Shown here: positions 1 to 64,000 of the stretch, in pieces
How the letters are laid out: each line of letters starts with the position of its first letter
How positions within the stretch are numbered: position 1 is the stretch's first letter
Assembly: GCF_007752535.1 (NCBI RefSeq)
Contig: NZ_CP036426.1
Coordinates: 7,192,001-7,256,000, forward strand
Source of the DNA: Tautonia plasticadhaerens
GTDB lineage: Bacteria; Planctomycetota; Planctomycetia; Isosphaerales; Isosphaeraceae
Reading direction: 5' to 3'
DNA: 64,000 nucleotides
Made by a program: the position numbers and the translations under genes
The notes under the pieces: model-generated
The model's database searches: none
Told to the model about the DNA's origin: nothing
The model's input: the letters and a program-made list of their open reading frames with translations, nothing else

Positions 1-1
1 C

Positions 2-2605
2 ACCGAGTCGATCCTGGGATCGCCCAGCTACATGGCGCCGGAGCAGGCCGAGGGGAAGGCCAAGCAGGCGGGCCCGCTCGCCGATGTCTATGCGCTGGGG
101 GCGATCCTCTATGAGTTGCTGACCGGCCGCCCCCCGTTCCGGGGGAGCACGGTCCTGGAGACGCTCGAGCAGGTCAAGTCGGCCGAGCCGGTGGCGCCCT
201 CTCGGCTGGTGCCGGGGGTGCCGCTCGACGCCGAGACGATGGCGCTGAGGTGCCTGCAGAAGGAACCGGCGAAGCGGTACGGCTCGGCCGCCGCGCTGGC
301 CGAGGACCTGCGTCGGTTCCTGGCGAACGAGCCGATCCTGGCCCGACGCACCGGACCGGTCGAGCGGGCCTGGAGGTGGTGTCGGCGGAACCCGGCGGTG
401 GCCTCGCTCTGGGCGGCGTTGGTCGGCGTGCTGCTGGCCGGGACGGCGATCGCCTCTTTTTACGCGGTCCGGGCGCGCGCAGGCGAGCGTCTGGCGCAGG
501 CCAACGCGGAAGATCTGCGGCGGCAAAACTACATCGGCCGTGTCAACCTCGCCCTCAGCGAGTGCCTCGCCAACAACGTCGCCCGAGCGCTGGAGTTGCT
601 CGACGGCTGCCCCAAGGACCTCCGGGGCTGGGAGTGGGATTACGCCTGGCGCCAGTGTCACCTCGATCTGGGCACATTTCTCCAATCCGGGGAGATACTC
701 AAAGGCGTGGCGTTCAGCCCCGACGGCACGCGGGTCGCCTCCGTGTCGGGGCCGTTCCTGCAACGGGAGACTGCCAAGAAAGGGGACCTGATCGTCCGCG
801 ACGTGGAGACTGGCCGAGAGATCTTCGCCCACCGAGACGTCCCCGGCGGCTTCCGAGCCGTGGCCTTCAGCCCCGACGGCCGCTGGATCGCCGGCGGCAA
901 CGCCTCGGACCTGGTCGTCTGGGATGCGGAGACGGGCGTGGTGCGGTCTCGCATGACCGACCCCGGCAACCGCGATCTCCTCCTCAGCCTGGCATATAGC
1001 CCGGACGGCTTGCGGATCATCGCGGGGTACGGGCCTACCACGCCCCAGGGCGTCGGCCATGTCAGCCTCTGGGATTCGGCCACCGGCAAGTTGCTCATCG
1101 GCAGGCTCCCCGGGCAGCGAATGGCGGTCTCCAGCGTGGCGTTCAACCCCGTCGATCGAGAGGAGATTGCCCTGGCCGGCGGCGAACTCGTGGAGCTGTG
1201 GGACCTCACGACCACCCCCAGGCAGGTCCGTGCAATCTCCGGTCATGGTGGGGAGGTCAATACGGCGGCGTTCAGCCCCGACGGCCGATACCTAGCCTCG
1301 GGCGGCACCGACCGCACCCTCAGGCTCTGGGATCGCGCCACGGGCTCCTTGATCCGGTCCTTTTACGGGCACGAGGGTTCGATCCACGACCTGGCGTTCA
1401 GCCCCGAGGGCGAGTGGCTCCTCTCGGCCAGCGCGGACAGGAGCCTCAAGTTGTGGGAGGTCGTCTCCGGCCGCCCGCTTGCCGACTTCCACGGACACGA
1501 GAATCGTGCGACTTGCGTAGCCTTCAGCCCCGACGGCCGACTCGCCGTCTCGGGCGGGCAAGATCATGCGGTCAAGCTCTGGCTCGCGGCGCGGAGAGCA
1601 CCGCTCACCTTTACGGAGCACGACGGTTACGTCTTCGGCCTGGTATTCCACCCCAAAAGCCAATGGATCGTTTCGGGGGCGGGTTATTTTTCAGCCCGAG
1701 ACCGGCTCAAGCTGTGGGACGCGTCGACGGGCCAGACGCTCGAACCCTCCTTCGAAGGCTGCCCCCAGGTCAGAGCCGTCGCTTTGCATTGTGACGGCCG
1801 GCACCTCGCCACGGCCTGCCAGGATGGGACCGTGCGGGTCTGGGAACTCGATACCGGTCGGCCCGTATGGGCGTCCAAGGGACAGGCGGTCGCGGCCACC
1901 GATGTGGCGTACAGCCCGGACGGACGGTGGCTCGCCTCGGCCTTTGGCAATCTTTACGGCCCGTCGGAGCCTGGAGAAGTGAGGCTCTGGGAGGTGGGGA
2001 GCGGCGGGGAGGTCCGCAAGATCCCGTTGGACACAGGCGGTGTCTTCGGGGTGGCGTTCAGCCCCGACGGCCGTTGGCTCGCCTCGGCCTGCGGCGACGG
2101 GATCGTGCGAATCTGGGATACCGCGGCTCCAGCCGGCAAGGCGCGTGAGTTTCGGGGGCACATCGGAGTGGTGCATCGCGTGATGTTCCTCCCGGACGGC
2201 CGCCTTGCCTCGGTCGGTGGTCGTTGGCTCGGATCTGAGATCGGTGACGTGAGGATCCGGGACCTTTCCACGGGAGGTGTGCTCGAACTTCGCGGACACA
2301 CCGACATGGTCCTTGGCCTGGCCTGCAGTCCGGACGGCCGGCGCCTGGTCACGGGGAGCGAGGATAAGACGATCAAGCTGTGGGACACGACGACCGGAGA
2401 GGAAGTCTTCACCCTCCGTGGGCATACGGCCGGCGTGATCTGCGTGGCGTTCAGCCCCGACGGCCGGCGCATCGCCTCGGGAAGCTGGGATCAGACGGTT
2501 CGGGTCTGGGACACAAGTCCTCCGAAGGCCGATGCGCGATCACGTCGCGGGGCCGAGTCCCGGGTCAAGGTTCCGGAATTCCCGGCCGACCCGTTCGCCC
2601 GCTGA
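2..2605 (+). CDS. Ser/Thr protein kinase with C-terminal WD40 propellers (5' truncated)
   Basis: Only the C-terminal part is present. The reading frame is open from the first bases, and the first residues include the kinase activation-loop motif (GSPSYMAPEQ), followed by the C-lobe (DVYALGAILYELLTG, a Hanks-type signature). The ATP-binding lobe and catalytic loop lie outside the window. One membrane segment follows at about nt 400–470. After it come about 14 WD40-like units, each with a variant of VAFSPDGRWLAS and a WD-type strand end such as LKLWD. Fourteen units would fit two seven-bladed propellers. The expected role is a membrane kinase with an extracytoplasmic propeller for protein binding. 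This kinase–WD40 layout is common in planctomycetes. Ligand and substrate are unknown. Confidence 0.93.
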   Translation, partial: TESILGSPSYMAPEQAEGKAKQAGPLADVYALGAILYELLTGRPPFRGSTVLETLEQVKSAEPVAPSRLVPGVPLDAETMALRCLQKEPAKRYGSAAALAEDLRRFLANEPILARRTGPVERAWRWCRRNPAVASLWAALVGVLLAGTAIASFYAVRARAGERLAQANAEDLRRQNYIGRVNLALSECLANNVARALELLDGCPKDLRGWEWDYAWRQCHLDLGTFLQSGEILKGVAFSPDGTRVASVSGPFLQRETAKKGDLIVRDVETGREIFAHRDVPGGFRAVAFSPDGRWIAGGNASDLVVWDAETGVVRSRMTDPGNRDLLLSLAYSPDGLRIIAGYGPTTPQGVGHVSLWDSATGKLLIGRLPGQRMAVSSVAFNPVDREEIALAGGELVELWDLTTTPRQVRAISGHGGEVNTAAFSPDGRYLASGGTDRTLRLWDRATGSLIRSFYGHEGSIHDLAFSPEGEWLLSASADRSLKLWEVVSGRPLADFHGHENRATCVAFSPDGRLAVSGGQDHAVKLWLAARRAPLTFTEHDGYVFGLVFHPKSQWIVSGAGYFSARDRLKLWDASTGQTLEPSFEGCPQVRAVALHCDGRHLATACQDGTVRVWELDTGRPVWASKGQAVAATDVAYSPDGRWLASAFGNLYGPSEPGEVRLWEVGSGGEVRKIPLDTGGVFGVAFSPDGRWLASACGDGIVRIWDTAAPAGKAREFRGHIGVVHRVMFLPDGRLASVGGRWLGSEIGDVRIRDLSTGGVLELRGHTDMVLGLACSPDGRRLVTGSEDKTIKLWDTTTGEEVFTLRGHTAGVICVAFSPDGRRIASGSWDQTVRVWDTSPPKADARSRRGAESRVKVPEFPADPFAR

Positions 2606-2825
2606 GCGACGCCACCCACTCCCCGGTTCACGGCCGGGGTCCTGCGCGGCGACGCGACATCGAGTCTCTCACGGGCTCGGGGACGAGTCAGGGATCGAGG
2701 CAGGCGGCAATCGGCACCGGCCAGCCACCTGACGGTGAGGAGTGGTGTCATCGCAACCGAGGGATTACGCTCAGGCCAATATCCAAACAAGCCGGGGCGG
2801 TACAGGCGCGGCGGTGGGCACGGGC

Positions 2826-3161
2826 TCATCGCAGGTGCTCGATCAGGAAATTCCGGGTCCGCTGCCGGAGCCCCGCGCCGATCCCCCCCGAGAACCGGAG
2901 GGTCGGCGTCCCCCCCGGCCCGAACCGGCCGACGACCCTCCCGCGGGGCACGCCCCCCGGCTGGTCCCGGAAGAACCCCCGGATTCCCGGGACCTTGGAC
3001 CGGGGGATCCGGCCCCGGACCTCGACCCGGTCCCCCGGGCCGAGCCGGATCTCGAAGTCCCCCCGGCCGATCCCCCGCCGGCCAACCAGCACCAAAGCCG
3101 CCCCGATCGCCAGCGAGGCGGCGACGAAGCCGACCACGATCGGCGAGGGGCCGGCGATCAT
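2826..3161 (-). CDS. Small DUF3634-like membrane protein
   Basis: A 111-residue protein with one N-terminal membrane segment (about residues 6–28) followed by a basic, Gly/Arg-rich soluble domain ending in a RTRNFLIEHLR-like helix. The soluble part (RLGPGDRVEVRGRIP … GRVVGRF) resembles the DUF3634 family of small planctomycete and proteobacterial proteins of unknown function. The start is fixed by an ATGA overlap with the stop codon of the upstream site-2 protease gene, so the two are probably translationally coupled. A role next to intramembrane proteolysis is a guess from position only. Confidence 0.7.
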   Translation of the reverse strand: MIAGPSPIVVGFVAASLAIGAALVLVGRRGIGRGDFEIRLGPGDRVEVRGRIPRSKVPGIRGFFRDQPGGVPRGRVVGRFGPGGTPTLRFSGGIGAGLRQRTRNFLIEHLR

Positions 3162-3937
3162 CTCCCCTGCTTCCACCAGTCGCTCGGGTCGTCGAACGAG
3201 GCGCGGAATCCGGCCCGGAGGGCCTGATATCCCTGGTAATTCGAGAAGGCGAACAGGGCGAACAGGACCGCCGGGAAGTACCGCTCGGAGTACGCCGCCA
3301 GCGCCGCCACCGCCCCCGCCGTGACCATGCCGACCTGGTGCGTCCGCAGCATCCCCCGGTATCGGTCCCTCCGGGTGAGCAATTCGCCGAGGAACTGCCC
3401 GCCGTCCAGGCTCCAGACCGGCAGCAGGTTGATGATCGTCCAGCCGACGTTGATATAAAGCATGTTCGAGTAGAAGCCGATCAGGTAGACGCCGCCCAGC
3501 TTGTCCCAGGCGGCCCCGGCGTCCCCCGACCCGAGGCCGAAGAGCGCCAGGTCGTCGGCGATCGTCATCCCCGCCGCCGCGTAGCCGACGGCCGCCGTCA
3601 GCAAGGCCAGGACGAACCCGGCCCCGGGGCCCCCCAGGATCACCGCCAGCCTCCCCCCCAGGGGCAATCGGCCCCGCTCGCTGTAGCAGAGCCCCCCCAT
3701 CCAGTAGAGCACCACGCTGGGCCGCAGCCGCTGCCACTTCGAGGCCATCGCGTGGCCCATCTCGTGCCAGAGGATCGACAGCAGCAGCACCAGGGTCACC
3801 ACCAGCGTCCACTTCGGGTCCCGCTGGTCGAAGCCGAACCAGAGGGCCAGGATCCAGAAGCCGGGGTGGATCCGGATCGGCACGCCGAGCAGCGGGAACC
3901 GCAGGTCGTAGGGGGTGGGATTCGGCTGGGCCAGCAT
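3158..3937 (-). CDS. Site-2 protease family (M50) membrane metalloprotease
   Basis: A 259-residue polytopic protein. It carries the zinc-binding HEMGH motif at residues 58–62, inside a hydrophobic helix, and the second M50 signature, N…LLPVWSLDGG, at about 170–180, which supplies the third zinc ligand (Asp). Six or so membrane segments are visible. The family cleaves membrane-bound substrates within the bilayer, often regulators. The start at 3937 has a GAGGAG ribosome site upstream; the frame stays open further 5' but that extension is low-complexity and overlaps mfnB in another frame. It lacks a PDZ domain, so it is the short form. It overlaps the DUF3634-like gene by 4 nt and lies 74 nt after mfnB. 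The substrate is unknown. Confidence 0.9.
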   Translation of the reverse strand: MLAQPNPTPYDLRFPLLGVPIRIHPGFWILALWFGFDQRDPKWTLVVTLVLLLSILWHEMGHAMASKWQRLRPSVVLYWMGGLCYSERGRLPLGGRLAVILGGPGAGFVLALLTAAVGYAAAGMTIADDLALFGLGSGDAGAAWDKLGGVYLIGFYSNMLYINVGWTIINLLPVWSLDGGQFLGELLTRRDRYRGMLRTHQVGMVTAGAVAALAAYSERYFPAVLFALFAFSNYQGYQALRAGFRASFDDPSDWWKQGR

Positions 3938-4011
3938 CTCGTGCGCACTCCTCGGATCGATCCGGACCGTCGGTCTCGGCGTCGCCGTCGACGGCCGGGC
4001 TCGTGATCCCC

Positions 4012-4791
4012 TCAGCCTATCGAGGCCCGGGCCCCCCACGCCACCGGCATCGGGATCGGCGCGGTCCTCCTCGACGCCTCGACCAGCCCCTTCACCCGGG
4101 ACCGGCACACCGCTCCCCCCCGGTCCCCCCCCTCGCAGGCCGCCCCCCGGACGGCCAGCAGGTCGGGGCGGAGCGCCGAGAGCCGGCCGAAGTCCCCGAG
4201 AACGAGCCCCCCCGCCAGGGCGACGAACCTCCCCGACCGCCGGATCGGATCGAACCAGCTCGGCGAAAAGCCCGAGTAGTCGGCCGGTCGGGACTTGTCC
4301 CAGGTATCCAGCAGCAGGCCGACGCACTCGGGCCGGGCGATCGAGGCGTCCCTCACCGCCGAGGGCGAGGGGGCCCCCGCCCGATCGTGATCGACGTAGG
4401 CGACCGACACCCAGCCGGGGCCGGGGCCGAAGGCGAGGCGGACCCGGTCCCAGAGCCCTCCCCAGTCGTGGCCGACCAGGCCGGAGAGGCCGACCTTGCG
4501 GAAGGCGATCCCCCCGAACGCCCCGAGGTCCGGCGGAGGCCGGTCGGCCCACTCGCGCAACTCCCCCAGCGCGACGCTGACCGGCACCCTCCCCGACACG
4601 GCCGCCTCGACGGCCCGCCAGGCCCCCGGGTCGGCGCAGCCGAGCGGCCCCCGGGACGGTTCCTTCACGTCGACGACCGAGGCGCCGCCGAGCAACGCCT
4701 CCACCGCCTCCCCCGCCGACCGGACGCTCACGAGCAGCCCGGGGCCCGGCGTCGGCCCCGGGAAGACGACGCCACCCGGACGGTCGGTCAC
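4012..4791 (-). CDS. mfnB: (5-formylfuran-3-yl)methyl phosphate synthase (MfnB, DUF556)
   Basis: A 259-residue protein of the DUF556/MfnB family. MfnB makes 4-(hydroxymethyl)-2-furancarboxaldehyde phosphate from two glyceraldehyde-3-phosphates, the first committed step of the furan part of methanofuran. Visible family features are LLVSVRSAGEAVEALLGG near the N-terminus, VVDVKEP (Asp41, Lys43), AFRKVG (Lys99) and LLLDTWDK (Asp162, Lys166). The spacing of these Asp/Lys residues fits the active-site residues reported for the Methanocaldococcus enzyme, as I recall them. The start is a GTG that overlaps the stop of the upstream DUF6580-like gene (GTGA), indicating translational coupling. Bacteria using H4MPT carry this gene for their methanofuran analogue. 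It lies about 12 kb from the other C1 genes in this window. Confidence 0.88.
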   Translation of the reverse strand: MTDRPGGVVFPGPTPGPGLLVSVRSAGEAVEALLGGASVVDVKEPSRGPLGCADPGAWRAVEAAVSGRVPVSVALGELREWADRPPPDLGAFGGIAFRKVGLSGLVGHDWGGLWDRVRLAFGPGPGWVSVAYVDHDRAGAPSPSAVRDASIARPECVGLLLDTWDKSRPADYSGFSPSWFDPIRRSGRFVALAGGLVLGDFGRLSALRPDLLAVRGAACEGGDRGGAVCRSRVKGLVEASRRTAPIPMPVAWGARASIG

Positions 4792-5360
4792 TCGGCCTCG
4801 ACCCCCGCCAGGGGCTCCGGCTTCGCCACCGAGATCGAGCCCGGGGCCAGCACCGGCCGGAGGATCGCGTCGAGCCCGAACAGGGCCACGGCCCCGCCGA
4901 GGTCGGCAAGCAGGGTCGCCCGGTAGAACGGCACGGCGTCCCCGTAGCAGGCGAAGAGGCCGGGCAGGGTGACCGGCCGGAGCGACATCCCCGAGGCCCA
5001 GGTCGCGAAGTTCGTCACCACGAAGAACAGCAACGACCCGGCCAGGGTCATCGCCACCGGCACGGCGAACTTCCGGTCCCGGCTCGTCCAGCGGCCCAGC
5101 AGCACCATCGCCAGGTACGAGCCGTAGACCGCCATCCGGCTCGGCTCGAACAGTCCTCGGCCGTACTGGGGATAGTAGTAGAGGTCCAGCAGCAGGTCGG
5201 TGACCACCATGATCGCCATCGGCACCGCGACCGCCCACCACCGGGGCAGCCTCGCCCCGGCGTAGAGCGCGATCGCGCCGATCGGCACGAGGTTGTGGAT
5301 GTGATCGGGGTTCAGCCGGGCGAAGACCCCGAGCAGGACGAGCAGGAAGGCGGTGGTCAT
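4788..5360 (-). CDS. DUF6580-like integral membrane protein
   Basis: A 190-residue membrane protein with five to six hydrophobic segments. The sequence pattern (ARLNPDHIHNLVPIGAIALYAGA … FVVTNFATWASGM … LFACYGDAVPFYRATLLADLGGA) matches the DUF6580 family, whose fold I would compare with small S-component-like transporters; this comparison is an inference. The ATG at 5360 was chosen over the upstream ATG at 5468 because the protein begins there with a hydrophobic helix and the extra 36 residues are unlike the family. Its stop codon overlaps the GTG start of mfnB, so the two are probably made together. Its function is unknown; transport of a furan or pterin precursor is possible but untested. 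Confidence 0.75.
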   Translation of the reverse strand: MTTAFLLVLLGVFARLNPDHIHNLVPIGAIALYAGARLPRWWAVAVPMAIMVVTDLLLDLYYYPQYGRGLFEPSRMAVYGSYLAMVLLGRWTSRDRKFAVPVAMTLAGSLLFFVVTNFATWASGMSLRPVTLPGLFACYGDAVPFYRATLLADLGGAVALFGLDAILRPVLAPGSISVAKPEPLAGVEAE

Positions 5361-5492
5361 GAGGGCCTCGACGTTGGTTCGAATCGTCCTCGGGGGATCG
5401 GCCGGCCGACCGAAGGCCCGGGACGGCCACAAGAGTCCTACCTTAGTCTCCCCGGCGCCGCCGTTCAAGCGCAGCCTCGGCCCGACCGCCGC

Positions 5493-6302
5493 TCAATCCC
5501 CCGCGCCGAGCACCTCCAGGGCCGACATCCGGTCCAGCCGGAACGCCTTCTCGAAGCCGTCCAGGTGGCAGAGGGCGACCACGTACGCCGCCCCCCCCTT
5601 CTCGATCACCCTCCTCGGCGAGATCTCCCTCGGCCCCGACCCCCGGGTGCCCCCCTCGTACCGGATCCGGAGCCTCCAGCCCCCCTCGATCGCCCGGGCC
5701 AGCGGCTCCCAGCCCGAGGGGATCGGCCGCCCCCGGGTCGGGTCGTACACCGGGTACGAGAGGAACGGCCCCGACTCGCCGTCGACCGCCAGCCAGAGGG
5801 CCCGGACCCGGACGCAATCGGCCAAGGCCCGGTGGCTCGGCCCGGCGTCCAGGCCGAGCATCCCGGCGATCGCCTCCAGCCGGTGGCTCCTCGCCCCGGG
5901 CAGCCGACGACGGGCCATCGCCAGCGTGTCGGTGATCCTCAGGTCCGGGATCGCCAGGCCCGCCCTCGACAGCTCCCGGCCCAGGAACCCGGCGTCGAAC
6001 CGGGCGTGGTGCGCCAGGATCCGCCTCGGGGGCCGCTCGAGCAGCCAGGCCAGGAACTCGGCCAGGACGACCGGGGCGGGGTCGGCGTCGTCGAGCATCG
6101 CGTCGGAGATGCCGTGGATCCGCTCCGCCGCCGGGCTCATCGGCCGACCGGGGTTGACGAGCCGCTCGAATCGGCCAGACTCCCGCCCGTCGACCCCGAA
6201 CCGCAGCGCGCCGACCTCGACGACCCTGTCCGACTCGGGGAACAGCCCGGTCGTCTCCAGGTCGACCGCCACGATCGGCCCGTCCGGGTCCATCGGCATC
6301 AT
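5493..6302 (-). CDS. DnaQ-like 3'-5' exonuclease with C-terminal WYL-like region
   Basis: A 269-residue protein. Residues 10–170 form a DEDDh exonuclease: VAVDLETTG (Asp14, Glu16), AHHARFDAGFL (Asp103) and SHRALADC (His157, Asp162). The family removes nucleotides 3' to 5' from DNA or RNA, as in the epsilon subunit of polymerase III or the N-terminal module of PolC. Residues about 196–265 (LARAIEGGWRLRIRYEGG … REISPRRVIEKGGAAYVVALCHLDGFEKAFRLDRM) look like a WYL-type SH3-like domain, which binds nucleic-acid ligands. The pairing suggests an exonuclease gated or targeted by a bound nucleotide or DNA end. It is followed, after 132 nt, by the DUF6580–mfnB pair on the same strand. Confidence 0.85.
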   Translation of the reverse strand: MMPMDPDGPIVAVDLETTGLFPESDRVVEVGALRFGVDGRESGRFERLVNPGRPMSPAAERIHGISDAMLDDADPAPVVLAEFLAWLLERPPRRILAHHARFDAGFLGRELSRAGLAIPDLRITDTLAMARRRLPGARSHRLEAIAGMLGLDAGPSHRALADCVRVRALWLAVDGESGPFLSYPVYDPTRGRPIPSGWEPLARAIEGGWRLRIRYEGGTRGSGPREISPRRVIEKGGAAYVVALCHLDGFEKAFRLDRMSALEVLGAGD

Positions 6303-6472
6303 CGACGCGCCCCCCTCCCCCGATCTGAGGCCGCACGGGATCGATCCGGCCGATCAATCATACGCCCGACTCCCCGATCGCGTCGTCCCTCCCCTCCCGG
6401 TCGAGCGGGGAGCCCCGTCCGCCCTTCCCCCTCGACCGGTCCCGGCCGACCCGAACCGGAGGACCTCCCGAC

Positions 6473-7399
6473 GTGAGCCGACCGAACCCCTCCCGCCCGG
6501 CCCTCGTCCTGCTGTTGGTGATCGCCGGGTGCGGCGGCCTTCCCCGGCCGATCCCCCGACTCCTCGGCCCCCAGTCGCCCCCCCGCCCGTCACCGGTCCC
6601 CGCCGACGAGCCCGAGGCCGCCGACACACTCCGACGCGACCTCCTCGACCATCACAACCGGATCCGAGGCGAGCACGACCTCCCCCCGCTCACCCTCGAC
6701 CCGAAGCTCTCGGCGGCGGCCCGCTCCCAGGCGCTGGACATGATCGAGCTGGGCGAGATCCGCCACGAAGGCGCCGACGGCTCGACCCCCGCCGATCGCG
6801 TCCGACGCCAGGGCTACCCTTACACCAACGTCGGGGAGAACGTCGCCGCCGGCCAGGAGACGGCCGACGAGGTCATGGACGGCTGGATGGACAGCCCCGG
6901 GCACCGCAAGAACATCCTCGGCGACTTCGAGCAGATGGGCGCCTCCCGGCTCGAAGCCGACGACGGCCGCCCCTACTGGTGCGTCGTCTTCGCCACCCCC
7001 CTCCCGCAGCTCGACCCGGCCGGGGCCGCCACCGACCTCGTCACCCTGATCAATGCCCGCCGATCCGAGGATTCCCTCCCCCCGATGGAGGCCGACGACG
7101 CCCTGATGGCCGTCGCCCGGGACCACGCCCGGGCGATGGCCGAGGCCGGGTCGCTCGACCCCGCCGGCCCCTCGGTGATCGAGGCCGTCAACGAGGCTGG
7201 GATCGGCTATCGCCGCCTCTCCTCCGCCGTCTCTTCGGGCCCCCCCCGTCCCCCCGAGGTGCTGGACACCCTCTCGGACGACCCCGGGCGCCTCCGGGAC
7301 CTGCTCGGCCCCTTCAGCCGGGTCGGCGTCGGCTACGCCACCGACGACGGCGGCCTCCCCTACTGGAGCGTGGTCTTCCTCGATCCCCCACCCCGATAG
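6473..7399 (+). CDS. Lipoprotein with two CAP (SCP/PR1) domains
   Basis: A 308-residue exported lipoprotein with a GTG start behind a GGAGGA ribosome site. The lipobox VIAGC puts the lipidated Cys at residue 20. The first CAP domain (about residues 50–180) has the usual signatures: LLDHHNRIRGEHDLPPL, GENVA and GWMDSPGHRKNIL. A second region (about 190–305; LVTLINARRSEDSLPPM … ALMAVARDHARAMAE … VGVGYATDDGGLPYWSVVF) repeats the same pattern but lacks the GHR motif, so it is probably a degenerate second CAP domain. CAP proteins are secreted; some bind lipids or cell-wall components, but bacterial roles are mostly unknown. Confidence 0.88.
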   Translation: MSRPNPSRPALVLLLVIAGCGGLPRPIPRLLGPQSPPRPSPVPADEPEAADTLRRDLLDHHNRIRGEHDLPPLTLDPKLSAAARSQALDMIELGEIRHEGADGSTPADRVRRQGYPYTNVGENVAAGQETADEVMDGWMDSPGHRKNILGDFEQMGASRLEADDGRPYWCVVFATPLPQLDPAGAATDLVTLINARRSEDSLPPMEADDALMAVARDHARAMAEAGSLDPAGPSVIEAVNEAGIGYRRLSSAVSSGPPRPPEVLDTLSDDPGRLRDLLGPFSRVGVGYATDDGGLPYWSVVFLDPPPR

Positions 7400-7680
7400 C
7401 GCGCCCCACCCCGGGGGGATCGCCGATTCGATCGCGGTGATGAAGGACGGCGCGTCGGAGCCGGTCGCGCGACCCACCCCGGGGAAATCGCCCCCGGGGC
7501 GGGAAGGGACGGGACGCATGGCACCCCCACGCCCCCGGCACGACCGGCCCGACCCGAATCTCCGGCGCGGGGATCGGCCCCCGGGGGCTGGCCCCCGGGC
7601 CGGGCGGCCCGAAGACTTCCCCGGGTGACGTGCCGGCCGGACGCTCGCCGTCGCCGCCACCCGGGAGGAGGGCCGATCCT

Positions 7681-8013
7681 ATGTCGATGCGAACATGTTG
7701 GACGCTGTTGCTCGCGCTGGCGGCGGCCCCGGCGACGGGATGTCACCGCCAGGAATTCCTGAGGAACCGATCGGTCGACATGGATCCGCCGCTGGTTTCG
7801 GCCGACCCCATCGCCGGCGACCCCGCCCTGGCCGAGCCCCGGTCGGCCACCCTCGCCGACCGCCACCCCCTCTTCCGCAAGCCGGCCGAGTACTACCAGT
7901 CCGCCGGCCCGAGCCCCGTCCGCAAGGTCGCCGCCGCCACCGTCATCGGCATCCCCGCCGGCATCCTCGGCGAGATGCGCCAGATCGTCGTCGGTTGCCC
8001 CCCGGGCTTCTGA
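7681..8013 (+). CDS. Small putative lipoprotein of unknown function
   Basis: A 110-residue protein beginning MSMRTCWTLLLALAAAPATGC, a signal peptide with a likely lipidated Cys at residue 21. A GGAGGAG ribosome site lies just upstream, which fixes this ATG rather than the upstream in-frame GTG. The mature part contains a conserved-looking stretch RHPLFRKPAEYYQS and a hydrophobic glycine-rich segment AATVIGIPAGILGEMRQIVVGCPP. Similar short lipoproteins with this hydrophobic tail occur in planctomycetes, but I know of no function. Confidence 0.75.
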   Translation: MSMRTCWTLLLALAAAPATGCHRQEFLRNRSVDMDPPLVSADPIAGDPALAEPRSATLADRHPLFRKPAEYYQSAGPSPVRKVAAATVIGIPAGILGEMRQIVVGCPPGF

Positions 8014-8107
8014 TCGGCCCCGAACCAAAACACCCGCCGACGCACGACCATGCCGACGACCGAGTGTGAATTGCAAAGTGCTGCCCCCCGACGTCGCCCG
8101 CCGCAAG

Positions 8108-8398
8108 TCAGGGTATTAACGCGATCTGACCCTCGCCAAACCAATTCACGTCATCCCGCAGGAATAGGGATTTCAGGAAGCCGACAGATTTCTGACCGTA
8201 TGTGAAATTAATCACTGCATTTCCGCCTCGATCTTTCACGCGAACGGCCATGGTCCGCTTCACATCATCGAGGTTCATCAGTTGTGAAGAGCTGACCAGA
8301 CCCCCCAATTCGACACGGACGGGTCCAATGACACGCGATACATTCGGCTTACCTTCGATAAACCGGATGCCGTCATAGGTGGATTCGTACACGTTCAT
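8108..8398 (-). CDS. Hypothetical 96-residue protein, low-G+C pair
   Basis: A small soluble protein (MNVYESTYDGIRF …). The segment VRVKDRGGNAVINFTYGQKS recalls small heavy-metal-binding-like (YbjQ-type) proteins that also carry a GGNAV/GANAV turn, but the similarity is weak and I do not assign a function. Its ATG overlaps the stop codon of the upstream zinc-ribbon/DUF4177 gene by 4 nt, so the two are a coupled pair. Base composition is near 50% G+C, far below the neighbours, and many codons (ATT, AAA, TTT) are unlike the flanking genes, suggesting recent acquisition. Confidence 0.6.
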   Translation of the reverse strand: MNVYESTYDGIRFIEGKPNVSRVIGPVRVELGGLVSSSQLMNLDDVKRTMAVRVKDRGGNAVINFTYGQKSVGFLKSLFLRDDVNWFGEGQIALIP

Positions 8399-8859
8399 CG
8401 CTCCAACAATACGATCAATTCATCGCGGTTGCCGCCGAATCCGGGAATGCTTGCGGTAGTGATTCCCTTGACACTCCATCCTTGGCCCGCGTACGAGTTC
8501 ACCGCCTGCTCTAGCTTCTCGGGATCGAACTTGCCGGAGAACCATTTATCCTTTTGCGTAAGCACTTTGTACTCACGTTGACCGCCCGCACTTGCGGTGC
8601 TCGAAGCAGGCTCCTTGGTCCGGAGTAATTGTGTCATGACCGCCAACAGCTCTTTGATTTCTAGAACCGTGCGTTCCATCTCACTCTCCTGCATCTCACC
8701 AGCAAACTCATTGCTGTTAGCAGGGGGTGATGATGAAGCTTGGATCTCATGAGGGATATTCAGGGTAACGCCACAGCTTGGGCATTTTGCCCGAAGCCCT
8801 GCATGCTCGTCCTTGGCTTTGAAGCTCCGCCCACACTGGCACGTCACAGCAATCGCCAT
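8395..8859 (-). CDS. Zinc-ribbon protein with DUF4177 domain
   Basis: A 154-residue protein. The N-terminus holds a CxC…CPSC zinc ribbon (Cys7, Cys9, Cys26, Cys29). A polar linker and a short helix (about residues 58–80) lead to a C-terminal DUF4177-like domain (YKVLTQKDKWFSGKFDPEKL … YAGQGWSVKGI … DELIVLLER). DUF4177 proteins are small alpha/beta domains of unknown function, often found alone. The ribosome site GGAG sits 6 nt before the ATG. The gene is low in G+C like its downstream partner, with which it overlaps by 4 nt. Function is unknown. Confidence 0.72.
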   Translation of the reverse strand: MAIAVTCQCGRSFKAKDEHAGLRAKCPSCGVTLNIPHEIQASSSPPANSNEFAGEMQESEMERTVLEIKELLAVMTQLLRTKEPASSTASAGGQREYKVLTQKDKWFSGKFDPEKLEQAVNSYAGQGWSVKGITTASIPGFGGNRDELIVLLER

Positions 8860-9019
8860 CGAGTGCTCCAGATTAAGCCATCTAGAATAGAAATCAACGG
8901 AATAGCAGCATCGATTCCCTGCCCAGCAAGTTCGCGCCGCGAGCCTGGGGTGACCTGATCATCGCCAGACAGTATCCCCACCAAGGTGTGATTGCAAGAG
9001 ATCACCCTCGTCAGATCTG

Positions 9020-9787
9020 CTAACCCCGGAAGACCCTCGCCACCAATCGGTCATAGACCGGCCCCGGCAGGGCGCGGACGAGACGCAGCAGGGCGACCAT
9101 CGGCCAGGGGAAGTCGACCTGGCGGCGGCCTCGGGAGACGCCGTCCAGGATGATCCGGGCGGCCTGGTCGGCGTCGAGGAGCCAGGGGCGGGGGTGGGGG
9201 GCGTGCTCGGTCATGGGGGTGTGGACGAAGCCGGGGTGGACGATCGTCACCCGGACGCCCCGGACGCGGAGGTCGGGGCGGAGCGACTCCAGCAGCGTCG
9301 AGAGGGCGGCCTTGCTCGCGCCGTAGCCGCCGGAGCCGGGGAGGCCCCGGAACGAGGCGAGGCTGCTGATGCCGACCAGGTGCCCCCGCCCCCGGGCGAT
9401 CATCCCCGGTAGGACGGCCTCGATCGCCGCCGCCGCCCCCACGACGTTGACCTTCAGGAGCGTCTCGACCGCATCGGCGGAGAAGCCCACCGCCGGGGTC
9501 CCCAGGCCCATCCCCGCGTTGGCGATCAGCAGGTCGACCGGCCCGATCCGGGCGTCGAGTCGGGCGACCGCCCGGCGGGTCCCCTCCGGGTCGGCCGCGT
9601 CGGCCGGCTCGACCTCGGCAATCCCCCCCGACTCGCGGATCGACCCGGCCACCTCCTCCAGCAGGACGGGGCGTCGGGCCGTCAGGCCGACCCGGGCCCC
9701 TCGGGCCGCCAGCTCCCTCGCCATCGCCGCGCCGAGGCCGCTGGACGCGCCGGTCACGATCGCCGATCGGGCCTCGATCCGCCTCAC
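9020..9787 (-). CDS. SDR family NAD(P)-dependent oxidoreductase
   Basis: A 255-residue classical short-chain dehydrogenase. It has the nucleotide-binding TGASSGLG motif (residues 12–19), the NAG motif (90–92), catalytic Ser near 141–142 and Tyr155-x-x-x-Lys159 (GYGASK). All catalytic residues are present, unlike the second SDR of this window. The substrate cannot be read from sequence; the length and the C-terminal helix (MVALLRLVRALPGPVYDRLV) resemble the DltE/YqjQ-like class that acts on lipids or ketones. It is separated from the low-G+C pair by 160 nt and is transcribed away from the next gene. Confidence 0.88.
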   Translation of the reverse strand: MRRIEARSAIVTGASSGLGAAMARELAARGARVGLTARRPVLLEEVAGSIRESGGIAEVEPADAADPEGTRRAVARLDARIGPVDLLIANAGMGLGTPAVGFSADAVETLLKVNVVGAAAAIEAVLPGMIARGRGHLVGISSLASFRGLPGSGGYGASKAALSTLLESLRPDLRVRGVRVTIVHPGFVHTPMTEHAPHPRPWLLDADQAARIILDGVSRGRRQVDFPWPMVALLRLVRALPGPVYDRLVARVFRG

Positions 9788-9991
9788 GACCGGCCCCCGA
9801 TCGGCGGACTCGACGGCACCGACGGGACACCAAGGCCGGGGCGACGCCTCCCCCCAACCCGGCCGACCGGAACGGCCCGGCGGGGGGGATCCGGATCCCC
9901 CTCAATCCGACGGGCCGGGTGGGCCGATCGGTGGGACGGGAGGAGACGAATCGACTCGTCGATCGGACCGAGGCGTCCGAAGGTGGGGGTC

Positions 9992-10996
9992 ATGCGTCGG
10001 AGAACATCGGCGGCGTCCCGGGCGGTCGCCCTGGCCGCGCTCATCGCCCCAGCCTCGATCGCCGGGCAGGCCCCGGGCCCGGGGTCGGCGGTGCTCGTCC
10101 GGCCCCCGGCCGAGGTCTCGCCCCCCTCCTCGACGCCGATGGCGACGCAGCCCACCTCCCCGGCCCCGTCCGTGCCACCCCCGGCCCCGGGGCCGGGGCC
10201 GGCGACGACGCCCCCGATCGGGGTGCCCGGCCGGGCCGGAGGGCCCTGGCTGGCGATCGACCCGGCGGCCGGGACGCCCCCGAGACCCGCCTCGACGACG
10301 GCCTCCCGGCCGAACCGGGACTGGTCCCCCTTCGACGGCATCGGCCCCGAGATCCCGGGCGGACCCGCCTCCCCCGACTCTGCGACGATCGGGGAAGGCC
10401 CCCCGGTCGTGGTCCGGCCGCCGCTGGGGGGATCCCCGACGGCGACCGGGATCGGGCCCCTGGTGCTCTCGCCGAGCATCGCCCCGCCGCTGTCGGGCCG
10501 GGACGACGACGGGCCGACGGCCAACCCCCTGCTCCCCCCGGGGCCCGATCGGGACCGCCGAGGCCGGGACGACGAGGGCCGAGACGGCGACGGCGACGGC
10601 GACGGCGACGATCGGGTGCCGCGGTCGCGCGGGGATTCGACCCGGACGGCGGCGGACCGGGGCCGCCCGGGGTTGCTCGGCGGCGTCTTCGGCCGCCTCT
10701 TCGGCGCGGCCCCGCCCCCCCCACCGACCCCGGCCTCCCGATTCGGCGGGACGGACGGGTCGGTGACGGGGCTCCCCGGGGAGCCGGCCTCCGAGGAGGC
10801 GATCCGCCGGGACCTGGAGCGTCGGATCGCCGCCGGTGCGGGGGACCGGCTGTCGTCGCTGGAAGTGCTCATCGTCGGCCCTCGGGTCCACATCCGGGCG
10901 CAGGCGACCCGGTTCTGGCAGCGTCGCCCGCTGAAGCGAGACCTGGAAGCCATCCCCATGCCGCCGGGCTTCCGCTCCTCGGTCGAGGTCCGCTAG
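9992..10996 (+). CDS. Secreted proline-rich protein of unknown function
   Basis: A 334-residue protein with a probable signal peptide (MRRRTSAASRAVALAALIAP … AGQ). The middle is Pro/Gly/Asp-rich and low-complexity, with an Asp-Gly run encoded by four GACGGC units at 10583–10606. The last 75 residues form the only ordered-looking part: EEAIRRDLERRIAAGAGDRLSSLEV, then VLIVGPRVHIRAQATRFWQRRPLKRDLEAIP. This resembles the strand–helix pattern of a BON-like domain, but the match is too weak to assert. An in-frame GTG at 9983 is an alternative start. Confidence 0.6.
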   Translation: MRRRTSAASRAVALAALIAPASIAGQAPGPGSAVLVRPPAEVSPPSSTPMATQPTSPAPSVPPPAPGPGPATTPPIGVPGRAGGPWLAIDPAAGTPPRPASTTASRPNRDWSPFDGIGPEIPGGPASPDSATIGEGPPVVVRPPLGGSPTATGIGPLVLSPSIAPPLSGRDDDGPTANPLLPPGPDRDRRGRDDEGRDGDGDGDGDDRVPRSRGDSTRTAADRGRPGLLGGVFGRLFGAAPPPPPTPASRFGGTDGSVTGLPGEPASEEAIRRDLERRIAAGAGDRLSSLEVLIVGPRVHIRAQATRFWQRRPLKRDLEAIPMPPGFRSSVEVR

Positions 10997-11139
10997 GGCG
11001 ATCGGGTTCGCCCCGGGCGACGCGGTCGCCGGGCGGTGCCGACTCCCCCGGGGCCCCCGTCGGCGCTCGGCCCTCCCCGGAGACCCGGCCACCCCCCCGC
11101 GCATACCGCCCCGAGGCCGAGCGGGCCCGGTCCGGCGGG

Positions 11140-11874
11140 TCAGGCCCCGGCCGGGTCCAGTCCGGGGGAGGCCCGGGGCGGCTCCGGGATCTCGTCGAGC
11201 AGCTCCCGGAAGTCGTCCCGGCCTCGGAGGGAATCCAGCTCCTCGTCGGTGAAGATGATCGGGTCGCAGAAGTCCATCTCGACGGCCTCCCGGAGCGACC
11301 CCATCGCTTTCTCCGGCTCGCCGTCGAGGGCGAAGTTACAGGCCTCGTTGTAGAAGACCATCGCCGCGAGGTCCCGCTCCGGGCCCTCGATCGGCCGCCC
11401 CATCCCCCGGAACCTCCGGGCCAGTTCGGCCGCCCGGTAGAGGAAGGGCTTGCTCTGTTCCCGTTTGCCCGGGGCCAGGGCGAGCTCAATCCCCTTCTGC
11501 TCGACGGCGTCGACCAGCCCGAGCAGGGCGGCCCGGGAGTCGGGATCCTTCTCGGCCGCGGCGCCGAATCGCCGGATCCGCTCGTCGAGGTCGTCGGCCG
11601 CCCGGGCGCAGGCGAGGGTTTCCTCGGCGGTCATCGCCTCGAGGTCCTCGTCCGTGATCGGGCCCGCCGGCTCGGGCATCGGGGGCACCGGATCCGGCTC
11701 CCCGGGGGCGGCCGGATCCCCCTCGGGCTCGCCGATCCCGGCCCGGGCCCCGGCCCCCCCCGGGCCGTCGGGCCCGCCCGGCTGCTCGGGCCGCGGGCCG
11801 CAGCCGATCCCGGTCGAGATCACCGCCCAGAGCACCGTCGCCGCCAGGGCATCAGGAGCGTGCAACCGGATCAT
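11140..11874 (-). CDS. Putative lipoprotein with TPR-like helices
   Basis: A 244-residue protein. The signal peptide ends in a lipobox with Cys25 (STGIGC), followed by a Pro/Gly/Glu-rich linker of about 50 residues. The rest is helical and TPR-like: TCARAADDLDERIRRFGAAAEKDPDS, then AMVFYNEACNFALDGEPEKAMGSLREAVEM and a terminal ELDSLRGRDDFRELLDEI, the usual ending of planctomycete TPR proteins. The start was chosen at 11874 because it gives the signal peptide and has AAGGAG upstream. Role unknown; probably protein–protein contact in the periplasm. Confidence 0.75.
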   Translation of the reverse strand: MIRLHAPDALAATVLWAVISTGIGCGPRPEQPGGPDGPGGAGARAGIGEPEGDPAAPGEPDPVPPMPEPAGPITDEDLEAMTAEETLACARAADDLDERIRRFGAAAEKDPDSRAALLGLVDAVEQKGIELALAPGKREQSKPFLYRAAELARRFRGMGRPIEGPERDLAAMVFYNEACNFALDGEPEKAMGSLREAVEMDFCDPIIFTDEELDSLRGRDDFRELLDEIPEPPRASPGLDPAGA

Positions 11875-12149
11875 CGGAGACTCCTTGCCGATGGATCGGT
11901 CCGGGGTCGGGGAGACCGCCCCCGGAGGCGTAGCGGATTCCAGCACGGGACCACCCCTCATGGTGCCGGGCGCCGGGGGCCGACGCAAACCAAATCGCCC
12001 CCCCGGCCGGGGGGCCGAGGGCTGGATTCGGCGGGCCCCCGGGGGCAGGATGGGAGGGCCGGGCCGGGACGGCCGGGCGCCGCCCTCCGATCCGCCGGGG
12101 CGGCGATCGCCTCCATCCTCCCCCGACGCCCCGACGAGGAGCGGGTCCC

Positions 12150-12974
12150 ATGCAACTCGGCTTGATCAACTCCGCCTGGGCCCAGGCCGGCCGGGAGACC
12201 TCCTTCGGCATCCAGAAGACCAGGGAGATCGGCTTCGACGCGATCGACATCTTCGCCGACCCGCTCGACATCGACGTCCGGGAGCGCAAGCTCATCAAGG
12301 ACGCCTGCGACAAGCTCGGCCTGCCGATCGTCGGCGTCCCCTGCGTGGCCGTCGGCCTGATCGACTTCAACCCGAGCGTCCAGCGCTTCCACCTGGAGCG
12401 CTGCCGCAAGTACCTGGACATGGCCTACGAATTCGAGGCCAGGAACCTGCTGCTGGTGCTGGGCGAGTACATCTGGCAGAAGGAGGTCATCCCCCCCGGG
12501 GAGCAGTGGGAGGCGGCCGTGGCGAACGTCCGGGCCCTGGGGGAGTATGCCGAGGACCTCGACCTGGAGATCGCCCTGGAGCTGGAGCCCTTCGCGCTGT
12601 CCCTGATCCGGGACGTGGGGAGCATGGCCCGGTTCCTCGACGAGGTGGACCACCCCGCCGTGAAGGCGAACCTGGACATCTCCCACCTGGTGCTCTCGAA
12701 GGAGCCCCCGGAGGCGATCCGCACGCTCTCCGGCCGGGTCGCCCACGTGCACATCTCCGACTGCGACGGCGTGGTCCACGGCGACCTGCCCCCCGGCCGG
12801 GGGGTGGTCGACTTCCCCTCCTACCTCGCCGCCATCCGGGAGCTGAACATCCAGGACGCGACGATCTCGGTCGAGCTGGAGTACTCCCCCGAGCCCGACC
12901 GGATCGTCGAGTGGGTCCGGGAGGCGTACGAGTCGACCAGCCTCCTGATGCGAGAGGCGGGGCTCCGCGCGTGA
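12150..12974 (+). CDS. Sugar phosphate isomerase/epimerase (AP-endonuclease-2-like TIM barrel)
   Basis: A 274-residue TIM-barrel protein of the xylose-isomerase-like family. Typical strands are MQLGLINSAWA, EIGFDAIDIFA, LGLPIVGVPCV, ARNLLLVLGEY, LEIALELEPF, VKANLDISHL, VAHVHISDCDG and ATISVELEY. The Glu/Asp/His residues at strand ends (ELE, LDISH, HISD, ELE) form the divalent-metal site. The family isomerises or epimerises free or phosphorylated sugars and cyclitols. Its stop overlaps the GTG start of the following ABC permease (GTGA), so the product may act on a compound linked to that transporter. Substrate not assignable. Confidence 0.87.
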   Translation: MQLGLINSAWAQAGRETSFGIQKTREIGFDAIDIFADPLDIDVRERKLIKDACDKLGLPIVGVPCVAVGLIDFNPSVQRFHLERCRKYLDMAYEFEARNLLLVLGEYIWQKEVIPPGEQWEAAVANVRALGEYAEDLDLEIALELEPFALSLIRDVGSMARFLDEVDHPAVKANLDISHLVLSKEPPEAIRTLSGRVAHVHISDCDGVVHGDLPPGRGVVDFPSYLAAIRELNIQDATISVELEYSPEPDRIVEWVREAYESTSLLMREAGLRA

Positions 12975-14683
12975 ACCGGGATCGCTGGGCCGGCCGGGCC
13001 GGCCGGGGGCTGACGGGGCTGGGGCTGGTCCTGGTACTCTACTGGCCGATCCTCGCCACGGCGCTGCAGGCCGCCCGGGGGGACCGGGCCGTCGCGTCGG
13101 GCTTCGCGCTGATCGACGCCTCGGCCTTCTCCCGGGAGGCGTCGATCGTCTCCGGGCCGGCCTTCGAGACGATCCGGCTGGCGGGCCTGGCGGCGTCCGG
13201 GGCCCTGGCCGTCGGCCTGCCGATGGCGGTGCTGCTCTGGCGGACGGACCTGCCCGGCCGGGGCGTCCTGCTCGGGCTGATGGCGATGGCCGCCTTCGTG
13301 CCGATGCCGCTGTACGCCGCCGGGTGGCTCGGCGGGTTCGGCAACGCCGGCTACCGCCAGGTCTTCGGCGAGGACCCGATGCTGGTCGGCTGGGCCGGGG
13401 CCACCTTCGTCCACGCGGCGTCGGGCGTGCCCTGGGTCGTCCTGCTCTCGGGGGTCGGGCTGCGGGGCGTGGCCCCCGAGCTGGAGGAGTCGGCCCTGCT
13501 CGACCTGCCCGCCTGGCGGGTCCTGATCGGGGTGACGCTGCGGGGGGCGCTCGGTGCGGTCCTGGGGGCCGCGATGCTGGTGCTCGTGCTGACGAGCGGG
13601 GACATGACGATCACCGACTTCCTCCTGGTCCGCTCCTACGCCGAGGAGGCGTACGTCCAGTACGGCCTCGGCCGCCCCCCCGCGGCGGTGGCGCTGGTGG
13701 CGGCCCCGCCGACCCTGGCGATCGGCCTGGTCCTGCTGCTCGGCTCCCGGGTCGTGCTGCGGGTCGACCCGGCCCGGGTGGCGTCCCCGGGGGATCGGAG
13801 GGCCCCCTGGGGGCTGGGGCGTTGGCGATGGCCGGCCTCGGCGGCGGCCTGGATCTGGGCCGCCCTGCTCCTCGGCCTGCCGGTCTACGCGATGGCCTGG
13901 CGGGCCGGCCGGGTGGGCGGGGACGCGGCGTCGGGGGCCCCGCCCGGGTGGTCGATCGGGGGCCTGGGGGAGACGCTGGCCTACGCGGCGGTCGAGGTCC
14001 GGGGGCCGCTCGCGACGACCGCCGCCGTCGCCGCGGCGGGGGCGACGCTCGCGGCGGGGCTGGCCTGGGCCCTGGCCTGGCAGGCCCGGGCCCCGGGGGC
14101 GTGGCGGTGGTTCGTGCTGGCCTCGGCCGCCCTGATGCTTGCCCTGCCGGGGCCGGTGTCGGGGATGGCCCTGAAGCTGGCGTACCTGCACGTCCCCCCG
14201 GTGTCCGACTCGGCCGCGATCGTCGCCCTGGGCTACGCCCTCCGCGCCCTGCCATTCGCCCTGCTGGTGACCTGGCCGGCGGTCCGGGGGGTGCCGGACG
14301 CGTTCCTGGAGTCGGCCGAGCTGGACGGCCTGGGGCCGATCGGCCGGGCGTGGCGGGTCGGCCTGCCGATGACCCGGGGCGCGTTCCTCGCGGCCTGGCT
14401 CGTCGCGTTCGTCCTGGCGATGGGGGAGCTGCCGATCACCAACCTCGTCACCCCGGCGGGCCTGGACGCCCTGCCGGTCGTCCTCTGGGGCCAGATGCAC
14501 TTCGGCGTCGACAGCCGGATCACCGGGGTCGGCCTCGTCCTGCTGGGCGTCTATGCCGCGGCCGGCGGGCTGGCCGTGGGGGCGGCCCGGATGGCCTATG
14601 CGGCCCCGACCCGCCGTCGGCCGAGGGCCATCCCCCCCCCGGCCGGTCCCGAATCCCTTGGGCCCCCGCCCCGATCGGGTTAA
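12971..14683 (+). CDS. Iron(III)-type ABC transporter permease (two fused permease halves)
   Basis: A 570-residue integral membrane protein with about twelve membrane segments. It contains two copies of the binding-protein-dependent permease (EAA-loop) unit: ELEESALLDLPAWRVLIGVTL in the first half and AFLESAELDGLGPIGRAWRVGLP in the second. Permeases with two fused MetI-type units are typical of the FbpB/AfuB iron(III) and thiamine classes. The GTG start overlaps the stop of the isomerase gene. No ATPase or binding-protein gene lies beside it; these must be elsewhere or be shared. The frame remains open far upstream, but that stretch overlaps other genes and is not coding. Confidence 0.85.
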   Translation: MNRDRWAGRAGRGLTGLGLVLVLYWPILATALQAARGDRAVASGFALIDASAFSREASIVSGPAFETIRLAGLAASGALAVGLPMAVLLWRTDLPGRGVLLGLMAMAAFVPMPLYAAGWLGGFGNAGYRQVFGEDPMLVGWAGATFVHAASGVPWVVLLSGVGLRGVAPELEESALLDLPAWRVLIGVTLRGALGAVLGAAMLVLVLTSGDMTITDFLLVRSYAEEAYVQYGLGRPPAAVALVAAPPTLAIGLVLLLGSRVVLRVDPARVASPGDRRAPWGLGRWRWPASAAAWIWAALLLGLPVYAMAWRAGRVGGDAASGAPPGWSIGGLGETLAYAAVEVRGPLATTAAVAAAGATLAAGLAWALAWQARAPGAWRWFVLASAALMLALPGPVSGMALKLAYLHVPPVSDSAAIVALGYALRALPFALLVTWPAVRGVPDAFLESAELDGLGPIGRAWRVGLPMTRGAFLAAWLVAFVLAMGELPITNLVTPAGLDALPVVLWGQMHFGVDSRITGVGLVLLGVYAAAGGLAVGAARMAYAAPTRRRPRAIPPPAGPESLGPPPRSG

Positions 14684-14749
14684 GATCCTCCCTCGCCGAC
14701 CGAACGGGATTCGGGGCACCGTCGGGATCGACTCGCAGGAGGCCGGGGC

Positions 14750-16633
14750 ATGTCGCGTCGCTTGGGCTTGGGGCCGGTCTTCGAGTTCGAGTGGCTGACC
14801 GGCTCCCGCCGCTGGCAGTCCTACGCGATGCGGTCGCTCACCGTCTCGCTGCTGCTCGGCGTGATGGTCCTGATCTCGATGGAGGACGATTCCGCCTTCA
14901 CCGGCGAGGCGACCATCCAGCAGCAGGCCCAGCTGGGCCGGGCCTACTTCGCCACAACGGCCACGATCCTGCTCGGCTTGGTCGGCCTGGCCGCCCCGGC
15001 GGCGACCGCCGGCGCCGTCTGCCTGGACAAGGCCCGGGGCAACCTCACCCTGCTCTTCGCCACGGATCTCTCCGACCGGGAGATCGTCCTGGGCAAGCTC
15101 GCGGCCCGGCTCGTCCCGGTGCTGGGGATGATCCTCTGCGCCTCCCCCGTGCTGGCCATCGCCACCCTGTTCGGGGGCGTCGACCCGGTCGGCCTGACCG
15201 GCACCCTGCTGGTGATCCTCGCCTGCGCCGCCTTCGGCTGCTCGCTGGCGATGACGCTCTCGATCTGGGGCCGGAAGACGCACGAGGTCCTGATGGCCAC
15301 CTACGTCTTCGGCATCCTCTATTTGTTGCTCGCCCCGCTCTCGGCCGTCCTCCCCCGGAGCCTGCCGGCGGGGTGGTGGCCGTCCTGGCTGCCCACGTTC
15401 TACGAGCTGCTCCGGTTCAACCCCGTCTACCTCGTGCTCTCGATGATCGAGCAACCGTCCCCGGGCATGCCGCCGGTGACCTTCGCCACCCAGTCCGCCT
15501 TCTTCGGCCTCGGGCTGGGGGCCTCGGCCCTGCTGATCGCCCTGGCGACCTGGCGGATCCGGGCCGTGGTCATCCGACAGCTCGGCCGGGGGGAGGGCAC
15601 CGCCCGGCCTCGACGCCGATCGAGGGCCTCCAAGCCCTCCCGGGGGATCGACCCCGACCGGCTCGGCCCCCGGGCCCGGCGGCTCCTGGCGCTCTACCGG
15701 GGGGCCCGGCGGATCTGGCCCGCGCCGTCGCTCGACCGCAACCCGGTCCTCTGGCGGGAATGCCAGCGGAAGCGGCTGTCGGCCTTGAACCTATTGGTCT
15801 GGGGCACCTACGTCCTGCTCTGCGGCGGCTTCAGCCTCTGGGCGATCGCCCTGATGCTCGACGACGGCCGGAGGCTGTCCAACGGCGGCCGGGAGATCGG
15901 CATCGTGGTCAACACCCTCCAGGTGGCCGGCGGGCTGCTGATGCTCAGCGTCTCCTCCGCCACCAGCCTGGCCGAGGAACGCCAGCGCGGCAGCCTCGAC
16001 GTCCTGCTCGCCACCCCCCTGCCCACCCGGTCGATCGTCTGGGGGAAGTGGTGGGGCAGCTTTAGGGGGGTGGGCCCGCTGTTGATCCTGCCGGTGGCGG
16101 TGTCGATCGGCCTGGCCCGGTTCCAGGGCCACTACTGGGCCGTGGCGGTCCTGGCCGCGTCGATCCTCTCCCAGGGCGCCGCGATCACCAGCCTGGGCCT
16201 CGCCCTGGCCACCTGGGTCCCCCGGCTGGGGCGCGCCGTCGGGCTGGCCGTCGGCCTGTACGTGGCCGCCTGCATCGGCTGGATCCCCCTGGCCCTGATC
16301 CTCTTCGGCGAGGGACCCGGCAGCGAAGGCCAGGGGGTCGCCGCCGCCAGCCCGCTGTTCGGCGTCGGCAGTTACAGCCAGCTGATGTCCTACCAGGGCG
16401 GCTGGGACCCCGACCTCTACGGCCAGACCCTCTGGATGCTCTTCTGGACCGTCTTCTACGGCGGCGTCTCGTTCGCCCTGCTGCTGGCCACCTTCGCCAC
16501 CTTCAACCGCTGCCTCGGCCGGGTCGACGAGCCCACGCTCTACGACGAGGACGACTACCTCCCCGCCGATCTGCCCCCGGCCCCCTCCCCCGCCGGACCC
16601 GCCCCCGCCGGGCTGATCGGCCGCGAACCCTGA
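14750..16633 (+). CDS. ABC-2-type membrane protein (duplicated permease)
   Basis: A 627-residue protein with two similar halves, each with about six membrane segments, joined by a basic linker (about residues 285–330). Each half has the ABC-2 pattern: a cytoplasmic N-terminal amphipathic start, then a region like GAVCLDKARGNLTLLFATDLSDREIVLGKL in half one and TSLAEERQRGSLDVLLATPLPTRSIVWGKW in half two. These ER…G(S/N)L(D/T)…L…T motifs are typical of ABC-2 exporter permeases (NatB/CcmB-like). No ATPase gene is adjacent. It lies 66 nt after the iron-type permease. The exported substrate is unknown. Confidence 0.83.
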   Translation: MSRRLGLGPVFEFEWLTGSRRWQSYAMRSLTVSLLLGVMVLISMEDDSAFTGEATIQQQAQLGRAYFATTATILLGLVGLAAPAATAGAVCLDKARGNLTLLFATDLSDREIVLGKLAARLVPVLGMILCASPVLAIATLFGGVDPVGLTGTLLVILACAAFGCSLAMTLSIWGRKTHEVLMATYVFGILYLLLAPLSAVLPRSLPAGWWPSWLPTFYELLRFNPVYLVLSMIEQPSPGMPPVTFATQSAFFGLGLGASALLIALATWRIRAVVIRQLGRGEGTARPRRRSRASKPSRGIDPDRLGPRARRLLALYRGARRIWPAPSLDRNPVLWRECQRKRLSALNLLVWGTYVLLCGGFSLWAIALMLDDGRRLSNGGREIGIVVNTLQVAGGLLMLSVSSATSLAEERQRGSLDVLLATPLPTRSIVWGKWWGSFRGVGPLLILPVAVSIGLARFQGHYWAVAVLAASILSQGAAITSLGLALATWVPRLGRAVGLAVGLYVAACIGWIPLALILFGEGPGSEGQGVAAASPLFGVGSYSQLMSYQGGWDPDLYGQTLWMLFWTVFYGGVSFALLLATFATFNRCLGRVDEPTLYDEDDYLPADLPPAPSPAGPAPAGLIGREP

Positions 16634-16664
16634 TCCGGGCCGGGCGGGCCGCCGACGCCCCCGA

Positions 16665-17159
16665 TCAGCCCCCCGGCCAGTGCGCCGTCGCCCACTGGCC
16701 GAAGTTCTCCTCGACCATCACCCGCATCGACCCCGGCACCGCCAGCCCCCGGTCGGCCAGCGCCCCCCGGAGCCGGTCCCCCAGGTATTCGGCGATCCGC
16801 TCCGTCGTCGTGTTCGAGACCGGCAACACCACGCACTCGTCCTTGGGGAAACTCCAGTATCGGTCCCGGTAGCGGCAGACGAGATTCGACCCCTCCTCCG
16901 ACACCGCGATGTGCGGGTTCCGGGCCGGCAGGAGCATCCGGTGGTCCAGCTCCAGCACCAGCGCCCGGGTCAGGTCCCGCAGGGCGATGAAGTCGAAGAC
17001 ATATTCGTTCTCGTCCAGGGGACCGTCGACCTCCACCGCCACCCGCCAGTTGTGGCCGTGGATCCGCTCGCACTCGTCGCCGTTGAAGGTGATGAAGTGA
17101 CCGGCGCTGAAGACGAGGTCGTCCTTGGTCACCCGGACGGTGTATCGGTTCGCATCCAT
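16665..17159 (-). CDS. 6-pyruvoyl-tetrahydropterin synthase/QueD family protein
   Basis: A 164-residue protein with the zinc-site histidines of the family (His21 in FSAGHF, His34 and His36 in RIHGHNW) and a Cys at residue 30 four positions before the HGH, the location of the catalytic Cys. The C-terminal VSNTTTERIAEYLGDRL stretch is also typical. The family acts on dihydroneopterin triphosphate, giving tetrahydrobiopterin precursor or 6-carboxytetrahydropterin. Here it is the last gene of the mch–ATP-grasp–CitG-like run, so a role in pterin supply to H4MPT is attractive but unproven; queuosine synthesis is the alternative. The ATG at 17159 was preferred to 17210 because similarity begins there. 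Confidence 0.82.
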   Translation of the reverse strand: MDANRYTVRVTKDDLVFSAGHFITFNGDECERIHGHNWRVAVEVDGPLDENEYVFDFIALRDLTRALVLELDHRMLLPARNPHIAVSEEGSNLVCRYRDRYWSFPKDECVVLPVSNTTTERIAEYLGDRLRGALADRGLAVPGSMRVMVEENFGQWATAHWPGG

Positions 17160-17225
17160 AATCGATCGATCGTTCGTTCTTCGATGGCGTGATCGGGCGA
17201 AGTTCGGCACGCCTCGGGGCCGAGG

Positions 17226-18119
17226 TCAGAGCCGGTCCCCCGCGTCCCAGCCCTCCCCGGAGAGGTGCCGGGGGAACTCGATTGTCCCGTCGCAGAGGGC
17301 GGCGTACAAGGTCGCCGCGATCAGGTCGGCCGTCGCCCCGGGGTTCCTCGCGTGGCCGTCGGCCCGGAGCCATTCGTCGAACTCCCGGATCGCCTCGACC
17401 GACCCCGGGCCGTCCGGCCACCCCGAGGCCAGCACCCCGGCCGCCCTCCGGGCCGACTCCCGCGCAACCGCCTCGCCGCGCTTCCGGGCGATCAGCGTGT
17501 CCGGCCGCCCGGCCATCAGCGTCAGATGCGTCAGCACGATGGCCGCCTCCAGCGGCCGACCGGCCCGCAGGGCGTCCCCCAACGTCGGCAGGGCGAGGTC
17601 GAACACGTCGGCGTAACCCGTCGCGTACTGTCGGGCGATCGCGTCCCGGTCGGCGGCCAACCCCATCGCCTCCCGCAGCGTGACGGTCGGCTCGTCGGCC
17701 ACGTCCTGCTCCGGGGCCTCGCCCAGCCCCCCGGGCCGGGCGAGGCGGATCGCCTCGTAGACGGCGACGGTATCGGCGACCGAGAGGCGATCGAGGATCC
17801 GCGCCAGTCCCTCCCGGAGCCGACGGCGGACCCGGACCCCTGCCATCGGCGTCAGCAGCAGGATCATGCCGAGGTTCGTATTGTGCCCCACCAGCCCCCT
17901 CGTCTCCCGGACGGCCCGGAGCACGACCCCGCCGACCCCGAAGCCCCGCACCAGCTTCGGGTCCAGGTGCCTCGCCAGCACCGAGGCGCTGACGGCGAAG
18001 TCCAGGAATCCTGCGTCCGCAAACCCCCGGCACCGATGCACGTTCCCGGGCTTCCTCGCCGTCGCCTCCAGCAGGCAGGCGAGCTGGGCAAGGTCCCGGT
18101 GCCCGAGCCCGTCGCTCAC
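17226..18119 (-). CDS. CitG-like triphosphoribosyl-dephospho-CoA synthase family protein (C1-cluster type)
   Basis: A 297-residue helical protein of the COG1767 family. Recognisable motifs are EATARKPGNVHR (residues about 18–29), VGHNTNLGMILLLTP, and HLTLMAGRPDTLIARKRGE. True CitG makes the citrate-lyase prosthetic-group precursor from ATP and dephospho-CoA. No citrate lyase genes are present here, and homologues of this form regularly sit next to mch in bacteria with H4MPT, where they are thought to act in cofactor synthesis. It overlaps the upstream ATP-grasp gene by 4 nt (ATGA). The specific reaction in C1-cofactor synthesis is inferred from context. Confidence 0.82.
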   Translation of the reverse strand: MSDGLGHRDLAQLACLLEATARKPGNVHRCRGFADAGFLDFAVSASVLARHLDPKLVRGFGVGGVVLRAVRETRGLVGHNTNLGMILLLTPMAGVRVRRRLREGLARILDRLSVADTVAVYEAIRLARPGGLGEAPEQDVADEPTVTLREAMGLAADRDAIARQYATGYADVFDLALPTLGDALRAGRPLEAAIVLTHLTLMAGRPDTLIARKRGEAVARESARRAAGVLASGWPDGPGSVEAIREFDEWLRADGHARNPGATADLIAATLYAALCDGTIEFPRHLSGEGWDAGDRL

Positions 18120-19012
18120 GATCGCGCCCCCCCCTTCGCCGACTCCTCCAGGATCGCCGCCGCCACGTCCACCCCCGTCTCCCTCGACAGGGCCCGCCAG
18201 CCGGGCACGGCGTTTACCTCCAGCACCACCAGCCTCCCCGAGTCCTCGTCCGGCAGGAGGTCCACGCCCGCCATCCTCGCCCCCACGGCCTCGGCCGCCC
18301 GGATCGCCAGCCGCTGGGCCTCGTCATCGAGCGTCACCGCCTCGGCCCGGCCGCCGACGGCCACGTTCGCCCGCCACTCCCCCTCGCGGGCCGTCCTCCG
18401 GATGGCGCCGATCACCCGGCCCCCCAGCACGAACGCCCGGAAATCGCGGCCCACATTGCTTACGTGACGCTGGACGTACAGGACCGAGCCGATCCGCTCG
18501 ATCGCACGTAAGGCCCGGCTTGCGAGTTCGGTGTCACTCACGCGCACCAATCCCCGGCCCTCGGCGCCGAATAACGGCTTGATGACCACGTCCCCCCCCA
18601 GGGCGTGGAAGGCCTCCATCGCCTCCCGGGCCGACTCCCCGACCCAGGTCTCCGGCACCGGGAGCCCCTCCCCGGCCAGTTTCGCCAGCGCCAGGTACTT
18701 GTCCACCGCCGCCTCGACCGCCCTCGGGGGATTCAGGACGGGCACCCCCATCGCCTCCAGCCGGTGCAGGGCGTCCATCCGGAAGATCACCTGCTCCAGC
18801 GACCCCGGCGGCATCATCCGGACGAGCACCCCGTCGACCGCTCCCAGGTCGATCCCCCCCGCCTCAACCCGGGATGCGCCGCCCCCCACCCGCCCGACCA
18901 CCCTCGGGAACGGGACCGCGTCGAGCCGACATCCCACCAGCCGGGACGCCCGGATCAGATCCTGCACGTGCCAGCCGTTGCCGGAAACCAGGGCCACCAG
19001 GTGCGACGCCAT
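18116..19012 (-). CDS. RimK-like ATP-grasp ligase of the H4MPT/methanofuran cluster
   Basis: A 298-residue ATP-grasp protein. Motifs include DKYLALAKLAGEGLPVPETW, GGDVVIKPLFGAEGRGLVRV (phosphate-binding loop and Lys), YVQRHV and VDLLPDEDSGRLVVLEVNAVPGW with the metal-binding Glu/Asn near the end. The RimK group joins amino acids, often glutamate, to a carboxylate. Archaeal relatives are MptN (glutamate to H4MPT) and the tyramine–glutamate ligase MfnD. Here it follows mch by 7 nt and overlaps the CitG-like gene, so a glutamate ligase for H4MPT or the bacterial methylofuran is likely. Which of the two cannot be decided from sequence. Confidence 0.85.
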   Translation of the reverse strand: MASHLVALVSGNGWHVQDLIRASRLVGCRLDAVPFPRVVGRVGGGASRVEAGGIDLGAVDGVLVRMMPPGSLEQVIFRMDALHRLEAMGVPVLNPPRAVEAAVDKYLALAKLAGEGLPVPETWVGESAREAMEAFHALGGDVVIKPLFGAEGRGLVRVSDTELASRALRAIERIGSVLYVQRHVSNVGRDFRAFVLGGRVIGAIRRTAREGEWRANVAVGGRAEAVTLDDEAQRLAIRAAEAVGARMAGVDLLPDEDSGRLVVLEVNAVPGWRALSRETGVDVAAAILEESAKGGARS

Positions 19013-19019
19013 CGGCCCC

Positions 19020-19976
19020 TCAAGCCTCGCCCGAGAGGCCGAACGAACGGGCCAGCACCCCCGGCTCGACCCGGCCGAAGGCGAACGTATTCCCCGTCTC
19101 GACGTTCCGGAAGACGACCTCGGCCGGGCTGAACAGGTGCGGGTCGACCGCGTAGAAGTCGTGGTTGTACCGGGCGAAGACGGCCGCGAACGGTTCGCCG
19201 TGGTCCCTCGACGACGACGACGGCACCATCGGCCCGACCTCCTCCAGGCTGGCGTCGTCCCCGGTCACGTCCAGCACCACCCTCGCCCCGTAGAGGATCG
19301 CGTCGTTGGTCCGGCCGATCGCCGCCAGGTCGTCCCCCGCCACCGGGGGCAGCGGCGCCGACCCGAACGCCGAGACGATCCGCCCGAGATCGAACCCCTG
19401 CTCGTGCAGCTTGTGCAGCCCCGTCTCCACCGACCGGGCCACCACCTGCACCCCCCCCGCCAGGCTCGCCGTCGGCGCGACCAGCAGCGTCACCGCCGAG
19501 GGGGCCACCCGGCACGATTCGGCCACCATCGCCACCACCTCGGGCCCCGGGATCGCCCTCCCTTCGAGCACCCCCACCACCGCCGAGGCCTCCTCCCGGA
19601 AGCCGATGTCATGAAATACCTTCTCCGTCCCCGACGCCGCCCGCATCGGCCCCGACCCCATGGCGAAGAAATCCCCCTTCGCCAGTTGCCACCCCGCATA
19701 CTGGCTCGCCAGGCAAGACGCCACCGCATGATCCGTGGCCACCTGCACCGAAGGGCAGCCCCTCCCCCCGACCTCCCCCGGCACCAGCCCGATCTCCGCC
19801 AGATCCGCCATGCAGATCCGGGCCAGTTCCAGCCCAGCCAGCACCCCCCCCCGGGACTCGACCCCGCAATCGACCACCCGTCCGCCCCCCGCCACCTCGA
19901 CGACCCGGACCCGACGTTCCTCGACCCGGGAGATCAGCGTTTCGACCAGTCGGGCGGCTCGATCGTTGAGATTCAT
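19020..19976 (-). CDS. mch: Methenyltetrahydromethanopterin cyclohydrolase
   Basis: A 318-residue protein matching Mch along its whole length. Typical parts are MNLNDRAARLVETLI, DCGVESRGGVLAGLELARICMADL, VQVATDHAVASCLASQYAGW, FFAMGSGPMRA and GRTNDAILYGARV. It hydrolyses methenyl-H4MPT to formyl-H4MPT in the cytoplasm, a central step of H4MPT-linked formaldehyde oxidation in methylotrophs and of the C1 pathway of planctomycetes. It is the first gene of a tight minus-strand run with the ATP-grasp ligase, CitG-like protein and PTPS-family protein. The upstream 312 bases carry a low-G+C stretch with the promoter of the divergent DUF1559 gene. Confidence 0.95.
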   Translation of the reverse strand: MNLNDRAARLVETLISRVEERRVRVVEVAGGGRVVDCGVESRGGVLAGLELARICMADLAEIGLVPGEVGGRGCPSVQVATDHAVASCLASQYAGWQLAKGDFFAMGSGPMRAASGTEKVFHDIGFREEASAVVGVLEGRAIPGPEVVAMVAESCRVAPSAVTLLVAPTASLAGGVQVVARSVETGLHKLHEQGFDLGRIVSAFGSAPLPPVAGDDLAAIGRTNDAILYGARVVLDVTGDDASLEEVGPMVPSSSSRDHGEPFAAVFARYNHDFYAVDPHLFSPAEVVFRNVETGNTFAFGRVEPGVLARSFGLSGEA

Positions 19977-20038
19977 CGGGGCTCCGAGGGTATAGATCCG
20001 GATGATCGAGGGGAGGGACCGGCGAACGATCCATTCTG

Positions 20039-20108
20039 GGTGCCACTTACGTGGCTCCGCTCCGCCGGTGCTCCGGACAGACCCGGCACTGGCGGATCCC
20101 GTGGCACC
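20039..20108. repeat. 70 bp imperfect palindromic element
   Basis: The ends are perfect 8 bp inverted repeats, GGTGCCAC at 20039–20046 and GTGGCACC at 20101–20108. Inside, CTCCGCCGGTGC near the left and its near-complement around GCACTGGCGGAT on the right extend the symmetry. It sits exactly where composition switches from high to low G+C. It could be a small non-autonomous repeat or a scar of insertion; no open frame is inside. Confidence 0.55.
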
Positions 20109-20221
20109 TAAACATCACCACCCATGATTCACAAAGCCACCCAACCATCATCAAGAATTTTAATCATACAGAATTAGATCGATTTGCAACCATACACACT
20201 AGGTCATTGACGACGAAGAGC

Positions 20222-20250
20222 TTGACAGAGGAAATGCTATCGCCTAGATT
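20222..20250 (+). promoter_or_regulatory. Sigma-70-like promoter for the DUF1559 gene
   Basis: A perfect -35 box TTGACA at 20222–20227 is followed after exactly 17 nt by TAGATT at 20245–20250 (four of six matches to TATAAT). The predicted transcript would start near 20257, leaving a 33 nt leader with GGAGGGG at 20277–20283, six bases before the ATG at 20290. Confidence 0.5.
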
Positions 20251-20289
20251 CCCTGCCTTGTTGCAACAATCTACACGGAGGGGTTCATC

Positions 20290-21222
20290 ATGGCAATGCT
20301 GGAGCGACTGCCTAGAAAGGGCCTGACCCTCGTTGAGTTGCTGGTAGTGGTTTCGATCATCTCAATTCTGATCGCTCTTGTGATCCCAGCTGTAATCGCT
20401 GCCCGAGGCATGGCAAGGAAGGCTACTTGCTCGTCGAACATGCGCCAGATTGGGATTGCATTGGGCGGATACGAATCCAACTACAATATATTCCCCGCCG
20501 GCCAAAATGGCAAAGGCTACTCATTCCTAGTGAGCATTCTTCCTTACATTGAAATGAAACAAATTTATTCATCTATAAATTTCGAATTGGGCAGTTATGA
20601 GAACGCGCACCAGACTGTACGCGCTGTCAGCATCGGCATTTTTGGGTGCCCCTCGGATTCGGAGCGAGCCCCAAACTACACGAGCTATGCGGGTAGCGAA
20701 GGTGACGGCAATGCAAGAAAAATGAACGGAATCTTTCTTCAAGGTTATCCATATCCACTACAAGTAGGCTACGCGACGATCAAAGATGGCTCCAGCAATA
20801 CCGCAAGCATGTCGGAGTGGGTCGTGGGAGTAATCAATGAGAACCGAAAATTAGCCGACATTCACTCCTACGACGGAAGCCGATCCGACCCTACGCCTTT
20901 GGAACAATTCGAGCAGGACTGCATCTCGATCGGTGGAGGAATGAAAGCGACAACAAATGGGCAACAAAAAGGGTGCGCATGGACAGACGGCGTATCCCCA
21001 AGCACAACTTACCAGCACGTTTTAGGGCCAAACAAGCCGAGTTGCATCAACTCGATAGGCTCGGATTATCCGATGGCGATTACTGTCGGCAGCTACCACC
21101 CTGGGGGCATTAATCTCCTGCTAGCTGACGGCCATGTTTCATTTATTAAAGATTCCATAAATTTGTCCGTTTGGCGAGCCAAAGGGACTCGTGACGGGGG
21201 AGAGGTGATGGGTGCGGAGTGA
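20290..21222 (+). CDS. DUF1559 type IV pilin-like protein
   Basis: A 310-residue protein with a class III-type prepilin N-terminus: Lys10-Gly11 followed by LTLVELLVVVSIISILIALVIPAV, with the conserved Glu at +5 (Glu16). It should be processed by a prepilin peptidase. The DUF1559 domain follows, with CSSNMRQIGIALGGYESN, a CPSD segment, SMSEW, and the terminal H-x9-DG-type motif INLLLADGHVSFIKDSI. DUF1559 proteins are strongly expanded in planctomycetes and are thought to be pseudopilins or surface components. Base composition is near 50% G+C, unlike flanking C1 genes. A short secreted-protein gene, interrupted by a stop codon, follows 92 nt later. Confidence 0.93.
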   Translation: MAMLERLPRKGLTLVELLVVVSIISILIALVIPAVIAARGMARKATCSSNMRQIGIALGGYESNYNIFPAGQNGKGYSFLVSILPYIEMKQIYSSINFELGSYENAHQTVRAVSIGIFGCPSDSERAPNYTSYAGSEGDGNARKMNGIFLQGYPYPLQVGYATIKDGSSNTASMSEWVVGVINENRKLADIHSYDGSRSDPTPLEQFEQDCISIGGGMKATTNGQQKGCAWTDGVSPSTTYQHVLGPNKPSCINSIGSDYPMAITVGSYHPGGINLLLADGHVSFIKDSINLSVWRAKGTRDGGEVMGAE

Positions 21223-21314
21223 TTCGGTGCCATGTCGCGCCGAGCGCCCACGCATGCACTTCTCTCAATTGCATCAGGCACATCCTCGTTTAGGTTAGAT
21301 CAGGGAGCAACACC

Positions 21315-21773
21315 ATGAAGACGCTCAAGTTCGTCGGCTTGACAGCATTCGTTATTCTTGGGATTACCACCACCTCGGAGGCTCAGCATGCGGTCTATTT
21401 GGACGCTCCGACTGGGGGAACCTAAAGCGTTTCCACGCAGACAATACCGTACAAGGTTCGAGTCAGGTGGATTGCTGGCTCTGTGACTCCTGCCACGTCT
21501 GCGGATGTGCAATTAAAATATGTCGGCACAGGTCAAATCGGATCCGTGTCGAAAGTTGGTGGTTCCGGCTCAACTCAAATCATCCAAGACCCCAATAATG
21601 GCATCTATTACGGCGAGTACACGGAAACAGGTCAGCTACAAGTTAACAATTTTCCAATTGTGGTGAATGGTGTCCCAGTCGAGCTACGGTTTTGGGGCCT
21701 ATGGACAGCGAGCGACGGGACGGTTCACCGCACAACGAACAGTGCGGCGGTAACTGTGACACTCAATCAGTAG
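21315..21773 (+). pseudogene. Small secreted protein gene interrupted by an in-frame TAA
   Basis: From the ATG at 21315 (AGGGAG upstream) the frame reads a signal peptide, MKTLKFVGLTAFVILGITTT-SEAQ, then AVYLDAPTGGT and a TAA at 21423–21425. The same frame then stays open for another 115 codons (SVSTQTIPYKVRVRW … NSAAVTVTLNQ) to a TAG at 21771–21773. That downstream part reads like one beta-rich secreted domain. No start with a ribosome site exists just after the TAA. The simplest reading is a single-base nonsense change (a Tyr TAC/TAT or Gln CAA codon would restore it) in a 152-residue gene. Genes for small secreted proteins often follow DUF1559 genes in planctomycetes. A sequencing error is the alternative. 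Confidence 0.6.
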
Positions 21774-21778
21774 CGATT

Positions 21779-21793
21779 CTCTGGAGTCCAGAG
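21779..21793. terminator. Short perfect palindrome between convergent genes
   Basis: CTCTGGA-G-TCCAGAG lies six bases after the stop of the interrupted gene and before the end of the convergent fhcC gene. The stem is short (six usable pairs) and no T-run follows, so its role as a terminator is only possible. Confidence 0.25.
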
Positions 21794-21921
21794 TCGGAAG
21801 TACGCTCGTAAACCCGTTTGATGCGAGCAGGTGGTCGGGGCCTGCCCGACGGACCCCAGCCACCCGCCGCCCCCCGAGTCGGGTTCATCCTCCCCGCATC
21901 CTGGCCGTCCCGGTCGCCGGC

Positions 21922-22746
21922 TCACCCTGCCGCCGGGAACAGGATCTCCCCCCGCCCGCCTTCGAGCCGGTCCCCGTTGTACCGCTCGAACCGTCCTCCT
22001 TCCAGGCCCGGCGAGGCCGGGAAGCCTCGCGTCCGAAGCTCCTTCAGGTAGAGGGCCAGGAACGGGAACCGGAAGGCGCCGGCCTGGGCGAAGGTCGGCG
22101 AGGGCTCGAAGCCGGGGCCGGGGTCGAACAGGGCGAGCGTGCCGCGCTTCATGCCCGCGCCGGCCAGCAGGCCGACGGGGCCGAAGGCGAAGATCGACCC
22201 GGCGATCATCCCCCGGCCGAGTCCGTCCCCCGACGCCCCGCCGACGGCGATCAGGCCCCGTCGCATCGCCAGGCCGGCGTCCCGGCCGACCGCGCCGTCG
22301 ACCAGGATCATCCCGTCCCGCATCCCCTTGCGGCTGCCGGGCAGGGCCGAGCCCAGGGCGTCCCCGGCCGACCCGAGGATCCGGATCAGGCCCCCCGACA
22401 TCTCCGCGCCGACCCAGCTCGACGCCGACCCGGTCAGCTCGATCGACCCGCCCGACATCCCGGCCCCCAGGCGAGGCCCGGCGTCCCCCCGGACCGTCAA
22501 CCGTCCCGAGGCCATCCCCTCCCCGATCCCCCGGACGTGCGACAGGTCCCCCTCCAGGACGAGATGCCCGTCGGACCCGTCCCCCTCGATCCGGAACAGG
22601 TCGCCGATCGCGACCGCCTCCCGACCGACCCTCGCCGGCATCACCGACACGTCCGAAGGCGAGCACCCGCACATCCGGTCGGGCCGGAGCACCCCCGACT
22701 CGACCGGCAGGCTCGTCGACGAGGTCCATCGGAGGGTGAGGGGCAT
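21922..22746 (-). CDS. fhcC: Formyltransferase/hydrolase complex subunit C (formylmethanofuran dehydrogenase subunit C family)
   Basis: A 274-residue protein of the FwdC/FmdC/FhcC family. The middle is a repetitive beta-helix with the usual glycine pattern: GHLVLEGDLSHVRGIGEGMASGRLTVRGDAG, GAGMSGGSIELTGSAS, GAEMSGGLIRILGSAG, and KGMRDGMILVDGAVGRDAGLAMRRG. In bacteria FhcC belongs to the FhcABCD complex that moves the formyl group from formyl-H4MPT to the methanofuran analogue and hydrolyses it to formate. FhcA, B and D are not found beside it, so this is an isolated subunit gene. The ATG at 22746 starts the conserved sequence (MPLTLRW) and has GAGGA upstream; the longer ORF to 22875 is low-complexity. 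Confidence 0.88.
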   Translation of the reverse strand: MPLTLRWTSSTSLPVESGVLRPDRMCGCSPSDVSVMPARVGREAVAIGDLFRIEGDGSDGHLVLEGDLSHVRGIGEGMASGRLTVRGDAGPRLGAGMSGGSIELTGSASSWVGAEMSGGLIRILGSAGDALGSALPGSRKGMRDGMILVDGAVGRDAGLAMRRGLIAVGGASGDGLGRGMIAGSIFAFGPVGLLAGAGMKRGTLALFDPGPGFEPSPTFAQAGAFRFPFLALYLKELRTRGFPASPGLEGGRFERYNGDRLEGGRGEILFPAAG

Positions 22747-22924
22747 GAACGCGATCGTCCTCGGTGCGCCTGCTCGTCTCCGGGCACGCCCAGCTCGGCC
22801 CCGGGCCGAGCCGGTTCGAGGCCCCCACGATAGCCGCGTCGGCCCCGACGGGCAACGCCCGCCGCCCCCGGGCATGCCGTTGGATGTTGGCGACGATTCG
22901 ATCGGCGACCGATCGTCCGATCGG

Positions 22925-23075
22925 ACCCTCTCCCCCGTCCGCGGGGGAGAGGGTGGCCGGAGGCCGGGTGAGGGGGCTCGGGCGATCCGCGTGGCCCGGC
23001 GAAGGATCGAGGACCCCTCACCCCAACCCTCTCCCCGAGGACGGGGAGAGGGGGCCGGAGGCCGACCCTCTCCCC
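22925..23075. repeat. Cluster of CCCTCTCCCC palindromic units (BIME/REP-like)
   Basis: Unit one, 22925–22954, is a perfect 13 bp stem (ACCCTCTCCCCCG / CGGGGGAGAGGGT) with a four-base loop. Unit two, 23027–23052, is an 11 bp stem (CCCTCTCCCCG / CGGGGAGAGGG), loop AGGA. The two are in inverted orientation: GTGAGGGG after unit one is complementary to CCCCTCAC before unit two, and GGCCGGAGGCC follows both. A partial third copy starts at about 23065. This family of GC-rich palindromes is scattered between genes in many bacteria; it may form RNA hairpins. Confidence 0.75.
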
Positions 23076-23572
23076 CGCACGCAGAGGAGCGGGTGGGCGA
23101 AGCCCGAGTTTGGGGGACTCCCGACGCCCCGACCCGCCGAACGGCCGGGGCCAGCCAACTTCCGAAGGCTCGCCCCGCCCTCCCGCTCGGGGCGATCGGA
23201 TTGTGTGACTGAAACCGGCCCGTCCCACGATGATATTGCAGAGGGGGATTCGTGCCGGCCTCCCGAGCTCGCGCTGCGCCGAGGTCCCCGATGCGATCCG
23301 CCCCCCCGATCCCCGAGCCGATTCCCCCCGAACCGCCGGGCGATCGTCCCCCGTCCGTCCCCTCGTCCGGGACGGCTCGGACTCGTCACGATCGGGTGGC
23401 TGGGTGCCGAGTCGCGGATCCCAGGCGACGGCTCCCGGGACTGGGGGCCGCTGCTCGGCCCCCAGCCACCCCCCGCCGAAGGGCCGAGAGCAGCTTGGCC
23501 CTCGCCCCGGACCTGAGGACCCGGCCGTCGATCCCCGAGTGGTCCGCCGTCGGCGACGCCGTCCCCTCGCCG

Positions 23573-23880
23573 CGCGAAAACGAACCCAACGACGGCCCGG
23601 CCGATCGACGGACCGAACCCATTTCGTTCCCCGCCAACCCGCATCAAGCCCTTCACGAATCCCAACTTACGTCAGCCAAACCGGGACCGCTATTCAGCGC
23701 ACCGACCGGCGCACCGGCCCCGATCCGGCCCACCTCGCCCGCCCCGAATCCACGCAGGGCATTAACGCCCCGGAGGCGCAAAAATGAACCCAACGCCGGT
23801 CGGGACGGTTCGACCGAGCGAAGCCATTTCCGACCCCAGGACTCCATCACAACCCGAATCACAAAAGGGACTTTCGCCAA
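23573..23880. repeat. Two diverged copies of an intergenic repeat
   Basis: Copy A begins at about 23575 and copy B at about 23778. Both read AAAAYGAACCCAACGMCGG, then a variable stretch with CGACSGASCGAA, then CCATTTC. Read as protein both copies give an ENEPN/KNEPN…TE motif, so they create similar false ORFs. Sequences of this type recur between genes in planctomycete genomes, as I recall; copy number here cannot be tested from one window. Confidence 0.5.
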
Positions 23881-24014
23881 GACGCCCGAGGCGCACCGCA
23901 AGCGCACCGACCGCCTCCCGGCCGGGTCGACGCCGCCGGGCGACGGTCGAAGGGCCTGGTCTGACCGTCGTCCCGGGGGGCGAGCGCTCGGGGTCGGGGA
24001 GGTCGGGCCGGGGC

Positions 24015-25625
24015 TCAGGGCAGGACGGCGCCGAGCTGGTCCTCCGGGACCGGCTCGATCAGCTCGACCGAGGCGCCGGCCCGGGAGGCCCGGGTCCAGA
24101 AGGCCCGGGAGGGTCGGAGCTGGAAGCGGTCGCGGAGGTCGGCGAGCAGGGCCGATCGGCGGTCCTCGGGGCCGTCGTCGAAGCCGTAAATGGCCGGCCC
24201 CCAGGAACTCTGGCCGACGCCGTGCAGGCCGCGATCGGCCAGGAACCGGGCCACCTCCTCGACCTCCGGCCCGGCGAAGATCCCCCCACCCTGGGCCGGG
24301 GCGAACCAGCGGCCGACCTGCTCCTGGATCTCGACCAGGGCGGCGCCGAAGGCGGGGAGGTCCCGGTCGGCGGCGGCGGGCAGGAGCCCGAGGAGGACGA
24401 GGCGGCAGAGGCGGTCGGTGACGGGCTCGGGCATCGGGGGGAGGTCCCGGAAGGCGGCGCGTTCGGCCTCGCCGTGCAGGCCGGCGGGGGCGTTCGGGAT
24501 GGCGACGAGCACCGACCAGGACTCGGGGAGGTGGGCGTGGGCGATCAGCGGGGGGACCGACCCGGGGGCCCGGTGGCCGCCGTCGACGACCAGGCCGCCG
24601 TGCCGGAAGCCGAGGATGCCGACCCCGGAGCGTCCCCCCCGGCCGGTCAGGGCGGCGAGCCGGTCGACCGGCAGGTCCCCCTTGCCGTTGACCAGGGTGA
24701 TCGCCCGGGCGATCGCCAGCCCGAGCTGGGTCCCGGTGCCCAGCCCGACGTGCTCCGCCGGCCCCCGTTCCAGGTGGAGGTGGGTCGCCATCGCCCGGGC
24801 CCGGTCCATCTTCCGGGCGAGCTGGAAGAGGACCCGGGAGGCGAAGTCCGACGCCCGGGGCCGGAGGTTCATCAGCCCGGTCACCCCCCAGTCGTCGGCC
24901 CGCTGGGCCCGGAGGGTGATCCCCGGATCCTCGACCATCAGGCCGACCCCGCCGAACCGCCGGCCCGCCTCCGGCCCCCAGGCGAGCGGCCCGAAGTGCA
25001 GTCGGCTGGGGGTCCGGACCCGGACGGCCGCCGGGGCCTCGCCGGGGATCGCCAATCCCCGGGACCGGGCGACCCGCCGGACGTGGGAGCGGAGCAGGGC
25101 GAACGCCTCGGCCTCCTCCGGCCCGGCGGTCTTCTCGACGAGCACGGCGAGGCGGTCGTACTGCTCCAGGATCTCGGGGATCGGGAGGAAGTCGAGCCGG
25201 GTGGCGAGGATCGCCGCCTCGACCACCGCGTGCTTGGCCCGGTTCAGGCCGAAGAAGTCCCGGAGCCTCCCCGAGGCGACCGCCTCGCAGCGGATCGTCG
25301 TCCGGTCCCCCGAGTCGTCCAGCTCGACCACCCGGAACTCCGCGTACCGGCAGGCCGAGGTCAGGATCCGGCCGTGCACCACGTCGGCGGGCCGGGTCGG
25401 GGCGTCCTCGATCCGGCCGATCGCCCCCCGGGCGATCGTCAGCACGTCGTCGGTGACGTGCAGGACCCCCTCCCCCAGGGCCTTCAGGTTCCGATACGTG
25501 GTCGACGAGGTGTACGGCCGGAGGACGAACCGGGCCAGTTCGGCCGACTCGACCACCGGCCCCATCGGCGCGACGTTCAAAAGCCCGTCCGGGCCGACCG
25601 TGGTGACGATGCCTTCGAGGATCAC
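24015..25625 (-). CDS. DUF447 domain fused to beta-ribofuranosylaminobenzene 5'-phosphate synthase
   Basis: A 536-residue fusion. Residues 1 to about 190 form a DUF447 domain, a flavin-reductase-like split barrel (MILEGIVTTVGPDGLLNVAPMGP … LRPYTSSTTYRNLKALGEGVLHVTDD). Residues about 200–536 match beta-RFAP synthase, a GHMP-kinase-fold enzyme (VRTPSRLHFGPL, FGGVGLMVEDPG, GPAEHVGLGTGTQLGLAIA, SSWGPAIYGF). Beta-RFAP synthase joins PRPP and p-aminobenzoate (or a derivative) with CO2 and PPi release, the first committed step to H4MPT. DUF447 proteins often neighbour these genes, with no proven reaction. The stop of the upstream DHPS-like gene overlaps this ATG (ATGA), so both are co-translated. 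Confidence 0.9.
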   Translation of the reverse strand: MILEGIVTTVGPDGLLNVAPMGPVVESAELARFVLRPYTSSTTYRNLKALGEGVLHVTDDVLTIARGAIGRIEDAPTRPADVVHGRILTSACRYAEFRVVELDDSGDRTTIRCEAVASGRLRDFFGLNRAKHAVVEAAILATRLDFLPIPEILEQYDRLAVLVEKTAGPEEAEAFALLRSHVRRVARSRGLAIPGEAPAAVRVRTPSRLHFGPLAWGPEAGRRFGGVGLMVEDPGITLRAQRADDWGVTGLMNLRPRASDFASRVLFQLARKMDRARAMATHLHLERGPAEHVGLGTGTQLGLAIARAITLVNGKGDLPVDRLAALTGRGGRSGVGILGFRHGGLVVDGGHRAPGSVPPLIAHAHLPESWSVLVAIPNAPAGLHGEAERAAFRDLPPMPEPVTDRLCRLVLLGLLPAAADRDLPAFGAALVEIQEQVGRWFAPAQGGGIFAGPEVEEVARFLADRGLHGVGQSSWGPAIYGFDDGPEDRRSALLADLRDRFQLRPSRAFWTRASRAGASVELIEPVPEDQLGAVLP

Positions 25626-27064
25626 GCCCCGGCCTCCCCCGATCCGCCCTCGGGACGGCCCCGGTGCTGCCGGCGCTCCCGCTTCCGGCGCTCGACGGCG
25701 CCGACCTCGGGCTCGGTGAGGTACCCCCAGTCGAGGGCCTGGTCCTGCCGGTAGTGCTTGTCCAGGGTCAGGGCCGTCCGGGCCTTGGCCAGCTCGTAGC
25801 CGAGGTAGAAGGCGTGCTCCGGGTCGGCCACCCCCATGCGGTCGAACAGGGCGAAGGGGTCGGCGTCGGCCAGGAAGTGCTGGTGGTTCAAGGCGTAGAT
25901 CACCCCATCCTCGGCGAAGATCCGCCAGTTCGGGTCCCGGATCCGACGCTGGAGTTCCTCCAGGGTGTCCCGGCCGAAGCGGGGGACCTTCGGATCCCGG
26001 AGCGTCACCAGGCCCGGCTCCAGGTGCTTCGGCAGGGTCCGGTTCGTCACCGCATGATAGGACAGCCGGCGGGCCAGGTCGATCTCCCGGACCGACGACC
26101 GGGCCCAGTTGATGACCGCCGTCGTCAGCACGCTGCCCACCCCGACCTCCTGGCAGACGCCGATCAGGGCGACGTTCATCCCGGCCGAGTCCACGTCGGT
26201 CAGCTCCGTCAGGTTCCCGACCCCCATCATCATCGCCGAATCAGGATACCGGCGCCTCACCTCCAGGTACCGGCCCAGCGAGGCGGCGAAGCCGAAGCCG
26301 ATCGGCTCCAGGATCGGGTCGATCCGGAACGGGATGCCGTGCTTCGAGAGGGACTCGACCGACGCGTCCAGCCCTTCGAGCGTGCCGACCCGGTCGGGGA
26401 TGACCACGACCTCGGCCCCCCAGTCCCCGGCCCGATCCCGGTTCGAGCCGTCGACGCTCAGGACGAGGTCCGCCCCCGCCTCGACCGCCCGAGCGACCTC
26501 GACCGGGTCGAAGCTGTCGACCGAGACGCGGTGGCCCCGCTCCCGGAGGGCGACGACCGCCTCGGCCACCCCGGGCCAGGGGCCGCCTGGGTCGCAACCG
26601 AGGTCGATCCGGTCGGCCCCCTCGGCGGCGAAGCGGTCGGCCTGGGAGAGCAGTTGGTCGAGGGGCAGGGTCGGGGCGTGGTTGATCTCGGCCAGGATCT
26701 CGATGTCGAAGGCGCCATAGCCCTCGGCGTCCGGGGAGTCGAGTCCGAAGGACCGGGGGAGGTCGCGGAGGTCGTCCGGCCCGCGTTCGACCGGGACGCC
26801 CCCGGCCTTCTCGACCACCGGTGCGAGGTCCCCCTTGCACATCCCGGGCAGGATGACGCGGTCGACTCCCGGGGGGACCTCCAGGTGCCGGGCGATCCAG
26901 GGGGTCGGCATCAGGGCGGCGACGGTGATCGGCAGGACCGCGACCTCGGCCTCGACGCCGGCCCGGGGCGCCAGGTCGTCGAGCACCTGGCGGAGGGCGA
27001 ACTCGGCGAGCCGTCCGGTGATGAACAGGAGGCGAGGTCGGGGGCAAGGGCGGTCGTTCGGCAT
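25622..27064 (-). CDS. Dihydropteroate synthase-like protein of H4MPT synthesis (DUF6513/archaeal type)
   Basis: A 480-residue protein. The N-terminal 150 residues (LLFITGRLAEFALRQVLDDL … VLPITVAALMPTPWI … VILPGMCKGDLAPV) form a domain specific to this group. The middle is a TIM barrel of the dihydropteroate-synthase class: GADRIDLGCDPGGPWPGV, HRVSVDSFDPVEVARAVEAGADLVLSVDGSN, DPILEPIGFGF, and MMGVGNLTELTDVDSAGMN. Homologues occur in methanogens and H4MPT-using bacteria, where they are proposed to condense a pterin with the beta-RFA moiety. It is the first gene of the pair with the DUF447–beta-RFAPS fusion (4 nt overlap), which strongly supports this role. Confidence 0.88.
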   Translation of the reverse strand: MPNDRPCPRPRLLFITGRLAEFALRQVLDDLAPRAGVEAEVAVLPITVAALMPTPWIARHLEVPPGVDRVILPGMCKGDLAPVVEKAGGVPVERGPDDLRDLPRSFGLDSPDAEGYGAFDIEILAEINHAPTLPLDQLLSQADRFAAEGADRIDLGCDPGGPWPGVAEAVVALRERGHRVSVDSFDPVEVARAVEAGADLVLSVDGSNRDRAGDWGAEVVVIPDRVGTLEGLDASVESLSKHGIPFRIDPILEPIGFGFAASLGRYLEVRRRYPDSAMMMGVGNLTELTDVDSAGMNVALIGVCQEVGVGSVLTTAVINWARSSVREIDLARRLSYHAVTNRTLPKHLEPGLVTLRDPKVPRFGRDTLEELQRRIRDPNWRIFAEDGVIYALNHQHFLADADPFALFDRMGVADPEHAFYLGYELAKARTALTLDKHYRQDQALDWGYLTEPEVGAVERRKRERRQHRGRPEGGSGEAGA

Positions 27065-27097
27065 GGGTCGATTGTCGCACCCGCCCCGGCCGGTCCG

Positions 27098-28552
27098 TCA
27101 ACGGGACTCCGGAATCCCCTCCGTCGCAGCGACGTAATCCGCCAGCACCCGGACGTTCTCCGAGAAGGTGGCCGACTCGATGATCGGCGAGCCGTTCTTC
27201 GCCCGCTCGACCCAGGCGCCCCGGTCGTCCATCGCGTCGATCACCTCCCGGGCCCGCCGGGCGAGCCCGAGTGTCAGCCTCGGCGGCGACCGGGAGGGTT
27301 CGGCATCCGAGGGGGGGCCGGACTGCCGGAGCCGTTCATATTCGGCGGCGATGCGGTCGACCCGGGAGTTCTGGATGAAGCCGTAGTGCGTCGGCATGTC
27401 GTCGCTGCTGTAGGTGAGCCTGTAATCCTTCGTGAAGTAGAGCGGCCGGTTCGTCCGGAGCTCGAAGAAGCGGGCGATCCGGCCGTCGGGGAACTGGGAG
27501 CGTCGGAGGTAGTCGAGGGCCCGGGGGACCGGCTCCAGGTACTTCTCGTCGCCGGTGACGCGGTAGAGGCGCATCAACGTCTCGATGATCGTCTGCGACT
27601 CGTACCCGCTGATCGCCGGGGGCTCGAACTTGCGGGACCACTCGGGGTGCATGGCGACGTTGTACTGCTGGGCCCAGGCGGGTTGGGGGTCGGGCATCTG
27701 GGAGAGGATGAGGAAGTCGCCGGCCTTCTTCGCCGAGTCGAGGTAGCGGGGGTCGTCGTAGGTCCGGTACGCCAGGAGCAGGGTGTCGATCATGTCGGAC
27801 ATGAGGTGGTCGTTCAGGACGTACCGGCCGAGCCAGTCGTTCGGCCACTCGCGCTTCCAGGTCTCGGGGTAGGAGGCGGGCGTGACCGGGTAGTCCTCCT
27901 CCGAGGGGGGCTCGGGGAACTCCTCCCACCAGACGTACCAGCCGCCGTTGGGGTGCTGGGCGCGGAGGATCGATTCGAGGGCATAGCCGGCAGCCTCGTG
28001 GATTCGCTCGTTCTCGAAGCCGAGGGCCTCGTCCAGGCGGACGAGGAACCGGACCGACGCCTGGGTGGTGTCGTCGTCGAGGGTGGTGAAGCGGCGGTCG
28101 CGCTTCGAGCCCTTCGCCCCGGGCGGGTTGTCTCGATAGGCGTAGTCGAGCCGCTCAGCAGGGTCGAAGGCGATCGAGTAGGCCCAGCCGCCGGAGCGCA
28201 TCTGGCCCCGGCAGAGGGCCTCGCCGGCGTCCCGGGCGGCGTCGAGCAGGTCGGGGTCGCCGGTGGCGAGGGCGGCGTCGAGCATCGCCTCGCCGACGGT
28301 CGGGGTGCCGGGGGGCTGGACCCAGGCGGTCGACGGGCCGACGACCGCCTCCCCCCGGCGGTCGGTCAGGTCCGAGCTGTACCGCCAGACGTACCCGCCG
28401 TGGGCGGACACCTCCCGGTGGAAGAACCCGACCGCGGCACGGAGGGCCCGCTCGGCCTCGGCCCGGGACGGGTCGTCGGCCCCGGGGGCCGGGGAGCCGA
28501 GCGCCAAGCAGGTCGCACCGAGCAAGAAGATCGACCAGGGTCGTCGAGGCAT
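27098..28552 (-). CDS. Pectate lyase-like secreted protein (PL10-type alpha/alpha toroid)
   Basis: A 484-residue exported protein with a signal peptide (about residues 1–25). The body is an alpha/alpha barrel: HGGYVWRYSSDLTDRRGE near the N-terminus, CRGQMRSGGWAY, RFTTLDDDTTQASVRFLVRLDEAL, QHPNGGWYVWWEEFP, and WAQQYNVAMHPEWSRKFEPPAISGYES. The TTLDDDTT and WAQQYN…FEPPA segments match the PL10 pectate lyase (Pel-15E) family, which cleaves polygalacturonate by beta-elimination. The C-terminal region is longer than in Pel-15E, so activity on pectin itself is probable, not certain. It starts a little after the SDR gene on the same strand. Confidence 0.75.
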   Translation of the reverse strand: MPRRPWSIFLLGATCLALGSPAPGADDPSRAEAERALRAAVGFFHREVSAHGGYVWRYSSDLTDRRGEAVVGPSTAWVQPPGTPTVGEAMLDAALATGDPDLLDAARDAGEALCRGQMRSGGWAYSIAFDPAERLDYAYRDNPPGAKGSKRDRRFTTLDDDTTQASVRFLVRLDEALGFENERIHEAAGYALESILRAQHPNGGWYVWWEEFPEPPSEEDYPVTPASYPETWKREWPNDWLGRYVLNDHLMSDMIDTLLLAYRTYDDPRYLDSAKKAGDFLILSQMPDPQPAWAQQYNVAMHPEWSRKFEPPAISGYESQTIIETLMRLYRVTGDEKYLEPVPRALDYLRRSQFPDGRIARFFELRTNRPLYFTKDYRLTYSSDDMPTHYGFIQNSRVDRIAAEYERLRQSGPPSDAEPSRSPPRLTLGLARRAREVIDAMDDRGAWVERAKNGSPIIESATFSENVRVLADYVAATEGIPESR

Positions 28553-28566
28553 GGATCAGCCCTCCG

Positions 28567-29331
28567 TCATCGGATCGCCCCGCCGTTGACCCGGACGACC
28601 TGCCCGGTCAGGAACGAGGCGCCGGGCCCGACCAGGAACCGGACCACCTCGGCCACGTCCTGCGGGGTGCCCCATCGGCCCATCGGGGCCTCGGAGACGG
28701 CCCGACGCTGCCAGTCGTCGGACGCCTTCTCGCCCCAGGAGGTCTTGATCCATCCGGGGGCGAGGCAGTTGACCCGGACCTCGGGGGCGAGGCCCAGCGC
28801 GAGGCTCTTCGAGAAGCCCATCACCGCCCCCTTCGTGGCGGCGAACAGCTCCCCGGAGTCCCCCTCCATCCCCGTCTCGGCCTGGTCCCAGCCCATCGTC
28901 AGGATCACGCCGCGGCCCTGCTGCTTCATCCGCCGGCCGACCCGCCGGCAGAGGCGCATGGCGGCCACCACGTCGACGGCCCAGAGCAGGTCGAGCTTGG
29001 CGTCGAAGTCGAGCCGGGAGGCGTCGCCGGTCAGAGTGTCGGCCCCGGCGACCTGCACCCAGGCGTCGAGCCCGCCCCAGGTCGCCCACGCCTCGTCGAC
29101 CAGCCGGTCCCCCGCGTCCCGGTCGGCCAGGTCGGCCATGAGCACGGCGGCCCGGCCGACGCCGAGATGCCGGCACTCGTCGGCGACGGCCTCGGCCTGC
29201 TCCCGGGAGCGCCGGCCGTGGACGATCACGTCGGCCCCCGATCGGGCCAGGGCGATCGCCGAGGCCCGGCCGATCCCGGAGGTCGAGCCGAGCACGATGG
29301 CGCGGAGGCCCTGGAGTTCGGCGGGAGGCAT
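28567..29331 (-). CDS. SDR-fold protein lacking the canonical catalytic Tyr
   Basis: A 254-residue short-chain-dehydrogenase fold. The cofactor motif GSTSGIG (residues 15–21) is intact, and the C-terminal LVGPGASFLTGQVVRVNGG is standard. At the active site the YxxxK motif reads Phe163-A-A-T-Lys167 (codon TTC), and the region that normally supplies the catalytic Ser reads LTMGWDQAETG. The NNAG motif is QVAGA. So Ser and Tyr are both missing while Lys stays. It may be a non-catalytic NAD(P)-binding protein or use another acid. It lies between the pectate lyase-like gene (14 nt apart) and a nitrilase. Confidence 0.85.
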   Translation of the reverse strand: MPPAELQGLRAIVLGSTSGIGRASAIALARSGADVIVHGRRSREQAEAVADECRHLGVGRAAVLMADLADRDAGDRLVDEAWATWGGLDAWVQVAGADTLTGDASRLDFDAKLDLLWAVDVVAAMRLCRRVGRRMKQQGRGVILTMGWDQAETGMEGDSGELFAATKGAVMGFSKSLALGLAPEVRVNCLAPGWIKTSWGEKASDDWQRRAVSEAPMGRWGTPQDVAEVVRFLVGPGASFLTGQVVRVNGGAIR

Positions 29332-29358
29332 CGGGGGGATCCTGGGGGGATGAAGACC

Positions 29359-29447
29359 TCACGCAGGGTCGCAGAGTCGCGGAGGAGAATCAAGGGGGGG
29401 AGCAGGCCCCGCTCCGTCCCCCTCCGCGTCTCCGCGACCCTGCGGGA
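29359..29447. repeat. Large imperfect inverted repeat
   Basis: The left arm (about 29359–29386) contains ACGCAGGGTCGCAGAGTCGC and GGAGGA; the right arm (about 29421–29447) contains CTCCGCGTCTCCGCGACCC and TGCGGGAG. The arms pair over about 25 bases with few mismatches around a 35-base loop. The sequence resembles the widespread intergenic GCAGAGACGCAGAGG-type repeat. It lies between two genes on the minus strand and could act as a transcription terminator for the nitrilase. Confidence 0.6.
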
Positions 29448-29463
29448 GATCTCCTCCTCTCCC

Positions 29464-30441
29464 TCATCCCGGCCTCCCCGCCTCGTAGGAGAGCGCCCAG
29501 CCCGGCTTCGTCACGGGCCGGTGGCCTTCGGGGTGGGGGCGGGTGATCGGCCCGTAGAGTTCGGGGCGTCGGGCGTCGAGGTAGCGCCGGCCGGAGGCGC
29601 CGGCGAAGGCCTCGGGGGTGAGCAGGGCCACGGCGAGGCCGTCTCCCAGGGCCGAGCACTCGGCCAGGACCTCGCCGTGGGGGTCGAGGATCAGCGACAG
29701 CCCCGGCTTGATCGTGTCGAAGTCGACGCCGACGGGGTTGGAGAAGACGTAGTAGACGCCGTTCTCCCAGGCCCGGGTCGGGAGCCATCGCATCAGCCAT
29801 CCCCGGCCCTTGGGCCCCTGGAACTCCTGGCGGAGGCGGGAGGGGTCGCGCTCCCGGTTCTCCCAGAGGGCGCGGTCGACGGTCCCCCGGCCCGGCATGG
29901 TCGACGGCAGGCAGCCGGTGACGTGGGGGGCGACGATCACCTCGGCGCCCAGCAGGGTGGTGGCCCGGGCGTTCTCGGGCAGGTTGTTGTCGTAGCAGGT
30001 CAGGATGCCGACCCGGACGCCACCCAGGTCGAACACCGTGTACCCCTCCCCCGGCGAGAGGTGGGGGCTGATGAAGACATGGAGCTTCCGGTGCCGGGCG
30101 AGGAACCCGTCCGGCCCGACAGCGACGTAGCAATTATACAGGTCCCCGTCGTCGTCGATCTCCACCAGCCCGGCCATCACGACCACGCCGTGCTCCCGGG
30201 CGATCCCGATCAGCGCCTCCGTCGACGGCCCGTCCGGGACCGGCTCGGCCCAGGAGGCGAGCGTCGGCCGGTCGAGGGTCTGGAGCACGGTGTAGCCGGG
30301 GATGCTGCACTCGTGGAAGCAGACGACCTCGGCCCCCTGCTCGACGGCCTGTCGGGTCAGCTCCCGGATCCGGGAGAGGTTGGCGAGCTTGTCGCCGTCC
30401 CGGTGCTCGAACTGGGCGGAGGCGAAGCGGATGTCCCGCAT
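29464..30441 (-). CDS. Nitrilase superfamily carbon–nitrogen hydrolase
   Basis: A 325-residue cytoplasmic enzyme with the complete triad: Glu44 (VCFHECS), Lys119 (HRKLH) and Cys149 (GILTCYDNN). The family hydrolyses amides, carbamoyl groups or nitriles. The sequence around the Cys (TCYDNNLPENAR) and the long insert GRGTVDRALWENRERDP place it near the N-carbamoylputrescine/beta-ureidopropionase-like branches, but the substrate cannot be named. No operon partner is obvious: the SDR lies 132 nt downstream behind an inverted repeat. Confidence 0.9.
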   Translation of the reverse strand: MRDIRFASAQFEHRDGDKLANLSRIRELTRQAVEQGAEVVCFHECSIPGYTVLQTLDRPTLASWAEPVPDGPSTEALIGIAREHGVVVMAGLVEIDDDGDLYNCYVAVGPDGFLARHRKLHVFISPHLSPGEGYTVFDLGGVRVGILTCYDNNLPENARATTLLGAEVIVAPHVTGCLPSTMPGRGTVDRALWENRERDPSRLRQEFQGPKGRGWLMRWLPTRAWENGVYYVFSNPVGVDFDTIKPGLSLILDPHGEVLAECSALGDGLAVALLTPEAFAGASGRRYLDARRPELYGPITRPHPEGHRPVTKPGWALSYEAGRPG

Positions 30442-30603
30442 GGGTGGTCTTCCCTCGAACTAGGCCCTCGACATCGGTGCGACCGGCAGGATACCCCGGA
30501 GCAGGGGGCGATGGCAGCGGCCGGGCCGCGGGACGGACACCGAAGCGGCTCGGCACCATCTCCCCACCCCGGCGAGTCGCGTCCTCGGACGCGACTCGAC
30601 GCC

Positions 30604-32568
30604 TCAATCCGACGAGGAGTCCGCCGGTGTGTCCTCCACCTCCGGCTCGGTGATCGCCAGGTCCTGGTCGACCGGCACGTCCTCCAGGACCGTCTCGGCA
30701 CCGGAGGGCCAGCGGACGGCCAGGCGGTCGATCGACTCGGCGTCTCCCAGGCCGATCAGGACGCGGGGGTCGTTGGTCGAGAGCATGCTCGTGCCGGACT
30801 TCCGCTGGCGGTGGATGGTCAGCTCGCCGAGTTCGGCGGTGATGATCGCGCCGACGGCGTCCCGGTTGCTCCGGGTGCCGGTCAGGAGGAGTCGGATCCA
30901 GTGGCGATCGGCCCGGGGGGTGTCGTTGCGGAGGATCGCGGGCCGCTCGTCCTTGTGGCTGACGACGATGTCGAGGTCGCCGTCGTCGTCGAGGTCGCCG
31001 AAGGCGGCGCCCCGGCCGACGTGCCCGGCGTCGAAGTAGGGGCCGGCGTCCCGGGTGGCGAGCTTGAAGCGTCGGCTGGTGGGGTCGCCCCCCAGGGCGA
31101 CGTTGCTCATAAGCAGCGCGGGCTCCTCGTACTCGTAGTCCGGGTGGTTGGCGTCGACGTGGCCGTTCGTGACGAAGCAATCGGGCCAGCCGTCGGAGTC
31201 GAAGTCGGCCAGGGCGGTGCCCCAGCCGACCCAGGGGCGGCTGTCCTGCGAGAGCCCGTAGAACGGGGTCATGTCGGTGAAGAAGCCGTCCCCGGTGTTG
31301 CGGTAGAGGGTGTTGTACTCGTTCTGGAAGTTGGTCACGAAGAGGTCGGGCAGTCCGTCGCCGTCGACGTCCTCGGCGTCGACCCCCATGCCGGACTGGG
31401 CCATGCCGTCGATGTCGAAGGCGGCGCCCGAGGTCTCGGTGGCGTCGGTGAAGGTGCCGTCCCCCTTGTTCAGGAAGAGGAAGTTGGGGTTCTGGTCGTT
31501 GGCGACGTAGAGGTCGGCCAGGCCGTCGGCGTTCAGATCCGCCGCGACGACGCCGAAGCCGTGGCCGTCGGCGCGGCCGACGCCGGCCTCGTCGGTCACG
31601 TCGGTGAACGTCAGGTCGCCTTCGTTGCGGAAGAGGACGTGCTTGACGGTCCGGATCTGCCGGGGGGAGCAATAGAGCCGGATGCCCCGGTCCTCGAAGC
31701 CGCACCACTTGTCGTCCTCGGGGAGCCTCCAGTCGCCGTGGATGGCGACGTAGAGGTCGAGGTCGCCGTCGAGGTCGTAGTCGATCGCGGCGCCCCCGGA
31801 CGCCCAGTTGACCAGGGCCCGCTCGGACTCGACGATCTCGCCCGAGGCGTCCGCCTGCCGATCGACGACCGTCCGGCCCATGTTCTCGACGCCGGCCGAT
31901 TCGCTGATATCCGTGAACGTGCCGTCGCCATCGTTGCGGTAGAGGCGGTTCGGGCCGTAGCAGGCGAGGAAGACGTCGGTGTCGCCGTCGCCGTCGAAGT
32001 CGTGGGCGACGATCCCGTGGTTGAAGCCCCGGAAGCCCAGCCCGGAGGCCTCGGTGCCGTCGCGATAGGTGCCGTCGCCGTTGTTGAGGTAGAGGCGATT
32101 GCCCCCGAGGTCGGACGAGCCGAGCGGCAAGAGGGTGCAGGAGGCGAAGTAGAGGTCCATCAGGCCGTCGCCGTCGGCATCCATGATCGCCACGCCGGAG
32201 GCGTTGGCCGAGGGATAATACCGCTCGTCGGTCATGCCGGAGACGTGGTCGAAGTCGATCCCGGCGGTCCGGGAGATTTCCTCGAACCGGAACGGGCTGG
32301 GCTCCTGGGGGACCATCGGGTTGGCCGCCTGGGCCTCGCCGTCGACGTGGGGGAAGGGGTCCTGGTCCAGCTCCCCGCGATCCGGCGCGGCCGAATCGGC
32401 CTTCGGGGCGCCGGCTGCGGTGGGGTCGCCCCCCCCGCAGCCCGACCCGAGGCCGAGCAGCGTCAGGGAGACCAGGGTCGCCCCCAGGAGCGGGTCGAGT
32501 CGTCCGATCGTCGGCCGAGGCCGGGCCCCGGCCGAGGCCGGGGTCCGGGAGGAGTCCGGATGGTCCAT
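30604..32568 (-). CDS. CRTAC1-family FG-GAP/ASPIC-UnbV lipoprotein
   Basis: A 654-residue exported protein with a lipobox ending at Cys44 (LGLGSGC). It has many FG-GAP/integrin-like calcium-binding units of the DxDxDGxxD type, e.g. VAIMDADGDGLMDLYFAS, VAHDFDGDGDTDVFLA, AAIDYDLDGDLDLYVA, and AEDVDGDGLPDLFVTN, forming a beta-propeller. The C-terminus has the ASPIC/UnbV region (HWIRLLLTGTRSNRDAVGAIITAELG … QRKSGTSMLSTNDPRVLIGLGDAESIDRLAVRWPSGAE). The family is expanded in planctomycetes and is probably surface-exposed; the molecular role is not settled. The start at 32568 gives the signal peptide and has a GAAGGG site. Confidence 0.9.
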   Translation of the reverse strand: MDHPDSSRTPASAGARPRPTIGRLDPLLGATLVSLTLLGLGSGCGGGDPTAAGAPKADSAAPDRGELDQDPFPHVDGEAQAANPMVPQEPSPFRFEEISRTAGIDFDHVSGMTDERYYPSANASGVAIMDADGDGLMDLYFASCTLLPLGSSDLGGNRLYLNNGDGTYRDGTEASGLGFRGFNHGIVAHDFDGDGDTDVFLACYGPNRLYRNDGDGTFTDISESAGVENMGRTVVDRQADASGEIVESERALVNWASGGAAIDYDLDGDLDLYVAIHGDWRLPEDDKWCGFEDRGIRLYCSPRQIRTVKHVLFRNEGDLTFTDVTDEAGVGRADGHGFGVVAADLNADGLADLYVANDQNPNFLFLNKGDGTFTDATETSGAAFDIDGMAQSGMGVDAEDVDGDGLPDLFVTNFQNEYNTLYRNTGDGFFTDMTPFYGLSQDSRPWVGWGTALADFDSDGWPDCFVTNGHVDANHPDYEYEEPALLMSNVALGGDPTSRRFKLATRDAGPYFDAGHVGRGAAFGDLDDDGDLDIVVSHKDERPAILRNDTPRADRHWIRLLLTGTRSNRDAVGAIITAELGELTIHRQRKSGTSMLSTNDPRVLIGLGDAESIDRLAVRWPSGAETVLEDVPVDQDLAITEPEVEDTPADSSSD

Positions 32569-32860
32569 CGCAGGCCCTTCGGGGGGGAGAGGTCGTCGAT
32601 TCGGGTCGGGATGGGCGGGCCGACCGGGGCCCCGGGGTGCCGACGGCGGATCCCGACGGATCGTCTCGATCGTCCCGATTGTATCACGCCCCCCCCGGGG
32701 GGAGTCCAACCGGGCCCGGGGCGGATCTCCGCCAGGCCCTGGCACGGGCCCGGGAATTGCAGCACCATCGTTGCGGATTGGGCAAGTCACGCCCCTGGCG
32801 CGGGACCGGGACGCCCGGCCCGGCGTGCACGTACCGCCACCGAAGGAAGGAAACGACGCG

Positions 32861-35230
32861 ATGCAATGGGTTCGATCTCGGGCAGGGACGGCGGGCATCC
32901 TGGGCCTCGGCCTCTGCGTGATGCTTGGCGCCGCCCCGGCCACCTCGACGTACCACCAGGTCGTCCAACGGATCGACGAGGCGAAGCAGGCCCTCACCGA
33001 GGGCGGCTCGGGGGCCGAGAAGGCCGGGGACTGGGGCACTTTCTTCGATGCCGTGATCGGGGAGCTGGAGGCCCAGGCCACGGCCGAGACGGCGGCCGAC
33101 CGGCTGGCGCACCTCGAACGGCTCGGCCGGATGCGGGACGCCCTGGCCACAAAGTCCTGGGGCCCCTCCGACCGGACCCGGGCCGCCCTGGCCGACTGGC
33201 TGGAGCCGAGGCTCGGCGTCGCCCGGGCGCTCCGGGACCTGGAATCGGCCGTGGCCGAGCTGCCGGGTAGACTCGCGGGGGATGCCGACGAGGCGGAGAC
33301 GCAGGCCGGAGAAGGGCCGGGAGCCGACGAGCCCCCCGACCGGTTGGACGAGGACTCCGAGCCCGCCGACGAGGAGGTCGAGGCTTCCGACCCGACCGTC
33401 GACGATCGGGCCGCCCCGGAGGGTTCCCATGCCGCCCCCGTCGACCGCGATTCGGCCCTGAAGCAGAAGTGGGCGACCTACGTCGACCGGCTCAACCAGG
33501 CCGTCCGGGACTACGAGGGGGCCGAGTCGGTCGCCGACCGGCTCAACGCCTCCCGGAAACTTCGGGGGGGCCTGGCGTCGCTCCGGCAGACCCAGGCGTC
33601 CTACCCGTGGGCCCCGGCCCAGGCGCTCTCGGCCGAGCTGGACCGGCTGCTCGACCGGCCCAACGTCCAGGTGGTGGCCGACGCCGGGGTCCTCTCGCCG
33701 TTCCTGAACCAGTACGTGGTCAACCCCGAGGTCATCTACTTCAAGGGGCAGACCTCCTACGTGCAGCCGGGGCCCAAGACCGGCTTCGGCCTGATGGACA
33801 GCGCCGACGGCATCGCCTTCTACAACAGCCAGTGGAGCTACAGCACCACGCCGGTCAATAACTTCCAGCAGCAGGTGGCCCAGGATCCCCAGGGGAGGCA
33901 GGCCACCAACATGTACTACTTCGGCGCCACCATCTACAACACCAACCACGTGACCGCCACGGCGGTGCTCACCCCCGACGGGCTGTTCGTCTACCCGCAG
34001 AACGCCCCGAACGTGAGCGCGGCCTTCGGCGCCTCGCCCAAGGCGGGGTTCGGCCCGGGCCTGACCCGGGCCGTGGCCGGGCTGATCGGCTACGACCGGC
34101 AGCGGATCCTCTCGGAGTTGCAGCAGCAGGCCCTGCCCCAGATCCGGGCCGAGACGGCCCAGGGGACCCAGGAGCTGGCCGCGATCAAGTCGGCCGAGCA
34201 GGCGGGGCAGATCAACTCCCAAATCCGGCAGTTCCTGGTGGGCAACCGGACGCTCCGGTTCCAGGACTTCGCCATGACGGAGCTGGCCTTCGCCTCGAAC
34301 CCGACGGCCGCCTACATCAACGGCGTGCTCCAGTGGGCCGCCGACGGCGGCCCCCAGGTCGGCGCCGACTTCCCCCAGCCCCCCGAGTTCGCACGGCCCG
34401 ACTCCGGCCTGACGCTGGACGTCCACCTGAACTCGGTCCTGACCAACCTCGCCGCCGGGTACTTCCGGTCGGACCAGGCCAGCGAGGTCGAGAACCTGCT
34501 GGTGAAGATCGTCCCCCCCGAGGGGGAGGCGCCCCCGGGCGAGGGCCTGGAGGTCGTCCAGAACGCCTCGTATGAGGATCTGCTCAAGGCGATCGAGGAC
34601 GTCCGTTCGCAGTCCGACAGCCCCGAGGCGGTCGCCCTCCGGGTCAGCAAGCCGGGGGAGCCTCCCGCGTTCGCGGTCGACTCGGAGGGGAACCTCGTGG
34701 TGTTCGTCCGGGATCTGACGATCGAGGTCCCCGCGCCCGAGGACTTCGGCAACCGGGGCCTGTTCGGCTTCGCCTCCAGCCCGAGGGTGCTCCGGTTCAT
34801 CATCGAGGAGGCCGAGATCACCCTGGCGGCCGACTTCGAGCCCCAGGACGGCGGCCGGACGGTCAAGGTCGTCGGCCAGGTCGAGAGCGTCACCTACGGC
34901 GGGGCCGGGACCACGGTGGTGGCCGTCGGCGACACCGAGGACGACACCACGACCCTCAACCTGCTGAACCGCTCGGGCGCCCTCGGGGTGCTGGCCGGGA
35001 AGCTCCAGGGGCAGGATGTGGACACCTCCGTGCCGACCGACCAGCTCCAGGGGTTCCTGATCTCCTCGATCTCCGACCTGGATCCGACCGGCTGGATGCG
35101 GGTGGTACTCCAGCGCGACCCGACCCAGCCGGTGCCCTCCCCCGCCGGCCTGACCACGGCGACCACCCCGGCCGCGCCGGCCCCCGCCGCCCAGCCGGCC
35201 CTGGTGCCCACCGGGTACGCGGCCCAGTGA
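32861..35230 (+). CDS. Large secreted protein of unknown function
   Basis: A 789-residue protein with a signal peptide (RAGTAGILGLGLCVMLGAAPA) and an AAGGAAGG ribosome site. An acidic low-complexity linker lies at about residues 140–200. The rest looks folded: two helical segments (LKQKWATYVDRLNQAVRDYEGAESVADRLNASRKL and AQALSAELDRLLDRP), then strand-rich parts (VYPQNAPNVSAAFG, NSVLTNLAAGYFRSDQ), and a C-terminal region with FLISSISDLDPTGWMRVVLQRD. I do not recognise a domain. The upstream intergenic region is shared with the divergent CRTAC1 gene, so both may respond to the same signal. Confidence 0.8.
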   Translation: MQWVRSRAGTAGILGLGLCVMLGAAPATSTYHQVVQRIDEAKQALTEGGSGAEKAGDWGTFFDAVIGELEAQATAETAADRLAHLERLGRMRDALATKSWGPSDRTRAALADWLEPRLGVARALRDLESAVAELPGRLAGDADEAETQAGEGPGADEPPDRLDEDSEPADEEVEASDPTVDDRAAPEGSHAAPVDRDSALKQKWATYVDRLNQAVRDYEGAESVADRLNASRKLRGGLASLRQTQASYPWAPAQALSAELDRLLDRPNVQVVADAGVLSPFLNQYVVNPEVIYFKGQTSYVQPGPKTGFGLMDSADGIAFYNSQWSYSTTPVNNFQQQVAQDPQGRQATNMYYFGATIYNTNHVTATAVLTPDGLFVYPQNAPNVSAAFGASPKAGFGPGLTRAVAGLIGYDRQRILSELQQQALPQIRAETAQGTQELAAIKSAEQAGQINSQIRQFLVGNRTLRFQDFAMTELAFASNPTAAYINGVLQWAADGGPQVGADFPQPPEFARPDSGLTLDVHLNSVLTNLAAGYFRSDQASEVENLLVKIVPPEGEAPPGEGLEVVQNASYEDLLKAIEDVRSQSDSPEAVALRVSKPGEPPAFAVDSEGNLVVFVRDLTIEVPAPEDFGNRGLFGFASSPRVLRFIIEEAEITLAADFEPQDGGRTVKVVGQVESVTYGGAGTTVVAVGDTEDDTTTLNLLNRSGALGVLAGKLQGQDVDTSVPTDQLQGFLISSISDLDPTGWMRVVLQRDPTQPVPSPAGLTTATTPAAPAPAAQPALVPTGYAAQ

Positions 35231-35312
35231 CGTCGACGACCGCGTCGGCCCCGGGGCGAGCTGTCGCCCCGGGGCTCGACGCCCATCGTCCTGATCGGCG
35301 GATCACACCCGG

Positions 35313-36692
35313 TCAGCCCCCGGCCGACCAGGAGATCGCCGAGGCCCCTTTCGGCAGGTCGAAGCAGGCCGTCACGCCGTCGTCCGACCGACACCAGGTC
35401 CCCGGCTCCAGCCGGAGCCGATCCCGGACCTCTCGCAGGGGCTCGGGCCCTCCCGAGCCCCGATCGACCGCCGGGGCGCCCTCCCTCGGCCCGTCGACGG
35501 CGACGGTGAACGCCGGGCAGGCATACGGCGCCAGGAACGAGACGCGATCGGCCGAGGCGCCGATCGAGGTCAGCTCCCGGGCGGCCCAGTAGCGGGCGAT
35601 CTCGCTGTTCTTCATCCAGAGGAGGTTGTCATAGCCGGCTTCCAGGCGGGCGACCACCTCCTTGAAGATCGAGAAGCCCAGCTCCTCGCCGTTGTAGTAG
35701 ATGCCCGGCCAGTGGCAGACGAGGATGGCCGGCTCCTCCCGGGCGATGACCTCGGGCAGGCGGCCGCCCTGGAGATCCTCGGTGATGAACTGGTCGACCG
35801 AGCCGGGGGTCAGGCCGTCCCAGCCGCCGAACCAGTCCCCGGTGCAGCCGATGATCGAGACGACGCACCGGGGGTCGTCGCCGTCGAGGCCCGAGGCGTA
35901 CTCGACCCGGGGGGCGACGCTGCGGTCGTCGGTGTAGAGGTGGCGGAAGTAGTGGGGGATCTCGGCGCCGAAGACGTCACGGACCGATTCCAAAGTCGCC
36001 CGGGACAGCTCCGGCAGGGCCCGGGTGCCGAAGCCGCCGGGGGTGGTGACCCCCTCGCAGGGCAGCCCGGCGTTCTTGAGCAGGCGGAGGGCGTAGCCGA
36101 GGTAGTCGGCCAGCTCGTCGACGGACCGGCCGGCGCTCCAGCCCCAGTTCTCCATGTAGTCCTCGGTCCGCTCGGCATGGGGGCGGCCGGTCTTGGTGTT
36201 GATGACCCAGGTATGGGTGATCATCTCGGGGTGGATGTCCCAGTCGGGCAGCATCAGCGTCCGGACCAGGTCCAGGCTCTCGCGCAGCTCCCGGCGGGAC
36301 CAGCCGGGCATCTCGCGGTCGACCCAGCCGACGCAGGCCGGGAAGGGGACGATGCTGTACTTGCCCTTCACCCCGTGGTCGTGGCACCACTCGCCGAAGG
36401 ACCGGACGAAGGAATCGGGGATCTCCCTCGGGAGTTCCCGCCAGGGCTGGGGGTAGTCGTCGGGGAAGACCTCGGCGAACTGCGGGATGCAGAAGTGGGC
36501 GAGGTTCACCAGGCAGGTCGAGTCGTCGATGATGAAGCTCAAGGGGACCCGGGCCCTGGGGTTGAGCACCCGGACGCCCTCGGGCCGGTCGGGCCGGTGG
36601 CCCGGCTCCTGGGCCCTCAGCAAGGACGGGGAGAGCCCCGAGGCGGCGGCGAGGCCGACGCCGGAGCGGAGGAACTGGCGGCGGGAGGTCAT
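35313..36692 (-). CDS. Tat-exported polysaccharide deacetylase-like protein
   Basis: A 459-residue protein with a twin-arginine signal (TSRRQFLRSGVGLAAASGLS). After it comes a domain reminiscent of NodB-type deacetylases: VPLSFIIDDSTCLVNL (with the Asp-Asp pair of motif 1), GVKGKYSIVPFPACVGW, EMITHTWVINTKTG, and EEPAILVCHWPGIYYNG near the end. The His-x3-His zinc motif is not clearly present, so activity is uncertain. The C-terminal 90 residues form an extra strand-rich part. Substrate not assignable. It is a monocistronic gene convergent with the large secreted protein. Confidence 0.65.
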   Translation of the reverse strand: MTSRRQFLRSGVGLAAASGLSPSLLRAQEPGHRPDRPEGVRVLNPRARVPLSFIIDDSTCLVNLAHFCIPQFAEVFPDDYPQPWRELPREIPDSFVRSFGEWCHDHGVKGKYSIVPFPACVGWVDREMPGWSRRELRESLDLVRTLMLPDWDIHPEMITHTWVINTKTGRPHAERTEDYMENWGWSAGRSVDELADYLGYALRLLKNAGLPCEGVTTPGGFGTRALPELSRATLESVRDVFGAEIPHYFRHLYTDDRSVAPRVEYASGLDGDDPRCVVSIIGCTGDWFGGWDGLTPGSVDQFITEDLQGGRLPEVIAREEPAILVCHWPGIYYNGEELGFSIFKEVVARLEAGYDNLLWMKNSEIARYWAARELTSIGASADRVSFLAPYACPAFTVAVDGPREGAPAVDRGSGGPEPLREVRDRLRLEPGTWCRSDDGVTACFDLPKGASAISWSAGG

Positions 36693-36758
36693 CTTCGTCT
36701 TCCCTCGGGGTGGGATGGGGCCATCGCGGGGGAGGCGGGGCGATCGGATCCGCCCCGA

Positions 36759-37784
36759 TCAGGATCCCCCATCCTCGGCCGACCCGACGCGGAGGCTCCG
36801 GACGTCGCTCCGCTCGCCGATCCGGCGGAGCGTCCCCTCGAAGACCGAGACCTCGCCGAGGTGCTTGACGCGGGCCTTCCAGCGGGTCGGCACGGCCCGG
36901 CCGCCGAAGCCGCTCGGGGGGCCGTAGTAGAGGACGTACCAATGGTACACGCCCGAGGGCCCCTGTCCCTTCACCTTTTCCCCCTCGGGGGCGTCGGGGT
37001 CGAGCCAGTAGACGTTCTCCGGCCCGAGGCCGTCGGTGTCGTCGACGTCCAGCTCCCCCCCGTTGTCCCCCTGGCGCTCGGCCCAGTAGATGTGGGAGCC
37101 GCCGGGCTCGATCACGTGCAGGTCGATGTCGGCGGCGGTGTCCCAGATGAGCGTGAACTGCGGGTCGCCGACCTTGACCTCGACCCCCCGGATCGTCTCC
37201 AGGCCCTCGCCGAACCGGGCGACCCCGAAGTCCCCCCCGCCGACCCCCGGCCGCCCGCCCCCCGGCCCGGGGCGGACGGCGTCGGCGAGGATCCGCTCGG
37301 CGGTCAGCTCCATGCCGGGGTCGACGCCCGACAGCAGCGGGTCGGCGCCCAGGGCGGCCGGGTCCAGCTCCAGGGGCTCGACGAGTTCCTCGTCGAAGCC
37401 GCCGAGCCGCTCCAGGCCCTCCTCCTCGCCGAAGGCCGAGCCGAGCGAGGTGTCGAAGGCGACCCGCTCCTTCTCCTTCGGCAGCAGGACGACGATCAGG
37501 ATCAGCAGCAGCACGATCAGGCCGTGGGTGACGACCGAGCCGGTCCAGCCGACGAGCAGGTTCTCCAGCAACGGCCTCCGCTCGGCTTCCTCCTCCGGCG
37601 TGTCGAGGATCGTCATCCGACGCTTCAGGCGGACCAGCGGCGAGGCGGCCCGGGGGGGCCGCTTCCGGCGAGTCGGCCCCGCGTCGACCGAGAGGCCGAG
37701 CGCCGCCGCGCCGTCCCCCTCCGGGGGGCCCGACGGGAGGGGGGAGGGGGCGGGTTCGGCGTCTCGGGGGTGCTCCGGGTTCAT
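36759..37784 (-). CDS. Membrane-anchored protein with DUF2135-like extracytoplasmic domain
   Basis: A 341-residue protein. A disordered Pro/Arg-rich cytoplasmic N-terminus is followed by one membrane segment (about residues 81–101; GSVVTHGLIVLLLILIVVLL), an acidic linker, and a beta-rich domain: QFTLIWDTAADIDLHVIEPGGSHIYWAERQGDNGGELDVDDTDGLGPENVYW. The W…D.DLHV..P.G..I.......GG.LD.D...G.GPE.. pattern is that of the YfaP/DUF2135 family, which is often joined to von Willebrand A domains. Function unknown. The ATG at 37784 follows a GGAGG site; the longer ORF upstream is low-complexity. Confidence 0.8.
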   Translation of the reverse strand: MNPEHPRDAEPAPSPLPSGPPEGDGAAALGLSVDAGPTRRKRPPRAASPLVRLKRRMTILDTPEEEAERRPLLENLLVGWTGSVVTHGLIVLLLILIVVLLPKEKERVAFDTSLGSAFGEEEGLERLGGFDEELVEPLELDPAALGADPLLSGVDPGMELTAERILADAVRPGPGGGRPGVGGGDFGVARFGEGLETIRGVEVKVGDPQFTLIWDTAADIDLHVIEPGGSHIYWAERQGDNGGELDVDDTDGLGPENVYWLDPDAPEGEKVKGQGPSGVYHWYVLYYGPPSGFGGRAVPTRWKARVKHLGEVSVFEGTLRRIGERSDVRSLRVGSAEDGGS

Positions 37785-38223
37785 CCGGTGCCTCCGTTCG
37801 GGCCGGGACGTCGGGGCGGCGATCGGCCGGGAGACGGGCGATCGGCGACGGCGGTCTATCTTATCACGACTCGGCAACCGCCGGCCCGGCGAGTCGGGGC
37901 GATCCCCCTCGGGCCGCGATCGGGGCCTCCCCGGCACGCGCCCGAGTGCCTTTGAAAACCGCCGCGAGTCGATCATCGGGCGGGTTGCGGTTGACCAATC
38001 CCGGGAAAACGTGTCTGTATCCCGCCTCAAGGGGGCCGCATCGGGATCGGCGGATGGTCGATCGCCCCCCGACCGAGGACGGCGTCCTCGGGGGCGGCCC
38101 CTCGTCCGCAAGGAGGCGGCGAGGGTCCCGAACGGCTCGGCCGACGACCGGGCCGCCGCCGGGCTCGTCGGTCGGAGGCCGCGTCCCGCCCGCTCGGGCC
38201 GGTCGTCGCAGGAGGACCCGTCG
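37785..38223. other. Divergent intergenic region without a recognisable gene
   Basis: 439 bases between two divergent genes. The only A+T-richer spots are around 37858–37870 (CTATCTTATCACG) and 37950–38020. I see no clear -35/-10 pair, no RNA gene and no strong hairpin. Promoters for both flanking genes should lie here. Confidence 0.5.
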
Positions 38224-40095
38224 ATGATGGATCGTGGTCAGGACGACCGGTTCGGGGGCCCGGTGGGGCCGTCCCCCGCGCCCGGCCGCGGGGTCGCCCG
38301 GGCCTGGGTGAGTCGGCTCCGGGAGCCCGACTTCCGGGCGGTGCTGCTGGTCTGGGCGTTCTGCTGCCTCGGACAGGCGATGCTGATCCGGAGCCACGGC
38401 AGCTCGCTCCCCTGGTGCGACGAATGGTGCCTGGTGGCGCCGGCGGCCGGGGTGGAGCCGCTCTCGATCTCGTGGCTGCTGACCCCGGCCAACGAGCACC
38501 GGGCCCCGCTGACCCGGCTGGCGATGTACGTCCTCGGGGAGGTCGGCTCCCTGGACATGCAGGTGATGCACTATGTCGGGCTCGGATCGATGGCCGTCGG
38601 GGCCCTGGCGCTGGTCGCGACCGCGAGGGACCTGAGGGGGAAGTCGTCCCTGGGTGACGCCTTCTTCCCCCTGGTGATCCTCAACCCCTGGCATTTCGAG
38701 ACGGTCGTCATCTACGGGTACGCCTATGCCATCGCGACGGGCCTGCTCTGCGTCGCCATCCGAGGGGCCGCGACCCAGCGGCCCCTGGGGTCGACCCGGA
38801 GCCTCCTGGCCTACCTGGGGCTGACCCTGGCGGTCTGCCTCTCGGCCGGGCCGGCCGGGAACTTCTGGGCGGTCGGCCTCTGCGGGGTGGTCGTCGCGGG
38901 GATGGCCCGCCGGGCCTCGACCGCCTGGAAGGCCACCGGGCTGATCGGCTCGACGGTCGTCGCGGCCACGGCCGGGGCCATGATCCTCGGCATCCCGGAA
39001 TGCCCCTGGCACGACTCCTTCCGGAGCGAGTCGGTCGCCGAGGCCGCCACGGTGGCGCTGAAGGCCTCGCTCGGCTGGCTCGGGAGGCCGCCGTTGCAGG
39101 CCCTCTGGCCCTGGGCCTCGGCGGCGATCCTCGTGCCGATCGCGCTGATCGGCGTCGGGCTCGGCCGGGACCTGGTGCGGATCGCCTCGGGGAAGGCCAA
39201 GTTCGACGACCCGGGCCGGTGGGGGCTCGCCGCGTTCCTCGGCTCGACCCTGCTGGTCTCCTGCGCCATCGGCTACGGCCGGGGGCGGGTGCCGTCGTAC
39301 TGGGATTCCCGATACATGGCCCTGACCCAGCCGATCGGGATCGCCGCCTACCTCCTGATGGTCCGGATGAGGATCGCCCCGGCCGTGCCCCAGGCGATGG
39401 CGATCCTGGCGGCCGTCTGCGTCGGCTGGTCCTGGCCCGAGACGATCCAGACCACGAGGGGGTACCACGAGCGTAGGCTCGAGGCCGAGCGGGTCCTGAG
39501 GGAGGGGACCATGCCGATCAGCGTCGCCGCGGAGGAATTCACCGAGACCCTCGGGATCCCCCGATCGTACTCGTATCAGATGGTCGGGCGGTTCCTGCTG
39601 ATGCGGGAGCACGACCTGTCGATCTACCGGGGCCGGGCCCGGTCGTTCCACGGCATCCCGATCCCCCAGCCCCTGGCCTGGGAGGCGGAGTCCCTGGTGC
39701 CGGCCGGCGGCCCCCTCCGGGTGGACGAGGACCCCGTCGCCGTGGGAGGGGCCGCCGCGCTGGCCGAGGGGCCGGGGACGGCGAACCTGGAGCTGGAGGT
39801 CCCCGACGCCGGCTCGTATCGGCTCTGCATCCGGCTCCGATCCGAGGGGGATGCCCGCAAGATCGCCCTGAGCATGGACGGGGCCCCGCCGGTCGAGCTG
39901 CCCATCGAGGCCGGGGCGGGGTTCCTGCCCGTCGTGGTCGAGACGCCCTTCGCGCTGGACCCGGGTCGCCACACCCTGGCGATCGAATGCCCGGCGGCCG
40001 GGTTGCGCCTCGACTTCATCGAGCTGGTCCCCCAGCCCGAGCCGATGGAGCCCGGGGCGTTCGCCGCGCGACTCCGCGCACGCCAACTCCGATGA
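38224..40095 (+). CDS. Polytopic membrane protein (GT-C-like) with C-terminal carbohydrate-binding-like domain
   Basis: A 623-residue protein with about ten to eleven membrane segments (residues about 30–430). The first loop holds CDEWCLVAPAAG and WLLTPANEHRAPLTRLAMY, an acidic pair followed by the NEHR motif that I associate with a family of GT-C-like membrane glycosyltransferase homologues. The last 110 residues (LELEVPDAGSYRLCIRLRSEGDARKIALSMDG … LDPGRHTLAIEC … LRLDFIELVP) look like a CBM6/35-type beta-sandwich, which binds sugars. The ATG at 38224 sits behind AGGAGGA. Function as a glycosyl transferase is an inference. Confidence 0.7.
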   Translation: MMDRGQDDRFGGPVGPSPAPGRGVARAWVSRLREPDFRAVLLVWAFCCLGQAMLIRSHGSSLPWCDEWCLVAPAAGVEPLSISWLLTPANEHRAPLTRLAMYVLGEVGSLDMQVMHYVGLGSMAVGALALVATARDLRGKSSLGDAFFPLVILNPWHFETVVIYGYAYAIATGLLCVAIRGAATQRPLGSTRSLLAYLGLTLAVCLSAGPAGNFWAVGLCGVVVAGMARRASTAWKATGLIGSTVVAATAGAMILGIPECPWHDSFRSESVAEAATVALKASLGWLGRPPLQALWPWASAAILVPIALIGVGLGRDLVRIASGKAKFDDPGRWGLAAFLGSTLLVSCAIGYGRGRVPSYWDSRYMALTQPIGIAAYLLMVRMRIAPAVPQAMAILAAVCVGWSWPETIQTTRGYHERRLEAERVLREGTMPISVAAEEFTETLGIPRSYSYQMVGRFLLMREHDLSIYRGRARSFHGIPIPQPLAWEAESLVPAGGPLRVDEDPVAVGGAAALAEGPGTANLELEVPDAGSYRLCIRLRSEGDARKIALSMDGAPPVELPIEAGAGFLPVVVETPFALDPGRHTLAIECPAAGLRLDFIELVPQPEPMEPGAFAARLRARQLR

Positions 40096-40408
40096 CGAGG
40101 CGGCCCTGATCGACTCCCCGGGCCGGGGGTGATGCCCTCCCTTTCCCCCCGCCCGGGGCCGATCCGCCCCCCGGGTCGTTGCCAGGGGGCCCGGACTCCG
40201 GATACAACGGAACGAGGGGCGTCGGCGGTCGTCGTCGCCTCGGCCCCGGGGCGCCTGGCGGTCGTGACCGGGCCGGCGTGGACTCCGATCGGGCGGGGAG
40301 CCGTGCCGGGGACGGTGACGGGCTCCCCCGCCGCGACGCGGTGCCCGCCCGTCCCCCGGTCCCCGGCCCGATTCGCCCCCCCGAGCTTCGCCCAGAGGCG
40401 GTCAGTTG
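40096..40408. other. Intergenic region before larB
   Basis: 313 bases, G+C-rich throughout. Nothing recognisable was seen: no RNA gene, no clear promoter, no hairpin with a T-run. An AGAGG site close to the larB start is the only signal. Confidence 0.5.
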
Positions 40409-41278
40409 ATGGACGCATACGACCTGAAGACGCTCCTCGACGCGGTGAAATCGGGCGCGATCAGTCCCGAGGAGGCCGAGCACAAGATCCGATGGCCGGA
40501 GCCGTTCGAGAAGGTCGGGGAGTACGCCACCGTCGACCACCACCGCCGGCTCCGCTGCGGCTTCCCCGAGGTGATCTTCGGCCTGAACAAGACGGCCGAG
40601 CACGTCGAGGGGATTCTCCACGCCATGAAGCGCCAGGGGGAGGGCTGCCTCGTCACCCGGGTCGCCCCCGACGCCGCCGACCGCCTGAAGCGGGCCTTCC
40701 CCGAGGGGGAGCACAACCCCATCGGCCGGACCTTCCGGATCCGCCGGGAGGGGCCCGAGCCGCCGAAGCTCGGCGTGGTCCGGATCGTCACCGGGGGGAC
40801 CAGCGACCTGCCCGTCGCCGAGGAGGCGAGGGTCACGGCCGAGGCCTGGGACTGCGACGTGGCGCTGGTGGCCGACGTCGGGGTCGCCGGCATCCACCGC
40901 CTGCTCGGCCGGCTCGACGAGTTGCAGGGGGCCGACGTGCTGATCGCCGTCGCCGGCATGGAGGCGGCGCTGCCGAGCGTCCTGGGAGGCCTGACCGACT
41001 GCCCGATCATCGGCGTGCCGACGAGCGTCGGCTACGGCGCCCACTTCGGCGGGCTCGCCGCGCTGCTGGGGATGCTCAACAGCTGCTCGTCGAACGTGGT
41101 GGTGGTGAACATCGATTCCGGGTTCAACGGCGGTCACGTCGCCGCCCTGATCGCCCGGAGGGCCGCGATGGCCCGGCTGGGACGGACCCCCCAGGAGGGG
41201 ATCGCCCCGGATGGAGCGTCCAAGGGAGACGGGGCCTCGGCCCGTCCGCAGCGGCACGGCCTCGGGGACCTGTCATGA
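40409..41278 (+). CDS. larB: Nickel-pincer cofactor biosynthesis protein LarB
   Basis: A 289-residue LarB. The N-terminal part (LKTLLDAVKSGAISPEEAEHKI … PEVIFGLNKTAEHVEGILHAM) and the PurE-like C-terminal core (LGVVRIVTGGTSDLPVAEEARVTAEAWD, GVAGIHRLLGRLDELQGADVLIAVAGMEAALPSVLGGL, VIGVPTSVGYGAHFGGLAALLGMLNSC) are both present. LarB carboxylates and hydrolyses nicotinic acid adenine dinucleotide, the first step to the nickel-pincer cofactor of lactate racemase and related enzymes. The GTG/ATG choice is settled by MDAYDL at 40409. Its stop overlaps the ATG of the next gene, a NAD(P)HX dehydratase. LarC and LarE are not in the window. Confidence 0.92.
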   Translation: MDAYDLKTLLDAVKSGAISPEEAEHKIRWPEPFEKVGEYATVDHHRRLRCGFPEVIFGLNKTAEHVEGILHAMKRQGEGCLVTRVAPDAADRLKRAFPEGEHNPIGRTFRIRREGPEPPKLGVVRIVTGGTSDLPVAEEARVTAEAWDCDVALVADVGVAGIHRLLGRLDELQGADVLIAVAGMEAALPSVLGGLTDCPIIGVPTSVGYGAHFGGLAALLGMLNSCSSNVVVVNIDSGFNGGHVAALIARRAAMARLGRTPQEGIAPDGASKGDGASARPQRHGLGDLS

Positions 41279-42153
41279 GCATCGAGCGGTTCGAGACGAT
41301 CCCCGGCCTGGAGAAGCGCCCGGCCGACTCCCACAAGGGGATGTACGGCCACGTCCTGGTGCTGGCCGGGGGCCGGGGGATGGCCGGGGCGGCGGGCCTG
41401 GTGGGGGCCTCGGCGTTGCGGTCCGGGGCGGGGTTGGTGCGGGTCGCCTGCCCGGGCGAGGTGGCCCCCGTGGTCGCCACCTTCGAGCCGAGCTACATGA
41501 CCTATCCCCTGCCCCAGGATGGCGACGGCCTGATCGACTATCCGGCCTCGGCCCCGACGCTCGACCGGCTGATCGGCCCGGCCGACGTGCTCGCCGTCGG
41601 GCCGGGTCTGGGGCAGTCCCGGGGCCTCTCGGCGATGGTCCGGTGGCTGGTCGAGGGGATCTCGACCCCGGCGGTGCTCGACGCCGACGCCCTGAACGCC
41701 CTGGCCGCGACCCCCGAGATCCTCCGCTCCTCGAGGCGGCCGATCGTCATCACCCCGCACCCCGGGGAGTTCTCCCGGCTGACCGGCGACCCGGTCGCCG
41801 AGATCCAGGCCGACCGGGAGGCGAAGGCGGCCGCCTTCGCCGGGCGGTCGGAGCACCTGACGGTCGTGCTCAAGGGCCGGGGGACGATCGTGACCGACGG
41901 CCGCCGGCTGTTCGTGAACAACACCGGCAACCCCGGCATGGCGACGGGGGGGGCGGGGGACGTGCTCACCGGGGTGATCGCCGCGCTGATCGGCCAGGGC
42001 CTGCCGGCGTTCGAGGCCGCCGTGCTCGGCGTGCACGCCCACGGCCTGGCCGGGGACATCGCCCGGCAGCACAGCGGGGAGGTCGGCCTGATCGCCGGCG
42101 ACGTCGTCGACGGCCTGGCCGACGCCTTCGAGGCCCTCGGCTCGCTCGGCTGA
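41275..42153 (+). CDS. nnrD: ADP/ATP-dependent NAD(P)H-hydrate dehydratase
   Basis: A 292-residue protein of the YjeF C-terminal/ribokinase-like fold. It has KGMYGHVLVLAGGRGMAGAAGLVGASALRSGAGLV, VLAVGPGLGQ, AVLDADALNAL, PIVITPHPGEFSRLTG and NNTGNPGMATGGAGDVLTGVIAALIGQG, the ATP/substrate motifs. The enzyme restores NAD(P)H from its hydrated, dead-end form. It is the stand-alone form without the epimerase domain (NnrE). The 4 nt overlap with larB links it to nicotinamide-nucleotide metabolism; the reason for pairing with the nickel-pincer pathway is unclear. Confidence 0.92.
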   Translation: MSIERFETIPGLEKRPADSHKGMYGHVLVLAGGRGMAGAAGLVGASALRSGAGLVRVACPGEVAPVVATFEPSYMTYPLPQDGDGLIDYPASAPTLDRLIGPADVLAVGPGLGQSRGLSAMVRWLVEGISTPAVLDADALNALAATPEILRSSRRPIVITPHPGEFSRLTGDPVAEIQADREAKAAAFAGRSEHLTVVLKGRGTIVTDGRRLFVNNTGNPGMATGGAGDVLTGVIAALIGQGLPAFEAAVLGVHAHGLAGDIARQHSGEVGLIAGDVVDGLADAFEALGSLG

Positions 42154-42346
42154 GCCCTCCCGGCCCGGGAGGGCCCCTCCCCTCCCCGGGTCGGCATGCT
42201 TGACCTGTACCGCCTGGCCCCCGGTCGTATACTTGTCGATGAAGCCGGGAGGGCTGGACGGGGCGCGGCCCGGGCGCCGATGAAGGATGAGTCCCTCGCC
42301 GATCCGCGTGCCTTCGCCGTCCGAACCCAGTTTCGAGGAGGTCGGG

Positions 42347-42847
42347 GTGTCTTCGAGCGATAACCAGAACTCGCCGCCGTGGACCTACCGGATGGACATC
42401 ACGCCGACCGGGCAGTCCGTCCCCTATGCCGCGGGCAACGACCCGGTGGCGTTGCTGAACCTGATGGTCAACCTCCAGTCGCAGACCATCGAGTTGCAGC
42501 GGCAGACGCTCGAGGCCCAGCGGCAGCAGCTCGAGATGATCCGGGAGACGACCCAGGTCGCCCGGGAGCAGCGGGCCCGTCAGGTCGCCGACCTGGAACG
42601 CTGGCAGAACAGCCACGGCGACGTGCTCGACACCTGCAAGGAGTCGCTCGGGAAGCTGGAGCAGGTCCACGCCTCGCTGCTCGGCGACCTGACCGAGTAC
42701 CTCGCCGAGTATCACGAGAACCTCGTCGACGGCGACTTCGCCCTCTCCGACTTCGTCGACCGCTTCGGCCCCCGGCTGGCGCACCTGAACACCATGCTCG
42801 CCGTGCTCCGCCCCCTGGCCGCGCACCAGAAGAAGCCGAACACCTGA
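42347..42847 (+). CDS. Coiled-coil protein of unknown function
   Basis: A 166-residue cytoplasmic protein. Residues about 40–100 form a Gln/Arg-rich coiled coil (NLQSQTIELQRQTLEAQRQQLEMIRETTQVAREQRA), and the C-terminal part is helical, ending in DFVDRFGPRLAHLNTMLAVLRPLAAHQKK. A GTG at 42347 behind GAGGAGG was preferred; an upstream ATG at 42287 would add 20 residues but has a poor ribosome site. No known domain recognised. Short proteins of this layout are found in planctomycetes with no assigned role. Confidence 0.7.
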   Translation: MSSSDNQNSPPWTYRMDITPTGQSVPYAAGNDPVALLNLMVNLQSQTIELQRQTLEAQRQQLEMIRETTQVAREQRARQVADLERWQNSHGDVLDTCKESLGKLEQVHASLLGDLTEYLAEYHENLVDGDFALSDFVDRFGPRLAHLNTMLAVLRPLAAHQKKPNT

Positions 42848-42959
42848 GCACCCGGCAGGGGGACCGCGCCGGACCCCTCCCGAGGGCGGCTCCCCGTTCG
42901 TCCCGGGTGGGCCGCGGACGCCGAGGCCGATCGCCCTCGGACGCCGAGGGGAGGCCGCC

Positions 42960-44798
42960 GTGCGAGGCCCAGCGACCTGGACCATCTCGACCGCCCTGCT
43001 GCTCGTCGCCGGGGCCGGCGGTTGGTGGGCCTGGTCGTCGGTCGCCCGGCCCGGGGCCGACCCGGCCGACGGGGCCCGGGCGGCCTATGAAGGCGGCGAC
43101 TTCGAGCGGGCCGCCGGGCTCGCCCGGGAGCGACTGCGGGCGGACCGCGGCGATCGGCGGGCGGCCCTGCTGCTCGCCCGATCCTACGCCCGGCTGGGGG
43201 ACGCCGACTCGGCCCGTCGGGTCTACGGACGGGTCGATCGCGCCGCCATGGAGGCGGAGGATCTGTACCTGCTCGGCGAGATCCTGCGTCGGGAAGGGCG
43301 GCCGGACGAGGCCCGGGCGGCCTTCGAACTCGCCCTGGCCGACGACCCCTCGCACGCCGAGGCGACCGCCGCCCTGATGGGGCGGGATTTCGAGCAGGGC
43401 CGGTTCGAGCGGGTCCTGGGCGGGGCCGACCGGCTCGACGGTCGGCCCGGCTGGGAGGCCTTCTCCGCCGCGATGCGGGGGAGAGCGGAGCTGGCCCTGC
43501 TCGACCCCCGGGGGGCCGCCCGATCCCTCGACCGGGCCCTGAGGCTCGACCCGACCCCGGGTCGCGCGCCGATCCCCCCCGACGAGATCCGCAAGGACCT
43601 GGCGAGGGCCCACCTCGGCCTCGGCCGGGGGGACCTCGCCGGGCCCGTGCTGAAGGCGGTCGACCCGCCCGACGCCGAATCGCTGTGGCTGGCCGGCCGG
43701 GCCGGGCTGCAACGGGGGGAGATCGATGCGGCCATCTCGTCTCGGACGAGGGCCCGATCGCTCGGGGTGCCGGAAGATCCGATGCGGGTCGAGCCGGCCC
43801 CCTATGTCGGCTCCGACCGCTGCGTCGACTGCCATCCCGCCATCGTCCGGGACCAGCAGTCGAGCAGCCACGCCCGGACCTTCCATCCCGACCCCGAGCC
43901 GGGCGTGCTCCCCCTCCCCGACGGGCCGGTCCCCGACCCGATCGACCCGGAGATCGTCCACCGGATCCGGGCCGAGGGGGGTGCGATCGTCTTCGAGACC
44001 GAGGCCGAGGGCGACCGATCCTGGGCCAGGGTCCTGCACGTGCTGGGCTCCGGCACCCGCGGGATGACGCCGGTCGGGGTCGACGAGCAGGGCCGAGTCG
44101 TCGAGCTGAGGCTCTCGCACTACGGCGAGGGGGTGGGCTGGGGCCGGACGACCGGACACCCCGAGGTGCCCGAGACGCCGGGGGCGTGGCTCGGCCTGCC
44201 CCTCTCGGCCCGGGAGCAGCGGGCCTGCCTCGATTGCCACACGACGAACTTCCGGGAGGCCGGGGCGAGGGCCGGCCCGACGCTGGCCGACGGCGCGATC
44301 GGCTGCGAACGATGCCACGGCCCGGCGGGGAACCACCTGATGGCCGTCGACCGGGGGTTCCCCGACCCGGCGATCGCCCGGCCGAGGCTGGCGACCGCCG
44401 GCCAGGTCGTCGGGCTCTGCGGGGACTGCCACCGCCCGCCCTCGGACGCCCCCCTGCCCGAGTCGAGCCACCCCTCCGCCGTCCGGTTCCAGGCGGCCAC
44501 GTTCGTCCGGAGCCCCTGCTTCGCCCGCGCGCCCGCCTCGGCGAAGTTCGACTGCGTGAGCTGCCACGACCCCCACCGGGACGCCGAGCACGAGCCACGG
44601 CATTACGAGGAGGTTTGCCTCTCCTGCCACCCCGGACCGGCCGTCGCCGCGACCGGGCCGCCCTCCGAGGCCACCCGATCCGCCCCCTGCCCGATCAACC
44701 CGAGCCGGGGCTGCATCGACTGCCACATGCCCCGGCGGCCGAGCGTGATGGAGCACACCGAGTTCACCGACCACCACATCCGGGCCCAGCCGGATTGA
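42960..44798 (+). CDS. Seven-heme c-type cytochrome with N-terminal TPR repeats
   Basis: A 612-residue exported or membrane-anchored protein (GTG start, GGGGAGG upstream). The N-terminal hydrophobic helix is followed by TPR repeats to about residue 260 (AAYEGGDFERAAGLARERLRA, LYLLGEILRREGRPDEARAAFELALADDP). The second half has seven CXXCH heme sites: CVDCH (residue 288), CLDCH, CERCH, CGDCH, CVSCH, CLSCH and CIDCH (585). The layout (VGSDRCVDCHPAIVRDQQSSSHARTF) is that of the cytochrome c-552/554-like multiheme group. It should carry electrons in the periplasm. Partners and acceptor are unknown. Confidence 0.9.
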   Translation: MRGPATWTISTALLLVAGAGGWWAWSSVARPGADPADGARAAYEGGDFERAAGLARERLRADRGDRRAALLLARSYARLGDADSARRVYGRVDRAAMEAEDLYLLGEILRREGRPDEARAAFELALADDPSHAEATAALMGRDFEQGRFERVLGGADRLDGRPGWEAFSAAMRGRAELALLDPRGAARSLDRALRLDPTPGRAPIPPDEIRKDLARAHLGLGRGDLAGPVLKAVDPPDAESLWLAGRAGLQRGEIDAAISSRTRARSLGVPEDPMRVEPAPYVGSDRCVDCHPAIVRDQQSSSHARTFHPDPEPGVLPLPDGPVPDPIDPEIVHRIRAEGGAIVFETEAEGDRSWARVLHVLGSGTRGMTPVGVDEQGRVVELRLSHYGEGVGWGRTTGHPEVPETPGAWLGLPLSAREQRACLDCHTTNFREAGARAGPTLADGAIGCERCHGPAGNHLMAVDRGFPDPAIARPRLATAGQVVGLCGDCHRPPSDAPLPESSHPSAVRFQAATFVRSPCFARAPASAKFDCVSCHDPHRDAEHEPRHYEEVCLSCHPGPAVAATGPPSEATRSAPCPINPSRGCIDCHMPRRPSVMEHTEFTDHHIRAQPD

Positions 44799-44834
44799 GG
44801 CGGGGGCCCGGACGGAGGGGAGGCGGGCGGCGTG

Positions 44835-46184
44835 TCAGCCGTCGAGGCGATCGAGGCGTCCGGTGCTGTCGCCCAGCTCGTCGACGGGGGTGTCCATGCG
44901 GTCGAGCATCGCGAGGAACAGGTTGTTCAGCGGCGTGTCCTCGTCGTATCGGAGGTGCCGGCCGGTCCGGATCCGGCCGCAGCCGCCCCCGGCCAGGACG
45001 ATCGGCAGCTCGTTGTGGTTGTGGCGGTTGCCGTCGCCGATGCCGCTGCCGTAGACGATCATCGAGTGGTCCAGCAACGAGCCGTCCCCCTCGGGGATCT
45101 CCTTCAAGCGGCCGAGGAAGTAGGAGAGCTGCTCGACGTGGTAGCGGTTGATCCGCGCGATCTTCTCCTGCTTCTCGGCGTCCCCCTGGTGGTGGGAGAG
45201 GCTGTGGTGCCCCTCGGGCACGTCGATCCAGTTGTAGCTCTTGTTGCTGCCCTCGTTGGCGAAGACCATCGTGGCGATGCGGGTCTGGTCGGTCTGGAAG
45301 GCCAGCACGAGCATGTCGAGCATCAGCCGGAGGTGGTCCTGATTGTCCTTGGGGACCCCCTCGGGCTTGACGAGGTCGTCGGGCCGCTCGACCTCCTCGG
45401 TGCGCCTCTGCTCGGCCATGACGAGCCGACGCTCGATCTCCCGGACGGCGCCGAGGTACTCGTCGACCTTGCGGCGGTCGTCGACGCCGAGTCGGCCGTG
45501 GAGCCGCCGGGCGTCCTCGGAGACGAGGTCGAGGATGCTCCGGTTGTAGCGCCGCCGACGCTCGGTGAGCCGGTCGGGGGAGTCGTCGCCGAAGAGGCGC
45601 TCGAACACCAGCCGGGGGTTGATCTCCTTGGGGACCGGCTGCGTGGGGCTCCTCCAGGAGATGTTCGAGGAGTAGGCGCAGCTGTAGCCGGAGTCGCAGT
45701 TTCCCGACTGGGCGCTCGGGTCGACCCCCAGCTCCAGGGAAGGCAGCCGGGTGTGATGCCCCATCTTGGCCGCCGCGACCTGGTCGACCGAGACGCCGGC
45801 CCGGATGTCGGCGCCGTTGGTCTTGACCGGGTGGACGCCGGTGAGGAAGCAGGCCATGGATCGGGCGTGGTCGCCGCCGCCGTCGCCGTGGGCGCGGGCG
45901 GTGTCCTGGGCCAGGCCGCTGAGGACGAGCAATTGCTGCTTGAAGGGGTCGAGCGGCTCCAGGACCCGGGGGAGCGTGAAGTCGTCCCCGAGCTGCTCGG
46001 GGGTCCAGCCGGGCATGTGGGCGCCGTTGGGGACGTAGAGGTAGGCCATCCGGGTCGGGGCGACCTTGCCGCCGGGGCGTCGGGCGAGCCCGGCGGCCGG
46101 GGCCATGGCCTCCAGCCAGGGCAGCGCCATCGCGGTGCCCAGGCCCTTCAGGACGGCCCTTCGGGACAGGGGGGGGAAGCGCAT
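44835..46184 (-). CDS. DUF1552 Tat-exported protein
   Basis: A 449-residue DUF1552 protein with a twin-arginine signal (LSRRAVLKGLGTAMALPWLEAM). Family stretches are MAYLYVPNGAHMPGWTP, HARSMACFLTGVHP, PSLELGVDP, SNISWRSPTQPVPKEINPRLVFERLFG, and GHHSLSHHQGD, followed by MIVYGSGIGDGNRHNHNELPIVLAGGG, an alkaline-phosphatase-like region. DUF1552 genes almost always accompany a DUF1592/1588-type cytochrome gene; here the cytochrome is upstream with 3 nt between them. The biochemical role of the pair is not known; it is thought to act in the periplasm on extracellular polymers. Confidence 0.93.
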   Translation of the reverse strand: MRFPPLSRRAVLKGLGTAMALPWLEAMAPAAGLARRPGGKVAPTRMAYLYVPNGAHMPGWTPEQLGDDFTLPRVLEPLDPFKQQLLVLSGLAQDTARAHGDGGGDHARSMACFLTGVHPVKTNGADIRAGVSVDQVAAAKMGHHTRLPSLELGVDPSAQSGNCDSGYSCAYSSNISWRSPTQPVPKEINPRLVFERLFGDDSPDRLTERRRRYNRSILDLVSEDARRLHGRLGVDDRRKVDEYLGAVREIERRLVMAEQRRTEEVERPDDLVKPEGVPKDNQDHLRLMLDMLVLAFQTDQTRIATMVFANEGSNKSYNWIDVPEGHHSLSHHQGDAEKQEKIARINRYHVEQLSYFLGRLKEIPEGDGSLLDHSMIVYGSGIGDGNRHNHNELPIVLAGGGCGRIRTGRHLRYDEDTPLNNLFLAMLDRMDTPVDELGDSTGRLDRLDG

Positions 46185-46187
46185 GGC

Positions 46188-48938
46188 TCAGTTGCCTCCT
46201 TCGACCTTCCGCATGCGGAAGGCGTCGCTCGTGACGATGTCGGCGACCAGCCGGCCGAACCGGGAGTCGTGGCCGTCGAGGTCGGCCAGGATGCGGTCGA
46301 CGGCGCACCGGTCGTAGTACTCGAGCCCGCGCCCGAGCGCGTAGGTCATCAGGTTCTCGGCCAGGGTCCGGGCGAAGTCGTCGGCCCGGGCCTTCAGGAG
46401 GGCCACCAGGTCGCCCGGCCCGGCGAACGAGTCGCCGCCGGGGAGGGTGCCCGACGCGTCGATCGGGGCCTCGCCGTCCGAGTCCCGCCAGCGGCCGACG
46501 GCGTCGAAGTTCTCGAGGCCGAAGCCGAGCGGGTCCATCCTCCGGTGGCAGGAGGCGCACGAGGGATTCGTGCTGTGCTGCTCCATCCGCTGCCGGAGGG
46601 TGCCGGCCAGCTCGGGGCCCTCCTCCAGCTCGGGGACGTCGGGGGGAGGCGGCGGGATCGGGGAGCCGAGGATCTGGTCGAGGATGTACTTGCCCCGCTT
46701 CACGGGGGAGGTCCGCGTCGGGTTGGACGTGATCGTCAGGATACTGGCCTGGGTGAGCACGCCGCCGCGCCGGGCGTCCCCGGGGAGGTCGACCCGGCGG
46801 AATTCGGGGCCCTCCACGCCGGGGATGCCGTAATGCGTCGCCAGCCGGTCGTTGAGGAAGGTGTAGTCGGCGTCGAGGAGGTCGAGGACGCTGCGGTCCT
46901 CCCGGACGATCGCCCCGAAGAACAGCTCGGTCTCGCGCCTCATGGCACGCCGAAGCTCGTCGTCGAACTCGGGGAAGCGGTCGGGGTCGGGGGCGACCGC
47001 GTCGAGGTTCTGGATCTGGAGCCACTGGCCGGCGAACCGCTCGATGAAGCGGGAGGCTCGGGGGTCCTGGAGCATCCGTCGGGCCTGCCGGGCCAGCTCC
47101 CCGGGGTCCTGGAGCCGCCCCTCGAAGGCGGCGCGGAACAGCTCCTCGTCGGGCATGCTGCTCCAGAGGAAATAGGAGAGGCGGGAGGCGAGCTCCCAGT
47201 CGGTCAGCGGCCGGACGTCCCCGGGGAGGCCCGGGTCGGGGGCGGAGCCGTACTCCACCCGGAACAGGAAGTTCGGCGAGACGAGGATCGCCTGTACGGC
47301 CACCCGCATCGCCTCCTCGAACGAGGCGCCGTCGCGTCGGACCATCCGGAAGAGGCCCATCAGCCCCTCGACCTCCTCCGGGGTGCTCGGGCGGCGATAG
47401 GCGCGGTTGGCGAGGCGTCGGAGGCTCGCGTGGGCGACCTCCTCGTAGGAACCGCTCAGGGCGGGCCCGGCGATGACCCGGCGATGCGACTCGGGCAGGG
47501 CGTGGTAGTACGACTCGACCGGCCCGACGAACTCGACGCGGTCGAGGACGAGGTTGCGGTCGCCCCGGAGGGCCTCGTCGGGGTGGTCCTGGTTGTAGTA
47601 GTCGTTCAGGAAGGACAGGGCGACGGCCCGCTTGCCCCGCTTGACCCGGACGCGGGCCTCGAAGGTGCCGGGCTCGGCCTCGGAGCTGGGGACGTCGAGG
47701 ACGTCGACGGTCTCGCCGTCGAACTTGACGCCGAGCCGGGCGGGGTCGGGGCCGGCCTGTTGGGCGAAGGCGACGACCCGGATCCGGTATTCGCCCTCGG
47801 CCTCGAAGTCATGCCGGAAGGAGATCTCGCCGGCGGTGGCGAGGAGGCGCCCCTTCCCGCCGTAAAGCTGGCCGCCGGCGTCGTCGTCGAGGGACTCGAC
47901 TTCCTTCGAGACGACCGGGTCGGTCGGCCCCTGGACCTCCAGGCGGTTGACGATCAGGTTGCGGTCGGCTGGCCGCTCCCCGGCGTCCTCGTCGTAGTAG
48001 TCGTTCAGGAAGGCGACGGCGACCCGCCTCGTCCCGGCCTTCAGGGCGACGGGCACCTCGTAGGTCATCCTCGATCGCCGGGTCGCCTCGACCTCGAACT
48101 CCCGGAGCGTGCGGCCGTCGACCCGGATGGCCATCCGGACGGGCTCGTCCCCGGCCTGGTCGCCGTACACCCGGGCCCTGAGGACGTACCGGCCGTCGGT
48201 CTCGAAGGCGTGGTCGATGCCGAGTTCGCCCTCGGAGGCGAGGATCTGGTCGTCGTCGCCGTGAGGCCGGCCCCCCTTGTCCCGGATCAGTCGACCGTCG
48301 TAGCCGACGGTCTTGCCGGGACCGGGGCCGGCGATGTCGATGGCCCGCCGGGTGATCTCCTCGGCCGCCTCCAGGTACTTCTCCAGGAGCAGCGGGTCGA
48401 GCGTGAGCACGTCGCCGATGTTGTCGAAGCCGTAGCCGACGTCGTCGGCCGGGAATTCTTCGGCGGGCTGGAAGTCGACGCCGAGCAGGTCGCGGACCGT
48501 ATAATCATATTCGGCCCGATTGAGCCTCCTGAGGGTGACGTTGCCGGGCTCGACGAGATTGCAGTCGATCTGGGAGAGCGTCGCGGCGATCCAGCCCGAG
48601 AGTTCGTCGACTTCGGCCCCCGAGGGCCTCGGCTCGACCCCCGCCGGGGGCATGTCCCCGTCCTCGATGAAGGATCGGATCAGCTCCCAGCGGTCGCGGT
48701 CCGAGGCGATCGAGGCGACCTCGGCGTAAGACTGGAGGTTCAGGTCGGCACTCTGCGTCTCGTCGCCGTGGCAGGAATAGCAGTACGTCTCCAGCAGGGG
48801 GCCGATCCGGGACCGGTACTCCTCGGCCGCGGCCGCCGCGTCCCCCTGCTCCGAGGCCCGGGAGGGCCGGGGGAGGAGCAGGAGGCCGAGGATCAGGGGG
48901 GCAATCAGTCGGGGGGATCGATACCGGACTCGAATCAC
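46188..48938 (-). CDS. DUF1592/DUF1588 planctomycete cytochrome
   Basis: A 916-residue exported protein. The N-terminal cytochrome domain has CYSCH at residues 53–57 (ETYCYSCHGDE). DUF1587 follows (LRRLNRAEYDYTVRDLLGVD … FPADDVGYGFDNIG), then two malectin-like carbohydrate-binding-type repeats with near-identical FLNDYY(D/N) stretches (about residues 220–320 and 360–460). DUF1595, DUF1592 and DUF1588 complete it (YRRPSTPEEVEG, RLSYFLWSSMPDEELF, and HSTNPSCASCHRRMDPLGFGLENFDAVG with a second heme-like CASCH at 794). It pairs with the DUF1552 gene. Binding of a polymer coupled to electron transfer is suggested by the domains but not shown. Confidence 0.93.
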   Translation of the reverse strand: MIRVRYRSPRLIAPLILGLLLLPRPSRASEQGDAAAAAEEYRSRIGPLLETYCYSCHGDETQSADLNLQSYAEVASIASDRDRWELIRSFIEDGDMPPAGVEPRPSGAEVDELSGWIAATLSQIDCNLVEPGNVTLRRLNRAEYDYTVRDLLGVDFQPAEEFPADDVGYGFDNIGDVLTLDPLLLEKYLEAAEEITRRAIDIAGPGPGKTVGYDGRLIRDKGGRPHGDDDQILASEGELGIDHAFETDGRYVLRARVYGDQAGDEPVRMAIRVDGRTLREFEVEATRRSRMTYEVPVALKAGTRRVAVAFLNDYYDEDAGERPADRNLIVNRLEVQGPTDPVVSKEVESLDDDAGGQLYGGKGRLLATAGEISFRHDFEAEGEYRIRVVAFAQQAGPDPARLGVKFDGETVDVLDVPSSEAEPGTFEARVRVKRGKRAVALSFLNDYYNQDHPDEALRGDRNLVLDRVEFVGPVESYYHALPESHRRVIAGPALSGSYEEVAHASLRRLANRAYRRPSTPEEVEGLMGLFRMVRRDGASFEEAMRVAVQAILVSPNFLFRVEYGSAPDPGLPGDVRPLTDWELASRLSYFLWSSMPDEELFRAAFEGRLQDPGELARQARRMLQDPRASRFIERFAGQWLQIQNLDAVAPDPDRFPEFDDELRRAMRRETELFFGAIVREDRSVLDLLDADYTFLNDRLATHYGIPGVEGPEFRRVDLPGDARRGGVLTQASILTITSNPTRTSPVKRGKYILDQILGSPIPPPPPDVPELEEGPELAGTLRQRMEQHSTNPSCASCHRRMDPLGFGLENFDAVGRWRDSDGEAPIDASGTLPGGDSFAGPGDLVALLKARADDFARTLAENLMTYALGRGLEYYDRCAVDRILADLDGHDSRFGRLVADIVTSDAFRMRKVEGGN

Positions 48939-49339
48939 GTCGCAGACCTCGGGGCTGGGGGGGCGGGGCCGAGGGGGCTCTGACGGGGGGGATCGCTGGC
49001 GGGAGTGGGTCGATCATGGCATTATCGGGGGGATTCAACCTTGATTCAACGCCTTTCCGGGGGATTCCGCCGGGACGGCCGATCATGCCAGGTCGAGCAC
49101 TCGGCCCGAGGTTTGCGTCAAGGGACGTCGCGGTTTCCGCCTGGGGTCCGCCCATCGCGCGCCGCATCGGCCGGCGCGACGCCCTTGCCCGGACCAACGC
49201 CGAGCGATCGAGCGGGGACGTGCCGGGCGATCCGGGAGTGAGGCCGGGCGTCCGGGGTCGAACGACCACGAGAGCGGGACATCGCCGGATCGACGCGTGC
49301 CCGGGGCCCCGTCGACGCGGCCAGGACAGGGGGAACGTG
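48939..49339. other. Divergent intergenic region
   Basis: 401 bases between the DUF1592 gene and the TerB-like gene. An A+T-richer part near 49015–49055 (GGCATTATCGGGGGG, TTCAACCTTGATTCAACG) may hold promoters. No gene or clear promoter pair was found. Confidence 0.5.
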
Positions 49340-49813
49340 ATGGGACTCTTCGAGCTCTTGCATGGCGCCCGGAATCGGGCGTCGACGCTGGACGAACGCA
49401 CCAGGAGCCGGCTGATCGAGGCCTGGGGGCTCGACGAGGGGGACCTCGCCGAGCGGGCCCCGGAGGAGACCGCCGGGGGGACTCCCCTGGACTACGACCG
49501 CACCCAGTGGGTCCGCAAGCTCCGACACCTGCTCGACGAGCTGCCCGACTCCGAGCCCCGGTGGGAGGTCCTGGTCCGGGAGGGCCGGGCCAAGCGGTTC
49601 GACGAGACCTGGATGCGTGGCCTGATGCTCGACGAGTTCGCCATGATGGTCCGCCGGGCCGTGGCCGATCGCGTCTTCACCGAGCGGGAGCGGAAGAACC
49701 TGGACCAGGCACGCTCCCTGATCGGCCTGAACGAGGCGGAGGCGTCGGCGATCTACGCCTCGGTCGTCCGGGAGGCCGAGAGCTTCTTCGGCGAGCACGT
49801 CGAGGGGACCTGA
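49340..49813 (+). CDS. Hypothetical TerB-like helical protein
   Basis: A 157-residue, wholly helical, acidic protein. The C-terminal half (LMLDEFAMMVRRAVADRVFTERERKNLDQARSLIGLNEAEASAIYASVVREAESFFG) resembles TerB-like helical domains in pattern: helix, acidic loop, helix with RxLxGLxEAE. No other domain is visible. The ATG at 49340 lies after AGGGGGA. Function unknown; tellurite-type stress roles are only a family name here. Confidence 0.6.
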   Translation: MGLFELLHGARNRASTLDERTRSRLIEAWGLDEGDLAERAPEETAGGTPLDYDRTQWVRKLRHLLDELPDSEPRWEVLVREGRAKRFDETWMRGLMLDEFAMMVRRAVADRVFTERERKNLDQARSLIGLNEAEASAIYASVVREAESFFGEHVEGT

Positions 49814-49845
49814 ACCCTCGACCCGGCCCCGGCCAGGCCCCCCGA

Positions 49846-50241
49846 TCACTCGCCCGCCCCTCCCCGCAGCAGCTCGGGCAGGGGCTGGGGGCGGCCGTCG
49901 CGGTCGACGCAGGCGAGGGTGGAGTGGCCCTCGGCCAGCAGCTCGCCGCCCCGGAGCAGCTCATAGCGGTGGACGATCTTGACGTGGGTGACGCGTTGGA
50001 CCGAGGTCCGGAGCGTCAGCAGGTCGTCGTATCGGGCCGGCCGCTTGTACTTGCACCCGACATCGATGATGACGAGCAGGTAGCCGGAGTCCTCGATCTC
50101 CCGGTAGGAGAGCCCTCGGGCCCGGAGCAGCTCGGTCCGGCCCATCTCGAAGTAGACGAGGTAATTGGCGTGGTGGAGCAGCCCCATCCGGTCGGTCTCG
50201 GCGTATCGGACCCGGATGGGCAGGTCGTGGTGCTCCGTCAT
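49846..50241 (-). CDS. Acyl-CoA thioesterase (YbgC/4-HBT hot-dog fold)
   Basis: A 131-residue hot-dog-fold thioesterase. The signature RVRYAETDRMGLLHHANYLVYFEMGRTELLR holds the catalytic Asp17 and the family's conserved helix. It hydrolyses short- or medium-chain acyl-CoA; substrate unknown. The start at 50241 has AGGGAG upstream. An ATG at 50271 in the same frame overlaps the stop of the upstream phosphatase by 4 nt and is the alternative. It closes a minus-strand run with two phosphatase genes. Confidence 0.9.
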   Translation of the reverse strand: MTEHHDLPIRVRYAETDRMGLLHHANYLVYFEMGRTELLRARGLSYREIEDSGYLLVIIDVGCKYKRPARYDDLLTLRTSVQRVTHVKIVHRYELLRGGELLAEGHSTLACVDRDGRPQPLPELLRGGAGE

Positions 50242-50267
50242 GTCGGGCTCGCTCCCTGGGCCGGTCG

Positions 50268-50969
50268 TCATCGGGCGGCGGTGTCCGACTCCGCAGGCCG
50301 GGTGACGACGCGGAGTGGGTAGGGGTCGTAGGGCCACTCCGACCGGTTCGGGGTGCCCGGCCGGTAGTGCCGGTCGATCCACCGGCGGAAGACCTCCGCA
50401 GAGTGGTCGGCCCCTTCCCGGCCCAGCCAGCCCTCATACTGGCGGAGATGCCCGAGCATCACCAGTCCGTCCTCGGTCGGCAGGTACAGGTAATAGGGCG
50501 AGAACTGGGACCGGGCCTCCTCCAGCGTGCCCCCGGGGCGGAGGAGGACGGCCATCATGGAGACGAGCCCGGTACGCTCGGCGCCGAACTGGCAGTGGAT
50601 GAGCAGGGGCCGCTCGGCCGTGTCGAGCACCTCGACCAGGCCCCGGGCCTGTTCCGGGGTGAGCCAGTAGTCCGAGGCGAGCGGCACGTCGATCAGGGTC
50701 GCGCCGGCCCCGATGGTGGCGAGGCGCTCCGCGGGGTACCACTCGGCCCCCGGGTTGGGGCCCCGGAGGTTCAGGACGGTCCGGATCCCTCGGTCTCCGA
50801 TCAGGCGGGAGAGGGCCCCGGCGTCGAGCTGCCTCGATCGATAGATCCGGGTCGGCTCAACGACGCCGACGTTCCCCGTCGCCCATCGCCAGCCGACGAG
50901 GGCCGAGGTCAGCAGCAGGGTCGCCGCCAGGGATCGGGCGACTCGTCGTGAGATCCGTCTGCGGGCCAT
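50268..50969 (-). CDS. Membrane-anchored CX5R dual-specificity-type phosphatase (second copy)
   Basis: A 233-residue protein with an N-terminal membrane anchor (ARSLAATLLLTSALVGWRW). The phosphatase domain shows the general motif RSRQLDAGALSRLIGDRGIRTVLNLRG and the active-site loop HCQFGAERTG (Cys-x5-Arg). It belongs to the dual-specificity/tyrosine phosphatase superfamily, possibly acting on phosphate esters outside the membrane. The first 113 nt overlap the 3' end of the upstream phosphatase gene in another frame, and the membrane anchor is encoded in this overlap. Its partner is a paralogue. Confidence 0.85.
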   Translation of the reverse strand: MARRRISRRVARSLAATLLLTSALVGWRWATGNVGVVEPTRIYRSRQLDAGALSRLIGDRGIRTVLNLRGPNPGAEWYPAERLATIGAGATLIDVPLASDYWLTPEQARGLVEVLDTAERPLLIHCQFGAERTGLVSMMAVLLRPGGTLEEARSQFSPYYLYLPTEDGLVMLGHLRQYEGWLGREGADHSAEVFRRWIDRHYRPGTPNRSEWPYDPYPLRVVTRPAESDTAAR

Positions 50970-51534
50970 CCTCGGCCTCCTCGGGACTCGGGCGGTGGAG
51001 CGCGGCGAAGGCCTCGATCAGGGGGCGGTCGTCCAGTGCGTCTTCGGGCTCGGTCCAGGGGAACCGCTCCAGCTCCCGCCAGGCCCGAGCGGCCGACCAC
51101 CCCTCGTGCCGGATCCGGTAGGCCGCGTGCACCAGGTTCGTCCGGTGGTGGCCGCCGACGCAGTGGAAGAAGACCGGCTGCCGGTCGGGATTGGCCAGCA
51201 GGTCGGCCGCCTCGGCGAGCTGGTCGAGCGTGGCCGTCGATCCCCTCATCGGCACGATCACCCAGTCGACCCCGGTCCGCCGGATCACGCGCTCCTGGTC
51301 GACGTACTTGGGGTCGTGGGCGTTGATCGCCGTGAGCGTGACGACCGTCCGGATCCCCTCGCGCTCGATCATCCTGCGGAGCGGCCCGGGACGCTGCCAG
51401 GCCCCCCGGACGATCACGCCGGGGGCGATCACCCTGACCCGCTTCTCGAACAGGTCGTGCCGGAATGCGGTCAGCGGGACGACGACGGCGAGGGCCGCGA
51501 GGATCGCGACGCGTCGCCGGGCTCTCCTGCTCAT
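50857..51534 (-). CDS. Membrane-anchored CX5R phosphatase (first copy)
   Basis: A 225-residue protein with a basic start (SRRARRRVAILAALAVVVPL, signal anchor). It has VRVIAPGVIVRGAWQRPGPLRRMIEREGIRTVVTLT and the P-loop FFHCVGGHHRTNL (Cys-x5-Arg), the same layout as the following gene. The ATG at 51534 has AGGAGG upstream; longer ORF starts are less likely. The C-terminal tail (about the last 35 residues) is Arg/Gly-rich and overlaps the downstream gene by 113 nt, so it may be a later extension. Substrate is unknown. Confidence 0.82.
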   Translation of the reverse strand: MSRRARRRVAILAALAVVVPLTAFRHDLFEKRVRVIAPGVIVRGAWQRPGPLRRMIEREGIRTVVTLTAINAHDPKYVDQERVIRRTGVDWVIVPMRGSTATLDQLAEAADLLANPDRQPVFFHCVGGHHRTNLVHAAYRIRHEGWSAARAWRELERFPWTEPEDALDDRPLIEAFAALHRPSPEEAEDGPQTDLTTSRPIPGGDPAADLGPRRLAMGDGERRRR

Positions 51535-51748
51535 CGGGCGGTCCTCCTGCGCCATCGGGCCAATCCGGGCCGACGGGCCCGGATTGTAGCGGGGCAGGAG
51601 GAGGGGGCAAGCTCGATCACGGGGCCGGAGGGGGACCGGATCTGGCGAGACACCCCGGGACGCGGTTCGCATCGGACGGGAGGATGACCCCTCCGTCGAT
51701 CGTCCCCGCGACCTCGAAGCGCGTCGCGGGAACCCCCTGGACGGCGGC

Positions 51749-53554
51749 TCAAGGCCCGCCGACGACCGTGAATTCGGCCTCCGATCCCTCGGCCCGGGTG
51801 ACCTCGACGCGGAGCCCGTCGCCCGACCGGGCCTCGGCGTCGACCCGGATCGTCAGGGCATGCCGGCCGACCCCGAGTTCGGCCGTGAAGGATCCGGCCG
51901 GGTCGATCGGCTCGCCGTCGAGCCAGAGGGACAGGCCCTCGGGGGAGTCGACCGAGAAGGAGAGGGCGCCTGCCTCGGTCACGTCGACCTCGCCCCGGGC
52001 CGCGAAGACGGTCGTCCCGAGCGATCGGGCGACCTCGTCCAGCGGCAGGGTGCCGCCGGTCTTGCCGTAGGCGGCCCGCCAGGAGACCGGCTCGGCCGAG
52101 GCGATCGAGGCCGGCAGGTCGCCGCCCCCGGCGTCGTCGGGGTCGACGGAGTCGGAGGCGCTCGGGAGCGGGAGGACCCGCCAGCGCTGGACCGTCGGCG
52201 TGGACCGGATCGCGTACGGGCCGGGCTTGCCGAGCCGCGAGAGGAAGGCGACGAGGTCGACGAACTCGTCCCGGGTCAGGAAGTTCGGCAGCCCCTTGGG
52301 CATCAGCGAGCCGCCGGACTTCTCGTCCTCGACGTCGGCGGTCGGGACCACCCGATCGGTCCCGGTGGCCTCCCTGAGCACGATTCGCTCGTTGCTCGAT
52401 TCCTTGACGATCCCCTGGAAAATCTGGCCGTCGATCGTCAGCACGGTGCGGACCTGATATTCCTCCTTGACCGCCTCCTCGGGGTAGAGGAGCGACCGGA
52501 TCAGGTAGTCCGGCGGGGAGCTGGCGCCGATGGGGCTGAGGTCCGGGCCGATGTCGCCGCCGGCGCCGCTGAGGGCGTGGCACTTCACGCAGTTGACGTC
52601 CTCCCGGCGGAAGACGACCTCACCGGCCTCGGGGTCGCCGTGCTCGACGACGTCGGCGATGAGCTGCTGCATCTCGGCCTCGGAGAGCGGGGCGGGTTCG
52701 GCATTGATGCCGGCGGCATTGCTGAGCGCGGCGACGAGGCTCGGGTCGGTCCGGCCGACGGAATACATGTAACGCAGGGCCAGCTTCGCGGCGTCGGCCG
52801 AGAGCCCTTCCTCGGTGATCTCCGTCGCCAGCCGGTCGGGGCCGACCTGGCGGTCGAGGAACGCGCCCATCAGCGGGGCGATCGCGTCGATGTCCCCGAC
52901 TCCCTCGCCGAGCGCGGCGACGGCCTTCTCGGCCGCGGCGTCGACGTCCAGGCTCGCCAGGGCGGCGATGGCGAGCAATCGGACGTCGGCCGGCTGCCCG
53001 GGGCCGGAAAGCGCCTCGATCGCCCGTCGGCTGGACGGGCCGCCGAGGTCGGCCAGCGCATCGAGCGAGGCGTCCCGGAGCGGTCGGGGCTCCCCGGCGT
53101 CGGCGGCGAGGGCGGCGAGGGCGGCGCTGGCCCCCTCCACCTTCCAGGCGCCGGCCAGGCGGATCGCCGCCAGGCGGGCCTCCCGATCCTCGGGGGCGGA
53201 CTCGCCCCGGATCAGCCCGGCGATCTTCGATCGGTCTCCCTCGGGGGCGACGCTCCGGGTCCGGGCGGCCTCGGAGAGGGCATCCAGGGCGAGGGTGCGG
53301 CTCTCCTGCGAGACCCCCTCGGGCCGGGTGGCGAATTCGAGCAGGAATCCCAGGTCGGCCGGGGAGCCCTGGCGGCCGATCAGGGTGATGAGCGTCCCCT
53401 GGCGGTCGGCGGGGACCCGGCCGCTGCGGAGCATCTTGACCATGGCGCTCTCCTGGGCGGCGGCGGCCGTCGAGAGCAGGGCCAGCGCGGCCGCGATCGG
53501 GGCGAGCCGGGCCGCGGCCGACCGCGATCGGGTCGGGGGAGCCATCGGGATCAT
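51749..53554 (-). CDS. Exported HEAT-repeat protein with PVC-type heme-binding domain
   Basis: A 601-residue protein with a signal peptide (PIAAALALLSTAAAAQES). HEAT-like repeats (DALSEAARTRSV, AIRLAGAWKVEGASAALAAL, ASLDALADLGGPSSRRAIEAL) precede a PVC-type cytochrome domain with CVKCH at residue 322 (DVNCVKCHALSGAGGDIGPDLSPIG) and KEEYQVRTVLTIDGQIFQGIV. The C-terminal part is an extra beta-rich domain. In most planctomycetes this cytochrome domain is fused to a sugar-dehydrogenase-like propeller; here that propeller is the upstream gene, 158 nt before. The start is set by GAGGAG before the ATG at 53554. Confidence 0.88.
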   Translation of the reverse strand: MIPMAPPTRSRSAAARLAPIAAALALLSTAAAAQESAMVKMLRSGRVPADRQGTLITLIGRQGSPADLGFLLEFATRPEGVSQESRTLALDALSEAARTRSVAPEGDRSKIAGLIRGESAPEDREARLAAIRLAGAWKVEGASAALAALAADAGEPRPLRDASLDALADLGGPSSRRAIEALSGPGQPADVRLLAIAALASLDVDAAAEKAVAALGEGVGDIDAIAPLMGAFLDRQVGPDRLATEITEEGLSADAAKLALRYMYSVGRTDPSLVAALSNAAGINAEPAPLSEAEMQQLIADVVEHGDPEAGEVVFRREDVNCVKCHALSGAGGDIGPDLSPIGASSPPDYLIRSLLYPEEAVKEEYQVRTVLTIDGQIFQGIVKESSNERIVLREATGTDRVVPTADVEDEKSGGSLMPKGLPNFLTRDEFVDLVAFLSRLGKPGPYAIRSTPTVQRWRVLPLPSASDSVDPDDAGGGDLPASIASAEPVSWRAAYGKTGGTLPLDEVARSLGTTVFAARGEVDVTEAGALSFSVDSPEGLSLWLDGEPIDPAGSFTAELGVGRHALTIRVDAEARSGDGLRVEVTRAEGSEAEFTVVGGP

Positions 53555-53712
53555 CGGTACTCCTCGGTCGGGATTCTCGGCGGATCGGACATCGGGCGGC
53601 GGGTGGGATCGGATCGGGAAGGGCGGGCGTGCGGGCGAACGCGATCGCGAGGGGGGCCGCCGGGCGCCCCCCCGGCCCGGTCCGGGCCGGGGGGCCGCGC
53701 GGCGGTCCGGGG

Positions 53713-56355
53713 TCACTCGGCGTCGATCGCGAGGATGCGGTCGCCGAGGGTCGCGTTCGTCTCGTTCAGGGTGTATTCCAGGTAATAGTCCTGGGGATGG
53801 AGCAGCGACTCGAGCGCCACCTCCTGGGCCCGGATCGCGTCCTCGCCCTCGAAGAAGCTGAGGGCCCGGACGGCCTCGAGCCGGACCCGGGGGTGCTCGT
53901 CGTTCACCTGGATCTGCAGCATGCCGATCGGGTCTTCGACCCGGTCCCGCCAGTATCCCAGGACCCGGGTGGCCGCGGCCCGGGCCTTCGGCTCGGGGCA
54001 TCGGAGGACGGTCTCCAGGAACTCCGGGTCGACCACGTCGAACTGCTGGTGGACCCAGAGGGCCTCGAGCATCTGCCGCCAGTACTCCGGGTCGTCCCGG
54101 TTGAGGTCGGCGACCCAGGCGTCGAGGGCCGACATGACCTCGTCCACGTCCCGGGTCCGCAGCTCGATCCGGGTGCGGTAGCGGGTGCGGTCCTCGTAGG
54201 ACTTCAGCAGGTCGAGCAGGGCCGGGACCGGCTCCCCGGCGATCTTGGCGGGCTCGACGAGCGGCTTGCCGGTGTAGCGGATCCGCCAGATCCGGCCGTG
54301 ATTGACGTCGCGGTTCGGGTCGCGGATCGAGTGCTGCATGTGGCCGATCAGCGGGTTGAACCAGTCGACCAGGTACAGGGCGCCGTCCGGGCCGAATTCG
54401 AGGTCGACGGGCCGGAAGTTGGTGTCGGTGGAGCGCAGGAGCGGCTCGACCGGGTCGGCGGCGAAGCCGGAGCCCTCCTCCCGCATCCTGTACTGGAGGA
54501 CGCCGTGGAAGCCGATGACGTTGTTGAGCAGGTAGTTGCCCTGGGCGTCGTCGGGGAAGTTGCCGCTGGCGACCAGCTCGCAGCCGGAGGTGGGCCGCCA
54601 CTGCATGGCGAGGAACTGTTCCATCGGCCGGTGCTTCCGCCCGTAGTCGACGGAGCCGGAGAAGGCGGTGCCGTAGTAATTGGCGCCCCCGGAGGCGTCG
54701 GCCACGAAGTTCTGGCCCCAGCGGTCGAAGTAGTGGCCCCAGGGGTTGGCGAAGGGGTAGGAGATGAAGATGTCCACCTTCTCGGTGAGCGGCTCGTAGC
54801 GGAAGACGGCGGCGTCCTTCACGCGCTCGGGGCCGTACGGCGTCTCGATCTGGGTGTGGTGGAAGGTCCCCTCCTGGAAGTAGAGGGCGCCGCCGGGGCC
54901 CCAGGTGAAGGCACTGAGGGAGTGGTGGGAGTCGGCGGTGTCGAAGCCGTGCAGCTTGTAGGAGTACTCGTCGGCGACGTCATCGCCGTCGGTGTCCTTG
55001 ATGAACGCCAGGTTCGGCTGCTGGGCGACGTAGGCGCCGCCGTCGCCGAGCTCGATGCCGGTCGGGACCTGGAGGCCGCGGGCGAAGGTGGTCTGCTGAT
55101 CGGCCTTGCCGTCGCCGTCGGTGTCCTCGAGGATGAGGATCTTGTCGTCGACGGGGGTGCCGGGCAGGTACATCGGGTACGACGCCATCGTGGTGACGAA
55201 GAGGCGGCCCTCGGGGTCGAAGGCCATCTGGCAGGGGTTCTTCAGGTCCGGGAACTCCTGCTCGGAGGCGAATAGGTTGATCTCGTACCCCTCGGGCAGG
55301 ACGAACGACCTTAGCGTCTCCGCGGGGGAGGTGATGGAGATCGGCCCCTCGACGTTGCTCTCGATCCTGGCGAACTCGCCGGTGCCGGAGTCGTCGACCT
55401 CTTCGGGGACCTCGTTCCCGCGGGCGACCTCCCAGATCCGCCGGTCCCGGACCTCGATCATCTTGCGGAGCTTGGCGAACTCGGCGGGGAAGTTGACCAC
55501 GCCGAACGGCTCCTTGCGGCCGCCGTAGATGTAGAAGCCGTTGATGGCGCGGTAGTCATAGAAGAATTGCTTGTTCTTGTCCTGGACCGCCTCGTGCAGG
55601 GCGTCCATGTCGGCCGCGATCGAGCCCGGCCCGGGGCGGGGGCCGAAGAGCGACTCGTCGAGGATCGGGGCGAGCTTGCGATTGCCCTCGTCGGTGAGGT
55701 GGACGCCGTTGAAGGTCCAGGGCTCGTCGTCGGCCTCATACCCCTCCTTGGTGGGGTGGAACAGGTCGACGAACTGGACCCCCTTGGAGCGGGCGACCTC
55801 GGCCATCGCCTCGGCGTAGAGGGCGAGGTTCTCGTTGTTCTCCGAGCCGTCGGGGAGCGTCCGCTTGCCGAGGTCCTCGTGGGCGATCGGCGAGAGGAGG
55901 ACGAGCGTCGGCGGGGCCTCGCCGTCGTAGGGGGTGGTGGTCGTCTCGTCGATGAAGGCCTCCAGGTCCGACCGGAACCCGTCAAGCCCCTCGGGCCCGC
56001 CGAAGGACTCGTTGAAGCCGAAGGCGGCGATCACGACGTCAGGCTTCTCGTCCGCCAGGGTGTGGCCGTGGTCGTCGAAATCCTTGGAGCGGGGCCGCAG
56101 GGTCAGCTCGTCGGCCGACCAGCCGAGGTTGCGGACGACCAGTTCCAGCTCGGGGAACCGGCTGTGGAGCAGGGTCTCCCAGTGGCCGAAGTACTGCATC
56201 CGCTCGGCGAGGGTATTGCCGATGAGGATGATCCGGTCGCCCTTGTCCAGGGCCAGCCGGCCCGGCGCCTGGGCCTCGGCCCGGCAGGCCGGCAGGCCCG
56301 GCGACGCCAGCGTCGCCAGGGCCAATGCCGACCAGATCACGACGGTCGCTCTCAT
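53713..56355 (-). CDS. Exported SGNH-type/PVC dehydrogenase-like beta-propeller protein
   Basis: An 880-residue exported protein. Residues about 30–250 form an SGNH-hydrolase-like domain (ILIGNTLAERMQYFGHWETLLH, FNGVHLTDEGN); the block I reads GNT rather than GDS. Residues about 380–700 are a sugar-dehydrogenase-like beta-propeller of the PVC type (PEGYEINLFASEQEFPDLKNPCQMAFDPEGRLFVTTM … WGPGGALYFQEG … GPDGALYLVDWFNPLIGHMQHS). HEAT-like helices finish the protein. No CXXCH motif is present; the heme domain seems to be supplied by the next gene. The ATG at 56355 has GAGGGAAG upstream. Confidence 0.88.
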   Translation of the reverse strand: MRATVVIWSALALATLASPGLPACRAEAQAPGRLALDKGDRIILIGNTLAERMQYFGHWETLLHSRFPELELVVRNLGWSADELTLRPRSKDFDDHGHTLADEKPDVVIAAFGFNESFGGPEGLDGFRSDLEAFIDETTTTPYDGEAPPTLVLLSPIAHEDLGKRTLPDGSENNENLALYAEAMAEVARSKGVQFVDLFHPTKEGYEADDEPWTFNGVHLTDEGNRKLAPILDESLFGPRPGPGSIAADMDALHEAVQDKNKQFFYDYRAINGFYIYGGRKEPFGVVNFPAEFAKLRKMIEVRDRRIWEVARGNEVPEEVDDSGTGEFARIESNVEGPISITSPAETLRSFVLPEGYEINLFASEQEFPDLKNPCQMAFDPEGRLFVTTMASYPMYLPGTPVDDKILILEDTDGDGKADQQTTFARGLQVPTGIELGDGGAYVAQQPNLAFIKDTDGDDVADEYSYKLHGFDTADSHHSLSAFTWGPGGALYFQEGTFHHTQIETPYGPERVKDAAVFRYEPLTEKVDIFISYPFANPWGHYFDRWGQNFVADASGGANYYGTAFSGSVDYGRKHRPMEQFLAMQWRPTSGCELVASGNFPDDAQGNYLLNNVIGFHGVLQYRMREEGSGFAADPVEPLLRSTDTNFRPVDLEFGPDGALYLVDWFNPLIGHMQHSIRDPNRDVNHGRIWRIRYTGKPLVEPAKIAGEPVPALLDLLKSYEDRTRYRTRIELRTRDVDEVMSALDAWVADLNRDDPEYWRQMLEALWVHQQFDVVDPEFLETVLRCPEPKARAAATRVLGYWRDRVEDPIGMLQIQVNDEHPRVRLEAVRALSFFEGEDAIRAQEVALESLLHPQDYYLEYTLNETNATLGDRILAIDAE

Positions 56356-56531
56356 GATGATCTTCCCTCGCGGGGGGTGGTGCGGACGGGGGGAGAGCCC
56401 GGTCGAGATTCGCCACGCCGGGCGGATGGCCGGTGGACGGCCCTCGCGATCGCCCATTATACTCCGCCCGGACCGCGACTCCACGAGGTCGTGCGGGGCG
56501 ATCGGACCGGGGCTCCGGCCCGGAGACTGTG

Positions 56532-58301
56532 ATGATTCGATCTCATCGTGATTGCGCGAGGGTGTGCTCTTTCGCCGCCTGCTGCGCCGTCGTGCTGGCC
56601 ATGACGGCCCTCCGGCCGGCCTTCTCCCAGGAGCCCAAGGCGCCTGCCCGGCGGCCGAACGTCCTCCTGATCATGACCGACGACCAGGGCTACGGCGACC
56701 TCGGCTGTCACGGCAACCCCGTCCTCCGCACGCCGAACCTCGACGCCCTGCACGCCGGGAGCGTCCGGCTCACCGACTTCCACGTCGACCCGACCTGCGC
56801 GCCGACCCGGGCCGCCCTGATGACCGGCCGGTACTCCGGCCGGGTCGGCGTCTGGCACACGATCATGGGCCGCTCGATCCTCCCGGAGGGCGAGACGACC
56901 ATGGCCGACGCCTTCTCGCGGTCGGGCTACGCCACCGGCATCTTCGGCAAGTGGCACCTCGGGGACAACGCCCCCTCCCGCCCCCAGGACCGGGGCTTCG
57001 CCCGCGCCTTCGTCCACGGCGGCGGGGGCGTCGGCCAGACCCCCGATTACTGGGGCAACGACTCCTTCGACGACACCTACTTCGACGACGGCCGGGCCCG
57101 GCCGACCGCCGGCTATTGCACCGACACCTGGTTCGACGCCGCCCTCGACTTCATCGGCGACCAGGCCGCCGCCGACCGCCCCTTCTTCTGCTACCTGGCC
57201 ACCAACGCCCCCCACGGCCCCTACCGGGTGCCCGAACGCTACGAGGAGATGTACGCCAACGACCCCGACGTGCCCAACGCCGCCTTCTACGGGATGATCA
57301 CGAACATCGATGAGAATGTCGGCCGATTGCTCGCATTCCTCGACGAACGGGGCCTGGCCGAGGACACCCTGCTCCTGTTCCTGACCGACAACGGCACCGC
57401 CGCCGGGGTGCGAGGGGAGGTCGGTTACGACGCCGGGATGCGGGGCCGGAAGGGGAGCCCGTACGACGGCGGCCACCGCGTCCCCTGCTTCGTCCGGTGG
57501 CCGGGTGGAGACATCGGTGGAGGAAGGGATGTTGATCAGCTTGCCGCCCATCTGGACCTCCTGCCGACGCTGATCGACCTCTGCGGGCTCGATCGGCCCG
57601 AGGGCCAGGCCCTCGACGGGACGAGCCTCGCCCCCCTGCTCCGCCCGGGGACGCCGGACTGGCCCGAGCGGGCGATCGTCGTCGAATCCCAGCGCATCGA
57701 GCACCCGGAGAAGTACCGGCAGTGCGCAGTGATGACCGGGCGCTGGCGGCTGGTCGACGGTCGGGAGCTGTACGACATCGGACAGGACCCCGGCCAGGCC
57801 CGGGACGTCTCCGGCGATCATCCCGAGGTCGTCGCCGACCTGCGGGCCGTCTACGATCGCTGGTGGGCCGACGTCTCCTCCTCCCACGGCGAGTACGCCC
57901 GGATCGTCCTCGGCTCCGATCGGGAGAACCCGAGCCGGCTGACCTGCCACGACTGGCACGAGTCGGATCCGCCCTGGGACCAGCCCATGATCCGGGAGGG
58001 GCGCGTGGCCAACGGCTTCTGGGCCGTCGAGGTCGATCGGGCCGGCACCTACGAGGTCGAGCTGCGGCGATGGCCGGTCGAGGAGCCCCGGCCGATCAAC
58101 GACGGCCCCGGCCCGAAGGCCGAGACGGCCCGCCTCGTGATCGGCGAGGTGGACCGGTCGCAGCCGGTCGGGCCCGAGGACCTGTCGGCGACGTTCCGGA
58201 TCCCGCTGGAGGCCGGGCCGACCCGGTTGCAGACCTGGCTCGAAGGTCCGGAAGGCTCCCGGGGGGCCTACTTCGTCTCCGTCCGACGCCTGGAAGACTG
58301 A
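56532..58301 (+). CDS. Exported type I sulfatase
   Basis: A 589-residue sulfatase with a signal peptide (CAVVLAMTALRPAFSQ). The calcium-site Asp pair is at 50–51 (IMTDDQGYGDLGC) and the formylglycine motif is Cys89-A-P-Thr-Arg (PTCAPTRAALMTGRYSGR), followed by GKWHLG, NAPHGPY and FLTDNGT. It would need a formylglycine-generating enzyme, which is not in this window. A strand-rich C-terminal extension (about residues 500–589) looks like a carbohydrate-binding module. It forms an operon-like run with the next two genes (12 nt and 46 nt gaps). The substrate should be a sulfated polysaccharide, identity unknown. Confidence 0.95.
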   Translation: MIRSHRDCARVCSFAACCAVVLAMTALRPAFSQEPKAPARRPNVLLIMTDDQGYGDLGCHGNPVLRTPNLDALHAGSVRLTDFHVDPTCAPTRAALMTGRYSGRVGVWHTIMGRSILPEGETTMADAFSRSGYATGIFGKWHLGDNAPSRPQDRGFARAFVHGGGGVGQTPDYWGNDSFDDTYFDDGRARPTAGYCTDTWFDAALDFIGDQAAADRPFFCYLATNAPHGPYRVPERYEEMYANDPDVPNAAFYGMITNIDENVGRLLAFLDERGLAEDTLLLFLTDNGTAAGVRGEVGYDAGMRGRKGSPYDGGHRVPCFVRWPGGDIGGGRDVDQLAAHLDLLPTLIDLCGLDRPEGQALDGTSLAPLLRPGTPDWPERAIVVESQRIEHPEKYRQCAVMTGRWRLVDGRELYDIGQDPGQARDVSGDHPEVVADLRAVYDRWWADVSSSHGEYARIVLGSDRENPSRLTCHDWHESDPPWDQPMIREGRVANGFWAVEVDRAGTYEVELRRWPVEEPRPINDGPGPKAETARLVIGEVDRSQPVGPEDLSATFRIPLEAGPTRLQTWLEGPEGSRGAYFVSVRRLED

Positions 58302-58313
58302 GGTGACGCCGCC

Positions 58314-59714
58314 ATGACCCGGATCGCGAACTCGAAGGCGACCCTGGCCGCCCTGCTGCTCGCCCTGCTCGGCCCCTCGAATCAGGCCGAGGGGCAGGAC
58401 CAGGCGCCGCCGAACATCGTCGTCTTCCTCGCCGACGACCTCGGCTGGGGAGACCTGGCCTGCTACGGCAACCCGGTGATGAAGACCCCGAACCTCGACC
58501 GGTTCGCGTCGCAGGGGGTCCGGTTCACCCAGTGCTACGCCGCCTGCGGGGTCTGCTCGCCGTCCCGGTCGGCGATCCTCACCGGCCGGACGCCCTATCG
58601 CAACGGCGTCTTCCGGTGGATCTCCGAGGGGCACGAGGTCCACCTCCGGACCAGCGAGGTCACCTCGGCCGAGCTGCTCAAGGGGCGAGGCTACCAGACC
58701 TGCCACGTCGGCAAGTGGCACCTCAACGGCCTGTTCAACTCGCCCGAGCAACCCCAGCCCGACGCCCACGGCTTCGACCACTGGCTCGCCACCCAGAACA
58801 ACGCCGACCCAAGCCACAAGGACCCGACCAACTTCGTCCGCAACGGCGACCCCGTCGGCCCGATGGAGGGCTTCTCGGCCCCCCTCGTCGTGGGCGAGGC
58901 GATCGACTGGCTCCGGGACGCCCGGGACGGGGACGCCCCCTTCTATCTCCAAGTCTGGACCCACGAGCCCCACCTGCCGATCGAGTCCGACCCCCGCTTC
59001 ATGGCGCCCTATGAGGAGTACACCGACCAGCCCGGCGTCCTCCAGCACCACGGCAACGTCTCGCAGCTCGACCACGCCTTCGGCCTGCTCATGGAGGAGC
59101 TGGACCGCCAGGGGCTCTCCGACTCGACCCTCGTCCTCTTCACCTCCGACAACGGCCCCGAGGGGACCGGCGAGGGAGACCCGGACGACCCCGGCTCCCA
59201 GCGCGACCGGACCCGGGGGTCGACCGGCGGCCTCCGGGGCCGCAAGCGGGACGACTTCGAGGGGGGAATCCGCGTCCCCGGGATCGCCCGATGGCCGGGC
59301 CGGATCGAGCCGGGCACGGTCAGCGACGTGCCCGTGATCGGATCCGACATCTTCGCCACCGTCTGCGAGGTGGCCGATGTCCCCCTGCCCGACGATCGGA
59401 CCATCGACGGCGCCAGCATGGTCCCCGCCTTCTCCGGCGAGCCGATCGAGCGGAGCGTGCCGATGTACTGGCGCACCCACATCTCCAGCCCCGACAGCCG
59501 GGTCGCCATGAGGGAAGGAGACTGGAAGGTCGTCGGCAACGTCGACCTGACCGAGTTCCTCCTGTTCAACCTCGCCGACGACCCCGAGGAGACCACCGAC
59601 CTCTCCGACCGCCACCCCGACCGCTCCCGGGAGATGGCCGAGCGGCTCGTCCGCCTGAACGCCTCGGTCCTCGGCGACGGGCCGGACTGGTGGAAGAAGG
59701 AAGCGAGCCGCTGA
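58314..59714 (+). CDS. Exported type I sulfatase
   Basis: A 466-residue sulfatase with a signal peptide (TLAALLLALLGPSNQAEG). The Asp pair is at 41–42 (FLADDLGWGDLAC) and the formylglycine motif is Cys81-S-P-S-Arg (ACGVCSPSRSAILTGRTPYR). GKWHLNG, THEPHLPI and FTSDNGPEGTG complete the active site. It is shorter than the preceding sulfatase and lacks the C-terminal extension. The two are only distantly similar, so they probably remove different sulfate groups from the same or related glycans. Confidence 0.95.
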   Translation: MTRIANSKATLAALLLALLGPSNQAEGQDQAPPNIVVFLADDLGWGDLACYGNPVMKTPNLDRFASQGVRFTQCYAACGVCSPSRSAILTGRTPYRNGVFRWISEGHEVHLRTSEVTSAELLKGRGYQTCHVGKWHLNGLFNSPEQPQPDAHGFDHWLATQNNADPSHKDPTNFVRNGDPVGPMEGFSAPLVVGEAIDWLRDARDGDAPFYLQVWTHEPHLPIESDPRFMAPYEEYTDQPGVLQHHGNVSQLDHAFGLLMEELDRQGLSDSTLVLFTSDNGPEGTGEGDPDDPGSQRDRTRGSTGGLRGRKRDDFEGGIRVPGIARWPGRIEPGTVSDVPVIGSDIFATVCEVADVPLPDDRTIDGASMVPAFSGEPIERSVPMYWRTHISSPDSRVAMREGDWKVVGNVDLTEFLLFNLADDPEETTDLSDRHPDRSREMAERLVRLNASVLGDGPDWWKKEASR

Positions 59715-59760
59715 CCATCACCGGTCGGCGGTCGCGAGTCGCCACGAGTCGAGGAGACCG

Positions 59761-61815
59761 ATGATGACCCCCTCGCAGCGCCTCCTCGCGGTCACCGTGT
59801 CGTTCGCGATCGGCCTGCCCTGCCCCGCCCGGGGAGAGGCCCCGTACCCCGGCGCCGACTGGCCCCGGGCCGACCCGGCCGAGTTGGGGATGGACGAGGC
59901 CCTCCTCGCCCGGGTCCGGGACTACGCCCTCACCGGCGAGGGCTCGGGGATGGTCGTCCGCTCCGGACGGGTCGTGACGGCCTGGGGAGACCAGGACCGA
60001 CGCTACGACCTGAAGTCGACCACCAAATCCTTCGGGGCCGCGGCGCTCGGCCTGGCGATCACCGAGGGCGTCCGGTCGCTCGACGACCTCGCCGTCGACC
60101 TCGTCCCGGAGTTCGGCGTCTCCCCGCAGGCCAACCGAGGATCGGGCTGGCTCGGCGAGATCACCCTGCGCCACCTCGCCTCGCAGACCGCCGGTTTCGC
60201 CAAGCCCGGCGGCTTCGAGCCGCTCCTGTTCCGCCCCGGCACCGCCTGGCACTACAGCGACGGCGGCCCGAACTGGCTGGCCGACGCCCTGACCCTGTCC
60301 TACCGCCGAGACCTCGGCGAGCTGATGTTCGAGCGGCTGTTCTCGCCGATCGGCATCGGCCCCGATGACCTGACCTGGCGGGCCAATTCCTATCGGCCGA
60401 AACAGCTCGAAGGCATCCCCCGCCGGGAGTTCGGCTCGGGAATCAGCGCCGACATCGACGCGATGGCCCGGTTCGGTTACCTCCACCTCCGACAGGGCCG
60501 CTGGAAGGATCGGCAGATCCTCCCCAGCGAATTCGTGGATGCGGTCCGGACCCCGGTCGAGGGCGTGGTCGGCCTGCCCGAGTTCGGCGACGGCGAACAC
60601 GGCAACGCCTCCGACCACTACGGCCTGCTCTGGTGGAACAACGCCGACGGGATGATCCCGGAAGTGCCCCGCGATGCCTATTGGTCGTGGGGCCTGTACG
60701 ACAGCCTGATCGTGGTCATCCCGAGCCTGGATGTCGTGGCCGCCCGGGCGGGGAAGTCCTGGGAGCGCGAGGACGGCGCCGCGCATTACGACGTGCTCCG
60801 GCCGTTCCTCCGGCCGCTGGCCGCCTCCGTGCAGACGGCCCCTCCCCGAGCGGATGCCCCGTATCCGCCGAGTGAACGGATCGTCGGGGTCGACTGGGCC
60901 CCGGCCCGGGAGATCGTCCGCCTCGCCCCCGGTTCCGACAACTGGCCGACCACCTGGGCCGACGATGACGCGCTTTACACCGCCTACGGAGACGGGCGGG
61001 GCTTCCGCCCGTTCGTCCCCGAGAAGCTCAGCCTCGGCCTCGCCCGGGTCGAGGGGCCTCCCGACGCCCCGGTCGGCGACAACCTCCGCTCCCCCTCGCT
61101 CGAACGCACCGGGGACGGCCCCCGGGGGGCGAAGGCGAGCGGGATCCTGATGGTCGACGGCGTCCTCTACCTGCTGGCCCGGAACCTCGACGACGCGCAG
61201 GTCGCCCGGTCGACCGACCGTGGCGCCTCGTGGACCTGGGCCGACTGGCGGTTCACCGACGGCTTCGGCTGCCCCACCTTCCTCAACTTCGGCCGGGATT
61301 ACGCCGGGGCCCGGGACGAGTTCATCTACGTCTACTCCCCGGACGCCGAGACTGCCTACGAGCCGGCCGACCGCCTCGTGCTCGCCCGGGTCCCCCGAGA
61401 TGCCGTCTTCGAGCGGGATGCCTACGAATTCTTCTCCTGGCTCGACGGCGAGGGCAGCCCGACCTGGAGTCGAGCCCCGGCCGACCGAGCCGCCGCCTTC
61501 GAGAACCCGGGGAGGGTCTACCGCTCCACCGTCTCCTTCAATCCAGCCATCGGCCGATACCTGCTCTGCCAGACCCTCCCCGACGAGGACACCGACGCGA
61601 TCCGATTCTCCGGGGGCTTCGGCATCTACGAGGCCCCCGAGCCCTGGGGCCCCTGGCGCACGGTCTTCTACACCGAGCGGTGGGACGTCGGCCCCGGAGA
61701 GACCCAGGTCCTGCCGACGAAGTGGATGGGAGACGACGGCCAAACCGCCCACCTCGTCTTCTCGGGGGACGACGCCTTCTCCGTCCGCCGGGCCCGGTTC
61801 ATCCTCCGAGACTGA
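59761..61815 (+). CDS. Serine hydrolase (beta-lactamase fold) fused to DUF4185-like domain
   Basis: A 684-residue exported protein. Residues about 35–360 form a class C beta-lactamase-type serine hydrolase, with Ser86-x-x-Lys89 (DLKSTTKSFG), YSD at 165–167 (WHYSDGGPNW) and a late motif WGLYDSLIVVIPS. Residues about 370–684 carry a DUF4185-like region (DNWPTTWADDDALYTAYGDG, LYLLARNLDDAQVARSTDRGASW, FNPAIGRYLLCQTLPDED), a five-bladed glycosidase-like propeller pattern. The fusion points to an exported enzyme with two hydrolytic parts for glycans. It follows the two sulfatases, 46 nt later. Confidence 0.85.
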   Translation: MMTPSQRLLAVTVSFAIGLPCPARGEAPYPGADWPRADPAELGMDEALLARVRDYALTGEGSGMVVRSGRVVTAWGDQDRRYDLKSTTKSFGAAALGLAITEGVRSLDDLAVDLVPEFGVSPQANRGSGWLGEITLRHLASQTAGFAKPGGFEPLLFRPGTAWHYSDGGPNWLADALTLSYRRDLGELMFERLFSPIGIGPDDLTWRANSYRPKQLEGIPRREFGSGISADIDAMARFGYLHLRQGRWKDRQILPSEFVDAVRTPVEGVVGLPEFGDGEHGNASDHYGLLWWNNADGMIPEVPRDAYWSWGLYDSLIVVIPSLDVVAARAGKSWEREDGAAHYDVLRPFLRPLAASVQTAPPRADAPYPPSERIVGVDWAPAREIVRLAPGSDNWPTTWADDDALYTAYGDGRGFRPFVPEKLSLGLARVEGPPDAPVGDNLRSPSLERTGDGPRGAKASGILMVDGVLYLLARNLDDAQVARSTDRGASWTWADWRFTDGFGCPTFLNFGRDYAGARDEFIYVYSPDAETAYEPADRLVLARVPRDAVFERDAYEFFSWLDGEGSPTWSRAPADRAAAFENPGRVYRSTVSFNPAIGRYLLCQTLPDEDTDAIRFSGGFGIYEAPEPWGPWRTVFYTERWDVGPGETQVLPTKWMGDDGQTAHLVFSGDDAFSVRRARFILRD

Positions 61816-61849
61816 GACGGTCCCCGAGCCCAGGCACCCGACCGAACCC

Positions 61850-62650
61850 ATGCCCGTCATCCCCCTCGACGACCTGGACGACCCCCGCCTGGCGATCTAT
61901 CGCAACCTGAAGGCGACCAACGAGACGAGGGGGCTGCCCCTCTTCGTGGTCGAGGGGGAGAAGCTCGTCCTCAGCCTCCGGGACAGCCGCTACCCGATCG
62001 AGTCGGTCCTGCTCTCCGACCACCACGCCGATCGGATCGCCCCGAGCCTCCCCGGCGACGTGACCGCATTCGTGGTCGAACACGCCCGGATCAGCACCCT
62101 CGTCGGTTACAACTTCCACCAGGGGGCGCTGGCGGCCGGGAGACGGCTCCCGCCGATCGACCCGGGATCACTGGTCGAGACCCGGCCCGGGATGGTGACG
62201 CTGGTCGCCTGCCCGGTCGTCCAGAACCCGGAGAACCTGGGGACGATCGTCCGCACGGCCGACGTCTTCGGGGTCGACGCCGTGCTCGTCGGCCCGACCT
62301 GCCCCGACCCGCTCTCCCGTCGAGTGCTCCGGGTGTCGATGGGCACGGTGCTCGGCCTGCCCGTGATCCCCTGCGACGACCTGGCGGCCCGGCTCGACCG
62401 CCTGCGATCCGACCTCGGCCTCCGGCTGGTGGCGACCGTCACCGACCCGCACGCCACGCCGATCGACCGCTTCGAGCGGCCGGAGCGCCTGGCGATCGTC
62501 ATGGGGTCTGAGGCCCACGGGCTCGCCCCCTCCTGGGTCGATCGCTGCGACCACCGGGTGACGATCCCGATGCGGCCGGGGGCCGAGTCGCTCAACGTCG
62601 CCGTCGCGGCCGGGATCTTCCTCCACCGCCTGGCCGTCCCCCGGCGGTAG
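61850..62650 (+). CDS. SpoU/TrmH family RNA 2'-O-methyltransferase
   Basis: A 266-residue SPOUT methyltransferase. It has an N-terminal RNA-substrate-binding domain (LFVVEGEKLVLSLRDSRYPIESVLLSD) and the three SpoU motifs: PENLGTIVRTADVFGVDAV, GSEAHGL and RPGAESLNVAVAAGIF. It should add 2'-O-methyl groups to ribose in rRNA or tRNA using S-adenosylmethionine. The exact target is not readable. The gene lies 34 nt after the serine hydrolase and may share its transcript by chance. Confidence 0.93.
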   Translation: MPVIPLDDLDDPRLAIYRNLKATNETRGLPLFVVEGEKLVLSLRDSRYPIESVLLSDHHADRIAPSLPGDVTAFVVEHARISTLVGYNFHQGALAAGRRLPPIDPGSLVETRPGMVTLVACPVVQNPENLGTIVRTADVFGVDAVLVGPTCPDPLSRRVLRVSMGTVLGLPVIPCDDLAARLDRLRSDLGLRLVATVTDPHATPIDRFERPERLAIVMGSEAHGLAPSWVDRCDHRVTIPMRPGAESLNVAVAAGIFLHRLAVPRR

Positions 62651-62656
62651 GGCCGA

Positions 62657-64000
62657 TCATCCCCCGACCTCGGCGCCGAGGCCGAGGCACCGGTCCAGGT
62701 AACCCCGGAGCCTCCCCGCATCCGGGGGGCGGCACCGAAAGCCGAGGTGGCCGTCGGGTCGGACCAGCAGCAGGCCCGGCCCCGGGCAGCCGAGGAGTCG
62801 GTGGATCCGGCCGTCGGGATCCTCGATCGAGGAAGATGGCGTGGGGACCGCATCGTCCGGCATCCCGCCGGGGCCGACGACCGGGACGACCCGGACGATC
62901 TCCCCGAAGCGACCGGCCGCGAGGTCGAGCACGGCCCGGATCGACTCGCCGGCGGCGGCCGACGGCGGCTCGATCCCCGGCAGGAGGAACAGGGTGAACC
63001 AGGGTCCCCGGGCGTGGTCGAGCAGCCCCCCGGAGGCCCCCGAAGGGAGGTCGGGCAGCCGGTCGCCGGGCCGGGGGCCGTCCCCTCGGTCGAGGGGATG
63101 GGGGGGCCACTCCTCGATCGAGAGCGGGCCGCCTCGGTACGTCACCTCCAGGTCGGCCACGGAGCGGATCAGCCTCCGGTGCAGCGGGGGGATGCGGACC
63201 AGAGTCGCGACGGCCGAGTCCCGGGCCCATCGGGCCAGGGGGTTGCGGAGGGTGACCACCCGGGTCGCCCGGTCGGTCGCGGCGAGGACGGCCTCGGCCA
63301 CCGGGCGTCGTTCGGCGTCGTACGAGTCGAGCAGGGTGTCGGGCGCCTCCCCCCGGGCCACCAGGGCGAGCTTCCAGGAGAGGTTGAACGCATCCTGGAC
63401 CCCGGTGTTCAGGCCCTGGCCGCCGACCGGGCTGTGGATGTGCGCCGCGTCCCCGGCCACCAGGCAGCGGCCGATTCGGAGCCGGCCGACCGCCCGGCGG
63501 TGGATGCGGAAGGCGGAGGTCCAGGTCGCCGGGCCCATCGAGGTCGCCGGGACGGGAGAATACCTGCGGAGCAGGTCGTCGAACCGGCCGACGATCGCCG
63601 CCGGCTCGTCCGAATCGAGCCGAGCGGTGGTGTCAATCAGCCGCCAGGCCCGCTCCCGGGGCATCGGCAAGGCCGGGACGACCCCCTCGGGGGTGAGCAT
63701 CAGGTGGCCGTGGTCCCGGGGCAGGTCCCAGTCGATCTCGACGTCGGCCAGCAGGAATCGTTCGGGATTCGAGGTCCCCTCGAACCGCAGCCCGAGCGCC
63801 TCCCGCACCGTGCTCCGGGCGCCGTCGCAGCCGACGAGCCACCCGGCCCGAGCCTTCTCGATGCGGCCGTCATCGGCGGTCAACCCGGCGTCCACCCCCC
63901 CGCCATCCTGGCCCAGCCCCGAGAGCCTCGTCCCCCATTCCACCCGCCCCCCCAGCGCCTCGAGCCGGTCGATCAGGGCCCGCTCGGTGGCCCCCTGCGG
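62657..64000 (-). CDS. FAD-dependent monooxygenase, PheA/TfdB type (5' truncated)
   Basis: A protein of at least 448 residues; the N-terminus with the dinucleotide-binding GxGxxG motif is beyond the window edge. Present are the DG motif ARAGWLVGCDGARSTVR and the GD motif RCLVAGDAAHIHSPVGGQGLNTGVQDAFNLSWKLA, both typical of class A flavoprotein hydroxylases. The C-terminal thioredoxin-like domain, with LPGIEPPSAAAGESI and LLVRPDGHLGFRCRP, places it in the phenol hydroxylase/TfdB branch. It hydroxylates an aromatic or polyketide-like compound with NAD(P)H and O2; the exact substrate is unknown. It converges with the SpoU gene, leaving 6 nt between the stop codons. Confidence 0.9.
   Translation of the reverse strand, partial: PQGATERALIDRLEALGGRVEWGTRLSGLGQDGGGVDAGLTADDGRIEKARAGWLVGCDGARSTVREALGLRFEGTSNPERFLLADVEIDWDLPRDHGHLMLTPEGVVPALPMPRERAWRLIDTTARLDSDEPAAIVGRFDDLLRRYSPVPATSMGPATWTSAFRIHRRAVGRLRIGRCLVAGDAAHIHSPVGGQGLNTGVQDAFNLSWKLALVARGEAPDTLLDSYDAERRPVAEAVLAATDRATRVVTLRNPLARWARDSAVATLVRIPPLHRRLIRSVADLEVTYRGGPLSIEEWPPHPLDRGDGPRPGDRLPDLPSGASGGLLDHARGPWFTLFLLPGIEPPSAAAGESIRAVLDLAAGRFGEIVRVVPVVGPGGMPDDAVPTPSSSIEDPDGRIHRLLGCPGPGLLLVRPDGHLGFRCRPPDAGRLRGYLDRCLGLGAEVGG

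Follow-up and report, generated by a model that had tools for sequence, protein, structure and literature searches.

A DUF447–beta-RFAP synthase fusion in a predicted tetrahydromethanopterin biosynthesis cluster of Tautonia

The 64,000-nucleotide stretch of the Tautonia plasticadhaerens genome analysed here (the window) encodes a DUF447 domain and a beta-RFAP synthase (RFAPS)-type domain in one gene. Homology and gene context support well the prediction that the product is a two-domain protein of tetrahydromethanopterin (H4MPT) biosynthesis, whose N-terminal half would be an FMN-binding domain of that pathway. The parts of the Tautonia fusion are known; their architecture is new and recurrent. 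H4MPT carries one-carbon units in methanogens, many methylotrophs and some planctomycetes. Several of its biosynthetic steps lack an assigned enzyme, and by a 2011 estimate seven proteins of its synthesis were still unknown (PMC3087415). Being joined to an enzyme whose reaction is established helps to place DUF447 in the pathway, though not to define its reaction, and provides one protein in which ideas on DUF447 are testable. If the ring-opening role proposed below is true, C-ribosylation and reductive ring opening are united in one Tautonia polypeptide.

The fusion gene and its two halves

The gene lies on the minus strand of a 9.4-Mb genome and encodes 536 amino acids with no internal stop (Table 1). 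The initial annotation had claimed a single uninterrupted frame for both domains; its coordinates and open frame are right, with the gene read from the minus strand. Long plus-strand open reading frames over the locus (e.g. 23784-25754) were rejected as genes, being shadow frames of GC-rich DNA.

Table 1. Features of the fusion gene and its surroundings (positions in the window)
Feature	Position	Strand	Remarks
DUF447–RFAPS fusion gene	24015..25625	-	GTG start 25625, TGA stop 24015; 536 aa; AlphaFold model from a 95-row alignment, mean pLDDT 94.9, pTM 0.83
DUF447 part, residues 1-189	25059..25625	-	PF04289 at residues 4-119, PF20766 at 128-179
Interdomain linker, about residues 188-199	25029..25064	-	stop/start overlap of unfused relatives gone
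Beta-RFAP synthase-type GHMP-fold domain, residues 199-527	24045..25031	-	profile matches, conserved residues, ForT fold match
DUF6513 + dihydropteroate synthase (DHPS)-like gene	25622..27064	-	TIGR00284 below its cut-off
SDR-family oxidoreductase	28567..29331	-	adjoins the DHPS-like gene in other planctomycetes
Stretch between fusion and fhcC	22876..24014		about 1.1 kb; no confident gene; GACCCTCTCCCCC-type direct and inverted repeats
fhcC, formyltransferase/hydrolase complex subunit C	21922..22875	-	TIGR03122; true start probably nearer 22728
DUF1559/prepilin-type gene	20290..21222	+	opposite strand, between fhcC and mch
mch, methenyl-H4MPT cyclohydrolase	19020..19976	-	TIGR03120
MptN/RimK-like ATP-grasp ligase	18116..19012	-
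CitG-family protein	17226..18119	-	PF01874; regular H4MPT-cluster member
6-pyruvoyl-tetrahydropterin synthase (PTPS) family protein	16665..17210	-

Profile searches bear out the naming of both halves. DUF447_N (E 5.9e-18, 65.3 bits against a gathering cut-off of 24) and DUF447_C (E 7.4e-14, 52 bits against 24.8) both score above threshold. Among PDB sequences, residues 1-190 match the DUF447 protein of Rhodopirellula baltica (3b5m, E 1e-38), and in the predicted model this half superposes on 3b5m over 187 residues (Z 25.6, rmsd 1.7). Near-invariant DUF447 residues are retained, N128, R129, A133, E136, R143, K165 and T166 among them. Archaeal DUF447 members bind FMN: the FMN-bound structures 2nr4 (TM 0.83) and 2iml match the DUF447 half, and 2ptf does so more weakly. 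By analogy, going by the titles of these three homologue structures, the Tautonia domain is a putative FMN-binding domain. A literature search found no activity or assigned reaction for any DUF447 protein. A suggested cannula role (PMC13140500) is an annotation guess that finds no support in this analysis. At an E-value of 0.001 the fusion has no match to TIGR02700, PF02441 or PF00186, a result at the level of profiles that is mute on convergent activity.

The C-terminal half matches the NCBIfam family TIGR00144 (beta_RFAP_syn) at residues 202-517 with 150.7 bits, above the cut-off of 113.5. The equivalog NF040726 matches residues 202-518 with 176.7 bits; this is under its curated cut-off of 328, so the half is not filed under that family. 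ForT matches residues 198-520 in the PDB sequence search (E 4e-17), and the predicted model of this half has the ForT fold (Z 34.8-35.5). Residues kept from the RFAPS family include R208, H210, R222, H292-x-G-x-G-x-G-T-Q, R329, R332-S333, E388 and Q472-x-S-W-G-P. R26 of MTH0830 is the arginine required for p-aminobenzoate binding (PMC6787355). R222 of the fusion is conserved in 85 of 88 sequences and lies in an N-terminal motif matching the R26 region, in an alignment that does not include MTH0830 itself. Homology and context support well the prediction that this half would join PRPP to p-aminobenzoate to give beta-RFAP, with loss of CO2. One Tautonia genome holds a second, divergent RFAP synthase-like stretch outside the cluster (G285:C2:286939-287649, minus strand; 30% identity to residues 200-430).

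A predicted H4MPT cluster around the fusion

Judged by its neighbours (Table 1), the fusion is a predicted member of an H4MPT cluster. The stop codon of the DUF6513/DHPS-like gene overlaps the GTG start of the fusion (GTGA). T. sociabilis has a tighter cluster; that of the window is opened up by spacers of about 1.1 kb ahead of fhcC and about 2 kb ahead of mch. The repeat-bearing stretch between the fusion and fhcC is absent from T. sociabilis, where mch directly follows fhcC. The SDR gene could be a candidate planctomycete dihydromethanopterin (pterin) reductase; an SDR gene also stands beside the DHPS-like gene, often with pabA and DUF447, in L085, L101, L103, L107, L125, L134 and L135.

The fusion among its unfused relatives

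A frame error in other strains had been named as what might undo the fusion. All four Tautonia genomes searched, the source genome together with T. sociabilis L061 (= G287), G286 and G285, carry it. In the three further genomes it is likewise open throughout, at 76-79% protein identity to that of the window, and this agreement rules out a frame or assembly error. Across the four genomes the linker varies in length by whole codons only. Both halves are under purifying selection, with dN/dS of about 0.16-0.38 among the Tautonia fusions and values mostly below 0.6 in the linker. None of the four has an ATG at the junction and the GTG and TTG codons there are not conserved, which argues against an internal RFAPS start.

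In 37 other genomes of the order with a match, the two domains nearly always belong to separate genes, and in a few of these genomes, which are incomplete, one domain alone is seen; in other complete Isosphaeraceae they are nearly always two separate adjacent genes. The initial annotation had described the domains as normally separate neighbours, and they prove to be rightly named, usually adjacent and part of one pathway. Across the whole set, 44 of 46 abutting separate pairs share an ATGA/GTGA overlap between DUF447 stop and RFAPS start, an overlap that is absent in Tautonia. G048 and G069, where a single match spans both halves, were set aside as fusions: an in-frame TAG separates two genes.

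These overlaps bear on how much the fusion can prove. Since pairs that already overlap need about one indel to fuse, the fusion adds modest weight only. The claim that it is strong functional evidence was overstated in its degree; the functional link between DUF447 and RFAPS itself is supported, chiefly by the layout of the operon, by co-occurrence and by the phyletic pattern. The fusion adds to this link and does not establish it, nor does it tell chemistry on a shared metabolite apart from co-expression or scaffolding. In the extreme case, overlapping co-translated genes would simply have lost a stop codon, with stoichiometry fixed or nothing gained and no metabolite shared. This neutral or expression-level origin is a real possibility, though on balance a doubtful one. 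The short mutational distance speaks for it, as does the occurrence of DUF447 elsewhere away from RFAPS, beside pabA or the DHPS-like gene. It sits less well with a fusion that arose repeatedly and has been kept genus-wide with frame-preserving linker changes; moreover, the DHPS-like gene overlaps DUF447 too, yet no such fusion was noticed at the loci inspected.

Fused genes make up 9 of 88 DUF447/RFAPS pairs: the four of Tautonia, L064 and L065 (two independent assemblies of a freshwater Gemmataceae-like lineage), and the single metagenome-assembled genomes (MAGs) L003, L006 and L071, each of which could still be an assembly error. On the joint tree the fused label needs five changes, of which well-supported branches force four or more; by their well-supported branches, the DUF447 tree alone forces two and the RFAPS tree alone three. 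In an AU test on 27 of the 88 pairs, from which the long-branch L071 was left out, holding Tautonia together with L064/L065 was rejected (p-AU 4e-60), and so was holding all eight remaining fused pairs together. On that set a single origin of all fusions is rejected. Given these tree changes and rejections, the fusion has formed independently at least twice: in Tautonia and in L064/L065. Elsewhere, a Phyllobacterium zundukense gene annotated as (5-formylfuran-3-yl)methyl phosphate synthase (L148:10250-11422) encodes 390 aa, against about 245 aa in L142 and L147, and is perhaps another fusion of cofactor-synthesis genes.

Co-occurrence and gene neighbourhoods of DUF447

Among 246 planctomycete genomes searched, all 22 with a clear match to either family have both. 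In 14 control genomes both families match in the same four archaea. One control genome with the pair is Haloferax volcanii. Haloferax reportedly relies on folate, and its RFAPS homologue was judged not isofunctional (PMC8305020); its possession of both families is a warning that together they may also contribute to some other product.

In many planctomycetes DUF447 lies beside pabA, away from RFAPS, and in G133 a pabA-like gene adjoins the fusion itself. This proximity is what an upstream role for DUF447, in making the aromatic substrate of RFAPS (p-aminobenzoate or p-hydroxybenzoate), would predict. Such a role is nevertheless very improbable: PabA, PabB and PabC make p-aminobenzoate by a route that is complete without DUF447, methanogens, whose arylamine comes from a different route, have DUF447 as well, and proteobacterial DUF447 clusters have no annotated pabA nearby.

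On proteobacterial plasmids DUF447 directly follows the DUF6513 gene and is usually followed in turn by MfnB. In Thiodictyon, Azoarcus and Phyllobacterium the DUF6513–DUF447 pair has a flavoprotein gene ahead of it; that of Thiodictyon resembles the dihydromethanopterin reductase family TIGR02700, below cut-off, and the other two are flavoproteins by annotation. Azospirillum has the DUF6513-DUF447-MfnB order with no flavoprotein gene, and a RibD_C-type "dihydrofolate reductase family" gene about 12 kb off. The gene order orf19-orf20-afpA-orf21-orf22 of methylotrophs (PMC3615186) matches these arrangements and suggests that DUF447 may correspond to orf19.

These neighbourhoods bear on a second redox reading, in which DUF447 would be the FMN-dependent dihydromethanopterin reductase of the last step (H2MPT to H4MPT), filling the place of the DmrA and DmrB absent from planctomycetes. 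Afp is reported as unrecognised in planctomycetes, and DmrA is its named substitute in Methylobacterium (PMC5020050). The flavoproteins of the Tautonia genome are UbiX and CoaBC only, accompanied by one folate-type DHFR, and relatives of DUF447 bind FMN. Against this stand the shared operon of DUF447 with a DmrB-like flavoprotein in Thiodictyon, the annotated flavoproteins beside it in Azoarcus and Phyllobacterium, and an SDR gene beside the DHPS-like gene as another candidate. M. jannaschii and Methanosarcina also have DUF447, and presumably DmrX/MJ0208 as well. This reading is unlikely, and final H2MPT reduction alone is probably not the general role of DUF447. Within Tautonia it could be, since no DmrB-like gene is recognisable in the genome.

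A proposed ring-opening role for DUF447

Because DUF447 is kept in clusters with a DmrB/DmrX-like flavoprotein, it probably serves another redox step. Reportedly, the redox step that remains in White's pathway after RFAP synthase is the reduction of the ribofuranosyl group to 1-deoxyribitol. To our knowledge, the reductase that opens this ring in methanopterin synthesis is unassigned. We therefore favour, tentatively and as the best of several uncertain explanations, a role of DUF447 as an FMN reductase converting the ribofuranosyl ring into the open-chain ribitol of H4MPT. The fuller claim, that it is the missing FMN-dependent ring-opening reductase leading to 1-deoxyribitol and that the fusion performs C-ribosylation and reductive opening in one polypeptide, is more speculative still. 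Counted in support of ring opening are the genus-fixed, recurrent fusion, the H4MPT cluster, the co-occurrence of the two families and the FMN-bound homologues.

In the proposed mechanism, DUF447 would carry out a two-electron reduction of the C-glycoside made by the RFAPS half to the open-chain 1-deoxyribitol of H4MPT, either on RFAP or once RFAP has been coupled to the pterin. Expulsion of the ring oxygen by the para-amino group would yield an aza-quinone methide, which would then receive a hydride at C1' from reduced FMN. Such a transfer is chemically reasonable because the arylamine carries a para-amino group. Fusion would hold the reductase beside the enzyme that makes the C-glycoside. 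In the classical pathway the reduction follows condensation and dephosphorylation, so the substrate of DUF447 need not be the product of RFAPS.

According to the passages of PMC3261824 that cite White 2011, methanopterin contains a ribitol moiety, and a phenol is reportedly the starting point of the arylamine in archaea. Both organisms with pabA and archaea that, on this account, use the phenol route have DUF447, which favours a step downstream of RFAPS. In many planctomycetes DUF447 lies by pabA, and in proteobacteria by MfnB, a DmrB-like flavoprotein and the DHPS-like gene, so that action on RFAP is no more likely than action at a later step; the H4MPT pathway step concerned cannot be picked out from gene context. 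The initial proposal that DUF447 acts on the substrate or product of RFAPS points the right way but goes too far: a shared pathway is supported, and the fusion fits scaffolding or matched stoichiometry as well as it fits a shared metabolite.

Comparison with known systems

The solved DUF447 proteins (3b5m; MM1853, 2nr4; the AF protein 2iml; MTH_863, 2ptf) share the whole domain, its fold and its conserved motifs with the fusion. They are free-standing chains of about 200-230 aa, whereas the Tautonia DUF447 is joined to an RFAP synthase-type domain. The beta-RFAP synthase family (TIGR00144; MptG) and ForT (6yqq, 8aoz), which we take to serve formycin/pyrazofurin-type C-nucleosides, have the GHMP-like fold, the PRPP-loop and other conserved residues in common with the fusion; the beta-RFAP synthase family also shares its H4MPT gene context. 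The fusion differs from TIGR00144, MptG and ForT in its additional N-terminal DUF447 and in an NF040726 score below cut-off. Unfused DUF447 and RFAPS genes of Isosphaeraceae have the order and strand of the fusion and are ATGA-coupled, yielding two proteins rather than one. The dihydromethanopterin reductases DmrB, AfpA and DmrX catalyse an FMN-linked H4MPT step and occur in the same proteobacterial operons as DUF447, but belong to a different family (PF02441/TIGR02700).

A fusion of comparable logic involves BluB, an enzyme that uses FMN. The BluB/CobT2 fusion of Propionibacterium freudenreichii (PMC4657239) joins an FMN-using enzyme to a phosphoribosyltransferase-type partner within one cofactor pathway; the likeness to the Tautonia fusion is one of analogy, between unrelated families and pathways.
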